NCBI RefSeq assembly: GCF_000526155.1
Contig: NZ_JAFN01000001.1
Location: 4,074,001-4,138,000, forward strand
DNA: 64,000 nt
From: Deferrisoma camini S3R1
GTDB lineage: Bacteria > Desulfobacterota > Deferrisomatia > Deferrisomatales > Deferrisomataceae
Reading direction: 5' to 3'
The notes below the pieces were generated by a model, which saw only the letters and a program-made list of their open reading frames with translations, made no database searches and was not told where the DNA came from. A program made the position numbers and the translations under genes. This document shows positions 1 through 64,000 of this stretch, piece by piece. Positions within the stretch are counted from its first letter, which is position 1. The number at the start of each line of letters is the position of its first letter.

Positions 1-200
1 ACCGAGCTGTGCTGGAGCTGGGCCGAGGCCACCAGCAGGGTCTCGAACACCAGCAGCTCCACGAACCGCACCCCCAGGAGGTACACGAGCCCCAGCTTGA
101 TCCCGGCCGAGATCGCAATCTCCCCCGGGTGGAACCGGGTGGCCGTGGGCACGTCCATGTCGATGTCGGAGTGGTGCACCCGGTGGAACCGCCACAGGAG
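1..200 (-). pseudogene. Remnant of sterol desaturase / fatty acid hydroxylase family gene
   Basis: Read leftward from about position 200, the minus strand encodes LLWRFHRVHHSDIDMDV followed by a TATRFHPGE segment and then hydrophobic residues. This is the second histidine-box region of the membrane di-iron sterol desaturase/fatty acid hydroxylase family. In that family the HRVHH box is directly preceded by another box of HR-N-H type and two or more membrane helices. Here the homology stops abruptly just before LLWRF. The frame continues upstream into unrelated sequence with no hydrophobic helix, and a gene on the other strand begins at 308, so there is no room for an N-terminal half. I infer a 5'-truncated relic. 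The C-terminal part lies outside the window, so its intactness is unknown. Confidence 0.6.
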
Positions 201-307
201 TCTGCTTCTCGTTCCCACGAAGATCGGATACGGGTCACTGTGCCCCGCGGGAAAGCCGATGACCGTGCCTGTTCCCTGCGGCGTGGGGTGGGGTAAGATT
301 CGCACCC

Positions 308-634
308 ATGCCCACCATCGAATTTGAACCCATCGGTTCCGGCCCGTTGTACGAACGCCTGGCCAGACGTCTGGCCGGCTTGGTGGATCGCGGAACATTC
401 CGCACCGGGGAACGGTTGCCGTCGATCCGGGGGCCGGCCCGGGATCTGCGGGTGGGGGTGAACACGGTGCGCGAGGCTTACGCCCTGCTGGAGGACCGGG
501 GGATCGTGGAGGCGAGGCCGCCGTCCGGTTTCTACGTGCGCCCCCGGCTCCCCGACCTTCTGGCGGACTCCGGGATCTCAGAGGGAAGCCTGCGGCCCCG
601 GCCCGTGAACGTCCGGGAGGCGATGGGCCGATGA
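308..634 (+). CDS. Short GntR/MocR-type winged-helix regulator lacking the aminotransferase domain
   Basis: A 108-residue protein with a GntR-family winged helix: PLYERLARRLAGLVDRG, GERLPSIR, the recognition region VGVNTVREAYALLEDRG, and a wing ending in SGFYVRP. This is the DNA-binding head of MocR-type regulators, which normally continue through a linker into an aminotransferase-like domain of about 330 residues. Here the protein stops within a linker-like stretch (RPRPVNVREAMGR), and its stop overlaps the azlC start as ATGA. The gene is therefore either a natural stand-alone head or an old truncation. Translational coupling suggests it controls azlCD and itself. Effector binding through pyridoxal phosphate is not possible without the missing domain. 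Confidence 0.75.
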   Translation: MPTIEFEPIGSGPLYERLARRLAGLVDRGTFRTGERLPSIRGPARDLRVGVNTVREAYALLEDRGIVEARPPSGFYVRPRLPDLLADSGISEGSLRPRPVNVREAMGR

Positions 635-1329
635 GCGCACTCGGGTGGCGGATGGGGTTCCGGGCCAACCTTCCGGTGGCCGCGAGCGTAGCGGCCTACG
701 GGAGCGTGCTCGGCGTGCTGGCGGCCCAGAAGGGCCTCGGCTGGGCCGACGTGCTCCTCATGGACCTGATGGTGTTCGCGGGCTCGTCCCAGTTCGTCAT
801 GGTGGACATGTGGACCTCGCCCCTGCCCACCGCGGCCATGGCCGCGGCCGTGGGCGTGATCAACGCCCGGTACGTCCTGATCACAGCCACCCTCCGGCCC
901 CTGTTCGAGGGGCGGCGCATCCTCGAGAAGCTCTTCTTCGTGCACTTCGTGGCCGACGAGAACTGGGCCGTGACCATGGCCGCACGGCGCCAGGGCGGGG
1001 CCGACCTGGGGCACCTGTGGGGCGGGGGGGTGTGTCTGCTGGGGGCGTGGTGCCTGGGCACGGTGGCCGGGGTGGGGTTCGGCGCGGCCGTGCCCGACCC
1101 CGAGGCCTGGGGGCTGGACTTCGCGTTCACCGCCGTGTTCACCGCGCTGGCGGTGAGTCTGTGGCGGGGTTCCCGGCGCGACGGCTTGCCCTGGCTGGCG
1201 GCCGTGGCCGCGGCCTGCCTGGGCGAGCGGCTTTTGCCGGGAACCTGGTACGTGCTCGCGGGCGGGTTGGCCGGTGCCGTGACCGCGGCCTGTCTGCCCG
1301 ACGAGGGGGAAGGGGGGCGGCGAGGATGA
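631..1329 (+). CDS. azlC: AzlC family branched-chain amino acid exporter, large subunit
   Basis: A 232-residue hydrophobic protein of AzlC type, the large subunit of a two-component exporter for branched-chain amino acids and analogues. Visible family features are the N-terminal GFRANLPVAASVAAYGSVLG segment, DVLLMDLMVFAGSSQFVMV and the NARYVLITATLRP segment, with several membrane spans. The start ATG overlaps the regulator stop (ATGA), and its own stop overlaps the azlD start the same way, giving a tight three-gene unit. The neighbouring convergent operon encodes a branched-chain amino acid importer, so import and export genes lie back to back. Confidence 0.9.
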   Translation: MSALGWRMGFRANLPVAASVAAYGSVLGVLAAQKGLGWADVLLMDLMVFAGSSQFVMVDMWTSPLPTAAMAAAVGVINARYVLITATLRPLFEGRRILEKLFFVHFVADENWAVTMAARRQGGADLGHLWGGGVCLLGAWCLGTVAGVGFGAAVPDPEAWGLDFAFTAVFTALAVSLWRGSRRDGLPWLAAVAAACLGERLLPGTWYVLAGGLAGAVTAACLPDEGEGGRRG

Positions 1330-1628
1330 TCGGCCGGGCCACGCTGGGGACGATCGCGGCGGCCGCCGCCGTGACCTACGCCCTGCGGGCCGGGGGGCTG
1401 CTGCTCGCGGGTCGGCTGCCCCGGGGGGGACCGGTGCGCCGGGCCATGGAGGCCCTTCCCGGCGCGATCCTCGTCTCCCTGGTGGCCCCCTCTGCCCTGA
1501 AGAGCGGCCCGGCAGGTTTGGCGGCCGTGGCGCTCACGGCCTGGCTCACCCTGCGTACCCGAAACGTGTTCGTCGCGATGGCGGCCGGCATGGCCGTGGT
1601 GGTCGTGGCCCGGCGCTTCGGCGGGTGA
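1326..1628 (+). CDS. azlD: AzlD family small subunit of branched-chain amino acid exporter
   Basis: A 100-residue protein in the frame MIGRATLGTIAAAAAVTYALR, with three to four short hydrophobic segments and the family feature VTYALRAGGLLLAGRLP. AzlD is the small membrane partner that works with AzlC in export of branched-chain amino acids. The ATG at 1326 overlaps the azlC stop codon (ATGA). The gene ends only four bases before the end of convergent livF, so there is no room for a terminator between the two operons and the transcripts must overlap or stop inside coding sequence. Confidence 0.88.
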   Translation: MIGRATLGTIAAAAAVTYALRAGGLLLAGRLPRGGPVRRAMEALPGAILVSLVAPSALKSGPAGLAAVALTAWLTLRTRNVFVAMAAGMAVVVVARRFGG

Positions 1629-1632
1629 GGCC

Positions 1633-2358
1633 TCACCCCTCGCCCAGGTAGGCCTCGCGCACCTTGGGGTTCTCGAGCAGGGCGCGGGCCTCGTCCTGGA
1701 GCACGATGCGCCCGGTCTCCAGCACCCAGCCGTAGTGGGCCAGCTGGAGGGCGGCGTTGGCGTTTTGCTCCACCAGGAGGACGGTGATCTTCTCCTTGGC
1801 GATCTCGGCGATGATCTCGAAGATCGTCTCCACCACCAGGGGGGCCAGCCCCAGGCTCGGCTCGTCGAGCAGCAGCAGCTTGGGCCGGCTCATGAGCGCC
1901 CGGCCGATGGCGAGCATCTGCTGCTCGCCGCCCGACAGGGTGCCCCCGTCCTGGTTCAGCCGCTCGGCCAGCCGCGGAAAGTAGCCGAGCACCCGGTCCA
2001 GGTCCTGCTGGATGCCGTCCTTGTCCTTGCGGATGTACGCGCCCAGCATCAGGTTCTCGCGCACGGTGAGCCGGGGGAAGATCCTGCGGCCCTCGGGCAC
2101 CTGGCAGATGCCCATGCGCACGATCTCGTCGGGCGCGGTGCGCTGGATCGGCTGGCCCAGGAACTCGATGGTGCCCTCCTTGCACCGCTCGAGCCCCGAG
2201 ATGGTCATCAGGGTGGTGGACTTGCCGGCGCCGTTCGCGCCGATGAGACACCCGATCTGCCCTTCCTGGAGCTCGAACGAGACCCCCTTGAGGGCGTGGA
2301 TGTTGCCGTAGTAGGTGTGGACGTTCTCGAGCTTCAGCATGGGCTGACCGTCAGGCAT
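1633..2358 (-). CDS. livF: Branched-chain amino acid ABC transporter ATPase LivF
   Basis: A 241-residue cytoplasmic ABC ATPase of the LivF type, energising a high-affinity importer for branched-chain amino acids or similar compounds. Walker A (GANGAGKST) is at residues 40-48, the Q-loop region QVPEGRRIF at 86-94, signature LSGGEQQ at 141-147 and Walker B LLLLDEP at 161-167, all intact. The start at 2358 overlaps the livG stop by 8 bp and has a GGGAGG ribosome site nine bases upstream. A second ATG at 2340 has no such site. It is the last gene of the livJHMGF-ordered operon. Confidence 0.93.
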   Translation of the reverse strand: MPDGQPMLKLENVHTYYGNIHALKGVSFELQEGQIGCLIGANGAGKSTTLMTISGLERCKEGTIEFLGQPIQRTAPDEIVRMGICQVPEGRRIFPRLTVRENLMLGAYIRKDKDGIQQDLDRVLGYFPRLAERLNQDGGTLSGGEQQMLAIGRALMSRPKLLLLDEPSLGLAPLVVETIFEIIAEIAKEKITVLLVEQNANAALQLAHYGWVLETGRIVLQDEARALLENPKVREAYLGEG

Positions 2359-3550
2359 GGGCAGCGGCCTCCCGTCCCAGGTAGGCTTCGATCACCTTGG
2401 GGTTCGTGCGGATCTCGGCCGGGGTGCCCTCGGCGATCTTGACGCCGTGGTCGAGCACCACGATCCGGTCGCAGATGCGCATGATCACCTTCATGTCGTG
2501 TTCGATCACCAGGATCGCGATGCCCTGCTTGCGGATCCGGTCGATCAGGTGCACCAGGCTCGCGGTCTCCTGGGGGTTCATGCCGGCTGCGGGCTCGTCG
2601 AGCAGCAGCAGCTTGGGCTCGCTGGCCAGGGCCCGGGCGATCTCGAGCCGGCGCTGGTCGCCGTAGGGCAGGTTCCGGGCCAGGGCCGGCGCCCGGTGCT
2701 CCAGGCCGACGAACCGGAGGGCCTCCATGGCCCGGCGGGTGATCTCGGCCTCTTCCTCCCGGAACGCCCGGGTGCGCAGGGCCGCGCCCACGAACCCCAC
2801 CTTGGACCGGCCGTGGAGCCCGATCTTCACGTTGTCGAGCACCGAGAGGTTGCCGAACAGCCGGATGTTCTGGAACGTGCGGGCCATGCCGAGCACGTTC
2901 ACCGTGTCGGGCCGCATGAACAGGCCGAACACGGCCCGCACCTTGGGCCGCAGCAGGGTCACGATGACCCACGGCGCGTAGACCAGATACACCACGGACG
3001 CCGCCGCGAGCACCGCCTTGAGCGGCATGAACTGCAGGGCCTCGGGCACCGGGAAGAAGCGCAGGTCGGCGTACTGCCCGAGCCGGGTGAGCCACCACAC
3101 CCCGGTCACGAAGTCGATGCCCGCGAACAGGAACGTGAGGCCCCGGGTCCATTCCACCCCGGTGCGCAGCCGCCGGGCCGTGTAGGCCCGGAGCAGCCCC
3201 AACCCGAACACGGCCAGGAAGGTCTCCACCTGGAAGAACACGTGGGGCAGCACGGCCGCGGCGAACACGGGGATCCACAGGAGCGACAGCAGAAGGGTGA
3301 TCGAGCTGGCCAGCTCCACCTGGCGCCGGGCCGAGTCCTCCACCGGGGGCACGATGTCGGTGCCCCGGAACAGGATGGTGCCCCGGGTGGGGCGGGTCAC
3401 GCCCGTGAGGCAGTTGAACAGGGTGGTCTTGCCGGCGCCGTTGGGGCCGATCAGACCCACGATCTCGCCCTCAGCCACCGAGATGTCCACGTCCGAGACG
3501 GCCGTGAGGCCCCCGAACACCTTTGTGACGCCTTTGCCTTCGAGAATCAT
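2351..3550 (-). CDS. livG: LivG-type ABC ATPase with a membrane-like insertion
   Basis: A 399-residue protein; ordinary LivG is about 255 residues. Walker A GPNGAGKT (35-42), Q-loop RTFQNIR (224-230), signature LPYGDQRRLEIARAL (294-308), Walker B LLLLDEP (314-320) and the switch histidine IEHDM (349-353) are all present and look functional. The extra length sits at about residues 71-213, between the strands after Walker A and the Q-loop. It contains four hydrophobic stretches (about 83-103, 105-122, 137-155, 175-200) separated by basic or acidic loops. The frame is open throughout, and ordinary LivG sequence resumes exactly at GMARTFQNIR. An insertion of this kind in a soluble nucleotide-binding domain is unusual; the LivG in the second operon here lacks it. 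Role of the insertion is unknown; membrane anchoring is one guess. Confidence 0.88.
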   Translation of the reverse strand: MILEGKGVTKVFGGLTAVSDVDISVAEGEIVGLIGPNGAGKTTLFNCLTGVTRPTRGTILFRGTDIVPPVEDSARRQVELASSITLLLSLLWIPVFAAAVLPHVFFQVETFLAVFGLGLLRAYTARRLRTGVEWTRGLTFLFAGIDFVTGVWWLTRLGQYADLRFFPVPEALQFMPLKAVLAAASVVYLVYAPWVIVTLLRPKVRAVFGLFMRPDTVNVLGMARTFQNIRLFGNLSVLDNVKIGLHGRSKVGFVGAALRTRAFREEEAEITRRAMEALRFVGLEHRAPALARNLPYGDQRRLEIARALASEPKLLLLDEPAAGMNPQETASLVHLIDRIRKQGIAILVIEHDMKVIMRICDRIVVLDHGVKIAEGTPAEIRTNPKVIEAYLGREAAAHA

Positions 3551-3556
3551 GGCGCG

Positions 3557-4657
3557 CTACCCCAGGGGTTCCTTTTCGTGGTCGGTTCGGGCCTCGTAGA
3601 AGCTCTCGTCCTCGTCGTCCCGTTCCCGCTCGGAGCCCGGGTGCATCTCGCCCCGCACCCGCACCGCCGGGAACAGCCCCTCGGGTCGGAACCGCATCAT
3701 GAGGACGAGGATGAGGCCGAAGATGAGGTACCGGGCGTTGACCAGGTCGGGGCTGATCCAGGTGAACCCGGCGCTGCCGGCCCAGTCCACGAAGGCGCCC
3801 AGCCCCACCCGCAGGATCTCGGTCATGGGGATCATGACCAGGGCCCCCAGCATCACGCCCACCACCGAGCCCATGCCGCCCAGCACCACCAGGCACAGCA
3901 CCAGGATCGACTCCCAGAACTTGAACATGTCGGGGTGGATGAACCGAAACCACCGGGCGTAGAACGACCCGGCCAGGGCCCCGATCGAGGCGCTCACGGC
4001 AAAGGCCAGGATCTTGTACCGGATGATGTTGATGCCGCAGGCCTCGGCCGCGATCTCGTCCTCGCGGATGGCGAACCAGGCCCGGCCCAGGCGGGAGCTC
4101 TCCACCCGGCGCACCAGGATCACCACGAACACCAGGATGGCGAACATCAGGTAGAAGAACTCCCACTCCTTGCTCAGCACGTGCCCGAAGATCGAGGGTG
4201 CGGCGATGCCGGGGATGCCCATGGGGCCCCGGGTGAGCCACAGCTCGTTGCGGATCACCAGGCCCACCAGCTCGGCGAACCCGAAGGTGACGATGGCGAA
4301 GTAGTCGCCGGTCAGGCGCAGGGTGGGCGCGCCCAGCAGGATGCCCCACAGGGCGCCGTTCATGGCGGCCAGGGGCAGGATGACCCAGTAGGACAGGCCG
4401 TAGTGGATGGTCAGGAGGCCGGCGGTGTAGGCGCCGATGCCGTAGAACCCCACGTACCCCAGGTCGAGGAGCCCCGTGAACCCGGGCACGATGTTCAGCC
4501 CCAGGGCCAGGGCCATGTACACCATGGTCAGGGTGGCCACCCGGGTCACGTATCCCGAGGCCTCGCCCAGGGGCAGCCAGGGCAGGATCAGGGCGATGGC
4601 GGCCACCGCGCCCACGGCGGCCCGGGGATGCTCCTCCAGGAACTCTCGGATGCCCAT
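3557..4657 (-). CDS. livM: Branched-chain amino acid ABC transporter permease LivM
   Basis: A 366-residue inner-membrane permease of the LivM family, one half of the membrane channel. Family features include LALGLNIVPGFTGLLDLGYVG, the YFAIVTFGFAEL segment and AWFAIREDEIAAEACGIN, the loop that contacts the ATPase. After the usual end (MRFRPEGLFP) there is a hydrophilic, strongly charged tail of about 35-40 residues that most LivM proteins lack. The start ATG follows GGAGGG. The gene lies between livH and livG with gaps of 10 and 6 bp, so it is co-transcribed with them. Confidence 0.93.
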   Translation of the reverse strand: MGIREFLEEHPRAAVGAVAAIALILPWLPLGEASGYVTRVATLTMVYMALALGLNIVPGFTGLLDLGYVGFYGIGAYTAGLLTIHYGLSYWVILPLAAMNGALWGILLGAPTLRLTGDYFAIVTFGFAELVGLVIRNELWLTRGPMGIPGIAAPSIFGHVLSKEWEFFYLMFAILVFVVILVRRVESSRLGRAWFAIREDEIAAEACGINIIRYKILAFAVSASIGALAGSFYARWFRFIHPDMFKFWESILVLCLVVLGGMGSVVGVMLGALVMIPMTEILRVGLGAFVDWAGSAGFTWISPDLVNARYLIFGLILVLMMRFRPEGLFPAVRVRGEMHPGSERERDDEDESFYEARTDHEKEPLG

Positions 4658-4667
4658 GGCGCCCTCC

Positions 4668-5588
4668 TCACACCTTCTGGATCATGGCCTTGCCGAGAAG
4701 GCCGGAGGGCTTGAACACGATCACCAGGATCATCACGGCGTAGGCGATGCCGTCCCGGTACTGGGACGACAGGTAGCCCGCCCCGAACACCTCGGCCACC
4801 CCCAGCACCACCCCGCCCAGCATGGCCCCGGGCACCGACCCGATGCCGCCGAGCACGGCCGCGGCAAAGGCCTTGATGCCCGCGATGTACCCCATGGTGG
4901 GCCAGATGGCGTTGTAGAACACCCCCACCAGGATCCCGGCCACCGCCCCCAGGGACGAGCCCAGGGCGAAGGTGAACGAGATGACCCGGTTCACGTTGAT
5001 GCCCATCAGCGCCGCCGCCCGCTTGTCCTGGGCGATGGCCCGCATGGCCGCGCCCACCTTGGTGCGGTGGATGATCGTGTGCAGGGCGAACATGAGCAGC
5101 AGGGTGGTGGCCAGGATGAACACCTGGAGCCAGGTCACCTGCACGTCCCCGATCCGCACCGCCACGTCCGAGAAGAACGGCGGCAGGGCCTCCAGGGGGT
5201 AGCTCTTGATCTGGGCGCCCCATTTGATCAGGGCCACGTTCTGGAAAAAGATGCTCATGCCGATGGCCGTGATCAGGGCGGCCAAGCGCGGGGCATTGCG
5301 CAGGGGCCGGTAGGCCACGATGTCGAGCAGGATGCCGATCACCGCGCAGGTGGCCACGGCCACCAGCGCGGCCACGAAGAACGGCACCTTGTACACCGTG
5401 ATCAGGTGAAAGGTGATGAACGCCCCGAACATGTAGATCTCGCCGTGGGCGAAGTTGATCAGCTCGATCACGCCGTAGACCATGGTGTAGCCCACGGCGA
5501 TCAGGGCGTACACGCCGCCCACGGTCAGCCCGTTGACGAGCTGCTGGAGAAACAGCGACGACATGTCGAACAGATTTTGCAGGTCCAA
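4668..5588 (-). CDS. livH: Branched-chain amino acid ABC transporter permease LivH
   Basis: LivH-type permease of 306 residues, pairing with LivM. Typical motifs are QQLVNGLTVGGVYALIAVGY, TMVYGVIELINFAHGEIYM and RAIAQDKRAAALMGINVNR (ATPase coupling loop). The frame is open to an ATG at 5642, but no ribosome site precedes it. A TTG at 5588 follows a strong GGAGGA site with seven bases of spacing and gives the family-like start LDLQNLFDMSSLFLQQ, so I choose TTG. The ATG at 5564 is a second alternative without a clear site. A perfect hairpin separates it from livJ. Confidence 0.92.
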   Translation of the reverse strand: MDLQNLFDMSSLFLQQLVNGLTVGGVYALIAVGYTMVYGVIELINFAHGEIYMFGAFITFHLITVYKVPFFVAALVAVATCAVIGILLDIVAYRPLRNAPRLAALITAIGMSIFFQNVALIKWGAQIKSYPLEALPPFFSDVAVRIGDVQVTWLQVFILATTLLLMFALHTIIHRTKVGAAMRAIAQDKRAAALMGINVNRVISFTFALGSSLGAVAGILVGVFYNAIWPTMGYIAGIKAFAAAVLGGIGSVPGAMLGGVVLGVAEVFGAGYLSSQYRDGIAYAVMILVIVFKPSGLLGKAMIQKV

Positions 5589-5645
5589 CGCCGGATCCTC
5601 CTCGCCTGACCGGCTCTCTCGTGGGGAAACCACCGGGCCCAAACG

Positions 5646-5680
5646 CGGGAACAGGTAGGCTCCCCGCCTACCTGTTCCCG
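5646..5680 (-). terminator. Intercistronic hairpin between livJ and livH
   Basis: A perfect 15-bp inverted repeat (arms 5646-5660 and 5666-5680, CGGGAACAGGTAGGC and complement) with a 5-nt loop. It lies 23 bp after the binding-protein stop and before the TTG start of livH. Only a short TTT follows on the minus strand, so it is more likely a partial terminator or mRNA-stabilising stem that raises the binding-protein to permease ratio. Confidence 0.75.
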
Positions 5681-5702
5681 GTTCCGGCCCGCTACGTTAG
5701 GG

Positions 5703-6824
5703 CTACTGGAGCTGCTTCTTGGCGCTGACCCACTTGCCGCCCCGGATCTCCTTGATGAAGGCGGCCTTGAGGCAGTCACCGTTCTCGTCGAAGTAGGTGG
5801 CGCCCGTCACCCCCTTGTAGGCCTTGTCGGGGGAGTTCAGGCTGGCCAGGTAGTCCCGCACCTTCTGCCGGTCCAGCCCCACCTTGGCGATGGCCTCGGC
5901 GGCCAGGCCCACGGCGTCGTAGGTGTTGGCGGCGAACCAGTTGGGCTCCACCCCGTACTTGGCCTTGTAGGCCTTGATGAAGCCCTGGGCCTCGGGCCCG
6001 GCCGCGTCGGGCAGGAACGGGGTGGTCACGAACAGACCCTCGGCGTCCTTGTTCTTGAGCATCACGTCGTCGTCCAGGCCGTCGGCCCCGAAGAAGCCCA
6101 CCTTCATGCCGAGCTTGGCGGCCTGGCTCACGATCAGGGTGCCCTGGGGCGCGTAGCCCGGGATGAAGATCGCGTCGGGTTTCATCATCTTGAACTTGGA
6201 GAGCTGGGGCGTGAAGTCGGTGGTGTCGGAGGTGTAGGCCTCCTCGCCCAGGATCCGCAGGCCCCGCTTCTTGGCCTCGGCCACGAAGGCGTTCTTCAGG
6301 CCGATGGAGTAGTCGTTGGTCTCGTAGAAGATGGCGATCTTCTTCCAGCCCAGGGCCTCGTCCACGTACCGGGCCAGGAAGGCGCCCTGGAAGTCGTCCT
6401 TGTACACGTTCCGGAAGTAGTAGGGGCTCGACTTACAGAGGTTGGGGTTGGTGGAGGCCGGGGAGATGGCCGGCAGCTTGGCGTCCTTGTAGATCGGAGC
6501 GGCCGCCAGGCTGGCCGAGGAGCACAGGTGCCCCACCACCACGACCACGTCCTTGTCGCCGGCCAGCTTGGTGGCCACGTTGGCCGCCTCTTTGGGGTCA
6601 CACAGTTCGTCTTCCAGGAGGATCTCCACCTTCTTGCCGTTGATGCCGCCGGCCGCGTTGATCTCCTCGGCCTTCAGGAGGGCCCCGTTCTTCACCCCCT
6701 CGCCGAACGACGCCAGGGGGCCGGTGAAGGGCGACGCCACCGGGATCTTGATGGTGTCGCCGGCCCACGCGGCCGAGCCCACCAGGCAGACCAACGCCGC
6801 GGTCCAGATCAGGCTCTTCCTCAT
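5703..6824 (-). CDS. livJ: Periplasmic branched-chain amino acid binding protein
   Basis: A periplasmic solute-binding protein of the Leu/Ile/Val family (about 373 residues), first gene of the operon. It has a signal peptide of about 21 residues (MRKSLIWTAALVCLVGSAAWA) and then IPVASPFTGPLASFGEGVKNG, EEINAAGGINGK and the conserved GHLCSSASLAAAPIY and STNPNLC regions. Two ATGs are available, at 6830 and 6824. The AAGGAGG site directly abuts the first and sits six bases before the second, so 6824 is the better start. The cysteines around positions 76 and 106 may form the family disulphide. Substrate is probably branched-chain amino acids, supported by the adjacent azlCD. Confidence 0.92.
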   Translation of the reverse strand: MRKSLIWTAALVCLVGSAAWAGDTIKIPVASPFTGPLASFGEGVKNGALLKAEEINAAGGINGKKVEILLEDELCDPKEAANVATKLAGDKDVVVVVGHLCSSASLAAAPIYKDAKLPAISPASTNPNLCKSSPYYFRNVYKDDFQGAFLARYVDEALGWKKIAIFYETNDYSIGLKNAFVAEAKKRGLRILGEEAYTSDTTDFTPQLSKFKMMKPDAIFIPGYAPQGTLIVSQAAKLGMKVGFFGADGLDDDVMLKNKDAEGLFVTTPFLPDAAGPEAQGFIKAYKAKYGVEPNWFAANTYDAVGLAAEAIAKVGLDRQKVRDYLASLNSPDKAYKGVTGATYFDENGDCLKAAFIKEIRGGKWVSAKKQLQ

Positions 6825-6839
6825 CGTCATCCTCCTTTT

Positions 6840-6854
6840 TTTGGCAGTGCCAAA
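6840..6854. promoter_or_regulatory. Palindrome in liv leader (possible operator)
   Basis: TTTGGCAGTGCCAAA is a perfect 7-bp inverted repeat around one central base. It lies between the liv promoter and the livJ ribosome site, so it is either a repressor operator or a small leader hairpin. The binding protein is unknown. Confidence 0.45.
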
Positions 6855-6889
6855 CAGGTCCGTTCCCCGCCCAACCTCGGGGTGCGCGC

Positions 6890-6918
6890 ATCTTAGTGAA
6901 GGGACATGGGGGTGTCAA
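6890..6918 (-). promoter_or_regulatory. Sigma-70 type promoter of the liv operon
   Basis: On the minus strand TTGACA (6913-6918) and TAAGAT (6890-6895) are separated by exactly 17 bp, upstream of livJ. It is a near-consensus housekeeping promoter. Confidence 0.75.
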
Positions 6919-6976
6919 GAACCTAAAACGCAGTATGAAACCGCCGCGGTTGTTTTGGGCCGACCAAACCCGTTTT

Positions 6977-7005
6977 TTGACCCCGCCGAAGCGGCCCCGT
7001 ATACT
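6977..7005 (+). promoter_or_regulatory. Sigma-70 type promoter of the NifA-like regulator/tgt unit
   Basis: TTGACC (6977-6982) and TATACT (7000-7005) with a 17-bp spacer. Its predicted transcript would begin around 7012, which excludes upstream ATG codons such as 6896 and supports a GTG start at 7049. Confidence 0.72.
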
Positions 7006-7048
7006 CGCCCACGGCACCAGATCCCCCCGTTCTCTCCGCCGGGACGCC

Positions 7049-8554
7049 GTGACCGACCTGCCCGAGACCCGATCCCAGCCCCGCACCGTCAAGGAACTCC
7101 GGGCCCTGTACCGGGTGAGCCAGGCCGTGGGCGCCTCGCTCAACCTGACCGAGGCCGTGGAGCCGGTGCTGCGGATCCTGGCCGAGGAACTGGGCATGCA
7201 GCGGGGCACCCTGGCCCTGGCCGAGCCGGACAGCGGCGAGCTGGTGATCGAGGTGGCCCACGGCCTGACCCCGGCGGAGATCCGGAGGGGCCGGTACCGG
7301 GTGGGCGAGGGGGTGATGGGCCGGGTGCTCGAGCGGGGCGAGCCCATGGTGATCCCCAGCATCGGCGCCGAACCCCTGTTCCTCGATCGCACCGGCGCCC
7401 GGGCGGGCCTCGACCGGTCCCGGGTCGCGTTCCTGTGCGTGCCCGTGAAGCTGGGGGGGGAGACCGTGGGGGTGCTGTCCGCGGACCGGCTCCCCGCGGC
7501 CGGGGACGAGCTCGAGGACGACCTGCGGGTGCTGGAGGTGGTGGCGGCGCTCCTGGCCCAGGCCGTGCGGGTCCAGCGGATGCTCCGGGTGGACCGCAGG
7601 GCCCTGGAGGAGGAGAACCGCCGGCTCCGGGAGGCGTTCCAGGAGCGCTACGGCCCGGGGGCATGGGTGGGGGAGAGCCCGGCCCGCCGGGCCGTGTGGG
7701 ACCAGGTGCGGCTCGCCGCCCGGACCCGGGCCCCGGTCCTGATCACCGGCGAGGCGGGGACCGGCCGGGGGTTCGTGGCCCGGGCCATCCACGCGGCGTC
7801 GGCCGGAGAGCGCCCGTTCGTGGAGGTGGGCTGCGGCGGCCGGGACCCGACGGAGCTCGAAGCGGCCCTGTTCGGGCCCGGCGGCGCGGTGGAGCGGGCC
7901 CGGGGCGGCACGCTGTACCTGAAGGACGTGGAGCACCTTCCCCCGGACCTGCAGGGGGTGGCCCTGGCGGTGCTCAAGGCCGGCGGCCGGGCCGGCCCCC
8001 GGTTCGTGGCCTCGGCCGGGCCGGGACTGGCCGAGGCCGTGCGGCAGGGGCGGTTCCGGTCCGACCTGTACCGAAGATTGAGCGGGGTGCCGGTGCACGT
8101 GCCCTCCCTGGCCGAGGCCCGGGCCGACGTGGTGCCCCTGGCCCGGGTGTTCCTGGCCCGGGCGGCGGGCCCTGGGGCCCGGTTCCTCCCCGAGGCCGAG
8201 GCCGCCCTGCGGGAGCGGCCGTGGCCGGGCAACCTGGCCGAGCTGGAGGCGGCCGTGCGGGCCGCCGCGGCCCGGGCCGGGGGGGGCGACGTGGCCGCCG
8301 AGCACCTGCTTTCGCAGCCGGGCCGGGGGGAATCGCCGGTCACCCCCGAGGCCGTGATCGCCCGGTGGGTGGACGAACTGCTGGACCGGCCCCCACCGGG
8401 TGGGGTGTACCGGGCCTTGGTGGACCGGCTGGACCGGATCGCCGTGGCCCGGGCCCTGGAGCGGGCCGGGGGGGTGCGGATCCGGGCCGCGGAGCTGCTG
8501 GGCATCAACCGCAACACCCTCTACGCGAAGCTCGAGCGGATGACGAAACCGTGA
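7049..8554 (+). CDS. NifA/NtrC-like regulator with GAF domain and degenerate AAA+ domain
   Basis: A 501-residue protein in the layout of sigma-54 activators: a GAF sensor (about 17-178), a AAA+ region (about 205-400) and a Fis-type helix-turn-helix at the C terminus (RAAELLGINRNTLYAKLERM, 479-498). The AAA+ core is eroded. Walker A reads GEAGTGRG (234-241), with the ATP-binding lysine changed to arginine. The GAFTGA loop that touches sigma-54 is missing, ALFGPGGAVERARGG replacing it. Walker B reads GGTLYLKDVEHLP instead of the acidic LDE form. It should therefore bind DNA but not remodel sigma-54 polymerase. The frame is open back to 6896; I use GTG 7049 because the promoter lies at 6977-7005. 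Its stop overlaps the tgt start (GTGA). Confidence 0.85.
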   Translation: MTDLPETRSQPRTVKELRALYRVSQAVGASLNLTEAVEPVLRILAEELGMQRGTLALAEPDSGELVIEVAHGLTPAEIRRGRYRVGEGVMGRVLERGEPMVIPSIGAEPLFLDRTGARAGLDRSRVAFLCVPVKLGGETVGVLSADRLPAAGDELEDDLRVLEVVAALLAQAVRVQRMLRVDRRALEEENRRLREAFQERYGPGAWVGESPARRAVWDQVRLAARTRAPVLITGEAGTGRGFVARAIHAASAGERPFVEVGCGGRDPTELEAALFGPGGAVERARGGTLYLKDVEHLPPDLQGVALAVLKAGGRAGPRFVASAGPGLAEAVRQGRFRSDLYRRLSGVPVHVPSLAEARADVVPLARVFLARAAGPGARFLPEAEAALRERPWPGNLAELEAAVRAAAARAGGGDVAAEHLLSQPGRGESPVTPEAVIARWVDELLDRPPPGGVYRALVDRLDRIAVARALERAGGVRIRAAELLGINRNTLYAKLERMTKP

Positions 8555-9699
8555 GTTCACCGGTGACCTATCAGCTGATCCACCGGGACCGGGCCACCCG
8601 GGCCCGGGCCGGCGTGCTCCACACCCCCCACGGGTCGGTGGAGACCCCCGTGTTCATGCCGGTGGGCACCCAGGCGGCCGTGAAGACCGTGGACCCCGAC
8701 CTGGTGGCCCGCACCGGGGCGCGGATCGTGCTGGCCAACACCTACCATCTGCTGCTCCAGCCGGGCCCGGCCGTGGTCCGGCGGTGCGGCGGGCTCCACG
8801 GCTTCATGGGGTGGTCCGGCCCGATCCTCACCGACTCGGGGGGGTTCCAGGTGTTCAGCCTGCCGGGCCGGGTGATCGAGGAGGAGGGGGTTCGGTTCCC
8901 CCTGGAGAAGGGCGGCGGCAAGACCCTCGTCCTCACCCCCGAGGACTCGATCCGGACCCAGAACGACCTGGGTGCCGACATCATCATGGCGTTCGACGAG
9001 TGCATCCCGTTCCCGGCCGAGCACGGCTACGCTGCCGCGTCGGTGGAGCGCACCCTGCGGTGGGCCGAGCGGTGCCTCGAGGCCCACGGCCGCCCGGGGG
9101 ACCAGGCCCTGTTCGGCATCGTGCAGGGGTCGGTGTACCCGGATCTGCGGGAGCGGTGCGCCCGGGCCCTGGTGGCGATGGACTTCCCGGGTTACGCCGT
9201 GGGCGGGGTGAGCGTGGGCGAGGGCCACGAGCTGATGAAGCGGGCCGTGGAGATGTCGGAGCCGTTCCTGCCCGAGGGCAAGCCCCGGTACCTGATGGGG
9301 GTGGGCAAGCCCGAGGACGTGCTGGAGGCGGTGGAGCGGGGCATGGACATGTTCGACTGCATCATCCCGGCCAAGTTCGGCCGGGGCGGCACCCTGTTCA
9401 CCTGGACCGGGAAGATGCGCATCCGCCGGCCCCAGTACCGCAAGGACCGCTACCCGGTGGACACCTCGTGCGGGTGCCCCACCTGCCGCCGGTTCTCCCG
9501 GGCTTACCTCCACCACCTGTTCGAGGTGGACGAGCCCCTGGGCAAGGCCCTGGCCACGGTGCACAACCTGTCGTTCTACACCGAGCTGATGGCCCGGGCC
9601 CGGCGGGCGATCCTGGAGGACCGGTTCCGCGCCTTCAAGGACGAGTTCTACGCCGGGTACTTCGACCGGAGACGCCGGCCCGGCGACGGAGGGGCGTGA
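8551..9699 (+). CDS. tgt: Queuine tRNA-ribosyltransferase
   Basis: Exchanges guanine for preQ1 at the wobble position of GUN-anticodon tRNAs, in the queuosine pathway. The 382-residue length is typical. Motifs include TPVFMPVGTQAAVKTV, ANTYHLLLQPG, the base-recognition DSGGFQVFSL, FGIVQGSVYPDLRE, YAVGGVSVGEG and the zinc site CGCPTC followed downstream by histidine. The usual PTRNARNG segment is here PAKFGRGG, which keeps the general shape but is a noticeable variation. The GTG start at 8551 overlaps the preceding regulator stop, implying coupled translation. Other queuosine genes (queA, yajC/secDF neighbours) are not in the window. Confidence 0.93.
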   Translation: MSSPVTYQLIHRDRATRARAGVLHTPHGSVETPVFMPVGTQAAVKTVDPDLVARTGARIVLANTYHLLLQPGPAVVRRCGGLHGFMGWSGPILTDSGGFQVFSLPGRVIEEEGVRFPLEKGGGKTLVLTPEDSIRTQNDLGADIIMAFDECIPFPAEHGYAAASVERTLRWAERCLEAHGRPGDQALFGIVQGSVYPDLRERCARALVAMDFPGYAVGGVSVGEGHELMKRAVEMSEPFLPEGKPRYLMGVGKPEDVLEAVERGMDMFDCIIPAKFGRGGTLFTWTGKMRIRRPQYRKDRYPVDTSCGCPTCRRFSRAYLHHLFEVDEPLGKALATVHNLSFYTELMARARRAILEDRFRAFKDEFYAGYFDRRRRPGDGGA

Positions 9700-9727
9700 C
9701 CGGGCCGGCACTCACCCCCTGCGGATC

Positions 9728-9950
9728 TGTGGAAAAGTGGGGGAAAGTTGCGGCATGAAGCCGGTTTTTTCGCCGCCGCTGCGGCCGGCGGGGATGGTCG
9801 CAACTGTAACATGTGGAAATTGTTGGTGAAACGATATTTCTCTCGTGGTCGCACAAAAAAAGTGCAGTTTGGGCTCCGGGGCGACAGGACGCGGGTCCTC
9901 CGGTTCCTCCACAGGCTGTTCCACAGGTTATCCACAGATTCTGTGGACAC
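9728..9950. other. DnaA-box cluster in AT-richer intergenic DNA (possible replication origin)
   Basis: Between tgt and the convergent LarA-like gene lie six TCCACA/TGTGGA sites: 9728-9736, 9812-9820, 9904-9913, 9917-9925, 9928-9936 and 9942-9950. The fifth, TTATCCACA, is the exact DnaA-box consensus. The TCCACA cores at 9908, 9920 and 9931 are 11-12 bp apart, about one helical turn, and the last box is inverted. The 9800-9870 stretch is clearly richer in A and T than its surroundings and could be an unwinding element. This resembles oriC or another DnaA-loading region. The rightmost boxes reach into the 3' end of the neighbouring gene. Confidence 0.5.
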
Positions 9951-11103
9951 CTGGGGGGAGGTCCCGGGCGAGGACCGGGCTCACCCAAAACCGATCGAGG
10001 TGGGCGGTGTCGCGGATGCGCACGGCCCGCACCTCGCCCGGCTCCACGGCCAGGGAGTCGAGGGCCGCCTCCACGGCTCGATCCTCGTTCTCGGCCACGT
10101 AGGGCAGGCGGGCGGCCTCCAGAAACCCCGTGGCCCGGCAGTTGGCGTAGGTGGCCGGCCAGTCCACGTGCTCGGCCAGGCGGCGGGTGACCACGTCGGC
10201 ATACCCCACCCCGTTGGCGTTGCCGGCCGAGGCCGGGGTGAGCTCCAGGGCCACGATCCGGCGGATCCGGGGGGTGGCCCCGCACCCCGGGAACCGGCGC
10301 TCCATGCCGATGACGTGCAGATCCATGCCGGTGCCGGACACGTCCTTGCCGATGCGCTCCACCACCAGCAGGTCGAGCTCGTCCCAGGGAAGCCGGGGGG
10401 CGAGGCGGCGGGAGAGCTCCAGGAGCTCGTGCTCCTCCCGAGGCCAGGATCCGGGTTCCAGGACCCGCAGCTCCGCCACCCCGCCCCGGCCGTTGGGGAC
10501 CAGGGCCACGCCGAACGGTACCCGGCCCGACTCCAGCCAGAACCGAAGCACCGCGGGCAGGGCCTGGGCCGGCCCGTACCGGTGGACCGCGCGGGCGCTG
10601 CGGGCCTTGCCGAGCCCCACCGCGAGGAGCTTGGTGGGGCCGCTCTCCAGGACCCCCCGGAACGCGGTGTGGGGCTTGACCCGGTGCAGGGGCACCACGG
10701 CCCGGGCCTCGGCCGCGACCCGGTCGCACCACACCGGCAGGCCGGGGGCGGCCTCGCCCAGGCACACCACCTCCGGCCGGGACACCACCGGGGCCCCCAC
10801 CGCCTCGGGGGTGATGCCCATTCCCGCCAGGGTCCGGGCCTGCCCCTCGGCCGTGGCGCCGCCGTGGGTGCCCATGGCCGGCACCACGACCGGGTCGGCC
10901 CCTGCCTCGCGCAGGTGGGCCACCAGCTCGGCCACGAGATCGGGCAGACCGGGGATGTGGCGGCTCCCCACCGGCACGGCCACCGGCCCCCGGGGGGGCG
11001 GCGGGGCCTGGGCCAGGGCGCGGCGCAGGGCCTCAGCCGGATCGGCCAGCCGGGGGGAGGGAATCTCCTGTTCCACCGGGATCCACGGGATCGGCCCCTG
11101 CAT
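9928..11103 (-). CDS. LarA-superfamily (DUF2088) nickel-pincer racemase/epimerase homologue
   Basis: A 391-residue protein of the lactate racemase superfamily, whose characterised members use a nickel-pincer nucleotide to racemise or epimerise 2-hydroxyacids. Likely metal and cofactor residues are in AMGTHGGATAEGQ (His80), RVKPHTAFRG (His145), GPTKLLAVGLGK (Lys158/166) and AVHRYG (His174). It lacks the GYSGGRK motif of true LarA, so the substrate is probably not lactate. The ATG at 11103 follows a strong GGAGGAGG site. The stop codon TAA is formed by the outermost bases of a DnaA box. A second, canonical LarA is encoded at 49737; the cofactor genes larB, larC and larE are not in this window. 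Confidence 0.78.
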   Translation of the reverse strand: MQGPIPWIPVEQEIPSPRLADPAEALRRALAQAPPPPRGPVAVPVGSRHIPGLPDLVAELVAHLREAGADPVVVPAMGTHGGATAEGQARTLAGMGITPEAVGAPVVSRPEVVCLGEAAPGLPVWCDRVAAEARAVVPLHRVKPHTAFRGVLESGPTKLLAVGLGKARSARAVHRYGPAQALPAVLRFWLESGRVPFGVALVPNGRGGVAELRVLEPGSWPREEHELLELSRRLAPRLPWDELDLLVVERIGKDVSGTGMDLHVIGMERRFPGCGATPRIRRIVALELTPASAGNANGVGYADVVTRRLAEHVDWPATYANCRATGFLEAARLPYVAENEDRAVEAALDSLAVEPGEVRAVRIRDTAHLDRFWVSPVLARDLPPGVHRICG

Positions 11104-11228
11104 CACCTCCTCCGGTCTGCGACATCGTGATGAAAACAACTCCCTTGCCCAGTGCCTGCGCGGCGAATCTCGACGCCCGGCCGGAGGCGGGGCCCTTGCC
11201 CCGCCCTTCGGGGAATCGAGCCGGCCTC

Positions 11229-13319
11229 GTGGCCGGTGCGACGACCCGTTCCCCAACGGTTCGGGCCTCCTGGGCCGCGGCCCTGCGAAAGGGCCCGGTG
11301 GCCGTTGCGGTCATTCTATCGCTCTTTCTTCCCGGTGTCGTTCGGGCCGGGCTCTGGGACCGGGTGCCCACGGCCACCCCGGCCGAGGCCCGGTTCCGGG
11401 AGGCCCGGGCCCTCGAGGCCAGCGACCCGGCCGAGGCGATCGCGATCTACCGGGACCTGCTGGCCTGGGGATTCGAGCCGGCCGACGCGGTGCACGCGGC
11501 GTTGGGGCGGCTGCTGGCGCCCGAGGAGGCCGCGGCCCACTGGGAGGCGGTGGCCCGGGCCGACCCGGAGAGCCCCTACCTGCCCGAGGCCCTGGAGTTC
11601 CTGGCCCGGGCCGCGTTGGCAGGGGGACGACTGGGCGAGGCCGCCGGGCTGTTCGGGCGCCTGGCCCGGGTCGCCCCGGCCGAGGACTGGAAGGTGCGGG
11701 CCCTGGCGGGGCGGCTCGAGGCGCTCGTGGCCGCGGGGGAGGAGCGGGAGGCCCTGGGCCAGGCCGAGGTCCTGTGGGTGGAGTACGCCCACCGGCCCGA
11801 GGCCCGGGCAGCGGAGGAGGTGCTCGCCCGGGCGGGCGGGGGGGACCCGTTCCGGCCGGTGTCCGGGGAGCGGATCTTCCAGCGGGGCAGGGTGCTGCTG
11901 GACCGGGGCCGCCGGGAGGAGGCGGTGCGCACCCTGCGCGAGCTGCGGCGCCGGCTGATCCCCGGCAGCCGGATCACGCCCCGGGTGGATCTGGCACTTG
12001 GCAAGGCCCTGTACTTCCTGCGGCGCTACGAGGAGGCTCTGGCTCCCCTGGCCCGGGCGGCCCGCTCGCCCGAGGTGGGGGAGAAGGCCCGGTTTTACCG
12101 GGCCCGGTGCCTGTTCGGTCTGGACCGGGGGGACGAGGGGGCCCGGGATCTCGTGGCCCTGGCCCGGGAGCGGCCCCGGAGCCCCCGGGCCCCCCTGTAC
12201 CTGTACCAAGCGTACCGGGTGTTCGAGGGCCGCCGGATGTGGGCAGAGGCCGGCCGGGCCCGGCGCCGGCTGCTGGCCGCGTACCCCGGAAGCCGTGAGG
12301 CCCGGGACACCCGGTTCAACCTGGGATGGGAGGCGCTTCGCCGGGGCCGGTACGCCGAAGCGGCCGAGGCGTTTCGCCGCTCGGCCCGGGGGGCCCGGCC
12401 GGGGTGGGAACGGGCCCGGGGCCTGTACTGGGAGGCCCGGGCTCGGGCCCTGGGGGGCGACCGGGAGGGGGCCCTCCGGGTGCTGGACACCCTGGTCGCC
12501 GAGCATCCCCTGGGGTACTACGCGCTCCTGGCCCGGCGGTGGCGGGAGGGCGGGGGCCCCGGCACCCTGGACCTGCCCGACCCCCGGGTTCCCGGGCCGG
12601 TGGAGGTGGCGTTCTGGCCCCCGTCGGCCGAGGACCTGGTCCGGTCCGGCCGGGTGGGGGCCTACCTGCGGCTGGGCTTGGGGGAGGCGGCCCGGCGGCT
12701 GCTGAGTTCGGGCAAGGGCGGGGCCAGGATCCGGTACTGGGCCGGGGACTATGCCGGGGCGCTTCGAGCCGCTGGCCGGTCGTGGACCGACTGGCCGGCC
12801 GCCCCCCCGGAGCCCCTGTCGTCCGAGGGTCTGGCCTTTCCGGTGGCGTTCCCGGACGAGACCGCCCGGGCGGCCGGCGAGGCCGGGATCCACCCCCACC
12901 TGCTCCTGGCCCTGGCGCACACCGAGAGCCACTTCGACCCCCGGGCCTACTCGCCCTGGGAGGCCCGGGGCCTGACGCAGTTCATCCCGGCCACGGCCCG
13001 GGCCGTGGCCCGCCGCTTGGGCCGGGAGGGGTTCGAGCCCGAGGACCTGTTCGACCCGGGGGTGGCCCTGCGGTTCGGCGCACGCCACCTGCGGGACCTG
13101 CTGGACCGGTTCGACGGCGATCTGGTGGCGGCCGTGGCCGCCTACAACGCCGGCGCGGCCCCCGTGGCCCGGTGGAGGGAGCGCCAGGCCGGGGAGCCCC
13201 TGGACGCGTTCGTGGAGTCGATCCCGTACCGGGAGACCCGGCGGTACGTGAAGAAGGTGCTGACCGCCCTGGACGCCTACGACCGTATCGACCCGGAACG
13301 GGCGCTTCTGGGGCGGTGA
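11229..13319 (+). CDS. slt: Soluble lytic murein transglycosylase with N-terminal helical repeats
   Basis: Periplasmic enzyme that cleaves the MurNAc-GlcNAc bond of peptidoglycan. A hydrophobic export signal (VAVAVILSLFLPGVVRA) precedes a long alpha-helical TPR-like superhelix (to about residue 540) and a C-terminal goose-type lysozyme domain. In the latter, AHTESHFDPRAYSPWEARG holds the catalytic glutamate (about Glu566), followed by LTQFIPATA, AYNAG and SIPYRETRRYVKKVL, all typical of the Slt70 family. The start is uncertain. The frame is open to an ATG at 11127, but that lies 23 bp from the divergent gene and its region contains an 8-bp-stem hairpin (11186-11205), so I prefer GTG 11229. 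A shorter start at 11298 would lack the basic signal-peptide head. Confidence 0.85.
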   Translation: MAGATTRSPTVRASWAAALRKGPVAVAVILSLFLPGVVRAGLWDRVPTATPAEARFREARALEASDPAEAIAIYRDLLAWGFEPADAVHAALGRLLAPEEAAAHWEAVARADPESPYLPEALEFLARAALAGGRLGEAAGLFGRLARVAPAEDWKVRALAGRLEALVAAGEEREALGQAEVLWVEYAHRPEARAAEEVLARAGGGDPFRPVSGERIFQRGRVLLDRGRREEAVRTLRELRRRLIPGSRITPRVDLALGKALYFLRRYEEALAPLARAARSPEVGEKARFYRARCLFGLDRGDEGARDLVALARERPRSPRAPLYLYQAYRVFEGRRMWAEAGRARRRLLAAYPGSREARDTRFNLGWEALRRGRYAEAAEAFRRSARGARPGWERARGLYWEARARALGGDREGALRVLDTLVAEHPLGYYALLARRWREGGGPGTLDLPDPRVPGPVEVAFWPPSAEDLVRSGRVGAYLRLGLGEAARRLLSSGKGGARIRYWAGDYAGALRAAGRSWTDWPAAPPEPLSSEGLAFPVAFPDETARAAGEAGIHPHLLLALAHTESHFDPRAYSPWEARGLTQFIPATARAVARRLGREGFEPEDLFDPGVALRFGARHLRDLLDRFDGDLVAAVAAYNAGAAPVARWRERQAGEPLDAFVESIPYRETRRYVKKVLTALDAYDRIDPERALLGR

Positions 13320-13361
13320 GGCGGCCAAGCCGCTGGTGTCCATGCTGTGCATCCCCGAGGC

Positions 13362-13529
13362 GGTGGGGCTGGGGGCCCCTCCTTCGCTGAACGGCCTCGC
13401 AGGGGCCGCCTCGGCGCGGTCCGCTGCGGCGCGTGAGAGCACGCGCCGCGGCCGCTCCCCTGGCGCCGGGCGGCCCTGGCTGCTCGGCCGTCGCGCTTCG
13501 TCGGAGCCCCCAGCCCCACCGCCGCAATC
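13362..13529 (+). repeat. Palindromic repeat element, copy A
   Basis: A 168-bp element nearly identical, in the opposite orientation, to 46897-47063. The outer ends are inverted repeats (GGTGGGGCTGGGGGC at the left, its complement at the right), the arms remain partly complementary throughout, and the centre is a perfect 10-bp stem GCGGCGCGTG around AGAG (about 13426-13449). No open reading frame or transposase is evident. It looks like a MITE or large REP-type element, or a structured RNA. Confidence 0.8.
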
Positions 13530-13614
13530 GATATGCTTTCTTGCGGACTAGGCGGCTGGGCGGCGAGGCGAGGCCCGCCGAACGGCCAGCCTGTCGTCTG
13601 CCGCCTGATCCGGG

Positions 13615-13643
13615 TTGACACCGGTGCGGCCCTCCTCTATATG
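13615..13643 (+). promoter_or_regulatory. Sigma-70 type promoter of nfnAB
   Basis: TTGACA (13615-13620), 17-bp spacer, TATATG (13638-13643). The ATG at 13641-13643 is part of the -10 box and cannot be the start codon of nfnA. Confidence 0.78.
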
Positions 13644-13705
13644 TGCGCGCGGGAACTTTCTCAAACCCTGACTGGCCGGGTTTCGTTTCGGCGGGAGGAA
13701 AAGGC

Positions 13706-14563
13706 TTGTTTACCATCGTGGAAAAGCAAACCCTGGCGCCGACGGTCCACCGGATGGTGATCCGGGCCCCGGAGATCGCCCGGAAGCACCGGGCCGGCAA
13801 CTTCGTGATCCTGCGGATCCACGAGAAGGGGGAGCGGATCCCCCTGACCGTGGCCGACAAGGACCCCGAGGCGGGCACGATCACTTTGGTGTTTCAGGCC
13901 GTCGGCAAGACGACCAGCGAGCTGGCCACCCTGGAGGCGGGCGATGCGCTGCTGGACCTGGCCGGCCCCCTGGGCAAGCCCACCCACATCGAGAGGTTCG
14001 ACGGGGTCACGGTGTGCGTGGGCGGCGGCATCGGCGTGGCACCGGTGCACCCCATCGCCTGCGCCCTGAAGGAGGCCGGCAACCGGGTGATCTCGATCAT
14101 CGGCGCCCGCACCAAGGAGCTCCTCATCATGGAGGAGGAGATGCGGCGGGCCAGCGACGAGCTCTTCGTGGCCACCGACGACGGGTCCTACGGGCACCAC
14201 GGGTTCGTGACCGACGTGCTCAAGGACGTGATCGAACGGGAGGGCAAGGAGAACGTGGCCCTGGCCGTGGCCATCGGCCCGGTGCCCATGATGCGGGCCT
14301 GCTGCAAGGTCACCGAGCCCTACGGGGTGCACACCGTGGTGAGCCTGAACCCGATCATGGTGGACGCCACCGGCATGTGCGGGGCGTGCCGGGTGACCGT
14401 GGGCGGCCAGACCAAGTTCGCCTGCGTGGACGGCCCGGAGTTCGACGGTCACCAGGTGGACTTCGACGAGCTGTCCAAGCGGCTGAGGGCATACGTGGAG
14501 GACGAGCGCCGGGCCATGCAGATCTGGTCCGAGCAGCGGGCCGGCCACCGGTGCCACGGCTGA
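13706..14563 (+). CDS. nfnA: NADH-dependent reduced ferredoxin:NADP+ oxidoreductase subunit A
   Basis: The small subunit (285 residues) of the electron-bifurcating NfnAB complex, also annotated as sulfide dehydrogenase subunit beta. It carries FAD (RIPLTVAD), NAD(H) (CVGGGIGVAPVHPIA) and a [2Fe-2S] cluster bound by the cysteines of TGMCGACRV and FACVDGPEFDGH. The chosen start is TTG 13706, seven bases after GGGAGG and downstream of the promoter; it gives the family-like beginning FTIVEKQTLAPTVHRMVI. nfnB follows after 72 bp. Known role: reversible transfer of electrons among NADH, ferredoxin and NADPH in anaerobes; a sulfide or polysulfide activity has also been described for the family. Confidence 0.9.
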   Translation: MFTIVEKQTLAPTVHRMVIRAPEIARKHRAGNFVILRIHEKGERIPLTVADKDPEAGTITLVFQAVGKTTSELATLEAGDALLDLAGPLGKPTHIERFDGVTVCVGGGIGVAPVHPIACALKEAGNRVISIIGARTKELLIMEEEMRRASDELFVATDDGSYGHHGFVTDVLKDVIEREGKENVALAVAIGPVPMMRACCKVTEPYGVHTVVSLNPIMVDATGMCGACRVTVGGQTKFACVDGPEFDGHQVDFDELSKRLRAYVEDERRAMQIWSEQRAGHRCHG

Positions 14564-14635
14564 ACCCGTCGACCGGCTCCCCACCCGTCTGAGATCACGG
14601 CGGCCCGGCGCCGCCCGAACGGAGGGTTTTTGACC

Positions 14636-16039
14636 ATGGCGAAAAAACAACGTCCCCCCCGGACCCCGATGCCGGAGCAGGATCCCAAGGTCCGGGCCCG
14701 GAACTTCGACGAGGTCCCCCTGGGTTACACCCCCGAGATGGCGCAGCGCGAGGCCTCTCGGTGCCTCAAGTGCAAGAAGCCCGCGTGCCGCAAAGGGTGC
14801 CCGGTGGAGGTGTTCATCCCGGACTTCATCGCGGAGATCGAGGCCGGCAACTTCCAGCGGGCCGTGGACATCCTGAAAAAGAAGAACAGCCTGCCCGCGG
14901 TGTGCGGCCGGGTGTGCCCCCAGGAGAACCAGTGCGAGGCCTACTGCATCGTGGGCAAGAAGAGCGAACCGGTGGCCATCGGCCGCCTGGAGCGGTTCGC
15001 GGCCGACTGGGAGCGGGCCCAGGGCGACGTGAAGATCCCGGAGATCCCGCCCAAGACCGGCAAGAGGGTGGCGGTGGTGGGCTCGGGGCCGGCCGGGCTG
15101 ACCGTGGCCGGGGACCTGGTGCTCAAGGGCCACGACGTGACCGTGTTCGAGGCCCTGCACAAGCCCGGCGGGGTGCTGGTGTACGGCATCCCCGAGTTCC
15201 GTCTGCCCAAAGCCATCGTCCAGGCCGAGGTGGACTACCTGAAGAAGCTGGGCGTGAAGGTCGTCACGAACTTCGTCGTGGGCAAGATGCGCACGGTGGA
15301 GGAGCTGATCCAGGAGGACGGGTTCGACGCGGTGTTTGTGGGCGCGGGCGCGGGCCTGCCCAAGTTCATGGGCATCCCGGGTGAGAACCTGAACGGGGTG
15401 TACTCGGCCAACGAGTACCTCACCCGGTCGAACCTGATGAAGGCCTATCGGTTTCCCGAGTACGACACCCCCATCGTGCGGGCCAAGCGGGTGGCGATCC
15501 TGGGGGGCGGGAACGTGGCCATGGACGCGGCCCGCACCGCCCTGCGGCTCGGTGCCGAGCGGTCGATCATCGTGTACCGCCGCGGCCGCGACGAGATGCC
15601 CGCCCGGGCCGAGGAGATCCACCACGCCGAGGAGGAGGGGGTGGAGTTCCAGCTCCTCACGAACCCCGTGCGGGTGATCGGGGACGACAACGGATGGGTT
15701 CGGGCCCTGGAGTGCATCCGCATGGAGCTGGGCGAGCCCGACGAGTCGGGCCGGCGCCGGCCCGTGCCGGTGGAGGGCTCGGAGTTCGAGCTGGACGTGG
15801 ATGCCGTGGTGGTGGCCATCGGAAACGCGCCGAACCCCCTGATCCCGTCCACCACCCCGGCCATCCAGACCTCCCGGTGGGGCACGATCCAGGCCGACGA
15901 GGCCACCGGCGCCACCACCATGGTCGGGGTGTACGCCGGCGGCGACGTGGTCACCGGCGCGGCCACCGTGATCCTGGCCATGGGGGCGGGCCGCAAGGCC
16001 GCCGACGCGATCCACGACTACCTGACAAAGGGCGGGTAG
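14636..16039 (+). CDS. nfnB: NADH-dependent reduced ferredoxin:NADP+ oxidoreductase subunit B (glutamate synthase small-subunit-like)
   Basis: A 467-residue flavoprotein related to the small chain of glutamate synthase (gltA annotation). Two [4Fe-4S] clusters are predicted from Cys43/46/51/55 (CLKCKKPAC) and Cys90/94/100/104 (CGRVCPQENQCEAYC). FAD binds at GSGPAG (149-154), and a second dinucleotide fold for NADPH begins at AILGGGNVAMDAA. The bifurcating flavin of NfnAB resides in this subunit. The ATG at 14636 sits nine bases after GGAGGG; a TTG at 14630 is too close to that site. It forms an operon with nfnA and ends before a strong hairpin terminator. Confidence 0.92.
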   Translation: MAKKQRPPRTPMPEQDPKVRARNFDEVPLGYTPEMAQREASRCLKCKKPACRKGCPVEVFIPDFIAEIEAGNFQRAVDILKKKNSLPAVCGRVCPQENQCEAYCIVGKKSEPVAIGRLERFAADWERAQGDVKIPEIPPKTGKRVAVVGSGPAGLTVAGDLVLKGHDVTVFEALHKPGGVLVYGIPEFRLPKAIVQAEVDYLKKLGVKVVTNFVVGKMRTVEELIQEDGFDAVFVGAGAGLPKFMGIPGENLNGVYSANEYLTRSNLMKAYRFPEYDTPIVRAKRVAILGGGNVAMDAARTALRLGAERSIIVYRRGRDEMPARAEEIHHAEEEGVEFQLLTNPVRVIGDDNGWVRALECIRMELGEPDESGRRRPVPVEGSEFELDVDAVVVAIGNAPNPLIPSTTPAIQTSRWGTIQADEATGATTMVGVYAGGDVVTGAATVILAMGAGRKAADAIHDYLTKGG

Positions 16040-16066
16040 GGGGTGCCACCGGGCCGACGAGGAACA

Positions 16067-16097
16067 ACGGGCCGCCCGCGGAACGCGGGCGGCCCGT
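16067..16097. terminator. Bidirectional hairpin terminator between nfnB and pcnB
   Basis: Perfect 14-bp stem (16067-16080 with 16084-16097, ACGGGCCGCCCGCG) around GAA, between convergent genes. There is only a short T run, so partial Rho dependence is possible. Confidence 0.8.
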
Positions 16098-16133
16098 TTG
16101 CGCGACGGGCGCCGAAGGCAGGCACGCGAAACG

Positions 16134-17429
16134 TCACCCCTCGGCGGTCCCGGTCCCTTCCCCCTGGGGCTTTCGGCGCCGGCGGCGGCGTTTTCGCTTC
16201 TTGCCCGAGCCGGCCGGCCGGTTCAGGTTCTCCAGGTACCTCTCCCAGTACCCCACCACCTCGTCCAGGTCCCCTGCGATCTCTGCCCAGGCGTTGAACC
16301 ACTCCCAGGCCTCGGCGAACTCGGGCTTGCGCACGAACCGGCCCTTGGTGCGGTACGCCCTGCCCCGGGCGATGCGGTAGAGCGACAGCAGCAGCTCCCG
16401 GGCCTCGTGCCGGATGAACGACGACACATGGTAGCGCCGGCCCAGGGCCTCCACCGGCTGCCCGATGGCCTGCTGGGCCTCCTCCAGGTTCACCCCCGGC
16501 CGCAGGGGGTACCGGGCCGCCACGGTGGGCAGCGCCAGGGCGGCCAGGGTGCGCGACTCGGCCACGGGCCGCCCCTCCCGGGCCTGGGCGTCGAGCCGCT
16601 CCAGCAACGGGAACACCCCCTCCACCTCCTCCACCTCGGGCAGCAGGGCCTCGAACAGCCCCAGCCGGTGGGCCTGGGCCAGCACCTCGGCCAGGATGCC
16701 CCGCTGGGCCAGCTGCCGGAGCTCCTCCCGGAGCCGGGCCGGCGACGCCTCGGCGATGCGGGGGGCGTTTCGACGGATGCCGGCCTCGGTCTCGGGCTCG
16801 ATCCGGAACCCGAGCCGCACCCCGAACTCCACGGCCCGGAGCATGCGCACCGGATCCTCGGCGAACCGCTCGTCCGGGTCGCCGATGATCCGGATCAGGC
16901 CCCGGCGCAGGTCCTCCAGGCCGCCCACGTGGTCGATCACGGTGAAGTCGGCCAGGTTGTAGAACAGGGCGTTCACGGTGAAGTCCCGGCGCCAGGCGTC
17001 CTCCTCCGGCGTGCCGAACACGTTGCCGGTGAGGTCCAGGTCCTCCGGGGGGATCTCGCCGGCCTCGGGCTCCTCGTCCCAGGTGGCGCGGCCCCGGAAG
17101 GTGCTCACCTCGATGATCTTCTCGGGCTGGCCCTTGCGGCGGAAGTAGACGTGCACGATCCGGAACCGCCGGCCGATCAGCCGGCAGTTGCGGAACAGCC
17201 TCCGGATCTCGCTGGGGCGGGCGTTGGTGCCCACGTCGAAGTCCTTGGGCTCCCGACCCAGCATGAGATCGCGCACCGCCCCGCCCACCAGGTAGGCCAG
17301 GTATCCCTCCCGGCGCAGACGGCGCAGGATCCACAGCGCGTCGGGGTCGATGAGCTTCCGGCTGACCGGGTGCTCCGAGCGGGGCAGCACCACGGGGTGA
17401 GAGGATTGGGGTTCGACTGCGTCTTCCAT
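16134..17429 (-). CDS. pcnB: Poly(A) polymerase I
   Basis: Adds 3' poly(A) tails that promote RNA decay; belongs to the class II nucleotidyltransferases shared with tRNA CCA-adding enzymes. The 431-residue protein has YLVGGAVRDLMLG (49-50 GG), the metal-binding pair in PKDFDVGTNA (Asp63, Asp65), RRLFRNCRLIGRRFRIVHV typical of PcnB, and RRDFTVNALFYN. The C terminus is extremely basic (KKRKRRRRRRKPQGE), as in other PcnB proteins, probably for RNA binding. The ATG at 17429 follows GGAG. Its immediate leader is a degenerate 7-nt tandem repeat (17434-17461), so the repeat itself contributes the ribosome site. Confidence 0.88.
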   Translation of the reverse strand: MEDAVEPQSSHPVVLPRSEHPVSRKLIDPDALWILRRLRREGYLAYLVGGAVRDLMLGREPKDFDVGTNARPSEIRRLFRNCRLIGRRFRIVHVYFRRKGQPEKIIEVSTFRGRATWDEEPEAGEIPPEDLDLTGNVFGTPEEDAWRRDFTVNALFYNLADFTVIDHVGGLEDLRRGLIRIIGDPDERFAEDPVRMLRAVEFGVRLGFRIEPETEAGIRRNAPRIAEASPARLREELRQLAQRGILAEVLAQAHRLGLFEALLPEVEEVEGVFPLLERLDAQAREGRPVAESRTLAALALPTVAARYPLRPGVNLEEAQQAIGQPVEALGRRYHVSSFIRHEARELLLSLYRIARGRAYRTKGRFVRKPEFAEAWEWFNAWAEIAGDLDEVVGYWERYLENLNRPAGSGKKRKRRRRRRKPQGEGTGTAEG

Positions 17430-17433
17430 GTAA

Positions 17434-17461
17434 CTCCGGTCGTTGGTCGTCAGTCGTTGGT
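17434..17461. repeat. Degenerate heptamer repeat, CGGTCNT family
   Basis: Four 7-nt units: CTCCGGT, CGTTGGT, CGTCAGT, CGTTGGT. They lie directly upstream of the pcnB start codon, in its leader. Confidence 0.7.
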
Positions 17462-17800
17462 CGAAAGTTCGCCTCGACATCTACGTCGAGGGGCAAGGGG
17501 CCTGGTGGAGCGCCGGGCGTGGCCGCATCAGGGGCCAGAGTTCAGAAGGCAGTAGACAGGAGAACTGCAGGAGCGATTCCTCCTGTCTTCTGTCCGCCGA
17601 CTCCTGATTCCTGAAATGCAGGCCCCATGCCCCCCAAGGCTTTGGCGATGACCTAGGAGCCTAGCTGACCAGCCGCCCAGCGGACCGAAGGCCCCAAAGA
17701 GGCCTCCGAGCGAACGTGCAGGCGTCATCTTATCACACGGCGGCCCGGCGCTGCTGGGGCGAAATCGGCGCTGCCGGGGCGGCGAGCCGCGGGCCGAGGG
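17462..17800. repeat. Intergenic region with further 7- and 8-nt degenerate repeats
   Basis: No convincing gene. It contains a heptamer series at 17581-17615 (TCCTGTC, TTCTGTC, CGCCGAC, TCCTGAT, TCCTGAA), a partly inverted series at 17543-17570 (CAGAAGG, CAGTAGA, CAGGAGA), and an octamer series at 17659-17690 (GCCTAGCT, GACCAGCC, GCCCAGCG, GACCGAAG). The phrase GGCCTGGTGGAGCGCC near 17500 recurs near 39613. No clear promoter for pcnB was found here. Confidence 0.6.
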
Positions 17801-20323
17801 TCATCGATCGGTGCCGTTCCCTTCGGGCTCGGGCGGCCTGGGGGGCGGTTCCGGACCGGCCCCTCCCGGTTCGTCGTCCTCCCCCCCCGGGCCGGTCTCC
17901 TTTTCCTCCTGCTTGGCCCCCTTGGCCTGGTTCCGGTCCCGCAGGCGCCGGTCGAGCTCCTCCAGGGCCTGGTCCACAATGCCGTTGACCGTTCCGGGCT
18001 CCCCGGGCTCGCCGGCCCGCAGGCCGGTCAGGATCTCCATGCCCTGGTCCACGGTGCGCACCGGGTAGATGTGGAACCGGCCCTCGGCCACGGCCCGGAC
18101 CACCTCGGGGTCCAGCACCAGGTGGCGCACGTTCGCCTCGGGGATCAGCACCCCCTGCCGGCCGGTCAGGCCCACGGCCTTGCACACCCGGTAGAACCCC
18201 TCGATCTTCTCGTTCACCCCGCCGATCGCCTGGATCTCGCCGTTCTGGTTGACCGATCCGGTCACGGCGAGGTCCTGGCGCAGGGGCAGGTCCCCGATCC
18301 TCGACAGCAGGGCGTACAGCTCGGTGGACGAGGCGCTGTCGCCGTCGATGCCCGAGTACGACTGCTCGAACGCGAGCGAGGCCGAGAACGACAGGGGCCG
18401 GTTCCGGCCGAACCGGTTGCGCAGGTACCCGGCCAGGATGAGCACCCCCTTGTCGTGGGTGGACCCCGAGAGCCGGGCCTCGCGCTCGATGTTGACGATG
18501 CCCGCCGTGCCCATGCCCAGGCTCGCCGTGACGCGGGAGGGCCGGCCGAAGGCGTAGTCGCCGATGGCCAGCACGGCCAGGCCGTTGACCTGGCCGACCT
18601 TCTTGCCGTCCACGTCCACCAGCAGCGTGCCCTCGGCGATGAGCTGGCGGATGCGCTCCTCCACCCGGTTGCCCCGGAAAATCCGGTCCTCCAGGGCCTG
18701 GCGCACGTGGTCGGCCCCCACCCGGTCGGCCCCGGCCTCCAGGGCGAAGAACCCGGCCTCCCGTACCAGATCGTCCACGTCCTCGAGCACAGCCGAGATC
18801 TTCTCCTTGTGCTCGGCCCTCCGGGCGCCGAACCACACCACCTGGGCCACTCCGCCCCGGTCGAACGGAGGCAGACCCTCCACCCGGCAGATGTGGGCGA
18901 TCCGCTGGGCGTAGGCCACCACGCCTTCGCCGTTGCGGTCGGTGTCGGGGCCGAAGTCGGCCACCACCTTGAAGCACTCGCTGAATTCGGGGTCCCAGTA
19001 CGAAAGGATGTGGAACAGCAGCCGGCTGCCGTACACCACGATGCGGGTGTCCACCGGCACGGGTTCGGGCGTGAGCCCTGCCACGCTCAGGAAGTTCAGG
19101 GGCTGGTAGCTCTCGATCTCCACGAGCCCGCTGCGCAGGACCCGCTTGAGGTTCTTCCAGACGAACGGCTCGGTGATCGCGTCCTCCAGGTTGAACACCA
19201 GGTAGCCCCCCGAGGCCTGGAGGATCTTTCCGGCCTTGATGCGCGTGAAGTTGGTCACGAGCTTGCCGGTCTCGTCCACCACCTTCTCCACGGCGCCGAA
19301 CAGGTTTCGGTAGGTGGGGCTCTCCTCGGTGAGCACCGGCGCCGACTCCCGGCCCTCGTTGTCCACCACCACGTTCACCCGGTACTCCAGGAACCGGTCG
19401 GCCTGCATGGCCTGCAGGAACGGCAGGGGGAACGGGAGCTGGGGCTTCTCCTCCTGCTGCCGGAACTTCTCCAGGTGCTCGAGGGTGTGGTCCCGCACCG
19501 CTCGGAGGTACTCGGCCACCCGGGGGTTGGCGTAGCGGGCCCGGATGGCCTCGATCAGGGGATCCACGATCCGGGCCGCATACACCTTCACGATCTCCTG
19601 AACCTCCCGACCCAGGGCGTCCATCAGCTCCTTCTGGCGCTTGAACAGGTCCCGGGCCTCCCGGCCCAGGGCCTCCTGGGCCTCCCGGATCCGGGCCTTC
19701 TCCTCCTCGGGCAGGGCCTCGTACTGGGAGGGATCCTCGATCGGCTTGCCGTCGATCAGGGGGATGAACAGCAGTTGGCCCTGGGGCGTGGGCTGCACGA
19801 CCAGCCCCTTCTCCCGGGCCGATGCCTCGAACCGTTCCCGCAGCTCCCGGATCTGGGCGTCGTACTTCTTGGACAGGGCCTCCTTTTCCTGCTCGAAGGT
19901 CTCGGTCTGGAACGCCTCGGGGATCTTCCGACGCAGCGTCTCCACCAGGTCTTCCATGTTCCGGGCGAGGCGCCGGCCCTCCCCGGGCTCGAGCCGGAGG
20001 GCCAGGGGACGGTCCGGATCCCGGAAGTTGTACACGTACACCCAGTCCGGGGGCGGGGGCAGGGGGGGGAGGCACTCGCGCACCAGGTCCCGGAGCTGGG
20101 CCTCCTTGCGGTTGCCCGTGAGGCCCAGCACGAACACGTTGTACCCCGGCGCGCGCATGCGCACGCCCAGCCGGATGGACCGCAGCGCCCGCTCCTGGCC
20201 CAGGGGGCTCCGCCGGGGCTCCACATCCTCGGTGGTCTCGAACGGGAACTCCTCGGGCCGGATCACCGGGCCGAGCTGTTCCGGGCCGAGCTCCCTGGGC
20301 TTCCGGGCCCGCCTGCGCTTCAT
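17801..20323 (-). CDS. Lon-family ATP-dependent protease, AAA_32/LonB-like
   Basis: An 840-residue protein with a Lon-type Ser/Lys protease domain at the C terminus: DGDSASSTELYALL holds Ser663 and GGVNEKIEGF holds Lys706, 43 residues apart as in Lon. The N-terminal and middle parts match the AAA_32 ATP-dependent protease family, with a long helical (coiled-coil) stretch around residues 110-290. The expected nucleotide loop reads LGLTGNRKEAQL, a poor Walker A, so ATP use may be weak or lost. The C-terminal tail is acidic and proline-rich. The ATG at 20323 overlaps the hsp20 stop (ATGA) and has a GAGGTGG site, indicating coupled expression with the chaperone. Confidence 0.82.
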   Translation of the reverse strand: MKRRRARKPRELGPEQLGPVIRPEEFPFETTEDVEPRRSPLGQERALRSIRLGVRMRAPGYNVFVLGLTGNRKEAQLRDLVRECLPPLPPPPDWVYVYNFRDPDRPLALRLEPGEGRRLARNMEDLVETLRRKIPEAFQTETFEQEKEALSKKYDAQIRELRERFEASAREKGLVVQPTPQGQLLFIPLIDGKPIEDPSQYEALPEEEKARIREAQEALGREARDLFKRQKELMDALGREVQEIVKVYAARIVDPLIEAIRARYANPRVAEYLRAVRDHTLEHLEKFRQQEEKPQLPFPLPFLQAMQADRFLEYRVNVVVDNEGRESAPVLTEESPTYRNLFGAVEKVVDETGKLVTNFTRIKAGKILQASGGYLVFNLEDAITEPFVWKNLKRVLRSGLVEIESYQPLNFLSVAGLTPEPVPVDTRIVVYGSRLLFHILSYWDPEFSECFKVVADFGPDTDRNGEGVVAYAQRIAHICRVEGLPPFDRGGVAQVVWFGARRAEHKEKISAVLEDVDDLVREAGFFALEAGADRVGADHVRQALEDRIFRGNRVEERIRQLIAEGTLLVDVDGKKVGQVNGLAVLAIGDYAFGRPSRVTASLGMGTAGIVNIEREARLSGSTHDKGVLILAGYLRNRFGRNRPLSFSASLAFEQSYSGIDGDSASSTELYALLSRIGDLPLRQDLAVTGSVNQNGEIQAIGGVNEKIEGFYRVCKAVGLTGRQGVLIPEANVRHLVLDPEVVRAVAEGRFHIYPVRTVDQGMEILTGLRAGEPGEPGTVNGIVDQALEELDRRLRDRNQAKGAKQEEKETGPGGEDDEPGGAGPEPPPRPPEPEGNGTDR

Positions 20324-20730
20324 CGGGCCACCTCGATCCGGCCGCGTTTGCGGATCTCCACCACCAGCACCCCGTCCCGCAGCCGGGCCTGGACCGTGCC
20401 GGGATCCGCGTCCGCCGGCAGGCGAAACGTCCGGCGAAAGGATCCGGAGGGCCGCTCGGCCAGGTGCCGCACCGCGCCGGAGCCCGGCTCCCCCAGGGCC
20501 CGGGTGCCCTCGATGCGCAGGGTGCCGGCCTCTGCCGTGATGTCCAGGTCGCCGACCCGCACCCCGGGAAGGTCCACCTCGATCCGGTACCGGTCCGTCT
20601 CCTCGGTCACGTCCACCGGCGGGATCCATGCCGGGCCGGAGGGGCGGCCCCCCCAGGCGGTGTGGACCAGGGTGTCGAACAGTCGGTCGATCTCATGACG
20701 GCACGAGATCCAGAACAGCTCTCGGCTCAT
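20320..20730 (-). CDS. Small heat shock protein, Hsp20/alpha-crystallin family
   Basis: A 136-residue ATP-independent holdase. The alpha-crystallin domain runs from about WIPPVDVTEETDRYRIEVDL through LPGVRVGDLDITAEAGTLRI to SFRRTFRLPADADP and the ARLRDGVLVVEIRKRG strand. The C-terminal I-X-I anchor is only weakly represented (RIEVAR). The ATG at 20730 follows GGAGGTG; an upstream ATG at 20766 lacks a ribosome site. A TATAAT sequence (20749-20754, minus strand) lies just upstream, but I see no good -35. It is coupled to the Lon-like protease gene, a plausible hold-or-degrade pair. Confidence 0.88.
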   Translation of the reverse strand: MSRELFWISCRHEIDRLFDTLVHTAWGGRPSGPAWIPPVDVTEETDRYRIEVDLPGVRVGDLDITAEAGTLRIEGTRALGEPGSGAVRHLAERPSGSFRRTFRLPADADPGTVQARLRDGVLVVEIRKRGRIEVAR

Positions 20731-20828
20731 CGGACACCTCCTGCCCGCATTATAAGCCGGCGGCAAAACAGGTGTGTTTCCTCTGAGGGCGGGGCAAGGG
20801 ACCTGCCTCCGGCCGGGCGCAAGTGCTC

Positions 20829-20877
20829 CAAGTCTCTAGTTTCTAGTCTCTAGTCTCTAGTTTCTGGTCTCCAGTCT
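20829..20877. repeat. Degenerate heptamer repeat, CTAGTYT family
   Basis: Seven tandem 7-nt units: CAAGTCT, CTAGTTT, CTAGTCT, CTAGTCT, CTAGTTT, CTGGTCT, CCAGTCT. They lie between hsp20 upstream DNA and the 3' end of dctM. The same unit recurs at 39664, 44184 and 53010. Confidence 0.85.
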
Positions 20878-20883
20878 CGCCGG

Positions 20884-22155
20884 TCAGCGGCCCAGCCAGG
20901 TGGTCAACGGCGGCCAGAAGCTCACCAGCAGGAGGTCCGCCAGGAGCACGAGCAGGAACGGCATCACGGCCCGGCTGATCGCGGCCACCCGCTCGTTGGC
21001 CAGGGTGCAGCTCACGATCAGGCAGATGCCCAGCGGCGGGGTGAGCATGCCGATCGCCAGGTTCATCACCACGATCACCCCGAGCTGGGTGAGGTCCACC
21101 CCGAGCTTGGGGGCCAGGGGGACGATCACCGGCACGAGCAGGATCAGGCTGGCGGTGGTCTCCACGAAGGTGCCGGCCACGAGGAGCACGGCGTTCACCA
21201 GGAGCATCAGCACCACCGGATCGTCGGTGAGCCGGAGCAGGGCCGTGCTCAGCCGGGCCGGGATGTCCTCGATGGCCAGGAGCCACGAGAACGCGCTCGC
21301 CGCCGAGATGATGAACAGGATCACGGCGGCCGTGATGGAACCCCGCACCAGGATGGCCGGCACGTCGGCCCACCGGAGTTCCCGGTACACGAACCGGCCC
21401 ACCACCAGGGCGTACCCCACGGCCACGGCCGCGGATTCGGTGGCCGTGAACACGCCGCCCAGGATGCCCCCCAGGATCACCACCGGCGCGCCCAGGGCCC
21501 AGAGGGCGTCCCGGAAGCTGTGCCAGACCCGGCCCAGGGAGAAGGCCTGGCTCGAGCCGTATCCCCGGCGGCGGGAGACCAGGGCCGACACCGCGATCAG
21601 GCTCACCCCCATGAGCACCCCCGGCAGGATGCCGCCGGCGAACAGCCGGCCGATGCTCGCCCCGGTGAGGAACCCGAAGATGATCATGGGGATCGAGGGC
21701 GGGATCACCACCCCGATGCTCCCGCCCGCCGCCTGCACCGCGCCGGAGAAGGCCGGGGCGTAGCCCCGCGAGATCATCGCCGGCACCAGGATGCCCCCCA
21801 CGGCCGCGGTGTCGGCCGCGGCCGAGCCGGAGATACCGGCGAAGAACATGGCCGACGCCACGGCCACGGCCGCCAGACCCCCGGGGAGCCACCCCACCAG
21901 GGAGTCGGCGAACGCCACGATCCGGCGCGAGATCCCCCCGGTCTCCATGAGCCCCCCGGCGTACAGGAACAGGGGCACGGCCATGAGCGGAAACGAGTCC
22001 ACCCCCCCGTACATCCGCTGCACGGCCGTGATCAGGGGGAAGTCGCCCTGGTAGGCGAAGGCCGCCACCGAGGCGAGCCCGATGGCCACCGCGATGGGCA
22101 CATCCAGCAGGAACAGGCCGGCCAGCAGGCCCAGCAGCACCCCCGACACGCTCAC
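20884..22155 (-). CDS. dctM: TRAP transporter large permease DctM
   Basis: The 12-helix (or more) membrane subunit of a tripartite ATP-independent periplasmic transporter, which uses an ion gradient to import organic acids. It has 423 residues with family motifs SGSAAADTAAVGGILVPAM, GGSIGVVIPPSIPMIIFG, GGVFTATESAAVAVGYALVV and the C-terminal LTPPLGICLIVSC. The GTG start at 22155 overlaps the dctQ stop (GTGA). The frame extends further upstream inside dctQ, which I discount. Confidence 0.92.
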   Translation of the reverse strand: MSVSGVLLGLLAGLFLLDVPIAVAIGLASVAAFAYQGDFPLITAVQRMYGGVDSFPLMAVPLFLYAGGLMETGGISRRIVAFADSLVGWLPGGLAAVAVASAMFFAGISGSAAADTAAVGGILVPAMISRGYAPAFSGAVQAAGGSIGVVIPPSIPMIIFGFLTGASIGRLFAGGILPGVLMGVSLIAVSALVSRRRGYGSSQAFSLGRVWHSFRDALWALGAPVVILGGILGGVFTATESAAVAVGYALVVGRFVYRELRWADVPAILVRGSITAAVILFIISAASAFSWLLAIEDIPARLSTALLRLTDDPVVLMLLVNAVLLVAGTFVETTASLILLVPVIVPLAPKLGVDLTQLGVIVVMNLAIGMLTPPLGICLIVSCTLANERVAAISRAVMPFLLVLLADLLLVSFWPPLTTWLGR

Positions 22156-22640
22156 CGGGTCCGCTCCGCTCCGGTCACGGCCGCGGCCAGGTCGGCCAGG
22201 GCGTGCAGCGCCAGCGCCGCGCCCCCCAGGGGAACCACGGCCGCGGGAACGCTGCGGCTCAGCCCTGTGGCGCTCATCACCCCCCTGCGGGCGAACCAGG
22301 TGAACTCGGCGCCGTACACCGCCAGGAACACCCCGAACCCGATGCCGCAGGCGCACCCGAAGGCCCGCACCCATCGCCGGGCCCCGGCCGGGAGCCGGGC
22401 CACCGCCACGTCGATGCCGATGTGGGCGCCCCGGGCCCAGGCGGCCGACGCCCCGAGGAAGGTCAGGGCGATCAGGATCATGCGGCCGACCTCCTCGCTC
22501 CAGAAGATCGAGTGGTTCAGTCCGTACCGGGCCACCACCTGGGCCAGGGTGAGGGCGGACATGGCCAGGGCCAGCAGGCACAGAACGGCCTCCACGGCCC
22601 GGTTCAGGGCCGTGGAGGCCTGCAGGAGCCGCCGTGTCAT
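22152..22640 (-). CDS. dctQ: TRAP transporter small permease DctQ
   Basis: A 162-residue four-helix membrane protein with the family features NHSIFWSEEVGRMILIALTFLGASAA and RGAHIGIDVAVARLP. DctQ links the binding protein DctP to the DctM channel. The ATG at 22640 has a GGAGAG-type site and lies 31 bp after dctP; its stop overlaps dctM. The gene order P-Q-M is the common one. Confidence 0.9.
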   Translation of the reverse strand: MTRRLLQASTALNRAVEAVLCLLALAMSALTLAQVVARYGLNHSIFWSEEVGRMILIALTFLGASAAWARGAHIGIDVAVARLPAGARRWVRAFGCACGIGFGVFLAVYGAEFTWFARRGVMSATGLSRSVPAAVVPLGGAALALHALADLAAAVTGAERTR

Positions 22641-22671
22641 CCGCTGATCTCTCCCCGGTTCTGGGGGACGA

Positions 22672-23643
22672 CTACCGGGTGGCGGCCAGGAACTTCTCGA
22701 GGAGCTCGGCCGTGCCGGGCCGGCGGAACATGTCCAGGTCCTTGAGGCCGGTCACCTTGGCCCGGAACGAGTCCAGGTCGGGGTGCTCGTCCACCACCAT
22801 GCCGGCCTTCTTCAGCTTGGCCAGGAAATCGGCCTCGTTCGACCGGTTCCAGTTGCGTTCGTACCGGGCCGCCTCCCGGGCCGCCTCGGTCAGGAGGTCC
22901 TGGGTGGCCTTGGGCAGGCCGTTGAACCAGCCCAGGTTGGCCACGACCGCGTGGGCCGAGTACACGTGGCCGGTGAGGGAGAGATACTTCTGGACCTCGT
23001 AGAGCTTGTAGGTCCAGGCCACCCACAGGGGGTTCTCCTGGCCGTCGATCGTGCCCTGCTCGAGCTCGGTGTAGATGGGCCAGGCCATGGGCGTGGGGTT
23101 GGCCCCCAGGGCCCGCCACAGCTCCTTGTGCAGGGTGCTCTCCATCACGCGGATCTTGAGCCCCTTGACGTCGTCCACCGTGTGCACCGGCCGAACCCGG
23201 TTCGTCAGGTGCCGGAAGCCGTTCTCGGTGAACGCCAGACCCTTGAACCCGGCCGGCTCCATGCGCTTCAGGATCTCGGCGCCCAGCGGGCCGTCGAGCA
23301 CCCGGTCCACCTGCTCGTAGTTCTTGAACAGGAACGGGAACGCCACCACGTCCACCTCGGGCACGAACGCGTCGATCGGCCCCAGGGTGATGATGCCCAT
23401 CTGCACGCTGCCCATCTGGATCTGCTGGAGGATCTCCGTCTCCGAGCCCAGGGAGGCGCTGTGGTAGATCTTCACGGTCACGTCCCCGCCCGAGCGGGCC
23501 TCCACGACCTCCTTGAGCTTCTCGGCGGCCACGTTCTGGGCCGAGCCGGGCTTGGTCACCACCCCCAGCTTGATCTTCACCCCGGCGGTCGCCGGAGGGG
23601 CGAGGACGAGGGCCGTGAGCAGGGCCAGCAGAGCCTTTCGCAT
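22672..23643 (-). CDS. dctP: TRAP transporter solute-binding protein DctP
   Basis: A periplasmic binding protein of 323 residues with a signal peptide (MRKALLALLTALVLAPPATAG). Family features: LGVVTKPGSAQNVAAEKLKE, GSETEILQQIQMGSVQMGI, the ligand-carboxylate arginine in GLKIRVMESTLHKELW, and GTIDGQENP. The ligand is likely a carboxylic acid, but the sequence does not identify which. The ATG at 23643 follows GGAGG six bases upstream; an ATG at 23709 has no such site. Confidence 0.92.
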   Translation of the reverse strand: MRKALLALLTALVLAPPATAGVKIKLGVVTKPGSAQNVAAEKLKEVVEARSGGDVTVKIYHSASLGSETEILQQIQMGSVQMGIITLGPIDAFVPEVDVVAFPFLFKNYEQVDRVLDGPLGAEILKRMEPAGFKGLAFTENGFRHLTNRVRPVHTVDDVKGLKIRVMESTLHKELWRALGANPTPMAWPIYTELEQGTIDGQENPLWVAWTYKLYEVQKYLSLTGHVYSAHAVVANLGWFNGLPKATQDLLTEAAREAARYERNWNRSNEADFLAKLKKAGMVVDEHPDLDSFRAKVTGLKDLDMFRRPGTAELLEKFLAATR

Positions 23644-23708
23644 GGGGAGCCTCCTTGTGTGTTGGGGACGTAGCGGATCAAAGGGACCGAAGAAACAGCG
23701 AATAGACA

Positions 23709-25034
23709 CTAATCCCGAGGGTTGGGGAAGTCAACGCGGGAGGAGGCGGTCGCCCGGGCCAGCTCCAGGGCGAACACCGAGCCGTCCGGGCCGGTCTCGG
23801 CGAGCTCCAGGGTTCCGCCCATGCGCTCCACCGCCCGACGGGCCAGGGGAAGGCCCATGCCCAGGCCCGTCACCTCGCGGGTGTCGCCCGAGTCCACCTG
23901 GTGGAACGGCTCGAAGATCCGCTGCCGGTGCTCCTCGGGCACGCCGGGGCCGGTGTCCCACACCTCGAACCGCACCCGGTCGCCGTGGCCCCGGACCCGC
24001 AGCCCCACCCGGCCCTCCCGGGTGAACTTGACCGCGTTCTCCACCAGGTGCCCCAGGGCCAGCCGCAGCCCCTCGGGCTCCCCCTGCACGGGCGGGATCG
24101 GCCGGTCCAGGTCGGCCTCGAACCCCAGGCCCTTTCCCGCGGCCAGGTCCTCCCCGCTCCGGATCACCTCGGCCACCACCGGTTCGGGATCGAACGCCTC
24201 CGGCGCCCCCAGGGCCACGGCCGCCAGCTTGGCCGCGTCGAGCATCTGGTCGATCATCTCCACCAGCCGCTCCCCGTGGCTTCGGATGCGGGCCAGGGTC
24301 CGGCGCTGCTCGGGGGTGACCGGTCCGTCGATCCCGTCGCTCAGGAGGTCGGCGAACCCCAGGATCGCGTTCAGGGGGGTGCGCAGCTCGTGGCTGACCT
24401 GGGCCAGGAACGCCTCCTTGACCCGGGCCGCCTCCTGGGCCCGGCCGAACGCCTCGGTCAGGGCGCGGTTCTGGGCCTCGAGCCGTTCGGCGAGGGCCTG
24501 GAGCCGCTCGTTGGCCTGCACCAGGGCCTGGTTGCGGGTGTGGAAGTAGGCGTCCAGGGCCAGCTGGAGGTCCAGGAACACCACCTTCTCCAGGGCCTCG
24601 ATCCACCGCACCGCCTCGCTTCCCGAGATCCCCTCGGCCCTCAGCACCTCGGCCACCAGTTGCAGGAACTTCCGGTACGCGCCGGTGTACCAGGGGGGCT
24701 CGAGCCCCACCCGCTCGTGCACGAACCCGATCCGGAGGCGCTCGTGGAAGTACCGCCGGTCGTAGGGTCCGGCGAGCAGGGTGCGGAAGTACCGGGTCTG
24801 CACGGTCCGCAGGTGCTCGCGCACCCCCGACCGGGCCATCAGCTCCCGCGTCTCGGGTCGCTTCAGGAGGAACCGATGCCACCGGTCCACCAGGTGCTCG
24901 AGCCGCGGCTCGAGCACCTGGGCCAGCTCTGTCAGGGCCTTCCGGTCCGCGGCCGACAGCTCCAGGAACCCCAGCCGGGACCGGCGGGCCCCGGCATCGA
25001 GACCCAGCGTCGCGGTCCAGTCCCGGCGGGTCAC
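23709..25034 (-). CDS. Globin-coupled sensor histidine kinase
   Basis: A 441-residue soluble kinase. Residues about 25-165 are a globin-coupled sensor domain, with the proximal haem ligand His106 in RIGFVHERVGLEPPWYTGAYR, the hallmark of this family. A coiled coil (about 165-210) leads to a HisKA domain with phospho-acceptor His215 (SHELRTPLNAILG) and an HATPase domain (HLVENAVKF, VWDTGPGVP, TGLGMGLPLARR). Globin sensors of this kind bind O2, NO or CO. The GTG start at 25034 overlaps the resB stop (GTGA). The single-domain response regulator two genes upstream is the likely partner. Confidence 0.88.
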   Translation of the reverse strand: MTRRDWTATLGLDAGARRSRLGFLELSAADRKALTELAQVLEPRLEHLVDRWHRFLLKRPETRELMARSGVREHLRTVQTRYFRTLLAGPYDRRYFHERLRIGFVHERVGLEPPWYTGAYRKFLQLVAEVLRAEGISGSEAVRWIEALEKVVFLDLQLALDAYFHTRNQALVQANERLQALAERLEAQNRALTEAFGRAQEAARVKEAFLAQVSHELRTPLNAILGFADLLSDGIDGPVTPEQRRTLARIRSHGERLVEMIDQMLDAAKLAAVALGAPEAFDPEPVVAEVIRSGEDLAAGKGLGFEADLDRPIPPVQGEPEGLRLALGHLVENAVKFTREGRVGLRVRGHGDRVRFEVWDTGPGVPEEHRQRIFEPFHQVDSGDTREVTGLGMGLPLARRAVERMGGTLELAETGPDGSVFALELARATASSRVDFPNPRD

Positions 25035-26239
25035 GACGCGGCCCTTTCCCGGGGGGGCGGGGGCGGGAGCAGCAGGGCTCGGAGCGCCTGCCTGCCGCCG
25101 GTGGCGCCGGCCAGCACCACCCCCCGTTCCTCGCGGACCCACGCCCCTCCGCCGAGGGCCAGCAGCCCCAACCCCAACACGAAGCAGGCCGATCCGGTCC
25201 ACACCAGGGGCTGGCCCGGGTCCCGGGTGATCTGGAACCCCACCCAGCCGAAGCCGTAGGGGTCGGTTCCCCAGGCGGTGAGGTAGACGCGCACGCCGGC
25301 GTGGACCAGGGGCTCGTTCACCGCGATCACGGCCTGCCGCACGGTCTCGCCGCCGGGGCCCAGCACCCGGACCCGGGCCTCGACCCTCCGGAGCTGGGGA
25401 TCCCGGAACCCCAGGGGGGTGAGGGAGACGGGGCCGTCGTCCCGGTTCTCCCGGGAGAACGGGCCCAGCGTTCCCCGGGGGCTCTCGACCCAGAAGGTCA
25501 GGTTCCCGGTCTCGGGGTCGAACCGCCCGATCCGCACGGTGAGGTCGATGCCCGGCACCTGGACCCGGCCGCCCTCGCGGGTCACCACCTCCCGGGTCGG
25601 CCCGTTCCGGGGACCCAGGCGGACCTTCAGGGCGATGGGGTAGTACTGCTGCCGGAACCCGTCCACCCTCAGGCGAAACGGCAGGGCCCGCTCCTTCTCC
25701 AGACGCCAGTCGAACGCCGTGCGCGTCTCGTCGCCCACGTACACGGTCTGGGTGGCCACGAACCCCGCCAGGCTCCCCAGCAGGGCTCCGCCGAAGATCA
25801 CCGGGAGCGACAGATGGGTCAGGGGGAACCCAAGGAAGGCCCACGGCCGCCGGGACGCCCGCAAGGGGGATGCGGAGCGGATCCGAAACCCCGCGGCCCG
25901 GAGCCGGTCCGCCATCCCGGGATCCGGGGGGCCGTCCACCCGGATGCGGGCCGTGCCGCGCCCCCGGAACGCCCTCCACCCCTCGACGGATCGGCCCAGG
26001 GCGCAGGTCAGGAGGTTCAGGGTGAGCAGGACGAGGAGGCCCCGGTAGAGGGGGGAAGCGAAGAACCGCGGGAACCCCAGGGCCACGAGCCAGGGCCCGG
26101 CTCGGGGAAACCGCTGGAGGAACGCGGCCCGGTCGAGGTTCTGGGGAAGGACGGTGGCGAGCGCGGCGGCCAGGGCCAGCACCAGCAGCAGACCCACGCA
26201 CAGGCGCACCGAACCCAGGCGACGCAGCAGCCGATTCAT
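25031..26239 (-). CDS. resB: ResB/Ccs1-like cytochrome c biogenesis protein
   Basis: A 402-residue membrane protein of the ResB family, which with ResC/CcsA delivers haem and reduces apocytochrome c in system II. Helices lie near residues 12-30, 62-85, 140-165 and 335-355, with a large periplasmic domain between the third and fourth. Family features: SVRLCVGLLLVLALAAALAT, TLPQN-like TVLPQNLDRAAF, the SPLYRGLLVLLTLNLLTCAL segment and a late DPGQPLVWTG. No ccsA/resC is adjacent. Instead it sits between a CheY-like gene and a globin kinase, so it may serve haem-related sensing rather than, or besides, cytochrome assembly. Confidence 0.82.
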   Translation of the reverse strand: MNRLLRRLGSVRLCVGLLLVLALAAALATVLPQNLDRAAFLQRFPRAGPWLVALGFPRFFASPLYRGLLVLLTLNLLTCALGRSVEGWRAFRGRGTARIRVDGPPDPGMADRLRAAGFRIRSASPLRASRRPWAFLGFPLTHLSLPVIFGGALLGSLAGFVATQTVYVGDETRTAFDWRLEKERALPFRLRVDGFRQQYYPIALKVRLGPRNGPTREVVTREGGRVQVPGIDLTVRIGRFDPETGNLTFWVESPRGTLGPFSRENRDDGPVSLTPLGFRDPQLRRVEARVRVLGPGGETVRQAVIAVNEPLVHAGVRVYLTAWGTDPYGFGWVGFQITRDPGQPLVWTGSACFVLGLGLLALGGGAWVREERGVVLAGATGGRQALRALLLPPPPPRERAAS

Positions 26240-26287
26240 CGGACCCTCGCGGAAAGGGCCGATGCTAGGGACGGCTCGGCGGTCGTG

Positions 26288-26668
26288 TCAAGCCCGTGCG
26301 GCCGTGGCCAGGGCCTGGTGGACGGCGTCGAGGAGCTCCCGCCGGCTGAACGGTTTCTTCAGGGTGACCACCCCGCGGAACGTGCGGGCCGTGGACAGGA
26401 AGTTGAGCTTTCCGGTGCGGCCCCCGCCCGAGGTGGCCACGATGGGCAGCCGGGGAGCTCGCTCCCGCAGGTCCTTGATGAGCACGAGCCCCCCCTTGTT
26501 GGGCATGAGGATGTCGGTGAACACCAGGTCCGGCTTCCACCGCTCCCACACCCCCATGGCCTGATCCCCGTCCGCGGCCACCTCGACCTCGTGCCCCGCC
26601 TGCTCGAGCATCTGGCGCACCACGTCGCGCACGTGCTCCTCGTCTTCCACCACCAGGATCTTGGCCAT
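26288..26668 (-). CDS. Single-domain (CheY-like) response regulator
   Basis: A 126-residue receiver domain with no output domain. Acid pocket Glu8/Asp9 (VVEDEE), phospho-acceptor Asp52 (FTDILMP), the switch residue in IVATSGGG and the conserved lysine in LKKPFSRREL are present. The ATG at 26668 has a GGAGGGA site; the frame is open further upstream without one. It begins the operon response regulator, resB, globin histidine kinase, with 48 bp and a 4-base overlap between genes, so it likely takes phosphate from that kinase. Its target is unknown. Confidence 0.88.
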   Translation of the reverse strand: MAKILVVEDEEHVRDVVRQMLEQAGHEVEVAADGDQAMGVWERWKPDLVFTDILMPNKGGLVLIKDLRERAPRLPIVATSGGGRTGKLNFLSTARTFRGVVTLKKPFSRRELLDAVHQALATAARA

Positions 26669-27165
26669 GGACTTCCCTCCTTCGTGATCGAAAGCTCCGG
26701 TAGGCCGCGAGGGCGGCCCGTTTGCGAAAAAGGAACCTGCATCGACCCCCGCGCAGTCTCGGCGGTGGGGCATGGGGTCCGCTTCCGGCCGCGCGCGAAG
26801 CCGGGCATGAGATTCGCCGCGCGGCGAGCTAAGGAGCCGCACGCGGCTCTCCACCAGACCCCATGCTCTCCGAAGCGCTGGCGGCGGCTCGAGAGCCGCC
26901 TGGCTGCCTAGCCGCCTAGCGGGCCGAAGGCCCGAAGTTACTTGGAAGCGGACCGAAGCCAGCGAAATGCCGCGCCTTGTGCCAAAAGCAACGGGGTTGG
27001 GTCACCATCTGTCCACCGGCCTCTGTCTTCTGACCTCTGATCCCCAGACCCCATGCCCCGGGCTGTGATGCTGTGACGCGCAGCCCCACCTAAAGTGCCG
27101 GGAGATAAGAGAGGTCTTTGGCCTCCCAGCGTTCCAGCCTTCCAGCCTCCCAGCAGGCCGAAGGC
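26669..27165. repeat. 500-bp intergenic region with degenerate repeats
   Basis: I find no gene or RNA here. It has an octamer series at 26898-26921 (GCCTGGCT, GCCTAGCC, GCCTAGCG) followed by GGGCCGAAGGCCC, a heptamer series at 27020-27047 (CCTCTGT, CTTCTGA, CCTCTGA, TCCCCAG), and an octamer series at 27123-27154 (CTCCCAGC, GTTCCAGC, CTTCCAGC, CTCCCAGC) followed by AGGCCGAAGGCCT. The words GACCCCATGC recur at 26858 and 27047. Confidence 0.6.
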
Positions 27166-28650
27166 CTAGGGTAGTGGTTCCGCCGGGAGGAACGCCTCGA
27201 ACAGACTACCCCGGCCTGGTTCGCTTTCAACCCGCAGCGCTCCTCCCGCCGCCCGCACCACGCCGTAGACCACCGAAAGCCCGAGCCCCGTGCCCTCGCC
27301 CACGGGCCGGGTCGTGAAGAACGGCTCGAAAATGCGATCCAGGATGCCGGGGGGCATGCCGCATCCCGTGTCGGACACGGCCAGGCGGTGATACCGGCCG
27401 GGGGCCAGGTCGGGGGGCAGCCCCGGGTCCCCTTCGGGAAACTCCCGGGTGGTCACCTCGATCTCCACCCGGCCGCCCCGGGGCCCCAGGGCCTTCACCG
27501 CGTTGGTGGCCAGGTTCAGCACCATCTGCTGGGCCTGGGCCGGGTCGAGGGAAACCGGACACGGCCGGTCCGGGACCCGCAGGCTGACCTCCACCGCCGA
27601 TGGGGTGGTCGCCCGAAGCAGGTCCGCGGCCATCTCCGCCTCGGTGCGCAGGTCGGCCCGCTCGACACCGGCGGGGTCCGACCGGGAGAACTGAAGGATC
27701 TGGGCCACCAGACCCCGGGCTCGCTCCCCGGCCTGCTGGATCCGCTCGAGGTGCCTGCGGCCGGGGCCGTCCGGGGGGACCACGGACTCCAGGAGCTCCG
27801 CGCTGCCCAGGATGCCCATCAGCAGGTTGTTGAAGTCGTGGGCGATCCCCCCGGCCAGGGTGCCTAGGGCCCGGAGGCGGTCGGTGCGGGCGCGCTCCCG
27901 TTCCCATTCCACCTCCCGGGTCACGTCCCGGAAGATGCACACCCCGTGGAGGAAGGTGCCGTCCTCGGCCCGCACGTTCGTGGCGGCCGCGTCGAGGATC
28001 ACCTCCCGGCCGTCCGGCCGCCGTTTCGTCACCCGTCCCCGCCACCGACCGGTCTCGGCCAGCTGGCGGTGGGCCGCCTCCAGGTCGAACTCGGGATCGG
28101 CGGTCTCCAACACCGTGCCGAGCCGTCGGCCCCGGGCCTGTTCCACGGGCACGCCGGTGATCGCCTCGTAGGCGGGGTTGGCCGAGAGGATCCGGCCGCG
28201 GCCGTCGGCGATCACGATGGCGTCGGAGGCATGGGCCACGGCCAGGGCCATGCGCTCCCGCTCGGCCTCGGCCTCCCGCCGGGCGGTGATGTCGCGGATG
28301 ATGGCCACCTTGTACCGCCGGCCGTCCCGTTGGATGGGGGTGTTGACCACGTGGTACCAGCGGCCGTCGTCCGGGCTCTGCACCTCCCAGGTGTGGGAGC
28401 GGTTCTGGCCGATGACGATGTCGTTCACGCACCAGGGGCACGGCTCGTCCAGGTCGTGGAGGACCCGGTGGCAGCGTTCCCCGGTGGCGTCCCGTCCCGT
28501 CCGGCGGATCAAGGCCGGGTTCATGTAGACCACGGTGAGGTCTTCGGAGCAGACGTAGACGAGGTCCTCGGTGGCCTCCACCACGGCTTGGGCCCAGTGG
28601 GAAGCGGGCTCGGTCCCGGCGGGGGAGGGATGGGTTGGGGGCTGGGCCAT
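27166..28650 (-). CDS. PAS-domain sensor histidine kinase
   Basis: A 494-residue soluble kinase with two PAS domains (about 18-130 and 138-250), a HisKA domain with phospho-acceptor His271 (GTLAGGIAHDFNNLL) and an HATPase domain (ATNAVKALG, SDTGCGMPP, FTTRPVGEGTGLGLSV). The first PAS contains three cysteines, Cys60 and the pair CPWC (71-74), which could form a redox-active or metal site. No receiver or output gene is adjacent, so it is an orphan. The ATG at 28650 follows GGAGG at nine bases; the frame is open to 28842 without a ribosome site and would overlap the groEL terminator region. Confidence 0.88.
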   Translation of the reverse strand: MAQPPTHPSPAGTEPASHWAQAVVEATEDLVYVCSEDLTVVYMNPALIRRTGRDATGERCHRVLHDLDEPCPWCVNDIVIGQNRSHTWEVQSPDDGRWYHVVNTPIQRDGRRYKVAIIRDITARREAEAERERMALAVAHASDAIVIADGRGRILSANPAYEAITGVPVEQARGRRLGTVLETADPEFDLEAAHRQLAETGRWRGRVTKRRPDGREVILDAAATNVRAEDGTFLHGVCIFRDVTREVEWERERARTDRLRALGTLAGGIAHDFNNLLMGILGSAELLESVVPPDGPGRRHLERIQQAGERARGLVAQILQFSRSDPAGVERADLRTEAEMAADLLRATTPSAVEVSLRVPDRPCPVSLDPAQAQQMVLNLATNAVKALGPRGGRVEIEVTTREFPEGDPGLPPDLAPGRYHRLAVSDTGCGMPPGILDRIFEPFFTTRPVGEGTGLGLSVVYGVVRAAGGALRVESEPGRGSLFEAFLPAEPLP

Positions 28651-28752
28651 GCAGAGGGGCCTCCGAAAGCGGATCGGGGGGCACCGGCGGGGCGGCGATG
28701 GGCGCCGTCCTGGGGACACCCGGTTTGTTTCATCGGCCGAGGGTTTGTTCCG

Positions 28753-28770
28753 CTTGAGCCGATGCTCAAG
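28753..28770. promoter_or_regulatory. Inverted repeat upstream of PAS kinase gene
   Basis: CTTGAGC-CGAT-GCTCAAG, a perfect 7-bp inverted repeat with a 4-bp centre. A TATAAT sequence (28796-28801, minus strand) lies upstream but has no good -35 partner. It could be an operator or a leader hairpin. Confidence 0.4.
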
Positions 28771-28807
28771 AAGTTTTTGCTCTAGATGTAAGAATATTAT
28801 AAGAGGC

Positions 28808-28850
28808 GCAAAAAAGAAAAGGCCTGTGGGCGCTCCGCCCACAGGCCTTT
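28808..28850 (-). terminator. Intrinsic terminator of groESL
   Basis: Perfect 15-bp stem (28818-28832 and 28836-28850, AAAGGCCTGTGGGCG) around a 3-nt loop, followed on the minus strand by TCTTTTTTG. It lies 21 bp past the groEL stop. Confidence 0.93.
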
Positions 28851-28870
28851 CTCGGATTCAAGGGCAGGAC

Positions 28871-30508
<1,638 letters not shown>

Positions 30509-30537
30509 CTACGGGAAAATGGGGACGGCGCTCTCGG

Positions 30538-30828
30538 TTAGCCCTCGATCACCGCCATGATGTCGTCTTCGCGCATGATGAGCAGTTCCTCGCCCTCCAC
30601 CTTGATCTCGGTGCCGGCGTACTTGGAGAACAGCACCTTGTCGCCGGGCTTCACGTCGAGGGCCTGCAGCTTGCCCTCGTCGTTCTTCTTGCCCGGGCCC
30701 ACGGCGATGATCTCGCCCCGCTGGGGCTTCTCCTTGGCCGTGTCGGGGATGATGATCCCACCGGCGGTCTTCTCCTCCTCCTCGAGGCGCTTCACGATCA
30801 CGCGGTCCTGCAGGGGTCGAAGTTTCAT
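30538..30828 (-). CDS. groES: Co-chaperonin GroES (Hsp10)
   Basis: The 96-residue lid of the GroEL chamber. [21 protein letters not shown], the mobile loop around [15 protein letters not shown] (GroEL contact) and [17 protein letters not shown] match the family over its full length. First gene of the heat-shock operon. Confidence 0.97.
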
Positions 30829-30873
30829 CGGCTTCCTCCTTCGCGCTGGTATGGGTGTTGCGGACCGTTCGAA

Positions 30874-30900
30874 GTAGCACTCGACGCTGGTGAGTGCTAA
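30874..30900. promoter_or_regulatory. CIRCE element (HrcA operator) of groESL
   Basis: TAGCACTC, nine bases, GAGTGCTAA: the HrcA operator with eight of nine positions matching on the left arm and nine on the right. It lies just after the -10 box, so HrcA binding would block initiation. hrcA itself is not in the window. Confidence 0.95.
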
Positions 30901-30909
30901 CGGGCGCGA

Positions 30910-30938
30910 AAGATAACCAGGCCGTGTGCGGGCGTCAA
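30910..30938 (-). promoter_or_regulatory. Promoter of groESL
   Basis: Minus-strand TTGACG (30933-30938), 17-bp spacer, TATCTT (30910-30915). The CIRCE element begins 10 bp downstream, consistent with HrcA-controlled sigma-70 transcription. Confidence 0.85.
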
Positions 30939-30997
30939 GGGGGGACGGGCAAAAAAAGTGGGGGAGCGGCGACGCCGTCGAAGAGGCAAGAAAGAAA

Positions 30998-31022
30998 AAG
31001 GGCCACCCGGTGGGTGGCCCTT
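30998..31022 (-). terminator. Terminator after tRNA-Asp
   Basis: An 11-bp stem (30998-31008 and 31012-31022, AAGGGCCACCC) with a 3-nt loop, followed on the minus strand by TTTCTTTC. It ends the hupB, tRNA-Val, tRNA-Asp unit. Confidence 0.9.
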
Positions 31023-31031
31023 CTCGAAAAC

Positions 31032-31108
<77 letters not shown>

Positions 31109-31135
31109 GCAATCGGGTGAATGCGGTTTGTGCTC

Positions 31136-31212
31136 TGGTAGGCGGAACAGGAGTCGAACCTGCGACCTCCGGCTTGTAAGGCCGGCGCTCTCACCAACTG
31201 AGCTATCCGCCT
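31136..31212 (-). tRNA. tRNA-Val (anticodon TAC)
   Basis: Acceptor AGGCGGA pairs with TCCGCCT, D arm TAGCTCAGTTGG, anticodon loop CTTACAA with TAC, T loop TTCGACT, encoded CCA. It starts only 13 bp after the hupB stop, so it is probably cut from the hupB transcript. Confidence 0.96.
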
Positions 31213-31225
31213 GGGAACTGCGACG

Positions 31226-31498
31226 TCAGGCGACCTTGTCCTTGAGCGCCTTGCCCGCCTTGAACTTGGGGGTCTTCCCGCCGGCGATCTGGATGGTCTC
31301 GCCCGTGCGGGGGTTGCGGCCGGTGCGGGCCTTGCGCTCGGACACGCTGAACGTCCCGAAACCCACCAGGGTCACCTTGTCACCCTGCTTCAACGCATCG
31401 GTGACCGTGGCCGTGAACGCGTCGAGGAACCTCTTTGCCGCCGCCTTCGACGTGTTGGCCTTCTCCGCCATGGCTTCGATCAGTTCCGCCTTGGTCAC
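31226..31498 (-). CDS. hupB: HU-family DNA-binding protein
   Basis: A 90-residue histone-like protein that bends and compacts DNA. The family core is intact: [40 protein letters not shown] and the DNA-intercalating arm [20 protein letters not shown]. It has its own promoter (31538-31567) after lon, and the two tRNA genes follow with no terminator between. The lon-hup adjacency is conserved in many proteobacteria. Confidence 0.96.
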
Positions 31499-31537
31499 GG
31501 CCTTCCTCCTTGTTGGTGGGTCCAGGAACAGGCGCGC

Positions 31538-31567
31538 GTTATATCAGGGCGCCGGTTGGGGTGTCAA
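31538..31567 (-). promoter_or_regulatory. Promoter of hupB-tRNA unit
   Basis: Minus-strand TTGACA (31562-31567), 18-bp spacer, TATAAC (31538-31543), in the gap between lon and hupB. Confidence 0.82.
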
Positions 31568-31580
31568 GGGGAAAATGGCT

Positions 31581-34040
<2,460 letters not shown>

Positions 34041-34055
34041 GGGAGTCGTTTGTCC

Positions 34056-35315
<1,260 letters not shown>

Positions 35316-35348
35316 GTTTAGCCCTCTCCCGGGCGACCGGATCGCCCT

Positions 35349-35942
35349 CTATGTGTCGGGTCGTCGTTCGATGACCTTGTCGATGATACCATACTCAAGG
35401 GCCTGCCTGCCGTCCATGAAGAAGTCCCGCTCGGTGTCCCGGGCCACGGTCTCCACGTCCTTGCCCGTGTGATGGGACAGGATCCGGTTGAGCTCCTCCC
35501 GGAGCCGCAGGATCTCCCGGGCGTGGATGTCGATGTCGGTGGCCTGGCCTTGGAACCCTCCCATGGGCTGGTGGATCATGATCCGCGAGTGGGGCAGGGC
35601 CCAGCGCTTGCCCTTGGCCCCGGCGGCCAGGAGCAGCGCCCCCATGCTGGCCGCCTGGCCCAGGCACAGGGTGCACACGTCGGGTCGAACGTACTGCATG
35701 GTGTCGTAGATGGCAAGGCCGGCCGTCACCAGCCCGCCGGGGCTGTTGATGTACAGGAAGATATCGGCCTTGGGGTCCTCGGACTCCAGGAACAACAGCT
35801 GGGCGATCACCAGGTTGGCCACGGCGTCGTCCACGGGCGAGCCCAGGAACACGATCCGGTCCTTGAGCAGCCGGGAGTAGATGTCGTAGGCGCGCTCGCC
35901 CCGGCCGGTGCGTTCCACCACGAACGGAATCAGGTTACTCAT
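35349..35942 (-). CDS. clpP: ClpP protease subunit
   Basis: The 197-residue serine peptidase of the Clp barrel. The catalytic triad is Ser99 (GQAASMGA), His124 (IMIHQPMGG) and Asp173 (RDTERDFF). Substrate-strand motif [18 protein letters not shown] is intact. The ATG overlaps the end of tig by 8 bp (ATGAGTAA), so translation of the chaperone and the protease is coupled. Confidence 0.97.
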
Positions 35943-37257
35943 CGGCCGTCTCCCCTCGCTCGATCTCCTCGGGGTCCACCTCTTCCACGGTGCACCCCTC
36001 CACGACCTTCTCGATGACGCGTTGCTCCAGCAGGTAGTTGCGCAGGCCGTCGATCCGGCCCTCCTGCTCGAAGAAGCTCTTCACCAGCGACACCGGCCGG
36101 CCGTCGGCCTCGGCGATCTCGCGGATGCGGTTGTCCACGTCCTCGTCTGTGATCTCGATGCCCTCGGCCCGTGCGATGGCCCCGAGCAGGTAAGCCCACC
36201 GCACGGTGCGCTCCGCGGCCGCCCGCTGGGAGTCCCGGAGCTGGGCCTCGTCGATCCCGATCTGGGCGAGGTCGAGGCCCCGCATGGCCAGGTCCTCCTT
36301 CATCCGGGCCAGGGTGTACTCGAGCTGGGACTGGACCTGGCTGGGGGGCACCTCGAAGGGGTTGGCCTCGAGGAGGGCGTCGATCAGCCGATCCCGGAAC
36401 CGGCCCTCGGCCGCCCGCTCCTTCTCCTTGCGGATCTCGTCGCGGATGCGGTCGCGCAGCTCCTCCAGGCCCTCCACCTCGGCCACGTCCTTGGCGAACT
36501 CGTCGTCCAGCTCGGGCAGCACCCGCACCTTGACCTCCTTCACCGTGACCCGGAAGCTGGCCGTCTTTCCGGCCAGGGCCTCGTTGGAGTGGTCCTCGGG
36601 GAAGGTGATCTCCACGGTGCGTTCCTCGCTGGCCTTGGCGCCCTTGAGCTGCTCCTCGAATCCGTCCACCAGCACCCCGGCGCCGAGGATCACCGACCGG
36701 TCCTCGGCGCTGCCGCCCTCGAACGGCTCGCCGTCCACGGTGCCCTCGAAGTCCATGACCACCATGTCGCCGTCCGTGGCCTCGTGCCCCTCGGGCGCCG
36801 GCTCGTAGGTGGCCCGGCGCCGGCGAAGCTGCTCCAGCTGGGCGTCCACCTCGGCCTCGTCCACCTCGACCCTCTCCTTCTTCAGGGTGAGGCCGGCGTA
36901 CGTGCGGGCCTCCACCTCGGGCCGTACCTCGACCACGGCGGTGTAGGCGAGGGCGCCCTCCTCGGGCATGGACTGGATCTGGATGTCGGCGTCCGAGACC
37001 GGAACGATCTGCTCCTTGACGAGGGTCTCCCGGTAGGTGTCCTCGATCAGGCGGCCGATCACGTCGGCCCGTACCCGCTCACCGTAGTGGCGCCGGATCA
37101 GGGAGAGCGGGGCCTTGCCCTTGCGGAAGCCGGGCAGGGTCACGGAGCGGCGGACGTCCCGGAGGGCAGCCTCCTCCTCTCGGGCCACCTCGTCGGCCGG
37201 GATCTCCACCGAAAGACGCTTCTTCACGGGGCTGATGGACTCGACCTGTGTCTTCAT
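35935..37257 (-). CDS. tig: Trigger factor
   Basis: A 440-residue ribosome-bound chaperone with peptidyl-prolyl isomerase activity. The ribosome-binding signature is [21 protein letters not shown] (contains GFRKGK). The FKBP-like domain spans about 150-245 ([33 protein letters not shown]), and the C-terminal arms follow. The ATG at 37257 has an AAGGAG site at eight bases; the frame is open further upstream into the tRNA-Leu region and is not used. Confidence 0.96.
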
Positions 37258-37368
37258 GGGCTGATCTCCTTCAGGGGCGCGCAGACACCCGGCCGTCCCC
37301 GGGGTCGCCCGGCGTGCCGGTGAACGACGAGACACAAGGGGGGAGGCGCGGGATCCGGAGGAACGAAA

Positions 37369-37452
37369 TGGTGCGAGAGGGGGGACTCGAACCCCCACGG
37401 GCTAGCCGCTGGATCCTAAATCCAGTGCGTCTACCAGTTCCGCCACTCTCGC
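37369..37452 (-). tRNA. tRNA-Leu (anticodon TAG)
   Basis: Class II tRNA with a long variable arm. Acceptor GCGAGAG pairs with CTCTCGC, anticodon stem CTGGA/TCCAG holds loop TTTAGGA (TAG), T loop TTCGAGT, encoded CCA. It lies 111 bp upstream of tig on the same strand with no terminator seen between, so the two may share a transcript. Confidence 0.96.
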
Positions 37453-37581
37453 CTGGATTCGGTCTGGTCTTCCCGTGCGGGGGATGGGGTCGATGCACCG
37501 CTGGCCGCAATACCGAAGTCGTGCCCACGGCCCGCGGATCCAAATCGTGGGGCAACTGAGAACGGGGTGGGCATGGTAAAC

Positions 37582-37606
37582 GGCGCCGCCCCACCGGGGC
37601 GGCGCC
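37582..37606 (-). terminator. Hairpin terminator after tRNA-Lys
   Basis: Perfect 11-bp stem GGCGCCGCCCC (37582-37592 with 37596-37606) around ACC, followed on the minus strand by GTTTACC. It would separate tRNA-Lys from tRNA-Leu. Confidence 0.75.
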
Positions 37607-37620
37607 CGTCGCCTGCGAAG

Positions 37621-37696
<76 letters not shown>

Positions 37697-37714
37697 ACGA
37701 CTGTGGAAGCGCGA

Positions 37715-37744
37715 ACGGTACCGAACCCCCCACGGGTTTGTCAA
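37715..37744 (-). promoter_or_regulatory. Promoter of tRNA-Lys
   Basis: Minus-strand TTGACA (37739-37744), 18-bp spacer, TACCGT (37715-37720), 18 bp before the tRNA 5' end. Confidence 0.65.
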
Positions 37745-37808
37745 GGCCCCTTTCGCCAGGAAATTTCCGTCCCCGGTTCGGCAGGCCCGCGGCCCCGGCT
37801 CCGGAAGA

Positions 37809-37837
37809 TTGCCACGGCCCCGGGGTCGACGTAAAGT
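37809..37837 (+). promoter_or_regulatory. Promoter of PilZ/SIS gene pair
   Basis: TTGCCA (37809-37814), 17-bp spacer, TAAAGT (37832-37837), about 70 bp before the PilZ start codon. Confidence 0.5.
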
Positions 37838-37905
37838 GCGTTCGGCGTGGGGCCGATCAGAAACCGGTTCGGCCGCGTTTTTTTCAGGTGTCGAGGAGGT
37901 GCGCA

Positions 37906-38289
37906 ATGCAGAAACGGCGTCGGACCCGGGTGAGCACCGGCAAGGAGGCCACGGTGGAGTGGGCCGGGGGCCGGCTGCAGGGGGGGCTGCGGGACGTGAG
38001 CCTCAAGGGCGCCTACGTTTGGGCCCTGGGGGAGGCCCGGCCGGCCGAGGGGGAGGAGGGCACGGTTCGGATCCATCTGGATCCGCACAACCCCGCCCTG
38101 GACCTCGAGATCCGGTGCCGGGCCGTGCGGGTGGAGGGCGACGGCGTGGCCCTGGACTTCCTGGAGGTGCCTGCCGAGGTGTTCCCCCACCTGTTGCGGC
38201 TCGTGCAGTACAACGCACCCGACCCCGACGGCATCGAGGAGGAGATCCTGGCGCCCGCGTTCCGTCGGGAAGATCCCGGCGGGGAGTGA
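37906..38289 (+). CDS. PilZ-domain protein (cyclic di-GMP receptor candidate)
   Basis: A 127-residue single-domain protein. The N-terminal arginines QKRRRTRVS fit the RxxxR half of the cyclic di-GMP site, and DVSLKGAYV fits the (D/N)xSxxG half, in the right order and spacing. PilZ proteins couple the messenger to motility, adhesion or polysaccharide output; no target is apparent here. The ATG at 37906 follows GAGGAGGTG; the open frame extends upstream without another good site. The SIS-domain gene follows five bases after the stop. Confidence 0.8.
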   Translation: MQKRRRTRVSTGKEATVEWAGGRLQGGLRDVSLKGAYVWALGEARPAEGEEGTVRIHLDPHNPALDLEIRCRAVRVEGDGVALDFLEVPAEVFPHLLRLVQYNAPDPDGIEEEILAPAFRREDPGGE

Positions 38290-38294
38290 GGGGG

Positions 38295-39479
38295 GTGCCC
38301 GCCGGGTTCCCGCCGGCCGACGCCATGGGGGTGGAGCTGGCCGAGCAGCCCGGGGTCTGGCGTGCGCTGCTGGGCCGGTTCGCCGAGGCCCGGGCGGCGG
38401 TGGGGGTCGCCCTGGGGGGGCGGCCGGTCGAGCGGGTGGTGGTGGCCGGGTGCGGCGACTGCCATGCGGCGGCCGAGTGGGCCGAGTGGCTGTGGGAGCC
38501 CAGTCTACGGGTGCGGGGGCTCTCGGCCATGGAGCTCAGCCGGGCCAGGCTGCACCTGCTCGGGCCCGGCACCCTGCTCGTGGCGTTGAGCGTGTCGGGA
38601 AAGACCCCAAGGGTCCTCGAGGCCGTGGCCTGCGCCCGGGCCGGTGGAGCCCGGGTGCTCGGTCTGACCGACCACCCCGCCTCCCCCCTGGCCCGGGAGG
38701 CCGACGCCGTGTTCTGCCTGGGGGCCTCCCCCCCGGAGGCGCTGGACCGCACGGACTACAAGAACCCCCGGGCCGCCGTGTACTCCGGGTACCACCGACC
38801 GGTTCCCCAGACCAAGACCTTCGGGGCCATGCAGCTGGCCCTGGTCGCGGTGGGCCAGGCCCTGGGGGCCGGCGAAGGGGGAGAGGCGTGGGGGGAGCTC
38901 CCTGGGGTCGCGGGCCCTGCGGCCGAGGCCGCTGCCGCGGCAGGGGCGCGGGCGGCCGCGGCCGCCCGGCCGGGATGCCGGATCGCCGTGGCCGGCACCG
39001 GACCGGGCCTGCCCGCCGCCCGGTTCGCCGCCTACAAGTTCCTGGAGCTCGTGGTGCCCGCCGGCCACGGGGAGATCGAGGAGTTCTGCCACACCTGGTA
39101 CCTCACCACCGAGCCCGGCGACCTGGTCCTGTTCCTGGTCCACGACGAGGCCACGTATGAGCGCGTGGCCGAGATCGTGCCGGTGGTGGAAGGGGAGATC
39201 GGGGCGGTGGTGCAGGCCCTGTGCACCTGGGCCCCAGCCGGGGAGGCGCCGGGCTGGGCGGTGGGGCTCCCGGCCGTGGGGGGGCGGGTGGCGGGGATCC
39301 TGCTTCCGTTCGCCGCGGCCCACTGGGTGCGGGCCGTGGCCCGGGCCTGGGGCGTGAACACCGATCGCTTCCGGGCCGGCAAGGACGAGGAACGCTACGT
39401 GGCCGGGTCCACCCGGATGATCCGCCGGTCGAGGCTGCGCGTACCCGGCGGCGGGTTTCCCGGGCGCGACGACGCCTGA
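38295..39479 (+). CDS. Double SIS-domain sugar isomerase-like protein
   Basis: A 394-residue protein with two sugar-isomerase (SIS) folds, like the isomerase half of GlmS or AgaS-type deaminases but without a glutamine amidotransferase domain. The first SIS motif is VVVAGCGDCHAAAEW with LVALSVSGKTPRVLEAV; the second has CRIAVAGTGPGLPAARFAAYKF, then VVPAGHGEIEEFCHT. Such proteins bind phosphosugars; whether this is an enzyme or a regulator is not clear. I choose GTG 38295, preceded by GAGGGG; ATG 38325 is an alternative with no ribosome site. It is coupled to the PilZ gene. Confidence 0.72.
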   Translation: MPAGFPPADAMGVELAEQPGVWRALLGRFAEARAAVGVALGGRPVERVVVAGCGDCHAAAEWAEWLWEPSLRVRGLSAMELSRARLHLLGPGTLLVALSVSGKTPRVLEAVACARAGGARVLGLTDHPASPLAREADAVFCLGASPPEALDRTDYKNPRAAVYSGYHRPVPQTKTFGAMQLALVAVGQALGAGEGGEAWGELPGVAGPAAEAAAAAGARAAAAARPGCRIAVAGTGPGLPAARFAAYKFLELVVPAGHGEIEEFCHTWYLTTEPGDLVLFLVHDEATYERVAEIVPVVEGEIGAVVQALCTWAPAGEAPGWAVGLPAVGGRVAGILLPFAAAHWVRAVARAWGVNTDRFRAGKDEERYVAGSTRMIRRSRLRVPGGGFPGRDDA

Positions 39480-39498
39480 GGGCTTCCAGGTAACTTCC

Positions 39499-39765
39499 GC
39501 TAGGACGCTAGGAGGCTGGGACGCTGGAAGGCTTGAAAACCTCCCGGATTCCAACGCGTTTTAGGCAGTGCCACGCCACTTCGCCTCTTCTTCATGATCT
39601 CGGGGGGCTAGAGGCCTGGTGGAGCGCCCCCTCCCGACTCACGGGCCGAGGTTCCAAAGATTTTTCTAGTTTCTAGTCTCCAGTTTCTAGTCTCTGGACG
39701 GCCCCGCAGGGGCCTGAGGGGGCTTCCCAGCCTCCCAGCTTCCCAGCCTTCTAGCCTCCCAGCCT
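39499..39765. repeat. Composite intergenic repeat block
   Basis: Three series with shared hairpins: octamers at 39499-39538 (GCTAGGAC, GCTAGGAG, GCTGGGAC, GCTGGAAG, GCTTGAAA); CTAGTYT-type heptamers at 39664-39698 followed by GGCCCCGCAGGGGCC; octamers at 39723-39762 (CTTCCCAG, CCTCCCAG, CTTCCCAG, CCTTCTAG, CCTCCCAG) that run up to the stop codon of the acyl-CoA dehydrogenase. The first two series recur in the same order and spacing at 44083-44218. Confidence 0.8.
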
Positions 39766-41452
39766 ATACCACCTCCGCTCGCCGGTCGATCAGGGACCGG
39801 TCGCCCGAGCACACCGCGGCCGTGTCCATCTCCACCTGGGGCACGGCCTCGGCCACGAACCGCTCGGCCAGGGCCTCCCGGCCGGGGTCGGCCAGCAGGT
39901 CCCTCAGGAGCAGGTACCCTGTGAGCACCAGGGTCTCCGAGTGGCACAGCCGCCGGGCCATCAGGTCCTGGTAGTCGCCCTCCCTGCGCTCGGCCACGTA
40001 GGCCACGGCTCGGGCCAGATTCTCCCGGGCCCGGCCCAAGGCCTCGGCCAGGTCCCGGGCCCGGCCCTGGTACGGCAGGGCAGCCAGCCGGTCCACCAGG
40101 GGATCGAGCACCCGGTTCATCACCCCGCCCATGGCCGCCACGTACTGCAGCTGGGTGGTACCCTCGTAGATGTTCGTGACCCGGGCGTCCCGGCAGTGGC
40201 GCTCCACGTCGTAGTCCTTCATGTACCCGCTGCCGCCGTGGATCTGGAGGCTGTCGTAGGCCACCTCGTTGGCCACCTCGGTGGAGTAGGCCTTGGTGAG
40301 CGGCGTCAGCACCGAGGCGATGCGGTCCCACCGCTTCGCGCCGGCCAGGTCCCCCGAGCGCTCGCACCCGTCCCGTAGGTCCACGTACCGGGTGGTCTCG
40401 TACAGGAGCGCCCGGGCCCCGGCCAGCTTGACCCGGGAGCGCACCAGCATCTCGTACACGGCCGGGAACTCCTCGATGGCCCGGCCGAACTGCCGCCGGT
40501 TGGCCGCGTACTCCCGGGCCGATCGGTAGGCGGCCTCGGCGATGCCCACGGCCTGGGCGCTCACCCCCACCCGGGCCCCGTTCATGAGGGACATGACGTA
40601 GCGGGTGAGCCCCCGGCGGCGGGCCCCCACCAGCTCGGCCGGGGCGTCGTCGAACTCGATCTCGCAGGTGGGCGAGCCGTGGAGCCCCATCTTCTCCTCA
40701 ATCCGGCGCACCCGCACCCGGGGCCCAGCCTCGCACACGAACATGGACAGGCCCCGGCCGTCCCGGGTGCCCTCCTCGGACCGGGCCAGCACCAGGATGA
40801 TCCGGGCGCAGCCGTTGGTGATGAACTGCTTCGTGCCGTTCAGGCGCCACTGCCCGGTGGCCGGGTCCTGCCAGGCCCGGGTGCGCACGGCCTGCAGGTC
40901 GCTGCCGGCGTCGGGTTCGGTCAGGGCCATGGCCCCGTCCGCCTCGCCCGAGGCCAGGCGGGGCAGGTACCTCTCCCTTTGGTCGTCCGAGCCGAACCGA
41001 AGGATCGTCTCTCCGATCTCCTGCAGGCCCACCAGGTTGTGCAGGCTCGCGTCGGCCCGGGCCACCATCTCCATCATCAGCGAGTACACGGTGTTGGGGA
41101 AGTTCAACCCCCCGTACCGGCGGGGCAGGGTCACTCCCATGAGCCCGGCCTGCCGGAACTCCTCGAGGCTCTGGCGGGTGCCCTCGGCGTAGCACACCCG
41201 GCCGTCCTCGAACCGCACCCCCTCCCGATCCACCGAGCGGGCCCGGGGCGCGATCTTGCGCGCGCACAGCTCCCCCACCATGGCCAGCACCGCCTCGTAA
41301 AGGCCCACGGCCTCCTCGTAGCTCCCGGGGGCCTCCGGGAAACGGTCGCGCTGGGTGAAGCCGGCTTCCCGAAGCCTCACCGCCTCGGCCAGCTCGGTCT
41401 GGCCCAGGCGGAAGGAGAGCTCGGGGTTGTCGAGGAAGAAGTTCTCGGCCAT
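39764..41452 (-). CDS. Acyl-CoA dehydrogenase
   Basis: A 562-residue FAD enzyme that oxidises an acyl-CoA to the enoyl-CoA, passing electrons to ETF. Core features: MALTEPDAGSDLQAVRT, NGTKQFITNG (substrate and flavin contact), VGVSAQAVGIAEAAYRSA, the Q-FG segment RRQFGRAIEEFPAV and IYEGTTQLQY near the C terminus of the core. It is longer than the usual 380 residues because of an N-terminal stretch of about 75 residues and a helical C-terminal extension, as in the ACAD9/VLCAD-like and phenylacetate-type long forms. Substrate is not predictable. ATG 41452 follows GGAGGG. It ends in a repeat block. A CoA ligase at 59221 is the only related gene here. Confidence 0.9.
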   Translation of the reverse strand: MAENFFLDNPELSFRLGQTELAEAVRLREAGFTQRDRFPEAPGSYEEAVGLYEAVLAMVGELCARKIAPRARSVDREGVRFEDGRVCYAEGTRQSLEEFRQAGLMGVTLPRRYGGLNFPNTVYSLMMEMVARADASLHNLVGLQEIGETILRFGSDDQRERYLPRLASGEADGAMALTEPDAGSDLQAVRTRAWQDPATGQWRLNGTKQFITNGCARIILVLARSEEGTRDGRGLSMFVCEAGPRVRVRRIEEKMGLHGSPTCEIEFDDAPAELVGARRRGLTRYVMSLMNGARVGVSAQAVGIAEAAYRSAREYAANRRQFGRAIEEFPAVYEMLVRSRVKLAGARALLYETTRYVDLRDGCERSGDLAGAKRWDRIASVLTPLTKAYSTEVANEVAYDSLQIHGGSGYMKDYDVERHCRDARVTNIYEGTTQLQYVAAMGGVMNRVLDPLVDRLAALPYQGRARDLAEALGRARENLARAVAYVAERREGDYQDLMARRLCHSETLVLTGYLLLRDLLADPGREALAERFVAEAVPQVEMDTAAVCSGDRSLIDRRAEVV

Positions 41453-41489
41453 GGGGAAACCCTCCGGGAGAGCGAAAACGCAGGGGGTG

Positions 41490-41518
41490 CTTGTAGCATC
41501 CGGCCCTGTGCGGGTCAA
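41490..41518 (-). promoter_or_regulatory. Promoter of acyl-CoA dehydrogenase gene
   Basis: Minus-strand TTGACC (41513-41518), 17-bp spacer, TACAAG (41490-41495), about 40 bp before the start codon. Confidence 0.7.
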
Positions 41519-41569
41519 ACGGCTGGGCCGGCTGCGGGGGCCCGCCCTCCTCCCGGGGACCGGACGAAA

Positions 41570-41600
41570 CAGGGCCCGGTCCTCGCCAGACCGGGCCCTG
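41570..41600 (-). terminator. Terminator hairpin after tRNA-Sec
   Basis: A 12-bp stem CAGGGCCCGGTC (41570-41581 with 41589-41600) and 7-nt loop, then GTTTCG on the minus strand. A second hairpin, GGTTGCCC at 41608-41629, lies between it and the tRNA. Confidence 0.75.
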
Positions 41601-41642
41601 GGAGCCGGGTTGCCCGCCCCGGGGCAACCGTGCGATGTTCGT

Positions 41643-41740
41643 TGGCGGAGGTGGATGGGAATCGAACCCACCGGCGACGCTGTTCACGCCGCCCACCGGA
41701 TTTGAAGTCCGGGAGAGCCACCAGTGCCCTGGCCACCTCC
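41643..41740 (-). tRNA. selC: tRNA-Sec (selenocysteine, anticodon TCA)
   Basis: 98 nt with an 8-bp acceptor stem (GGAGGTGG with CCACCTCC), anticodon loop CTTCAAA carrying TCA, a long variable arm, T loop TTCGATT and encoded CCA. These are hallmarks of selenocysteine tRNA, which reads UGA at SECIS sites with SelB. It implies that the organism makes selenoproteins; none is evident in this window, and selA, selB and selD are not here. Confidence 0.94.
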
Positions 41741-41747
41741 GCGGCGC

Positions 41748-41776
41748 ATTGTAGGGGTGCCGGGGGCTTCGGTCAA
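41748..41776 (-). promoter_or_regulatory. Promoter of selC
   Basis: Minus-strand TTGACC (41771-41776), 17-bp spacer, TACAAT (41748-41753), placing the transcript start within a few bases of the mature tRNA 5' end. Confidence 0.82.
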
Positions 41777-41806
41777 CGCGCAAAGGGCATTAGGCGAGGC
41801 AACCGT

Positions 41807-42439
41807 GTGAAGGGGTTTGCGATTACGTTCCTGGCCGTGGCGGCCTACGGGGCGCTCCACTCCCTGCTGCTCACCGCTCCGGTGCGGCGGGCCGCCGCCG
41901 GGGTGCTGGGCGAGGCGGCGTACCGGGGCGTGTTCCGCCTGGCCTACAACGTTCTGGCGACGGCGCTTCTGATTGTGCTGCTCCGCGGCATCGCGGCGCT
42001 GCCCGACCGGGGGCTGGTTCGGATCGGGGGGATGGCCGCGGCCGGGCTGTGGTCGCTTCGCCTGGCCGGCCTGGCGGTGATCGCCGTGTGCGTGCGGCGG
42101 GTGGGGCTCGGTCGGTTCCTCGGCTGGGAGCACTTCCGCGCCTGGCGCCGGGGGGAGGCCGTGCCGGGGCCGGGCATGGAGGCTGGGGAGCTGGTGGTGG
42201 AGGGCCCCTACCGGTACGTGCGCCATCCCATGTACGCGGCCGGTGCGGTGGTGGTGTGGGCCCAGCCCGTGTGGACCTGGAACGGCCTTGCGTTCGCCCT
42301 GGCGGCCACGCTGTACCTGTGGCTGGGGTCGCTACACGAGGAGCGTCGGATGCTCGAGGCCTTCGGGAACGCCTACCGCCGTTACCGGCACCGCACCCCG
42401 GCGTTCGTCCCCCGGTTCTCCCGGAGCGGCGAGGGGTGA
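41807..42439 (+). CDS. Isoprenylcysteine carboxyl methyltransferase-family membrane protein
   Basis: A 210-residue protein with about five membrane helices and the C-terminal motif region of the ICMT/PEMT family: LVVEGPYRYVRHPMYAAG, then EERRMLEAFGNAYRRYRHRTPAF. The pattern RHPMY with the later EE and Y residues forms the S-adenosylmethionine pocket in this family. In bacteria the acceptor is usually unknown. The GTG at 41807 follows GAGG and the stop overlaps the next gene (GTGA). Confidence 0.75.
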   Translation: MKGFAITFLAVAAYGALHSLLLTAPVRRAAAGVLGEAAYRGVFRLAYNVLATALLIVLLRGIAALPDRGLVRIGGMAAAGLWSLRLAGLAVIAVCVRRVGLGRFLGWEHFRAWRRGEAVPGPGMEAGELVVEGPYRYVRHPMYAAGAVVVWAQPVWTWNGLAFALAATLYLWLGSLHEERRMLEAFGNAYRRYRHRTPAFVPRFSRSGEG

Positions 42440-43290
42440 CCTGGCTCCTTCTCTCCCTGGCCAGCGCCCTGTCCTGGTCGCTGGCCGACGTGTTCGCCAA
42501 GCAGGCCCTGCAGCGGGCCTCGGCGGTTCGGGTCGCCTGGGTACGCACGGCCTTTGCCCTGCCGGTGCTCGGAGCCGTGGCCCTGGCGACGGGGATCACT
42601 CGGCCCGTCCCCGCGTTCTGGCCCACGCTTGCGGCGGCGGTGCCCCTGGAGATCGCGGCCGCCCTCCTGTACCAGTGGGCCCTTCGGCTGTCGCCCCTCG
42701 GGCTCACCGCCCCGTATCTGGCCTTCACCCCCGCCTTCCTCGTGTTCACCGGTCGGTGGATCCTGGGCGAGGTGCCTGCGGCTCCGGCATACGGCGGCAT
42801 CGCGCTGGTGTGCGCGGGCGGCTACCTGCTCCACCTGGAGCCGGGCATGGGGTGGCTCGACCCGGTTCGGGCCCTGGGCCGGGAGCGGGGCAGCGTGCTG
42901 ATGCTGGCCGTGGCGGCCCTGTACAGCGTGACCGCAGCCCTGGGAAAGGTGGCGGTCCTGGCCTCGGACCCGGTGACCTTCGGGCTGGTGTACTACGGGA
43001 TCCTCACCGCTTGCCTCACCCCCTGGGCCGTGCGGGGGGCGGGGCGTCCGGGGCGTTCGCGGCCCCTGACCCTGGGGCTGGTCGGGCTGTTCTCGGCGGC
43101 CATGATCCTGGCCCACTTCTCCGCCATCCGGCTGGCGCCGGCCAGCTACATGATCGCGGTCAAGCGCACGAGCGTGATCTGGTCCATCCTGCTGGGCGGG
43201 GTGGTGTTCTCCGAGCGGGGGTGGCGGCGACGGTTGCTCGGCGGGGCGGTCATGGTGGCGGGGGTGGGGCTGATCGCGGCGTCGTTTTGA
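42436..43290 (+). CDS. EamA/DMT-family transporter
   Basis: A 284-residue protein with ten predicted membrane helices in two EamA halves (WLLLSLASALSWSLADVFAKQALQ at the start; SVLMLAVAALYSVTAALGKV starting the second half; AILLGGVVFSERG-like SILLGGVVFSERGWRR near the end). Members export or import small metabolites such as amino acids or nucleotides; this one is not assignable. GTG 42436 overlaps the upstream stop, so the two genes are coupled. Confidence 0.82.
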   Translation: MTWLLLSLASALSWSLADVFAKQALQRASAVRVAWVRTAFALPVLGAVALATGITRPVPAFWPTLAAAVPLEIAAALLYQWALRLSPLGLTAPYLAFTPAFLVFTGRWILGEVPAAPAYGGIALVCAGGYLLHLEPGMGWLDPVRALGRERGSVLMLAVAALYSVTAALGKVAVLASDPVTFGLVYYGILTACLTPWAVRGAGRPGRSRPLTLGLVGLFSAAMILAHFSAIRLAPASYMIAVKRTSVIWSILLGGVVFSERGWRRRLLGGAVMVAGVGLIAASF

Positions 43291-43306
43291 GGGGCCGTTT
43301 GCCCGC

Positions 43307-43334
43307 TTGACTTTCCCCGGCCGTCTGGTACCCT
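43307..43334 (+). promoter_or_regulatory. Promoter of acetyltransferase gene
   Basis: TTGACT (43307-43312), 16-bp spacer, TACCCT (43329-43334), upstream of the GNAT gene. Confidence 0.5.
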
Positions 43335-43410
43335 GCGGCCCGGGTTTTGGGCCCGTCCGGCCCCATCCGGTCGGTCGTTTCGGTTCGGCGTTCCGTCGGG
43401 GAGGAAGGCA

Positions 43411-43974
43411 ATGTTCAATTTCGCGGTGTTCCGGAAGTTCGTGACGCTCAACAACGGCCGGCGGGTGCTGCTGCGACCCCTCCTGGAGGAGGACCAGAAG
43501 CTCCTGTTCGACCTGTTCCACGAGGCCTCGGAGGAGGACACCCGGTTCCTCAAGGACGAGGTCAAGGAGCCCATCGTGGTGGAGCGGTGGATCGCCAACC
43601 TGAACTACGACCGGGTGATGCCCCTGGTGGCGTTCTGCGACGGTCGCATCGTGGGCGACTGCGCGGTGTACCTGGGCACGAAGAGCGCCCGGCACGTGGG
43701 GGAGATCCGGATCTTCCTGGCCCAGGACTTCCGGGGGGTGGGGCTGGGGAGCAAGATGATCCTGGAGATGTGCGACGTGTGCAAGAAGCGCGGCCTGTGG
43801 TTCCTGAGGGCCGAGGTGATCCTCGATCACGCCAAGGTGGTCAAGGCGTTCCGCCGGCTCGGGTTCGATCTGCGCTGCACCCTGGACGACTACTTCATGC
43901 GCAAGGACGGCGTGACCCACGATATCGCCCTGATGATCAAGCGCCTCAAGAAGCCCGAGGAGTACACGTTCTAA
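43411..43974 (+). CDS. GNAT-family N-acetyltransferase
   Basis: A 187-residue acetyl-CoA-dependent transferase. RVLLRPLLEEDQKLLFDLF begins the fold, GEIRIFLAQDFRGVGLGSKMI contains the acetyl-CoA loop (pattern R-G-x-G-x-G), and NHAKVVKAFRRLGF-like DHAKVVKAFRRLGFDL is the last conserved motif. The acceptor amine is unknown. The gene is a single-gene unit between its own promoter and a 13-bp-stem terminator, with a GGAGGAAGG site before ATG 43411. Confidence 0.85.
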   Translation: MFNFAVFRKFVTLNNGRRVLLRPLLEEDQKLLFDLFHEASEEDTRFLKDEVKEPIVVERWIANLNYDRVMPLVAFCDGRIVGDCAVYLGTKSARHVGEIRIFLAQDFRGVGLGSKMILEMCDVCKKRGLWFLRAEVILDHAKVVKAFRRLGFDLRCTLDDYFMRKDGVTHDIALMIKRLKKPEEYTF

Positions 43975-43996
43975 GCGCGTTGCCCCACGACGAGGA

Positions 43997-44033
43997 AACG
44001 GCCCTCCCGGATCACCGCAACGGGAGGGCCGTT
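43997..44033 (+). terminator. Terminator of acetyltransferase gene
   Basis: 13-bp stem (43997-44009 with 44021-44033, AACGGCCCTCCCG) with an 11-nt loop, 22 bp after the stop. Confidence 0.8.
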
Positions 44034-44059
44034 GTCGTTCATCGACCCGGCGTGGAACT

Positions 44060-44240
44060 TCGGGCCTTCGGCCCGCCTGAAGGCTGGAAAGCTGGGAGGC
44101 TTGAAGACCTCCCGGGTTTCAGCATGCTCCGTAAACCGACACGCCTCTTCGCCTTCACCTCACGGTCCGAAGTCCCCGGTTTTTTCCAGTTTCCAGTCTC
44201 TAGTTTCGAGTCTCTAGACGGCCCCCCAGGGGCCTGAGGT
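44060..44240. repeat. Composite repeat block, second copy
   Basis: GGGCCTTCGGCCC hairpin, octamers 44083-44106 (GCTGGAAA, GCTGGGAG, GCTTGAAG), about 75 bp of related spacer, CTAGTYT-type heptamers at 44184-44218 (TTCCAGT, TTCCAGT, CTCTAGT, TTCGAGT, CTCTAGA), then GGCCCCCCAGGGGCC. The order matches 39499-39720. Confidence 0.75.
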
Positions 44241-44315
44241 AAACCCTTCCCCCCCAGCCGCGTCTACAGGGGCATGGAAGTCATTTTGACCCCCTTCTCG
44301 GAAAAGGAGAGGACG

Positions 44316-44612
44316 ATGCGCAAGGGAATCGTAGCGTTGGCGATGGTGGCGTTGTTGGCCGGGTTCTCGGCGACGGCAGAGGCGCGGGGCGGCAGGGGCG
44401 GCCGGTTCGGGGGAGGAAGCCCGGCAGGTGCCGCCTTCGGGATGCAGGGCTCCGCGCGCGGCACGATGGGGGGCCAGCGCGGGGATATGACTCGCCAGCA
44501 AAAAAGGTTAAGGGACGGGAGCGGCAGGGCGGATCAGCAAAGGAGCCGGCTCCGGGTTCGGGATCCCTCCACCCACTCGACCGACTCGACCGAGATGGCC
44601 CCGACGCCGTGA
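44316..44612 (+). CDS. Small secreted Gly/Arg-rich protein, unknown function
   Basis: A 98-residue protein. The ATG at 44316 follows AAGGAGAGGACG. A signal peptide (MRKGIVALAMVALLAGFSATAEA) precedes a GRGGRFGGG stretch, then a basic, glutamine-rich part (TRQQKRLRDGSGRADQQR) and a Ser/Thr-rich end (STHSTDSTEM) encoded by a short ACTCGACC-type repeat. It is probably exported. I do not recognise a family; a role is not suggested. It ends before a strong hairpin. Confidence 0.6.
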   Translation: MRKGIVALAMVALLAGFSATAEARGGRGGRFGGGSPAGAAFGMQGSARGTMGGQRGDMTRQQKRLRDGSGRADQQRSRLRVRDPSTHSTDSTEMAPTP

Positions 44613-44631
44613 GGGGGGGTAGGGTAAGGTA

Positions 44632-44667
44632 ACGAAGGCGCCGGGACATGGGTCCCGGCGCCTTCGT
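44632..44667. terminator. Bidirectional terminator hairpin
   Basis: Perfect 16-bp stem (44632-44647 with 44652-44667, ACGAAGGCGCCGGGAC), loop of four, between convergent genes. Confidence 0.85.
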
Positions 44668-44685
44668 CATGGCGGTGCATCCGCT

Positions 44686-45105
44686 TCACTCCCCGATGAT
44701 CTTCACCAGCACCCGTTTGCGGCGGCGGCCGTCGAACTCCCCGTAGAAGATCTGCTCCCACGGCCCGAAGTCGAGCCTGCCGTCGGTCACGGCCACCACC
44801 ACCTCCCGGCCCATCACCGTGCGCTTCAGGTGGGCGTCGCCGTTGTCCTCGCCCGTGCGGTTGTGCAGGTACCGGCTGAGGGGCTCGTGGGGCGCGAGCC
44901 CCTCGAGCCACCGCTCGAAGTCCTGGTGGAGCCCGGGCTCGTCGTCGTTGATGAACACCGAGGCCGTGATGTGCATGGCGTTCACCAGGCACAGCCCGTC
45001 CCGGATGCCGCTCTCCTCCAGGCAGGCCTCGACCTGGGGGGTGATGTTGAGGAACGCCCGGCGGGTGGGGGTCTGGAACCAGAGTTCCTTGCGGTAGCTT
45101 TTCAC
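44686..45105 (-). CDS. YjbQ/UPF0047 family protein (secondary thiamine-phosphate synthase)
   Basis: A 139-residue full-length YjbQ protein; members form a beta-barrel trimer and some have weak thiamine-phosphate synthase activity. Metal-binding region [39 protein letters not shown] and the C-terminal [21 protein letters not shown] are typical. GTG start at 45105 with GGAGA upstream. Confidence 0.88.
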
Positions 45106-45172
45106 CTCGATTCTCCTTCGATCGCGTCTTTCCAGGGGACGGTGCGGCCGGGGAAGCTCTGCGCGCCCGAAT

Positions 45173-45583
45173 CTACTCCGAGGCGCCGAGGCGGTCTATG
45201 AACGCCGCGGGTCGCAGCACTGTGATTCCCGGGATCCCGGTAACCGCCAGCAGGTGACGGTCGCCGCTCACGATGAATTCTGCGGTTCCCCCAAGGGCCG
45301 CCTCGATGAACTTGAGGTCGTGAGGGTCCGCGCAGACCCTGGGCTCGCCGCAGGCCGGTTCGACGAGGATTGTCTTGGAGGCCAGAAGGCGGAGAACCGG
45401 CTCCGGGTTGATCGAGGGGTATCGCGCGGCGATGCGCCGGAGAACCGCCTCGTACTCCGTCAGGATCTCCTCGGACACCGCGATCTCGATTCTCCCATCG
45501 CGCCACGCGTCGAGGATCGCCTGGGGCACGCCCCCGAAAAACACGGCCGAGACCACGACGTTTGTGTCGACGACGACCCTCAT
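45173..45583 (-). CDS. PIN-domain toxin (COG1569 type)
   Basis: A 136-residue putative ribonuclease toxin. Acidic active-site residues are in [11 protein letters not shown] (Asp6), [11 protein letters not shown] (Glu42/44), [13 protein letters not shown] and IVSGDRHLL (Asp108). The ATG at 45583 overlaps the antitoxin stop (ATGA), as is usual for such pairs. The target RNA cannot be inferred. Confidence 0.88.
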
Positions 45584-45843
45584 ACCCCCCGCCGCACCTC
45601 GTCGACGATCGCCCGCGCAGCCTCCGGCGTCAGCCCGGCTTCCCGTGCCTGGCGCCGCGTCTCGGCGATGATCTCGTCGAACTCGTCGGGATCTGGCGGG
45701 GTGATCGTCTTGAGCACCACCGCATCCCCCTTCCCGACAACCACGAATTCCGTGCCGGGCCGGAGGCCCAGGGCCTTTCGGATGGCTTCTGGGATCACCA
45801 CCTGCCCCTTCGAGGACAGCCGCGTCGTTGCCAAACGACTCAT
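45580..45843 (-). CDS. AbrB/MazE-type antitoxin
   Basis: An 87-residue swapped-hairpin DNA-binding protein. TTRLSSKGQVVIPEAIRKALGL is the SpoVT/AbrB signature, with the toxin-binding tail PDPDEFDEIIAETRRQAREAG. ATG 45843 has a GGAGG site. A 12-bp palindrome overlaps the start of transcription, as expected for autorepression. Confidence 0.9.
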   Translation of the reverse strand: MSRLATTRLSSKGQVVIPEAIRKALGLRPGTEFVVVGKGDAVVLKTITPPDPDEFDEIIAETRRQAREAGLTPEAARAIVDEVRRGV

Positions 45844-45882
45844 GGAATCCTCCTTGGAGGCGCGCGATGCACGCCTGGTTTG

Positions 45883-45894
45883 CTTACCAGTAAG
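45883..45894. promoter_or_regulatory. Antitoxin operator palindrome
   Basis: CTTACCAGTAAG, perfect 5-bp inverted repeat around CA, directly downstream of the -10 box. Likely bound by the antitoxin. Confidence 0.65.
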
Positions 45895-45896
45895 AA

Positions 45897-45925
45897 AGCC
45901 TAGCCGCGCCCATGGGCCGGGTCAA
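45897..45925 (-). promoter_or_regulatory. Promoter of the toxin-antitoxin operon
   Basis: Minus-strand TTGACC (45920-45925), 17-bp spacer, TAGGCT (45897-45902). Confidence 0.7.
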
Positions 45926-45953
45926 GCGCCGCCCTGCCCCGGAGACTCCGACT

Positions 45954-45982
45954 TTGACGAACCCCGATACCGGGTCCATATT
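45954..45982 (+). promoter_or_regulatory. Promoter of Clp-like protease gene
   Basis: TTGACG (45954-45959), 17-bp spacer, CATATT (45977-45982), about 40 bp before the start codon. Confidence 0.55.
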
Positions 45983-46024
45983 GGAGCCCCTCAAGACTCC
46001 CCCGGAACGGAAAGGAGCCCGCCC

Positions 46025-46870
46025 ATGAGCCCGTTGGACCTGTTCTGGATCTTCTTCATGGCCTCGGCCCTCCAACCGCTCTTTCGCCAGCGCATGGTGG
46101 AAGCGGCCCGGAAGCGGCTGATCGCCCGGATCGAGAAGGAGCGGGGATCCCGAGTGATCCTGATGGTGCACCGCCAGGAGACCATGAGCGTGCTGGGGTT
46201 CCCGGTGTTCCGGTACATCGACATCCACGACTCGGAGGAGGTGATCCGGGCGATCCAGATGACCGACTCCGACGTGCCCATCGACATCGTGCTCCACACC
46301 CCGGGTGGGCTGGTGCTGGCCTCGTACCAGATCGCCCGGGCCATCGCCCGCCATCCGGCCAAGACCACGGTGTTCGTTCCCCACTACGCCATGAGCGGCG
46401 GAACCCTGATCGCCCTGGCGGCCGACGAGATCGTGATGGGCGAGCACGCCGTGCTGGGTCCGGTGGATCCCCAGCTCGGCCAGCAGCCGGCCGCGAGCAT
46501 CCTGAAGGTGCTGGAGCAAAAGCCGGCCGAGAAGATCGACGACCAGACCCTGATCCTGGCCGACGTGGCCCAGAAGGCGATCCGGCAGGTGCGCGACAGC
46601 GTGCGGGGGCTCCTCGAGGGCAAGTACCCCCAGGACAAGGTGGACGAGCTGGCCGAGATCCTGTCCACCGGTACCTGGACCCACGACCACCCCATCACCT
46701 GCGACGAGGCCCGGGACCTGGGGCTGAACGTCACGACCGAGATGCCCAACCCCATCTACGAGCTCATGGGGCTTTTTCCCCAGCCGGTGCGGCGGGTGCC
46801 GTCGGTGGAGTACCTGCCGGTGCCCCGGCACCGCGAGGGCCGGAACGGCGGGGACAAGGCCCAGGGCTAG
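46025..46870 (+). CDS. Membrane-associated ClpP-like serine protease (SDH protease family)
   Basis: A 281-residue protein of the serine dehydrogenase proteinase/SppA-like superfamily. A short N-terminal hydrophobic segment (PLDLFWIFFMASALQPLF) may anchor it. The ClpP fold shows VPIDIVLHTPGGLVLASYQ (oxyanion and strand motif) and VPHYAMSGGTLIALAADEI, whose serine is the likely nucleophile. The long region after residue 150 includes IDDQTLILADVAQKAIRQV and DHPITCDEARDLGLNV. Substrate is unknown. ATG 46025 follows AAGGAG; the open frame continues far upstream across the toxin-antitoxin genes and is not used. Confidence 0.82.
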   Translation: MSPLDLFWIFFMASALQPLFRQRMVEAARKRLIARIEKERGSRVILMVHRQETMSVLGFPVFRYIDIHDSEEVIRAIQMTDSDVPIDIVLHTPGGLVLASYQIARAIARHPAKTTVFVPHYAMSGGTLIALAADEIVMGEHAVLGPVDPQLGQQPAASILKVLEQKPAEKIDDQTLILADVAQKAIRQVRDSVRGLLEGKYPQDKVDELAEILSTGTWTHDHPITCDEARDLGLNVTTEMPNPIYELMGLFPQPVRRVPSVEYLPVPRHREGRNGGDKAQG

Positions 46871-46896
46871 TGTTCCGTTTCGCAAAAACGTACGCG

Positions 46897-47063
46897 GATT
46901 GCGGCGGTTGGGCTGGGGGCTCCGACGAAGCGCGACGGCCGAGCAGCCGGGCCGCCCGGCGCCAGGGGAGCGGCCGCGGCGCGTGCCCTCACGCGCCGCA
47001 GCGGACCGCGCCGAGGCGGCCCCTGCGAGGCCGTTCAGCGAAGGAGGGGCCCCCAGCCCAACC
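46897..47063 (-). repeat. Palindromic repeat element, copy B
   Basis: 167 bp, reverse complement of 13362-13529 with only four differences. One difference swaps a terminal G-C pair for T-A in both arms (a compensatory change), one lies in the AGAG/AGGG loop, and one is a single-base deletion. It lies between the Clp-like protease gene and hrpB. Confidence 0.85.
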
Positions 47064-47113
47064 CCTTGGGAAAAGAACGAAACGTCGGAAATGTGACGCT
47101 GGTCCGTGGGCCG

Positions 47114-49708
47114 TCAGCCGCGCCGGGCCCGGGGCTTCACGGTGCTCCGGGACGGCGCGGCCGTCCACGGGTCCTCGGGCCAGCGGTGCTTGGGGTAGCG
47201 GCCCCGCATCTCCTTCCGCACCTCTGGGTACACGTTTTCCCAGAAGCTCGCCAGGTCCCGGGTCACGTGCAGGGGGCGGCCGTGGGGGCCCAGGAGGTGC
47301 AGCACCACGGCCACGCGGCCCCCGGCCACCCTCGGCGCCTCGGCCCAGCCGAACACCTCCTGGATCTTCACCGGCAGGAAGGGATCGGCGCCGTCCGGGT
47401 ACTCGACCCGGATCCGGCTGCCGCTGGGGACCTGGATCCGGTCGGGCGCGTCCCGGTCGAGCCGTTGCACGGCCTCCCACCCCAGAAACCCCCGAATGGC
47501 CGCGGCCCAGTCCGTGCGCCGGAGGTCCGCGAGCGACAGGGCCCCCCAGCCGGCCTGGCGGAGGAGCCGCTCCCAGTCCCCGGCGGCCCAGGCCGGAAAC
47601 CCCGCCCCGGGCAGGGCCCGGGCCAGGAACCGGCACCGGGCCACCAGCCGGGCGGCCTCGCCGGACAGGCCCAGGAGCCGCTCCGGGTCCTCCCGCACCA
47701 CCGGCACCAGGAGCTCCAGGGCCTCCGCCGGGTCCGGGGCCGCGGGCCTCTCCCGAAGCACCAGCCCCTGGTGGGCGGTGACCTCGGCCGCGACGACCCG
47801 CTGGGAGGCCGGATCGTACCGGGTCTCGGTGCGGGTCCGGGTCCCGGGGTGGTGCCGGAGCCAGGCCGGGTCCACCTCGCTCGCCCATCGGATCGTGGCT
47901 TCGGAGCGCTGCCCGCGGCCCCCGGCGTCGAGCCGAACGGCCACGACCCAGTCGGCCCGGCGCACCCCGCTGCGGGGGTCGAGCCGGGCGCCCCGACCCC
48001 CGGCCAGCACGAACCGCTCCGCCCCGGGCTTCCGCCGCCGGGCCACCCGGTCCGGGAACGCGGCCCACAGGGCCCGCAGCAGCCCGTCCGGTCCGTTCGG
48101 CTCCCCAGCGGGGCCGGGGTTGCCCACGAGGCGGCGGATCTGCCGGGCCGCGCGCCACACCGCCCGGCACGCCCCGGGCTCCAGGCCCAGGGCCCGGAGC
48201 CGTTCCGGCCGGAACCCGGCCCGGTGGGCCTCCTCCAGCAGCTCGATCCGCCACAGCACGTCCGAGGGGCCGGTGGGTGCCTCGTGCCCCCTGCCGAACG
48301 CCCGGCCGGCCGCCACCACGTCCCTCTCCTCCAGCAGGGCCGCGGCGAGGGCCCCCCGCCAGGGGCAGCCCTGCCGCGCCGCCTCCAGGGCCAGGGCGGC
48401 CAGCCGCGGCGGCAGGGGGAGCCTCCGGAGGGCCTCGCCCAGGGAGGTGATCCGGCCGTCGGATCCAACGGCTCCGAGCAGCCTCAACAGCTCCACCGCG
48501 GCCTCCAGCCGGGCGGGATCCGGGGCCTCGAACCACCCGAACGCGGCAGGGTCTGGTGCGCCCCACGCGAGCACCTCCAGCACGGCCCGGCCCAGGTCCT
48601 CCCGTCGGACCGCGGGCTGGGGCTCGGCCGGCCGGGCCCGGTCGTCGTGGCGGGTCCACAGCCGGAGAGCGAGCCCGGGGCCCAGGCGGCCGGCCCGGCC
48701 GGCCCGCTGGGCCGCGTTGGCCCGGCTCACCGGGACGGTCTCGAGCCGGTCGATCCCGGTCGCGGGGTCGTGGCGAAGCTCCCGGGCGCAGCCCGAGTCC
48801 ACCACGGTACGCACCCCGGGCAGGGTCAGGCTGGTCTCGGCCACGTTGGTGGCCAGGATCACCCGGGGCCGGGCCGCCGGCGCCAGGGCCGCGTCCTGCC
48901 GCTCGGCCGGCAGGTCCCCGTGCAGGGGAACCAGGTCGGCCCCGGCGTCTGCGGCCCAGCCTTCCAGGGCCCAGGCGGTGCGCCGGATCTCGGCCGCCCC
49001 GGGCAGGAACGCGAGCACGTCGCCCCGGCCCTCCGGCCGGTGGGACCAGACCCGGCGGACCCCCCGGGCGACCCGCAGGGGGAGGGGATCCGGGTCGGGC
49101 CGGTCCAGGTACCGGATCTCCACCGGGTGCGGCCGGCCCGGCACCTCCAGGACCGGGGCGCCCAGGAACCGCGCCACGGGCCCGGGGTCCAGGGTGGCCG
49201 AGCACACCACCACCTTGAGGTCGGGCCGCAGGGCCTCTCGGACCTCCCGGAGGAACGCCAGGGCCAGGTCCGCCTCGAGGCTGCGCTCGTGGAACTCGTC
49301 GAGGACCACCGCGCCCACCCCGGCCAGCTCCGGGTCGGCCTGGAGCCGGGATACGAGCACCCCCTCGGTCACGTACCAGATCCGGGTGGCGGCCGTGCCG
49401 CACCGGTCGTGCCGCACCTGGTACCCCACCTCCCGCCCCAGCGCCCACCCGTTCTCCCGGGCCACCCACCGGGCCGCGGCCCGGGCGGCCACCCTCCGGG
49501 GCTCCAGCACCACGCAGGCCCCCCCGGCCAGCAGCCCCGCGGCCTCCAGGGCCGGCGGGATCCGGGTGGTCTTGCCCGAGCCCGGCGGAGCCTTCACCAC
49601 GGCGGCGCCCCGCCGCGAGAGGGCCGCGCACAGCTCGGGCAGGTGGGGGTCGATGGGCAGGGCGATTTTGCCCGGAGCCGGCGCTGGAGTACCCTGGTGC
49701 GCGTTCAC
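47114..49708 (-). CDS. hrpB: ATP-dependent helicase HrpB
   Basis: An 864-residue DEAH-box helicase. Walker A APPGSGKTT, DEFH box LDEFHERSLEADLAL, motif III CSATL, motif V VAETSLTLPGVR and motif VI QRAGRAGRLGPG are present, followed by the HrpB-specific C-terminal domain (PVKIQEVFGWAEAPRV, HVTRDLASFWENVYPEVRKEMRGRYPKH). The family role in RNA processing or ribosome assembly is poorly defined. The start is uncertain. GTG 49708 leaves 28 bp to divergent larA; ATG 49738 would overlap larA by two bases. Confidence 0.92.
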   Translation of the reverse strand: MNAHQGTPAPAPGKIALPIDPHLPELCAALSRRGAAVVKAPPGSGKTTRIPPALEAAGLLAGGACVVLEPRRVAARAAARWVARENGWALGREVGYQVRHDRCGTAATRIWYVTEGVLVSRLQADPELAGVGAVVLDEFHERSLEADLALAFLREVREALRPDLKVVVCSATLDPGPVARFLGAPVLEVPGRPHPVEIRYLDRPDPDPLPLRVARGVRRVWSHRPEGRGDVLAFLPGAAEIRRTAWALEGWAADAGADLVPLHGDLPAERQDAALAPAARPRVILATNVAETSLTLPGVRTVVDSGCARELRHDPATGIDRLETVPVSRANAAQRAGRAGRLGPGLALRLWTRHDDRARPAEPQPAVRREDLGRAVLEVLAWGAPDPAAFGWFEAPDPARLEAAVELLRLLGAVGSDGRITSLGEALRRLPLPPRLAALALEAARQGCPWRGALAAALLEERDVVAAGRAFGRGHEAPTGPSDVLWRIELLEEAHRAGFRPERLRALGLEPGACRAVWRAARQIRRLVGNPGPAGEPNGPDGLLRALWAAFPDRVARRRKPGAERFVLAGGRGARLDPRSGVRRADWVVAVRLDAGGRGQRSEATIRWASEVDPAWLRHHPGTRTRTETRYDPASQRVVAAEVTAHQGLVLRERPAAPDPAEALELLVPVVREDPERLLGLSGEAARLVARCRFLARALPGAGFPAWAAGDWERLLRQAGWGALSLADLRRTDWAAAIRGFLGWEAVQRLDRDAPDRIQVPSGSRIRVEYPDGADPFLPVKIQEVFGWAEAPRVAGGRVAVVLHLLGPHGRPLHVTRDLASFWENVYPEVRKEMRGRYPKHRWPEDPWTAAPSRSTVKPRARRG

Positions 49709-49736
49709 GTTCCTGTGATCCCGTGGGAGGTGGAGC

Positions 49737-51020
49737 ATGAAGGTCGTCCTAAAGTACGGCACCCAAGGGCTTCCGGTCGAGATCGAGCCCACGCCCGGGT
49801 TCCAGGGCGTGATCACCCCTTCCGAGCCCGGCCCGCTGGCCGACCCGGCCGGGGCCGTGGCCCGGAGCCTCGCCCGGCCGATCCGCAGCCGGCCCCTGGC
49901 CGAGATCGCCCGCGGTCGGGGCAGCGCCTGCGTGGTGATCAGCGACATCACCCGGCCGGTGCCCAACCCGGTGCTCCTGGGGCCGATCCTGCGCACCCTG
50001 GAGGAGGCCGGGGTGCCCCGGGAGCGGACCCTGATCCTGGTGGCCACGGGCATGCACCGGCCCAGCACCCCGGAGGAGCGGGAGCGGCTGGTGGGCCGGG
50101 AGGTCCTGGACCGCTACCGGGTTGTGGACCACCGCAGCCGGGCGGCCGAGGACCTGGTGGAGGTGGGGCGGCTCGACGGCGACGTGCCGGTGTGGATCAA
50201 CCGCCACTACGTGGAGGCCGAGTGCAAGGTGCTCACCGGGTTCATCGAGCCCCACATGTGGGCCGGGTACTCGGGGGGCCGCAAGTCCCTGCTTCCCGGG
50301 ATCTCGGGCCTGGAGACGCTCCAGCACATGCACGGGCCGGAGATGGTGGCCCATCCGGGCACGGTGTACGGCAAACTCGACGGCAACCCGTTCCACGAGG
50401 CCGGCCTTCGGGTGCTCGGGATGGTGGGGGCCGACTTCGTCGTGAACGTGACCCTCGACACGTCCAAGCGGGTCACGGGGGTGTTCTCGGGCGATCCCGT
50501 CGAGGCCCACCGGGAGGGATGCTCGTTCCTCGCCCGCCACTGCGTGCGCGAGGTGGACGGGCCGCTCGATTTCATCGTCACCACGAACGCCGGGGCCCCG
50601 CTCGACTGCAACCTGTACCAGACCGTGAAGGGGATGACCGGCGCGGCCCCGGTGGTCAAGCCCGGGGGCGACATCCTCATCGCCAGCCGGTGCCCCGAGG
50701 GGGCCGGCAGCGCCGAGTACCGGAGGATCCTGGAGATGGTGGACACCCCCCGCGCGTTCCTGGACCGGCTGATGAGGAGGGAGTTCTTCGTGCCCGACCA
50801 GTGGTGCGCCCAGGAGACCTACCAGGTGGTGGTGGAGCGCAACGTGTGGATCCACACCGAGGGGCTCGCGCCCGAGGAGCTCGAGCGGTTCCACCTGCGG
50901 CCCGTGGCCGACGTGGCCCAGGGGATCCGGGATCTGCTGGCCCGCCACGGCCCCCACGCCCGCTGGGCCGTGGTCCCGGACGGGCCCATGGTGATCCTGC
51001 GGCTGGCCGGGAACCGCTGA
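49737..51020 (+). CDS. larA: Nickel-dependent lactate racemase LarA
   Basis: A 427-residue racemase that interconverts D- and L-lactate using a nickel-pincer nucleotide cofactor. His107, His173, Lys183 and His199 match the known catalytic and cofactor residues of Lactiplantibacillus plantarum LarA (His108, His174, Lys184, His200) with a one-residue shift. The motifs are ATGMHRPST, EPHMWAGYSGGRKSLLPG and HGPEMVAHPG. Cofactor genes larB, larC and larE must be elsewhere if the enzyme is active. ATG 49737 has a GGGAGGTGG site and is divergent from hrpB. A more remote homologue lies at 9928. Confidence 0.9.
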   Translation: MKVVLKYGTQGLPVEIEPTPGFQGVITPSEPGPLADPAGAVARSLARPIRSRPLAEIARGRGSACVVISDITRPVPNPVLLGPILRTLEEAGVPRERTLILVATGMHRPSTPEERERLVGREVLDRYRVVDHRSRAAEDLVEVGRLDGDVPVWINRHYVEAECKVLTGFIEPHMWAGYSGGRKSLLPGISGLETLQHMHGPEMVAHPGTVYGKLDGNPFHEAGLRVLGMVGADFVVNVTLDTSKRVTGVFSGDPVEAHREGCSFLARHCVREVDGPLDFIVTTNAGAPLDCNLYQTVKGMTGAAPVVKPGGDILIASRCPEGAGSAEYRRILEMVDTPRAFLDRLMRREFFVPDQWCAQETYQVVVERNVWIHTEGLAPEELERFHLRPVADVAQGIRDLLARHGPHARWAVVPDGPMVILRLAGNR

Positions 51021-51035
51021 GGCCGGATAGCGCGG

Positions 51036-52742
51036 TCAGCCGCCCCCTGTGATCCGCTTCCGGCCGCGGGCCCGGGCCGCGCCGCGGCCCCGGCGGGCCT
51101 TGGCGGCGAGCCCGGTCTCCAGGGCCAGGATCTCCCGGAACGGGTGCTGGAGCTGGCGGGTCTGGATGGTGACCACGGTGTCGGTGATGGTGCCGTACCG
51201 GGTGGGGTCGCCGCTGGAGGCCACGTGGTGGGAGATCACGTCTTGGAGCTCGGTCTCGGTGCCGAGCCGGATGTGGGCCTCGTCCATGGCCACCATGTCG
51301 GCAATGGCGGGCTTGGCCCGGTGCTGGATGAAGTGCTGGGCCCCCAGGGTGGCCGCGCGCAGGGCGTGGCCGCCGTCCCAGCCCAGGGCGGTGAGCCCGA
51401 TGAACACGCCGGTGAACACGTCGCCCGCCCCCAGGGTGGAGACCAGGTTGGTCACGTAGTCGTCGCCGCACACGATCCGCCGGTCCGCGAACCGGATCTC
51501 GATGCCCTCGGGCAGCTCGGCCTTGCGCCAGAACCGCACGGCCCGCTCCCGGGGCAGCCGCTCGGTGTACCGGGCCCCCTGGCTCCCCCCGGTGACCACC
51601 ACCTTGCCCCCTTCGTAGCTCTCCTCGAACCGGCCCCGGTTCATCCGGTGGGCGATGTGGCTCGCGGTGGCGTCGATCCCCTTCTTGTGGACCAGGTTGT
51701 CCACCTCCGCCAGCTCCTCGCGGTTCAGCACCAGGTACTGCACGAACGGCAGCACCGCCGAGTACAGGAAGTCCTTGCGGTACTCGTAGAACCGCTCCTT
51801 GTCGGCGGCGTAGAACTTGTCTTCGATCATCCGGTCCACGCACCGCAGCCAGGTGAGGGTGGGGCACAGGTAGGTCCTCACTCCGCTGGCGAACGCGGTC
51901 TGGAGCAGCCGGGCCACCAGCCGGACCTCCTCCGGGTTGGTCATGGAGTTGATCACCAGGTGGGTCTCCACGAACGCCGGATCCCGCCGCAGCCGGTACT
52001 CGATGTCGAAGTAGGTCTGGTTCAGCCGCTCCCGCGGGATCACCTCCTCGTTGCTCCGGGCGGTGAGGATGATGCGGTCCCGCGCCGCGCCGTCGTCCTC
52101 GACCAGGGTGAGCACGTACGAGATCCGGGGCAGCAGCCCGTCCACGTGGAGCTCCTCGGGGGTGCCCGTGGACACGCCCATGCGCTCGTACAGGTCCCGC
52201 ACCATGGGGTAGCGCGGGTCGTTGGTGTCGAAGAAGAACCGGTGCTCCAGGGCGATGCCCCGGGTCTGGTCCGCGAGCTCCGGGGAGCCGTACAGTGCGT
52301 GGAGCTCCTCGAGGATGTTCTTGTTGTTGCCCCCCAGGTGGACCGGCACGGACTCGGGGACCCGCACCACGGCCAGGTCGTCGGCCGACCGGATCCGGTC
52401 GGGAAACGCGGCCTTCAGCTCTTCGAGCACGGTGTCGGGGTCTGCGCACAGGGTGTGCTCGAACTGCTGGGCGTGCTTGCCGCCGAACTCTAGGCTGAAG
52501 AAGGGCTTCCCGTGGACGTCCTGGAGCGGACGGTTCGCCAGGGGGTTCAGCCACAGCGGCCGTTCGTCGTGGTCGGCCCGGAACTCGAACACGGTGCCGG
52601 CCGGAAGCAGGATGCGGGGCCCCACCATCACCGCCCGCCCCTCGGTGGCCCGAACCACCTCGGCCAGGTCCACCCGGAGCATGTAGTCGAACACGGGGAT
52701 GCCGCCGAGGAGGATGAAACGTTTGCTGGGCTTTTTGGACAT
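51036..52742 (-). CDS. Unusual PfkB-family carbohydrate kinase
   Basis: A 568-residue protein with a ribokinase-type catalytic motif near residue 436 (STLGAGDVFTGVFIGLT), where the aspartate would be the base, plus LGGNNKNILEELHALYG and GGSQGARYTERLPRERAV. Usual PfkB kinases have 300-350 residues. Here an N-terminal block (ILLGGIPVFDYMLRVDLAEV, LEFGGKHAQQFEHTL) and a central region extend it, so it might resemble ADP-dependent sugar kinases. The C-terminal end is very basic (AKARRGRGAARARGRKR). Substrate is unknown. The ATG follows AAAGGAAC. It is convergent with larA, with 15 bp between. Confidence 0.72.
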   Translation of the reverse strand: MSKKPSKRFILLGGIPVFDYMLRVDLAEVVRATEGRAVMVGPRILLPAGTVFEFRADHDERPLWLNPLANRPLQDVHGKPFFSLEFGGKHAQQFEHTLCADPDTVLEELKAAFPDRIRSADDLAVVRVPESVPVHLGGNNKNILEELHALYGSPELADQTRGIALEHRFFFDTNDPRYPMVRDLYERMGVSTGTPEELHVDGLLPRISYVLTLVEDDGAARDRIILTARSNEEVIPRERLNQTYFDIEYRLRRDPAFVETHLVINSMTNPEEVRLVARLLQTAFASGVRTYLCPTLTWLRCVDRMIEDKFYAADKERFYEYRKDFLYSAVLPFVQYLVLNREELAEVDNLVHKKGIDATASHIAHRMNRGRFEESYEGGKVVVTGGSQGARYTERLPRERAVRFWRKAELPEGIEIRFADRRIVCGDDYVTNLVSTLGAGDVFTGVFIGLTALGWDGGHALRAATLGAQHFIQHRAKPAIADMVAMDEAHIRLGTETELQDVISHHVASSGDPTRYGTITDTVVTIQTRQLQHPFREILALETGLAAKARRGRGAARARGRKRITGGG

Positions 52743-52790
52743 GGCGGTTCCTTTCGGGGCTGAGGGGCGGGGTCCACGCGCTCCCGCGCC

Positions 52791-52818
52791 ACCGTGGACC
52801 GTAGACCGACGACCGAAG
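52791..52818. repeat. Heptamer repeat, CGGTCNT family, minus orientation
   Basis: Units ACCGTGG, ACCGTAG, ACCGACG, ACCGAAG. It is the inverse of the series at 52949-52990, and both flank the same gap. Confidence 0.75.
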
Positions 52819-52868
52819 TCACCGTGATAGGGTACCCGGGCGGGCAGGAGAGGAAAAGCCCCCGGGAA

Positions 52869-52897
52869 TTGACCGGCCGGAGGGCGCGGGATAGAGT
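52869..52897 (+). promoter_or_regulatory. Promoter upstream of small membrane protein gene
   Basis: TTGACC (52869-52874), 17-bp spacer, TAGAGT (52892-52897), about 190 bp before the 53085 gene. The transcript would carry both heptamer series below it. Confidence 0.55.
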
Positions 52898-52948
52898 GAA
52901 GAGGCCCGGCTCCCGGTGAGTGCGAGCCGGTGAAGGGTACTTCAATGA

Positions 52949-53044
52949 CTTCGGTCTACGGTCGTCGGTCTTCGGTCTGGGGCCTTCGGCCCGCGTGAGG
53001 GCTGGGAGGCTAGTCTCTAGTTTCTAGTTTCTAGTCTCTAGCCC
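52949..53044. repeat. Two heptamer series joined by an octamer and hairpin
   Basis: Heptamers 52949-52990 (CTTCGGT, CTACGGT, CGTCGGT, CTTCGGT, CTGGGGC, CTTCGGC), then GCTGGGAG, then CTAGTYT heptamers 53010-53044 (CTAGTCT, CTAGTTT, CTAGTTT, CTAGTCT, CTAGCCC) leading into CCCGCAGGGG. This shows two heptamer families in one block. Confidence 0.8.
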
Positions 53045-53084
53045 GCAGGGGCCTGACGAGGCTTCCCACCAACGAGAGGAAGGC

Positions 53085-53381
53085 ATGGAACCGCGGGACG
53101 AGACCCCCAACGGGTTTCTACGGTTTTTCGGGTTGGAGACCGGCGAGAAGGCCCGGGAGACGCTCCTGTGGGCGCTTCCCTACCTCGCCCTGATGGCCGC
53201 CGCCTTGGTCGGGATGTCGCTCCTGGTCCAGTGGCTCTGGCCGGTGGCCGGGTGGGTCCACGCGGTGGCGATCGGGCTGGCCCTGATATACCTGTTCGCG
53301 TTCCTCGCCCGCATGCGCCAGATGGCGGCCGAGGTCCGGGCCGGGGACGGGGGGCAGGAGGGGGACGAGGCTCCGGAGTGA
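53085..53381 (+). CDS. Small two-helix membrane protein, unknown function
   Basis: A 98-residue protein with two membrane helices (about 28-48 and 56-75) flanked by charged ends: an acidic N terminus (MEPRDETPNG) and a tail GDGGQEGDEAPE. ATG 53085 has an AGAGGAAGG site. I recognise no family. It is followed by a strong hairpin that serves the tRNA on the other strand. Confidence 0.6.
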   Translation: MEPRDETPNGFLRFFGLETGEKARETLLWALPYLALMAAALVGMSLLVQWLWPVAGWVHAVAIGLALIYLFAFLARMRQMAAEVRAGDGGQEGDEAPE

Positions 53382-53398
53382 GCCCCGGAACGAAAAAA

Positions 53399-53424
53399 AC
53401 GGCCGGGCCCGCGGGCCCGGCCGT
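53399..53424 (-). terminator. Terminator of tRNA-Cys
   Basis: Perfect inverted repeat ACGGCCGGGCCCG (53399-53411) with its complement at 53412-53424, followed on the minus strand by seven T. It may also end transcription of the 53085 gene. Confidence 0.88.
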
Positions 53425-53435
53425 CTGCTCTGAGC

Positions 53436-53509
<74 letters not shown>

Positions 53510-53524
53510 CTGCGAAGGATCGTA

Positions 53525-53554
53525 AAGGTACCCATGCCCGCGGGCGGTTGTCAA
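53525..53554 (-). promoter_or_regulatory. Promoter of tRNA-Cys
   Basis: Minus-strand TTGACA (53549-53554), 18-bp spacer, TACCTT (53525-53530), 15 bp before the tRNA. Confidence 0.75.
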
Positions 53555-53588
53555 CCCTCACGGCCCTGCGGGTCCACGGAGCGCCCCC

Positions 53589-54206
53589 ATGCGCCTGCGC
53601 CTCGCCCACCTCGCCGTCACCCGCCACGTGAACGGGCCCGGTGACCGCCTGACCCTGTGGGTGCAGGGGTGCGGCCGGGGGTGCCCGGGCTGCTTCAACC
53701 CGGAGCTCCAGGGCCCGGCCGGCGGTCGGCTCCTCGCCCCGGCGGCCATGGCGGACCGGGCCGTGGACCTGCTGCCCTGGGACGGGGTGACCCTGTCGGG
53801 GGGGGAGCCGTTCGATCAGGCCGGGGCGCTGGTCGCGTTCCTCGACCGGTTGCGCGCCGCGGTGCCCCACCGGTTCGACGTGGTGGCGTTCACCGGTTAC
53901 CTGAGCGAGGAGCTCGAAGCCGGGCCCGAGGACCGGAAGGCCCTGCTGGCCTGGGTGGACCTGCTCGTGGACGGCCCGTTCCGGGGCGACCTGCCCCCCC
54001 GCCCCCCCCTGCGGGGCTCGGCCAACCAGCGCCTGCTGGCCCTGACCCCCCGGGGAGAGGAGCTGCTGGCCCTCGCCCGGCGTTTGCCCGCGGACGTGCT
54101 GGTGAGCCTGGGGCCCTCCGGCGAGGTCGTGGTGAGCGGGTTCCCTCCGCCGGACCTCCTCGACTCCCTCCGCCGTCGCCTCGGACGGCCAGCCTCCGCG
54201 GAGTGA
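53589..54206 (+). CDS. NrdG-like radical SAM activating protein
   Basis: A 205-residue protein with the [4Fe-4S] radical-SAM cluster cysteines in WVQGCGRGCPGCFNPEL (pattern CxxxCxxC, the NrdG form) and the SAM-binding GGEPF in GVTLSGGEPFDQ. NrdG-type enzymes install a glycyl radical in anaerobic ribonucleotide reductase. No nrdD or other glycyl-radical enzyme gene is adjacent, and the N-terminal HVNGPGDR segment fits the 4Fe-4S single-cluster group. The partner enzyme is unknown. The stop codon is immediately followed by a heptamer series. Confidence 0.82.
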   Translation: MRLRLAHLAVTRHVNGPGDRLTLWVQGCGRGCPGCFNPELQGPAGGRLLAPAAMADRAVDLLPWDGVTLSGGEPFDQAGALVAFLDRLRAAVPHRFDVVAFTGYLSEELEAGPEDRKALLAWVDLLVDGPFRGDLPPRPPLRGSANQRLLALTPRGEELLALARRLPADVLVSLGPSGEVVVSGFPPPDLLDSLRRRLGRPASAE

Positions 54207-54248
54207 CTTCGGTCGTTGGTCGCCGGTCGTCGGTCTGGGGCCTTTGGC
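54207..54248. repeat. Heptamer repeat, CGGTCNT family
   Basis: Units CTTCGGT, CGTTGGT, CGCCGGT, CGTCGGT, CTGGGGC, CTTTGGC, starting right after the upstream stop. The order and wording closely match 52949-52990. Confidence 0.8.
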
Positions 54249-54282
54249 CTGCGCGCGGCCCCCTTCCCCCGAGTAAACTTTC

Positions 54283-54310
54283 TTTACATTCCGCCGCCGT
54301 GCTTTACAGT
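54283..54310 (+). promoter_or_regulatory. Candidate promoter of the second liv operon
   Basis: TTTACA (54283-54288), 16-bp spacer, TACAGT (54305-54310), about 165 bp before the binding-protein start. The long leader could carry regulation, but I see no recognised riboswitch. Confidence 0.5.
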
Positions 54311-54475
54311 GGATCGGTGCGCGGTTCTCGTGAAAATCAAACGAGGTCTTGTGGGGTGGTAGAGGGCGGGCGGGTTTCCCGCCTTTCTTGGTTTTCCGAA
54401 GAGCCGGGCACGGTTCGTGCAGAAGGACACGCGTCACCCAGGCCGCGCCGCGGTCGCGCGGGAAAGGAGGAGAGC

Positions 54476-55753
54476 ATGCGAGGCAAACGGTGGATCGGAA
54501 AAGCGTTGAGAATGGCGGGGGTGCTGGCGGCGGCGGGAGCCCTTGCCGCCCCGGCGTGGGCGGCCAAGCCGATCAAGCTGGGGGCGCCCCTGTCCACGGC
54601 GTACCTGTACGGGTGGGATGCGGAGCGGGGCATCCGGCTGGCCGTCGAGGAGATCAACGCGGCCGGCGGGGTCAAGGTGGGCGGCGAGATGCGGCCGTTC
54701 GAGGTGGAGGTGATCGACACCCGCGACCTGGAGCCCGGCGTTCCGGTGGACGACGCGATCAAGGCGGTGGAGAAGCTCATCCTCCAGCACAAGGTGGACT
54801 TCCTGGTGGGCGGGCCGGTGCGCTCCGAGGCCGCCCTGGCGGTCCTGGACCTGCTGAGCCGCTACAAAAAGGTGTCCATCGTGTCCACGGGCGTGCTGTC
54901 GCCCGCCTACCACAAGACGATCGCCAAGAACTACGACAAGTACAAGTACGCCTTCCGGATCTCGAACGAGATCGTGAACATCATCGTCAACGAGATCATG
55001 GCGGTGTTCAAGAAGCTGCGCAGCGACTTCGGTCTCGAGCGGGTCTACATCATGGTCCAGGACGTGGCCCACGCGCGCAAGTCCGGCGAGGTGGTGGAGA
55101 AGTTCCTGAAGAAGGCCGGGTTCACGGTGCTGGGCCACGACGTGTACCCCACCGGCAACACCGATTTCGCCCCCGGCCTCCTGAAGGCCCGCAAGGGCGA
55201 GGCCCAGATCCTGTTCATCTTCATGGACATGCCCGAGACCGCGATTCTACTCAAGCAGTGGAAGAACTTCCGGATGAAGAGCGTGCCGTTCGGGTTCATG
55301 TCCGCGGCCGAGCAGCCGGGGTTCTGGAAGGCCTCGAACGGCAACTGCGAGTACACCATCGTGGACGTGATCAACGGCGGGAACGCCCCGGCCGAGATCA
55401 CGCCGTGGACCATGAAGTTCGTCAACGCCTACAAGAAGCGCTGGGGCCTGGAGCCCGAGGGGTACGGCACCAGCTCCAGCTACATGGCCGTGTACGCCCT
55501 GAAGGACGCCATCGAGCGGGCCGGCACGCTCGATCCGGACGCCGTGGTCAACGCCCTGGAGACCATCGACCTGATGGGCGTGTACGGGCGGATCCGGTTC
55601 GACCCCAAGAGCCACCAGGTCATCCCGTCCACCGACCCCAACAAGGGAGCCATCTCGGCGTTCTTCCAGTGGCAGGACGGCAAGCGGGTGGTGTTCTGGC
55701 CCGAGGCCGGGGCCATGGGCACGCTCAAGCTGCCCCCCTGGATGAAGGAATAG
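54476..55753 (+). CDS. Periplasmic ABC transporter binding protein, Liv family
   Basis: A 425-residue type I periplasmic binding protein, longer than the livJ product at 5703. The signal peptide is about 29 residues, to AAPAWA. Family features include IKLGAPLSTAYLYGWD, VEEINAAGGVKVGGE, VDFLVGGPVRSEAALAV and YPTGNTDFAPGLLKARKGE. First gene of a tight operon with permeases, ATPases, a CoA ligase and a two-component pair. Proteins of this branch often bind aromatic or other carboxylic acids rather than amino acids, which fits the CoA ligase, but that is inference. ATG 54476 has an AAAGGAGGAG site. Confidence 0.88.
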   Translation: MRGKRWIGKALRMAGVLAAAGALAAPAWAAKPIKLGAPLSTAYLYGWDAERGIRLAVEEINAAGGVKVGGEMRPFEVEVIDTRDLEPGVPVDDAIKAVEKLILQHKVDFLVGGPVRSEAALAVLDLLSRYKKVSIVSTGVLSPAYHKTIAKNYDKYKYAFRISNEIVNIIVNEIMAVFKKLRSDFGLERVYIMVQDVAHARKSGEVVEKFLKKAGFTVLGHDVYPTGNTDFAPGLLKARKGEAQILFIFMDMPETAILLKQWKNFRMKSVPFGFMSAAEQPGFWKASNGNCEYTIVDVINGGNAPAEITPWTMKFVNAYKKRWGLEPEGYGTSSSYMAVYALKDAIERAGTLDPDAVVNALETIDLMGVYGRIRFDPKSHQVIPSTDPNKGAISAFFQWQDGKRVVFWPEAGAMGTLKLPPWMKE

Positions 55754-55757
55754 GGGC

Positions 55758-55789
55758 GCAGGGGGTGGGGCCCCCGCCCCGCCCCCTGC
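55758..55789 (+). terminator. Intercistronic hairpin after the binding-protein gene
   Basis: 14-bp stem (55758-55771 with 55776-55789, GCAGGGGGTGGGGC) with one G-U pair and loop CCCC, five bases after the stop. It occupies the same position as the hairpin at 5646 in the first liv operon. Confidence 0.75.
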
Positions 55790-55817
55790 CGCTCGGCGAC
55801 GCTCCGAAGGGAACGCC

Positions 55818-56684
55818 ATGGACATCGTGATCTACGGGTTCATCCAGAGTGTGGCGCTGCTGCTCATGGCCTTCGGGTTCAGCCTGGTGTACGGCGTGAG
55901 CCGGCTGCCCAACTTCGCCCACGGCGCCCTGTACGTGCTGACCGGGTTCGTGGCCTGGGCGTTCGTGAACCGGGCCGGGTGGCCCTACCCCCTGGCCGTG
56001 GTCGGCGCCTTGGCCGTGGCCGGGCTGGCCGGGCTGCTGCTCTACCAGTTCGTGCTCAAGCGGATCCGGGGCATGGAGATGTCGGAGGTGATCGCCTCGT
56101 ACGCCATCGGGCTGGCCATCCTCGAGGGGCTGCGGTGGTGGGGGTTCCGGGGCGGCACCCACGCCCTGCCCACCGTGTCGGACGGGGTGGTGTTCCTGTT
56201 CGACGTGCCCGTGGACCACCAGCGGATCCTGGTGGTCGGCGTGGGGGCGGCGCTGCTGGTGGGGATCTGGGCCTACACCCGGTTCTCCAAGGCGGGCCTG
56301 GCCCTGCGGGCCATCGCCCAGGACGAGCGGGCGGCCATGATGCTGGGCATCGACTCCGACCGCACCGGCATGCTGGCCGTGGCCCTGGGGTCGGCCCTGG
56401 CCGGCCTGGCCGCGGTGGTGATCTTCCCCCTCGGGAGCATCGTGATCGAAGAGGGGTACAAGGTGCTGATCTACGCCCTGGCGGTGTGCGTGGTGGGGGG
56501 GCTGGGCAGCTGGGTCGGCACGGTGCTGGCCTCGTTCCTGCTGGGGTTCGCCCAGTACGTGACCGTGGCCTACGGAAAGCCCCACTACCAGATGGTGGTG
56601 ATGCTGCTGGCCATCGTGGTGACCCTGGTGGTCCGGCCGTCGGGGCTGTTCGGCCGGCAGAAGTCCTTGGAGGAGCGGGTGTGA
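55818..56684 (+). CDS. LivH-type ABC permease (second system)
   Basis: A 288-residue membrane permease. VYGVSRLPNFAHGALYVLTG replaces the usual NFAHG-containing block, and ALRAIAQDERAAMMLGIDSDR is the ATPase-contact loop. About eight helices. The stop overlaps the next permease start (GTGA). ATG 55818 is preceded by GAAGGGAACG. Confidence 0.9.
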   Translation: MDIVIYGFIQSVALLLMAFGFSLVYGVSRLPNFAHGALYVLTGFVAWAFVNRAGWPYPLAVVGALAVAGLAGLLLYQFVLKRIRGMEMSEVIASYAIGLAILEGLRWWGFRGGTHALPTVSDGVVFLFDVPVDHQRILVVGVGAALLVGIWAYTRFSKAGLALRAIAQDERAAMMLGIDSDRTGMLAVALGSALAGLAAVVIFPLGSIVIEEGYKVLIYALAVCVVGGLGSWVGTVLASFLLGFAQYVTVAYGKPHYQMVVMLLAIVVTLVVRPSGLFGRQKSLEERV

Positions 56685-57700
56685 ACGCGCAACCCCAGCG
56701 AAGGAAGGAACGGATCGACCGGGGCATCAAGGCCCGGGCCGAGACCATCTACGCCCTGAGCTCCCTGGAGGAGCTGGCCTACCTGCTGGGCCCGAGGCTC
56801 CTGTTCATCGTGGGCTTCCTGGCCCTGCCCCTGATTCTGGCGCCGTGGCCCTACTGGCACCGGGTGGCCCTGTCGGTGTGCGTGCTGGGCCTGGTGTCGG
56901 TGTCGTTCGACTTCCTGGCAAACCAGGTGGGCCTGGTCTCCCTGGGCGGGGCGTTCTTCTTCGGGGTGGGCGGGTACACGGCGGCCCTGCTGAACACGGC
57001 CTGGGGGCTGCCGCCGGTGCTCGCGATCGGGCTGGCCACCGTGGTGGGCGCCGGCATCTGCGCCGTGCTGATCTCGCCGTGCCTGCCCCTGCGGGGCATC
57101 TACTTCGCCATCGTGACCCTGATGTACCCCCTACTGATGACCCGCATCATCGAGGCGGCCGACATCCTGGGCGGCACCGAGGGGTTCCGGGGCATCGCCG
57201 GGTTCTCGTCGGTGTGGACCGAGGCCTACGGGCTGATCCTGGGGCTCCTGGTGGGGGTGTTCGGCCTGCGGCGGTACCTGGCCGAGGACGCCGGCCTGGT
57301 GATCCGGGCCGTCAAGGAGAACGACCAGTCGGTGCGAGCCTCGGGCATCAGCGTGGCCGGCGTGCGGTTCAAGGCCCTGTACCTGGCCGGGCTGCTCGGC
57401 TGCTTCGCCGGCGCCTACTACGTGCACATGTATCGGAGCGTGGGGATCTCGGCGTTCGCCCTGGATCTGTCGATCCTGCCGATCGCGGCCACCGTGATCG
57501 GGGGGGGCGGCACCCTGGTGGGGCCGGTGATTGGAAGCCTGATCCTGGTGCCCCTGTCCGAGGTGCTCCGGGACTTCGGGTCGCTGCGGATCGTGGTGTA
57601 CTCGCTGGTGCTGGCCGGGTTCGTGGTGTTCCGCAGCGAGGGGATCCTGGTGTTCGCCGCGCGCAAGTACCAGCAGTTCGAGAGGTGGGTCGAGGTATGA
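56681..57700 (+). CDS. LivM-type ABC permease (second system)
   Basis: A 339-residue permease with about ten helices. It has a hydrophilic N-terminal leader of about 40 residues (NAQPQRRKERIDRGIKARAE) before the first helix; features are FLANQVGLVSLGGAFFFGVG, RGIYFAIVTLMYPL and VIRAVKENDQSVRASGISV. GTG 56681 overlaps the preceding stop and its own stop overlaps the next start (ATGA). Confidence 0.9.
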   Translation: MNAQPQRRKERIDRGIKARAETIYALSSLEELAYLLGPRLLFIVGFLALPLILAPWPYWHRVALSVCVLGLVSVSFDFLANQVGLVSLGGAFFFGVGGYTAALLNTAWGLPPVLAIGLATVVGAGICAVLISPCLPLRGIYFAIVTLMYPLLMTRIIEAADILGGTEGFRGIAGFSSVWTEAYGLILGLLVGVFGLRRYLAEDAGLVIRAVKENDQSVRASGISVAGVRFKALYLAGLLGCFAGAYYVHMYRSVGISAFALDLSILPIAATVIGGGGTLVGPVIGSLILVPLSEVLRDFGSLRIVVYSLVLAGFVVFRSEGILVFAARKYQQFERWVEV

Positions 57701-58473
57701 GCGGAACCGGTCCGATCCTGGAGCTGCGCAACGTGTCCATGCACTTCGGCGGTATCCGGGCGGTGGAGAACGTGAGCTTTCGGGTGGAGCCCGGAGAGGT
57801 GGTGGGCATCATCGGCCCCAACGGGTCGGGCAAGACCACCCTGATCAACTGCATCACCGGGTTCCTGAAACCCACCCGGGGCAAGGTGCTGTTCCACGGC
57901 CGCGACATCACAGGCATGCCGGCCCACAAGGTGGCCCAGCTCGGCATCACCCGCACGTTCCAGATCATGCGGCCGTACCACTCCCTGCCGGCCTACAAGA
58001 ACCTGGTGGTGCCTCTGTGCTCGCCCCGGGCCCGCCGCACCGGCGGGTGGCGGGGCGGGGGCCGGCACGGCGACCGCGACACCGTGGCCCTCGACATCCT
58101 GGAGGAGCTGGGGTTCGAGCGGGACTCCCGGGTGCCCTTTCAGGCGGCCGGCACCCTGCCCACCGGGTACCTGAAGCGCCTGGAGCTGGGCCGGTGCCTG
58201 GCCCTGAGCCCCGAGGTGCTGATCTGCGACGAGGTGTTCTCGGGCCTGTCGGCCAGCGAGATCGCGAGCCTGGTGCCCCTGATCCGCAAGATCAACGAGC
58301 AGGGGCTCACGATCCTGATGATCGAGCACCGGCTGCGCGAGCTGTTCCAGGTGGCCCGGAGGGTGGTGGCCCTGTCGTACGGCGAGAAGATCACCGAAGG
58401 CCCGCCCGAGGAGGTGACGGCCCACCCCAAGGTGCGCGAGGCCTACCTGGGGTCGGAGGAAGAGGGATGCTAG
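57697..58473 (+). CDS. LivG-type ABC ATPase (second system)
   Basis: A 258-residue ABC ATPase. Walker A GPNGSGKTT, Q-loop TRTFQIM, Walker B VLICDEVFSGL and switch histidine MIEHRLREL are present. The signature reads LPTGYLKRLELGRCLA instead of LSYGDQRRLE, so this is a divergent LivG branch. It has no membrane-like insertion and is the normal length, in contrast to the livG at 2351. The gene overlaps its neighbours at both ends (ATGA upstream, 7 bp downstream). Confidence 0.9.
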   Translation: MSGTGPILELRNVSMHFGGIRAVENVSFRVEPGEVVGIIGPNGSGKTTLINCITGFLKPTRGKVLFHGRDITGMPAHKVAQLGITRTFQIMRPYHSLPAYKNLVVPLCSPRARRTGGWRGGGRHGDRDTVALDILEELGFERDSRVPFQAAGTLPTGYLKRLELGRCLALSPEVLICDEVFSGLSASEIASLVPLIRKINEQGLTILMIEHRLRELFQVARRVVALSYGEKITEGPPEEVTAHPKVREAYLGSEEEGC

Positions 58474-59219
58474 AGGTCCGGGAACTGCTGGTGTTCTACG
58501 AGAACATGCTGGCCCTCAACAACCTCACCCTCCGGTGCGCCCAGGGCCAGGTGGTGGGCGTGTTCGGGGCGAACAGCGCCGGCAAGTCCACCCTGATGTA
58601 CGCCGTGAGCGGCATCCTCTTGGACATCGCCTACAAAGAGAAGGTGCGCGGGGGCGAGCGGATCACCCAGTTCGGCGAGATCCTCTACGAGGGCGAGCCG
58701 GTGGGGCACCTCAAGGCGTTCCAGCGGGCCCGGCGGGGCCTGGTGCTGTGCCCGGAGCGGCGCCGGCTGTTCCCCGAGTGCACCGTGATCGAGAACCTGA
58801 AGATCGGGGGGTACCTGGCCACCCGGGCCCAGGTGAAGGAGACCCTGGAGTTCGTGCTGGAGCTGTTCCCCCGGCTCCAGGATCTGCGGCGGCGCCAGGC
58901 CGGGTTCCTGAGCGGGGGCGAGCAGCAGATGGTGGCGATCGGCCGGGCGCTCATGGCCCAGCCCAGGCTGCTGCTCCTGGACGAGCCCCTCCTGGGGCTC
59001 GCGCCCTCCATCCAGCACGACGTGATGCAGGCGGTGCCCAAGATCCGGTCGGAGCGGGGGGTCACGGTGGTCGTGGCCGAGCAGTACGCACGGCCGGTGC
59101 TGCCGTACGTGGACTACGCCTACATCGTGGAGAACGGCTCCACCGTGCTCGAGGGCACCCGGCAGGAGCTGCTGGACAACCCCGACGTGCGCGCCGCCTA
59201 CCTCGGGGGCATGGGGTAA
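58467..59219 (+). CDS. LivF-type ABC ATPase (second system)
   Basis: A 250-residue ABC ATPase. Walker A GANSAGKST, LCPERRRLFPECTVIENL (Q-loop region), signature LSGGEQQMVAIGRAL and Walker B LLLLDEPLLGLAP are intact. An insertion of about ten residues (YKEKVRGGERITQ) follows the first strands. The ATG overlaps the previous gene by 7 bp, and the CoA ligase follows after one base (GTG start). Confidence 0.9.
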   Translation: MLEVRELLVFYENMLALNNLTLRCAQGQVVGVFGANSAGKSTLMYAVSGILLDIAYKEKVRGGERITQFGEILYEGEPVGHLKAFQRARRGLVLCPERRRLFPECTVIENLKIGGYLATRAQVKETLEFVLELFPRLQDLRRRQAGFLSGGEQQMVAIGRALMAQPRLLLLDEPLLGLAPSIQHDVMQAVPKIRSERGVTVVVAEQYARPVLPYVDYAYIVENGSTVLEGTRQELLDNPDVRAAYLGGMG

Positions 59220-59220
59220 T

Positions 59221-60942
59221 GTGGCCGAAGGCCCCCAGACCGTGGACCGTGGACCGATGAACGACGAACGCCTGTACACGCTGGAAGGTCTCAGGATTCC
59301 CGAGGAGGGGGGCGGGGAGTACACGTACACCCGGTTCTTCCGGATGGCCGAGCGCTACCTGGGCCGGACGGCCCTGGTGTACCTGGGCACCCGGTACACC
59401 TACCGGTGGCTGCGCGAGGCCGTGGAGCGGTTCGCCACGGCCCTGGCCCGGCTGGGGGTGGGGCCCCAGGACCGGGTCATGCTGTACCTGGCCAACTGCC
59501 CCCAGTGGGTGGTGGCCAACTTCGCGGTCCAGCGGATCGGGGCCGTGGTGGTGCCGGTGTCGCCCATCTACACGGCCCACGAGCTCCAGTACCTGGTGGA
59601 GGACGCCGGGGTGGAGACCGTGATCTGCCAGGACACGAACTTCGGTTACGTGCAGGAGGTGCTCGAGCGCACGGGGCTCCAGCGGATCGTGGTGACCAAC
59701 CTGACCGAGCTGCTCCCCCGGTGGAAGACCGCGGTGGGCCACCTGCTCGACCGCATCCCCCGGGGCCGGGTGGCCTGGGGCGAGGCCGTGCACCGGTTCG
59801 GGGAGCTGCTGCGCCGCACGCCCCCCTCGCCGCCCGAGGTGGAGGTGGACCCCTGGCGGGACCTGGCCTACATCATGTACACGGGCGGCACCACCGGGTT
59901 CCCCAAGGGCGTGCCGGGCAACCACGCCACCGAGGTGGGCTACATCCGCGACGTGATGGAGGAGGTGCTGGCCCCGGGCATCGAGCAGGGCACGGACCGC
60001 ATCATCATGGTCAACCCCCTGTACCACATCATGGCCAAGGGGTTCCTGATCGCCACCACCTTGAACTACGGCAACACCGCGGTGCTCATGCCCGTGCCCC
60101 ACGTGGACGCCGTGCTGCGGGAGATCGAGCGGCACCGGGTGCGGTGGTTCCTGGGGGTGCCGGCCCTGTACCGCATGATCCTGGAGCACGACCGGGTGGA
60201 CCAGTACCGGCTCGACTCGCTGCGCTACTGCTTCTGCGGGGGTGACGTGCTGCCCCGCGAGGTGTTCAACCGGTGGCGCGAGCGCACCGGCGTGGCCATC
60301 CGGCAGGTCTACGGCGCCACCGAGGTGGGCCACGTGGCCTACGGGCGGCTCGACGAGGAGCCCGAGCCCGACGTGATCGGCCGGCCCCTGCGCTCCTACC
60401 GGTGCCGGGTGGTGGACCCCGAGACCCTGGAGCCGGTGCCCCGGGGCGAGGTAGGGGAACTCCTGGTGACCTCGGACTTCACGATCAAGAGCTACTGGAA
60501 CAAGCCGGTGGAGACCGAGAAGGCCTATGTGGAGCTGGACGGCGAGATCTTCTACCGTATGGGCGACTTCGTGAGCGAGTCGGAGCACGGGCACCTGCGG
60601 TTCATGGAGCGCACGGCCGACGTGATCAAGTACAAGGGGTACCGGGTGAGCGCCTCCGAGGTGGAGGCCGTGCTCCAGGACCACCCCACGGTGGTGGGGG
60701 CCTGCGTGGTGGGGGTGGAGGACCCCAAGGTGGGCGAGCGGATCAAGGCCATCGTGGTCCTGAAGCACGACGCCAAGGGGGTGGCCGGCACCGAGCTGCG
60801 CAAGTGGTGCAAGGAGCGGCTCGCGCCCTACAAGGTGCCCCACTACATCGAGTTCCGCGACATGCTGCCCAAGAGCAAGGTGGGCAAGCTCCTGCGGCGC
60901 GAGGTGCGCGAGGAGGAGCGGCGCAAGGCCCAGGGGGCGTAG
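59221..60942 (+). CDS. AMP-forming acyl/aryl-CoA ligase
   Basis: Activates a carboxylic acid with ATP and CoA through an acyl-adenylate. The 573-residue protein has the P-loop motif YTGGTTGFPKG (220-230), IRQVYGATEVGHVAYG, the aspartate YRMGDFVS and the C-terminal catalytic lysine in PKSKVGKLLRRE (Lys556). The adjacent Liv-type importer suggests that it activates the imported acid. The start is uncertain. GTG 59221 lies one base after the upstream stop, and ATG 59257 begins MNDERLYTLEG within a heptamer repeat. The substrate is unknown; benzoate-like, medium-chain or branched acids are all possible. Confidence 0.88.
   Translation: MAEGPQTVDRGPMNDERLYTLEGLRIPEEGGGEYTYTRFFRMAERYLGRTALVYLGTRYTYRWLREAVERFATALARLGVGPQDRVMLYLANCPQWVVANFAVQRIGAVVVPVSPIYTAHELQYLVEDAGVETVICQDTNFGYVQEVLERTGLQRIVVTNLTELLPRWKTAVGHLLDRIPRGRVAWGEAVHRFGELLRRTPPSPPEVEVDPWRDLAYIMYTGGTTGFPKGVPGNHATEVGYIRDVMEEVLAPGIEQGTDRIIMVNPLYHIMAKGFLIATTLNYGNTAVLMPVPHVDAVLREIERHRVRWFLGVPALYRMILEHDRVDQYRLDSLRYCFCGGDVLPREVFNRWRERTGVAIRQVYGATEVGHVAYGRLDEEPEPDVIGRPLRSYRCRVVDPETLEPVPRGEVGELLVTSDFTIKSYWNKPVETEKAYVELDGEIFYRMGDFVSESEHGHLRFMERTADVIKYKGYRVSASEVEAVLQDHPTVVGACVVGVEDPKVGERIKAIVVLKHDAKGVAGTELRKWCKERLAPYKVPHYIEFRDMLPKSKVGKLLRREVREEERRKAQGA
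59239..59266. repeat. Heptamer repeat spanning the CoA ligase start region
   Basis: Units ACCGTGG, ACCGTGG, ACCGATG, AACGACG. It falls between the stop of the LivF-type gene and MNDER of the ligase; the third unit contains the in-frame ATG 59257. It resembles the series at 52791-52818. Confidence 0.65.
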
Positions 60943-60964
60943 GGGTGGGCCTTCGGCCCGCTGC

Positions 60965-61004
60965 GCGGCTGGGCAGCTAGGCGGCTGGGCAGTTGGGCGG
61001 ATAG
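60965..61004. repeat. Octamer repeat, GCTGGNAG family
   Basis: Units GCGGCTGG, GCAGCTAG, GCGGCTGG, GCAGTTGG, GCGGATAG, preceded by the mini-hairpin GGGCCTTCGGCCC. It fills the gap between the CoA ligase and the sensor kinase. Confidence 0.8.
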
Positions 61005-61062
61005 CTGCGGGCCATTCCGGAACGCCACACCAATTTCTGATCCGAGAGGGTTCTTGATCTCC

Positions 61063-62853
61063 ATGAAACGTTGGGGGGTGGCACTGGCATCGGTTCTTCT
61101 GGCGGCCGCCTTGCTCGTCTGGGTCACCCGCACCGCGGACCGGATCCGGGACGAGGCCCTGGAGCGGTTCTTCGAGCAGTACAACCACCAGCAGCTCCTC
61201 CTGGCCCGGCAGGCCGGCCGGACCATCGAGGGCATCTTCGCCACCTTCCGCCGCAACCTCTCTCTCGTGGCCAGCCTGTTCGAGCAGGGGCAGGTCACGG
61301 CGGACGAGGCCCGCCGGTTCTCCAACAGCCTGCGCCGGATCTACGAGACCCTCTCGGACCTCCCCATCATCGACCTGGTGGTGTTCGACCGCGAGGGCAC
61401 GGTGGTGGCCATCGTACCCGAGGACGCCTACACCCTGGGCCGCAACTACTCGTGGCGGGGCTACTTCCGCTGGGCCCGGGACCGGGGCCGGCCCGGGCAG
61501 GTGTACGTGACCCCCTTCATGACCATGAAGGGCGGCCAGCACCGGGGCGACAAGGCCCTGATCGTGGCCGAGGGCATCTACGGCCCCGGGGGGGAGTTCA
61601 AGGGCGTGGTGACCTTCACCGTGAACTTCGACCGGCTGGCCCAGGACCACATCCTGTCGGTGCGGATCGGCAAGGAGGGGTACGCCTGGCTGGTGGACGC
61701 GGACGAGCGCAGCGTGCTCGTGGACCCGGCCGGCAAGATCGGGGGCCAGAGCTTCGAGCAGGCGTTCCACGACCGGTGGCCGGTGCTGTATCGCCTGCTG
61801 GACCGGGCGGCCCGGGAGCGCCGGCCGGGGGTGGGGTGGTACGAGTTCGAGGACCCCTCCGACCCGGAGAAGACCGTGCGCAAGCTGGTGGGGTACACTC
61901 CGGTGCGGGTCCAGCAGCGGGTATGGATCCTGGGGGTGTGCACCCCGGTGCGCGAGGTCGAGGCCGTGATGGGCACCTTCCTGAAGGAGCAGGGCCGGTT
62001 CACGGCGGCCGCCATCGGCGCGATCCTCCTGGGAAGCCTGGTGGTGGCCTCGGCCCTGACCGCGTGGAACCGGGCCCTGAGCCGGCGGGTCGAGGCCCGC
62101 ACCCGCGACCTGAACCGGGCCCGCAGCGAGCTGGAGGCCGCGTTCGACGAGATCGTGGCGGCCAAGCGCATGGCGGCCGCGGGCAACCTGGCCCTGGGCG
62201 TGGTCCACGAGATCCGAAACCCCCTGTCCTCGATCCGGATGAACATCCAGATGCTCCGGGAGACCGTGCGCCCCGACGGCGACGCCGAGGAGAACTTCGC
62301 GATCATCGAGGAGGAGATCCAGCGCCTGAACGGGCTGCTCCAGGGGATCCTCTCGTTCGCCCGGCCCCAGCACCCCACCGTGGTGCCGGTGGACCTGGGC
62401 GGCGTGGTGCGGGGGGTGACCGCCCTGTGCGAGGAGCGGCTCCGCCACGCCGGCATCGACGTGGCCGTGGTCGTGGACGACGGCATGCCGCCCGTGCCGT
62501 GCGACCCGGACCAGGTGCGGCAGGTGGTGCTCAACCTGGTGCTGAACGCCACCGAGGCCATGGAGCCGGCCGGGCCGGTGCGGCGGCTCCGGATCGAGGT
62601 GGGGCGGGACGGTCCCTGGGCCGTGGTGCGGGTGGCCGACACCGGGCCGGGCATCCCGCCCGAGGTGCTCGAGAACCTGTTCGACCCGTTCGTCACCACC
62701 AAGGCGGGCGGCGGCGGGCTGGGCCTGGCCGTGAGCCAGCGGATCGTGCTGCGCCACGGCGGCCGGATCCAGGCGGAGAACGGCCCGAACGGCGGGGCCG
62801 TGCTCACCGTGTACCTGCCGGTGGACGGCCCGCCCGCAGGGGAGGAGGCATGA
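61063..62853 (+). CDS. Membrane sensor histidine kinase (dCache type)
   Basis: A 596-residue two-helix membrane kinase. Helices at about 5-23 and 322-342 enclose a periplasmic dCache-like sensor (residues about 25-320; LVVFDREGTVVAIVPED, GRNYSWRGYFRWA, VTPFMTMKGGQHRGDKALIVA are typical of dCache ligand pockets for small organic acids). The HisKA domain has phospho-acceptor His382 (LGVVHEIRNPLSSIRMN) and the HATPase domain shows LVLNATEAM and ADTGPGIPP. It is coupled to the next gene by ATGA. ATG 61063 is preceded by GAGGG at 12 bases, and TTG 61054 is an alternative. Confidence 0.88.
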   Translation: MKRWGVALASVLLAAALLVWVTRTADRIRDEALERFFEQYNHQQLLLARQAGRTIEGIFATFRRNLSLVASLFEQGQVTADEARRFSNSLRRIYETLSDLPIIDLVVFDREGTVVAIVPEDAYTLGRNYSWRGYFRWARDRGRPGQVYVTPFMTMKGGQHRGDKALIVAEGIYGPGGEFKGVVTFTVNFDRLAQDHILSVRIGKEGYAWLVDADERSVLVDPAGKIGGQSFEQAFHDRWPVLYRLLDRAARERRPGVGWYEFEDPSDPEKTVRKLVGYTPVRVQQRVWILGVCTPVREVEAVMGTFLKEQGRFTAAAIGAILLGSLVVASALTAWNRALSRRVEARTRDLNRARSELEAAFDEIVAAKRMAAAGNLALGVVHEIRNPLSSIRMNIQMLRETVRPDGDAEENFAIIEEEIQRLNGLLQGILSFARPQHPTVVPVDLGGVVRGVTALCEERLRHAGIDVAVVVDDGMPPVPCDPDQVRQVVLNLVLNATEAMEPAGPVRRLRIEVGRDGPWAVVRVADTGPGIPPEVLENLFDPFVTTKAGGGGLGLAVSQRIVLRHGGRIQAENGPNGGAVLTVYLPVDGPPAGEEA

Positions 62854-64000
62854 AGACGATCCTCGTGGTCGACGACGACCGCTCGATCCGACGGAGCCTG
62901 CTGCTGCACCTGAAGCGCCGGGGGTTCCGGGTGGTCACGGCCGAGACCGCCCGGGAGGGGCTCGAGCACCTGGGCCCCGACGGGCCGGACCTGGTGCTCC
63001 TGGACCTGCGGCTTCCTGGCGAGGACGGGTTCTGGTTTCTGGATCAGGTCCGGGACGTGCGGCCCGACACCCCGGTGGTCGTCATCACCGCCTACGACGA
63101 CATGTCCACCGCGGTGGAGGCCATGCGCCGGGGGGCCTTCGACCACCTGGGCAAGCCCCTGGACCTGGTGCACCTCGACACCGTGATCCGCCGGGCCCTG
63201 GACCTGGCCGCCCTGTCCCGCCGGGGCTACGCCTTTGCCGACGCGCCCCCGCCGGTGTACGACCCCCACACCATCGTGGGCCGCAGCCGGGCGATGAAGG
63301 AGGTGTACAAGGCCATCGGCGCCGTGGCCGACTCGCCGGCCACCGTGCTGATCCAGGGGGAGAGCGGCACCGGCAAGGAGGTGGTGGCCCGGGCCATCCA
63401 CTACAACGGCCGGTTCCGCAACGGCCCGTTCGTGGCCGTGTCGTGCTCGGCCCTGGCCCCCACCCTGCTGGAGAGCGAGCTGTTCGGCCACGAGCGCGGC
63501 GCGTTCACCGGCGCGGTCCAGGCCAAGCCCGGCAAGTTCGAGCTGGCCGAGGGCGGCACCCTGTTCCTCGACGAGATCTCCGAGGTGCCCCTGGACGTGC
63601 AGGTGAAGCTGCTGCGGTTCCTCCAGGAGCGGGAGTTCGAGCGGGTGGGCGGGGTCGAGACCCGCAAGGCCCGGGTGCGGGTGGTGGCGGCCACCAACCG
63701 GGACCTGGCCGAGCTGGTGGCCCGGGGGGAGTTCCGCCACGACCTGTACTACCGGCTCCGGGTCGTGACCCTGGAGCTGCCGCCCCTGCGGGAGCGGCCC
63801 GAGGACATCCCGCTGCTGGTCTCGTTCTTCCTCGAAAAGATCCGCCACGAGCTCGGCCGCAGCGTGGAGGTGGTGCCCGAGGAGGCGATGGAGATGCTTC
63901 GGGCCCACTCCTGGCCCGGCAACGTGCGCGAGCTCGAGAACGCCCTGCGCCGGGCGGCCGTGCTCTCGCCCGGCCGGGTGCTGCTGCCCGAGACCCTGCG
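62850..64000 (+). CDS. NtrC-family sigma-54 response regulator (cut by window end)
   Basis: The first 383 codons of a sigma-54-dependent activator; the C-terminal helix-turn-helix is beyond the window. Receiver with phospho-acceptor Asp52 (LVLLDLRLPGEDG). AAA+ domain with Walker A GESGTGKE (about 170-177), the intact sigma-54 contact loop GAFTGA (217-222), Walker B GGTLFLDEISEVPL and the ATNRDL sensor. It follows the sensor kinase with an ATGA overlap, so it is probably its regulator of the upstream carboxylate operon. ATG has a GGAGGAGG site. In contrast, the regulator at 7049 lacks these motifs. Confidence 0.93.
   Translation, partial: MKTILVVDDDRSIRRSLLLHLKRRGFRVVTAETAREGLEHLGPDGPDLVLLDLRLPGEDGFWFLDQVRDVRPDTPVVVITAYDDMSTAVEAMRRGAFDHLGKPLDLVHLDTVIRRALDLAALSRRGYAFADAPPPVYDPHTIVGRSRAMKEVYKAIGAVADSPATVLIQGESGTGKEVVARAIHYNGRFRNGPFVAVSCSALAPTLLESELFGHERGAFTGAVQAKPGKFELAEGGTLFLDEISEVPLDVQVKLLRFLQEREFERVGGVETRKARVRVVAATNRDLAELVARGEFRHDLYYRLRVVTLELPPLRERPEDIPLLVSFFLEKIRHELGRSVEVVPEEAMEMLRAHSWPGNVRELENALRRAAVLSPGRVLLPETL

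Follow-up and report, generated by a model that had tools for sequence, protein, structure and literature searches.

The window, which is the whole 64,000-nucleotide stretch of the Deferrisoma camini S3R1 genome analysed here, contains two copies of a fold-back element, the second of them adjoining a ClpP-like protease gene (Table 1), and a selenocysteine tRNA gene at 41643-41740. The initial annotation had described 13362-13529 (plus strand, copy A) and 46897-47063 (minus strand, copy B) as near-identical inverted copies, and our alignment shows exactly the four differences that it claimed: the fourth base of the left arm (G in copy A, T in copy B), a loop base (A/G), a T missing from one copy, and the base paired with the fourth left-arm base (C in copy A, A in copy B). 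The first and last of these form the paired change from G-C to T-A that had been reported, with 13365/13517 of copy A corresponding in copy B to 47060/46909 (T-A when read in element orientation). The perfect 10-bp central stem, GCGGCGCGTG/CACGCGCCGC at 13426-13435 and 13440-13449 around an AGAG loop, is likewise present, and no match to this apex was found in shuffles of the window; with the roughly 60 genomic copies described below, this excludes chance. The arms as a whole, however, are no plain palindrome: a covariance model scores the core at about 157 bits on one strand and about 54 on the other, so the asymmetry of the core is conserved. As a single strand, the core folds far better than dinucleotide shuffles (z of -7.7 as DNA; -8.2 and -8.6 as RNA). 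The 168-bp coordinates describe this core well but not the full element, since the mobile unit extends beyond them on both sides to terminal repeats of its own; in copy A, it carries an 8-bp deletion close to the right end.

Table 1. Features of the two element copies in the window.
Feature	Position	Strand	Description
Complete mobile element, copy A	13337..13547	+	MITE, 211 bp, TGTCATG-like left-end subtype; from flank alignment of all copies
Left flank target site, copy A	13333..13336	+	CTGG (CTAG with one change)
Right flank target site, copy A	13548..13551	+	CTAG
Inner hairpin module, copy A	13377..13503	+	Also present in elements whose ends differ; R2 (covariance model), 118.6 bits
Apical 10-bp stem and AGAG loop, copy A	13426..13449	+	From sequence and folding
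Compensatory pair, left member	13365	+	G in copy A, T in copy B
Compensatory pair, right member	13517	+	C in copy A, A in copy B
Complete mobile element, copy B	46871..47098	-	228 bp; flank alignment; filled in G001, empty in G002 contig 74
Target copy beside copy B	46867..46870	+	CTAG, whose TAG serves as stop codon for the ClpP-like protease gene (46025-46870)
Other target copy beside copy B	47099..47102	+	CTGG, one change
Inner hairpin module, copy B	46923..47048	-	R2, 109.9 bits

Pattern, BLAST and covariance searches placed the element at about 60 loci of the genome, with 49 complete cores at distinct sites (pattern matches alone: 50 left arms and 56 right arms). Aligning the flanks of these copies defined a family, here called f1, of 211-229 bp with ends TGT...ACA and flanks that are usually CTAG. 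The left end is conserved as CTAG-TGTAGCGTTTCCGAAAT... or CTAG-TGTCATGGTTCGCAAGT..., the right end as ...TTTTTGCGAAACGGAACA-CTAG, and the terminal inverted repeats, TGTAGCGTTTCCG... / ...CGAAACGGAACA, are imperfect and kept across copies. None of the 49 complete f1 copies overlaps any gene predicted by a codon-usage gene finder, and all are intergenic; the element is thus short, multi-copy and without coding capacity. Its core has a GC content of about 80%. In two copies (L034 and L023) the core lies in reverse orientation between the ends. The flanks of four f1 copies (L003, L025, L030 and L033) hold members of a separate repeat family that is about 185 bp long and includes GCATTATTCATGAGCGTTCGTCGCGAAACCG; one of its copies (L058) has an IS630-type element inserted in it.

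Movement of the element is documented by two empty sites in sister species, which prove insertion. The first is the site of copy B, filled in G001 and absent in G002. At the second, that of copy L038, G001 (locus L097) reads ...GAAAG-CTAG-AAAGC..., while G000 reads CTAG-TGT...ACA-CTAG; with one CTAG in the empty site and two in the filled one, the target duplication is 4 bp. Across the genome, identical flanking tetramers were found at 23 of 50 copies, compared with 16.6 in shuffles (p 0.0015), and agreement extends to sites other than CTAG (CTAC/CTAC twice, GTAG/GTAG once). In about half of the copies the two flanks are no longer the same, which counts against the reading proposed below. At least a dozen insertions are common to G000 and G001, so many of them predate the split between these genomes.

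At copy B, the CTAG provides the stop codon of the protease gene, which in the species with the empty site is two codons longer and ends in TGA. As the duplication restores the stop codon, insertions at stop codons should be harmless. Several f1 copies start or finish at a TAG. CTAG is otherwise scarce in the window, with 33 occurrences against 74 expected. It recurs every 7 bases in intergenic tracts of CTAGTCT / CTAGTTT units (20826-20878, 39663-39695, 44188-44217 and 53010-53041), and since many MITE copies lie in or beside such tracts, these may be landing sites. Other intergenic low-complexity arrays, built of TCCCAGCC, CTTCGGT and GCGGCTGGGCAGCTAG, occupy 39725-39765, 52949-52989, 54209-54235 and 60965-61000 of the window and recur next to genes in many of the loci examined.

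A covariance model of the core, applied to three genomes of the genus, revealed that the inner hairpin of f1, about 126 bp long, recurs in other elements with different ends. Family f2 has diverged ends and the outer stem GGTGAATC.../...GATTCACC. Family f3 measures 220-223 bp, has ends TACCAATTTGCGATC.../...GCGACTTGGTA (TACCAA...TTGGTA) and is flanked by an identical TNA (TGA, TCA or TTA) in about 15 of 20 copies; many f3 copies start or finish exactly at a TGA stop codon inside the TNA target (for example L029:683-902, L225-L231 and L233). Two single-copy types, L239 and L234, have yet other outer stems. The hairpin module is carried by at least three MITE lineages of the genus, whose ends differ and whose targets are of at least two types, CTAG and TNA. 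Elements with f3-like ends around quite different centres also exist, which makes ends and centre separable. MITE-like elements of 227-283 bp at L138, L058, L062, L041 and L051 have ends like TACCAAGTTGCGTTC...GAACGCAACTTGGTA, TNA flanks and unrelated centres, and some of them hold a palindrome around GGCACTCAGCC. Among 395 genomes of the phylum, searched with strict filters by which weak relatives could be missed, the module model R2 matched three, all in this genus; the related records are metagenome assemblies. The element had no match in plasmid, phage or viral-contig collections.

The pairing of this hairpin is preserved while its sequence varies. In 54 sequences of the superfamily, standard pairs fill 96.5% of the pair cells, as against 36-45% when the partner is slid by 1-3 columns, and double changes affect 27 of the 56 pairs. 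Double-change cells number 298, compared with 87 after shuffling and at most 91 in slid structures, and the inner module alone, with the outer stems set aside, has double changes at 10 of 36 pairs (0-3 in slid controls). These values, together with the copy number given above, agree with the initial annotation's expectation of covarying stems in many copies. The independent events are few, since the double changes mostly distinguish one family from another; several, however, fall within a single family, as in f2 copies L153, L154, L155 and L185. The presence of the same paired hairpin in elements with different ends shows that folding, and not just sequence, has been kept.

Substitution rates at orthologous sites point the same way for the paired positions. 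In f1, 20 of 1792 paired positions changed, compared with 21 of 752 unpaired ones (p 0.005), and paired positions are slower than unpaired in both f1 and f3 at sites shared by G000 and G001 (f1 and f3 pooled, p 0.0006). Changes that break pairing in one arm, which had been proposed as evidence against a maintained hairpin, do occur in place, yet paired positions accumulate changes more slowly than unpaired ones. At the same shared sites, the f1 core changed by 1.5% and neighbouring intergenic DNA by 2.9% (p 0.002); the f3 core changed by 5.6% and its flanks by 2.3%. With the f3 core not slower than its flanks, constraint in place is not uniform.

We read the element as a non-autonomous MITE with a CTAG target that is presumably mobilised in trans and carries a pair-conserved hairpin module common to at least three MITE lineages, a reading to which we assign a probability of about 0.82. 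The MITE assignment, one of two types originally suggested, is supported by the terminal repeats, the CTAG duplication and the empty sites. For four transposase families the absence of a transposase from the window also stood: genome-wide searches for DDE_3, DDE_Tnp_1, DDE_5 and rve gave no match inside it. No transposase with matching ends was found among the IS630, IS701-like, DDE_Tnp_1 and IS21 elements of the genome, the four families that were searched genome-wide. Its IS630 elements have a TA target and other ends than the MITE, and its IS701-like elements have CTAG or TTAG flanks and ends TTCTRCTTTGTCAGATT. The parent IS of a MITE is often lost, and the lack of one with shared ends weakens the assignment to an IS family, not that to MITEs.

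In the mechanism that we propose, a MITE of 211-229 bp would insert at CTAG and duplicate these 4 bp, its movement in trans requiring a transposase that recognises the TGT...ACA ends, an enzyme that may since have been lost. Between those ends would lie a long imperfect hairpin, the module. Since pairing in the module was kept while its sequence changed, folding probably matters to the success of the elements. The fold would most likely act either at the DNA level, where a fold-back hairpin could form while the element transposes or replicates, or in RNA, where a neighbouring gene's transcript would carry a stem-loop at its 3' end. As for how the module came to be shared, we tentatively suggest that it may be a passenger that evolves apart from the ends and was taken up, within one genus, by MITEs that belong to unrelated transposition systems (CTAG-type and TNA-type), its pairing being retained as the fold helps the carrier element or the host.

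That selection keeps the hairpin, as DNA or as RNA, had been suggested from the two window copies; the maintenance of pairing is borne out by covariation and by the slower paired positions, and the choice between DNA and RNA receives mild pointers both ways. One account, which we consider rather doubtful, makes the module a structured RNA of 3' untranslated regions that alters the stability or the ends of the upstream transcript, with selection acting on fold and orientation. ERIC and NEMIS elements change the stability or ends of upstream transcripts in this manner. According to Delihas (PMC2229807), the effect of ERIC on upstream mRNA depends crucially on its orientation. The fold is very stable, and f1 copies between co-directional genes are split 28 to 8 by orientation (p 0.001), with f2 at 8 to 1 (p 0.04), f3 at 11 to 6, and sister-genome f1 sites, some of them orthologues, at 13 to 4. 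This bias relative to genes argues mildly for selection at the RNA level. Part of it may, however, reflect the replication strand, since 28 of 40 copies lie with the leading strand (p 0.017; origin and terminus placed from sampled GC skew only), and gene-orientation and leading-strand effects are inseparable at these numbers. One-sided changes, moreover, gave G-U no more often than A-C (49 against 43 cells, leaving out two fixed U-G pairs; 22 against 29 columns), which shows no sign of wobble selection and argues mildly against the RNA level. Rfam yielded no match at the gathering score in the window save tRNAs, and the permissive mode gave only chance-level matches at the element; a search for promoter and terminator patterns at copy A found none. 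The module thus shows the covarying base pairs of a structured RNA, but neither a match to a curated family nor a wobble preference. A role as intrinsic terminator was rejected: copy A has no terminator-like site, and the T run lies about 20-25 bases past the f1 stem and is absent in f2.

Pairing could also persist without selection, if template switching (quasi-palindrome correction) and gene conversion between copies kept the arms alike. Linked changes occur as blocks (TCCCCTGG versus ACCGCTCG) that f1 copies with different ends and one f2 copy have in common; one orthologous pair differs by this whole block, and the ACCGC variant complements the opposite arm. The blocks shared across families, together with the two inverted cores, show that arms and copies do recombine. 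As the source of the pairing we nevertheless regard this process as unlikely. Mismatches and internal loops persist across families uncorrected, and in f1 orthologues the 20 changes at paired positions are all single, although correction should yield doubles about as often as reversals. The 13365/13517 pair itself has a one-sided intermediate in L050/L091, with T on the left arm and C still on the right, so it probably changed stepwise.

It is improbable that the 168-bp core is itself the mobile unit and repeatedly entered older repeats, even though this would explain why most f1 cores are about 95-99% identical while the ends are split into at least two diverged subtypes, and would accommodate the module in f2 and f3. 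The f1 ends always occur together with the core (all 42 right-end matches genome-wide are at known copies), although a remnant of little beyond two f1 ends adjoins one copy, in L116. Several copies lack only the apex (L040, L045, L246-L251 and L253, and, in f3, forms in L097 and L197); they resemble products of deletion between short direct repeats (GGCTCGG, GCT, CTCGGC), not empty sites. The REP type, the other original suggestion, with a REP or REPIN moved by a RAYT (Y1 transposase), fits the palindromic, intergenic, many-copy character and the compensatory stem changes common in REPINs (PMC3116915), but REPs measure 20-40 bp (PMC3733652); the length of 211-229 bp, the terminal inverted repeats and the target duplication of 4 bp make this reading very improbable for the present element.

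In the usual description of bacterial MITEs, two IS ends enclose filler that can be dispensed with. In the present family nothing is better conserved than this centre, which truly covaries and occurs in elements with different ends and targets. It thus becomes testable whether the internal fold of a mobile element is under selection, as DNA or RNA, and by what route it is transferred from one transposon family to another. Compensatory changes are already known in REPINs (PMC3116915), so that covariation alone is not new; what is unusual is that different element families have the module in common.

Among known systems, the IS481 family has TGT ends and the target NCTAGN. The present element resembles it in its TGT ends and CTAG-centred target, but its duplication is 4 bp, not 6, and an rve search of the genome found no IS481-type gene with the MITE's ends. 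This genome also contains IS701-type elements (DDE_5), which have CTAG or TTAG flanks and thus the same kind of 4-bp target, and an IS701 element with a 4-bp duplication has been described (PMC6352166); their ends TTCTRCTTTGTCAGATT, however, are unlike the TGTAGCGTTTCCGAAAT or TGTCATGGTTCGCAAGT of the MITE. REPINs and REP doublets are likewise intergenic fold-back elements with compensatory stem changes (PMC3116915), but they consist of two short REPs and are attributed to RAYTs, whereas the present element has TGT...ACA ends and duplicates CTAG. The likeness to Correia/NEMIS, RUP and ERIC elements covers more features: they are short, gene-less and intergenic, with terminal inverted repeats and target duplication, and a transcript would fold into one long stem-loop; for ERIC, orientation relative to genes matters as well (PMC2229807). 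The present element differs from these in its 4-bp CTAG target, where theirs is TA, in a core of about 80% GC, where they are AT-rich, and in a hairpin module with extensive covariation that is common to elements of differing ends and target type.
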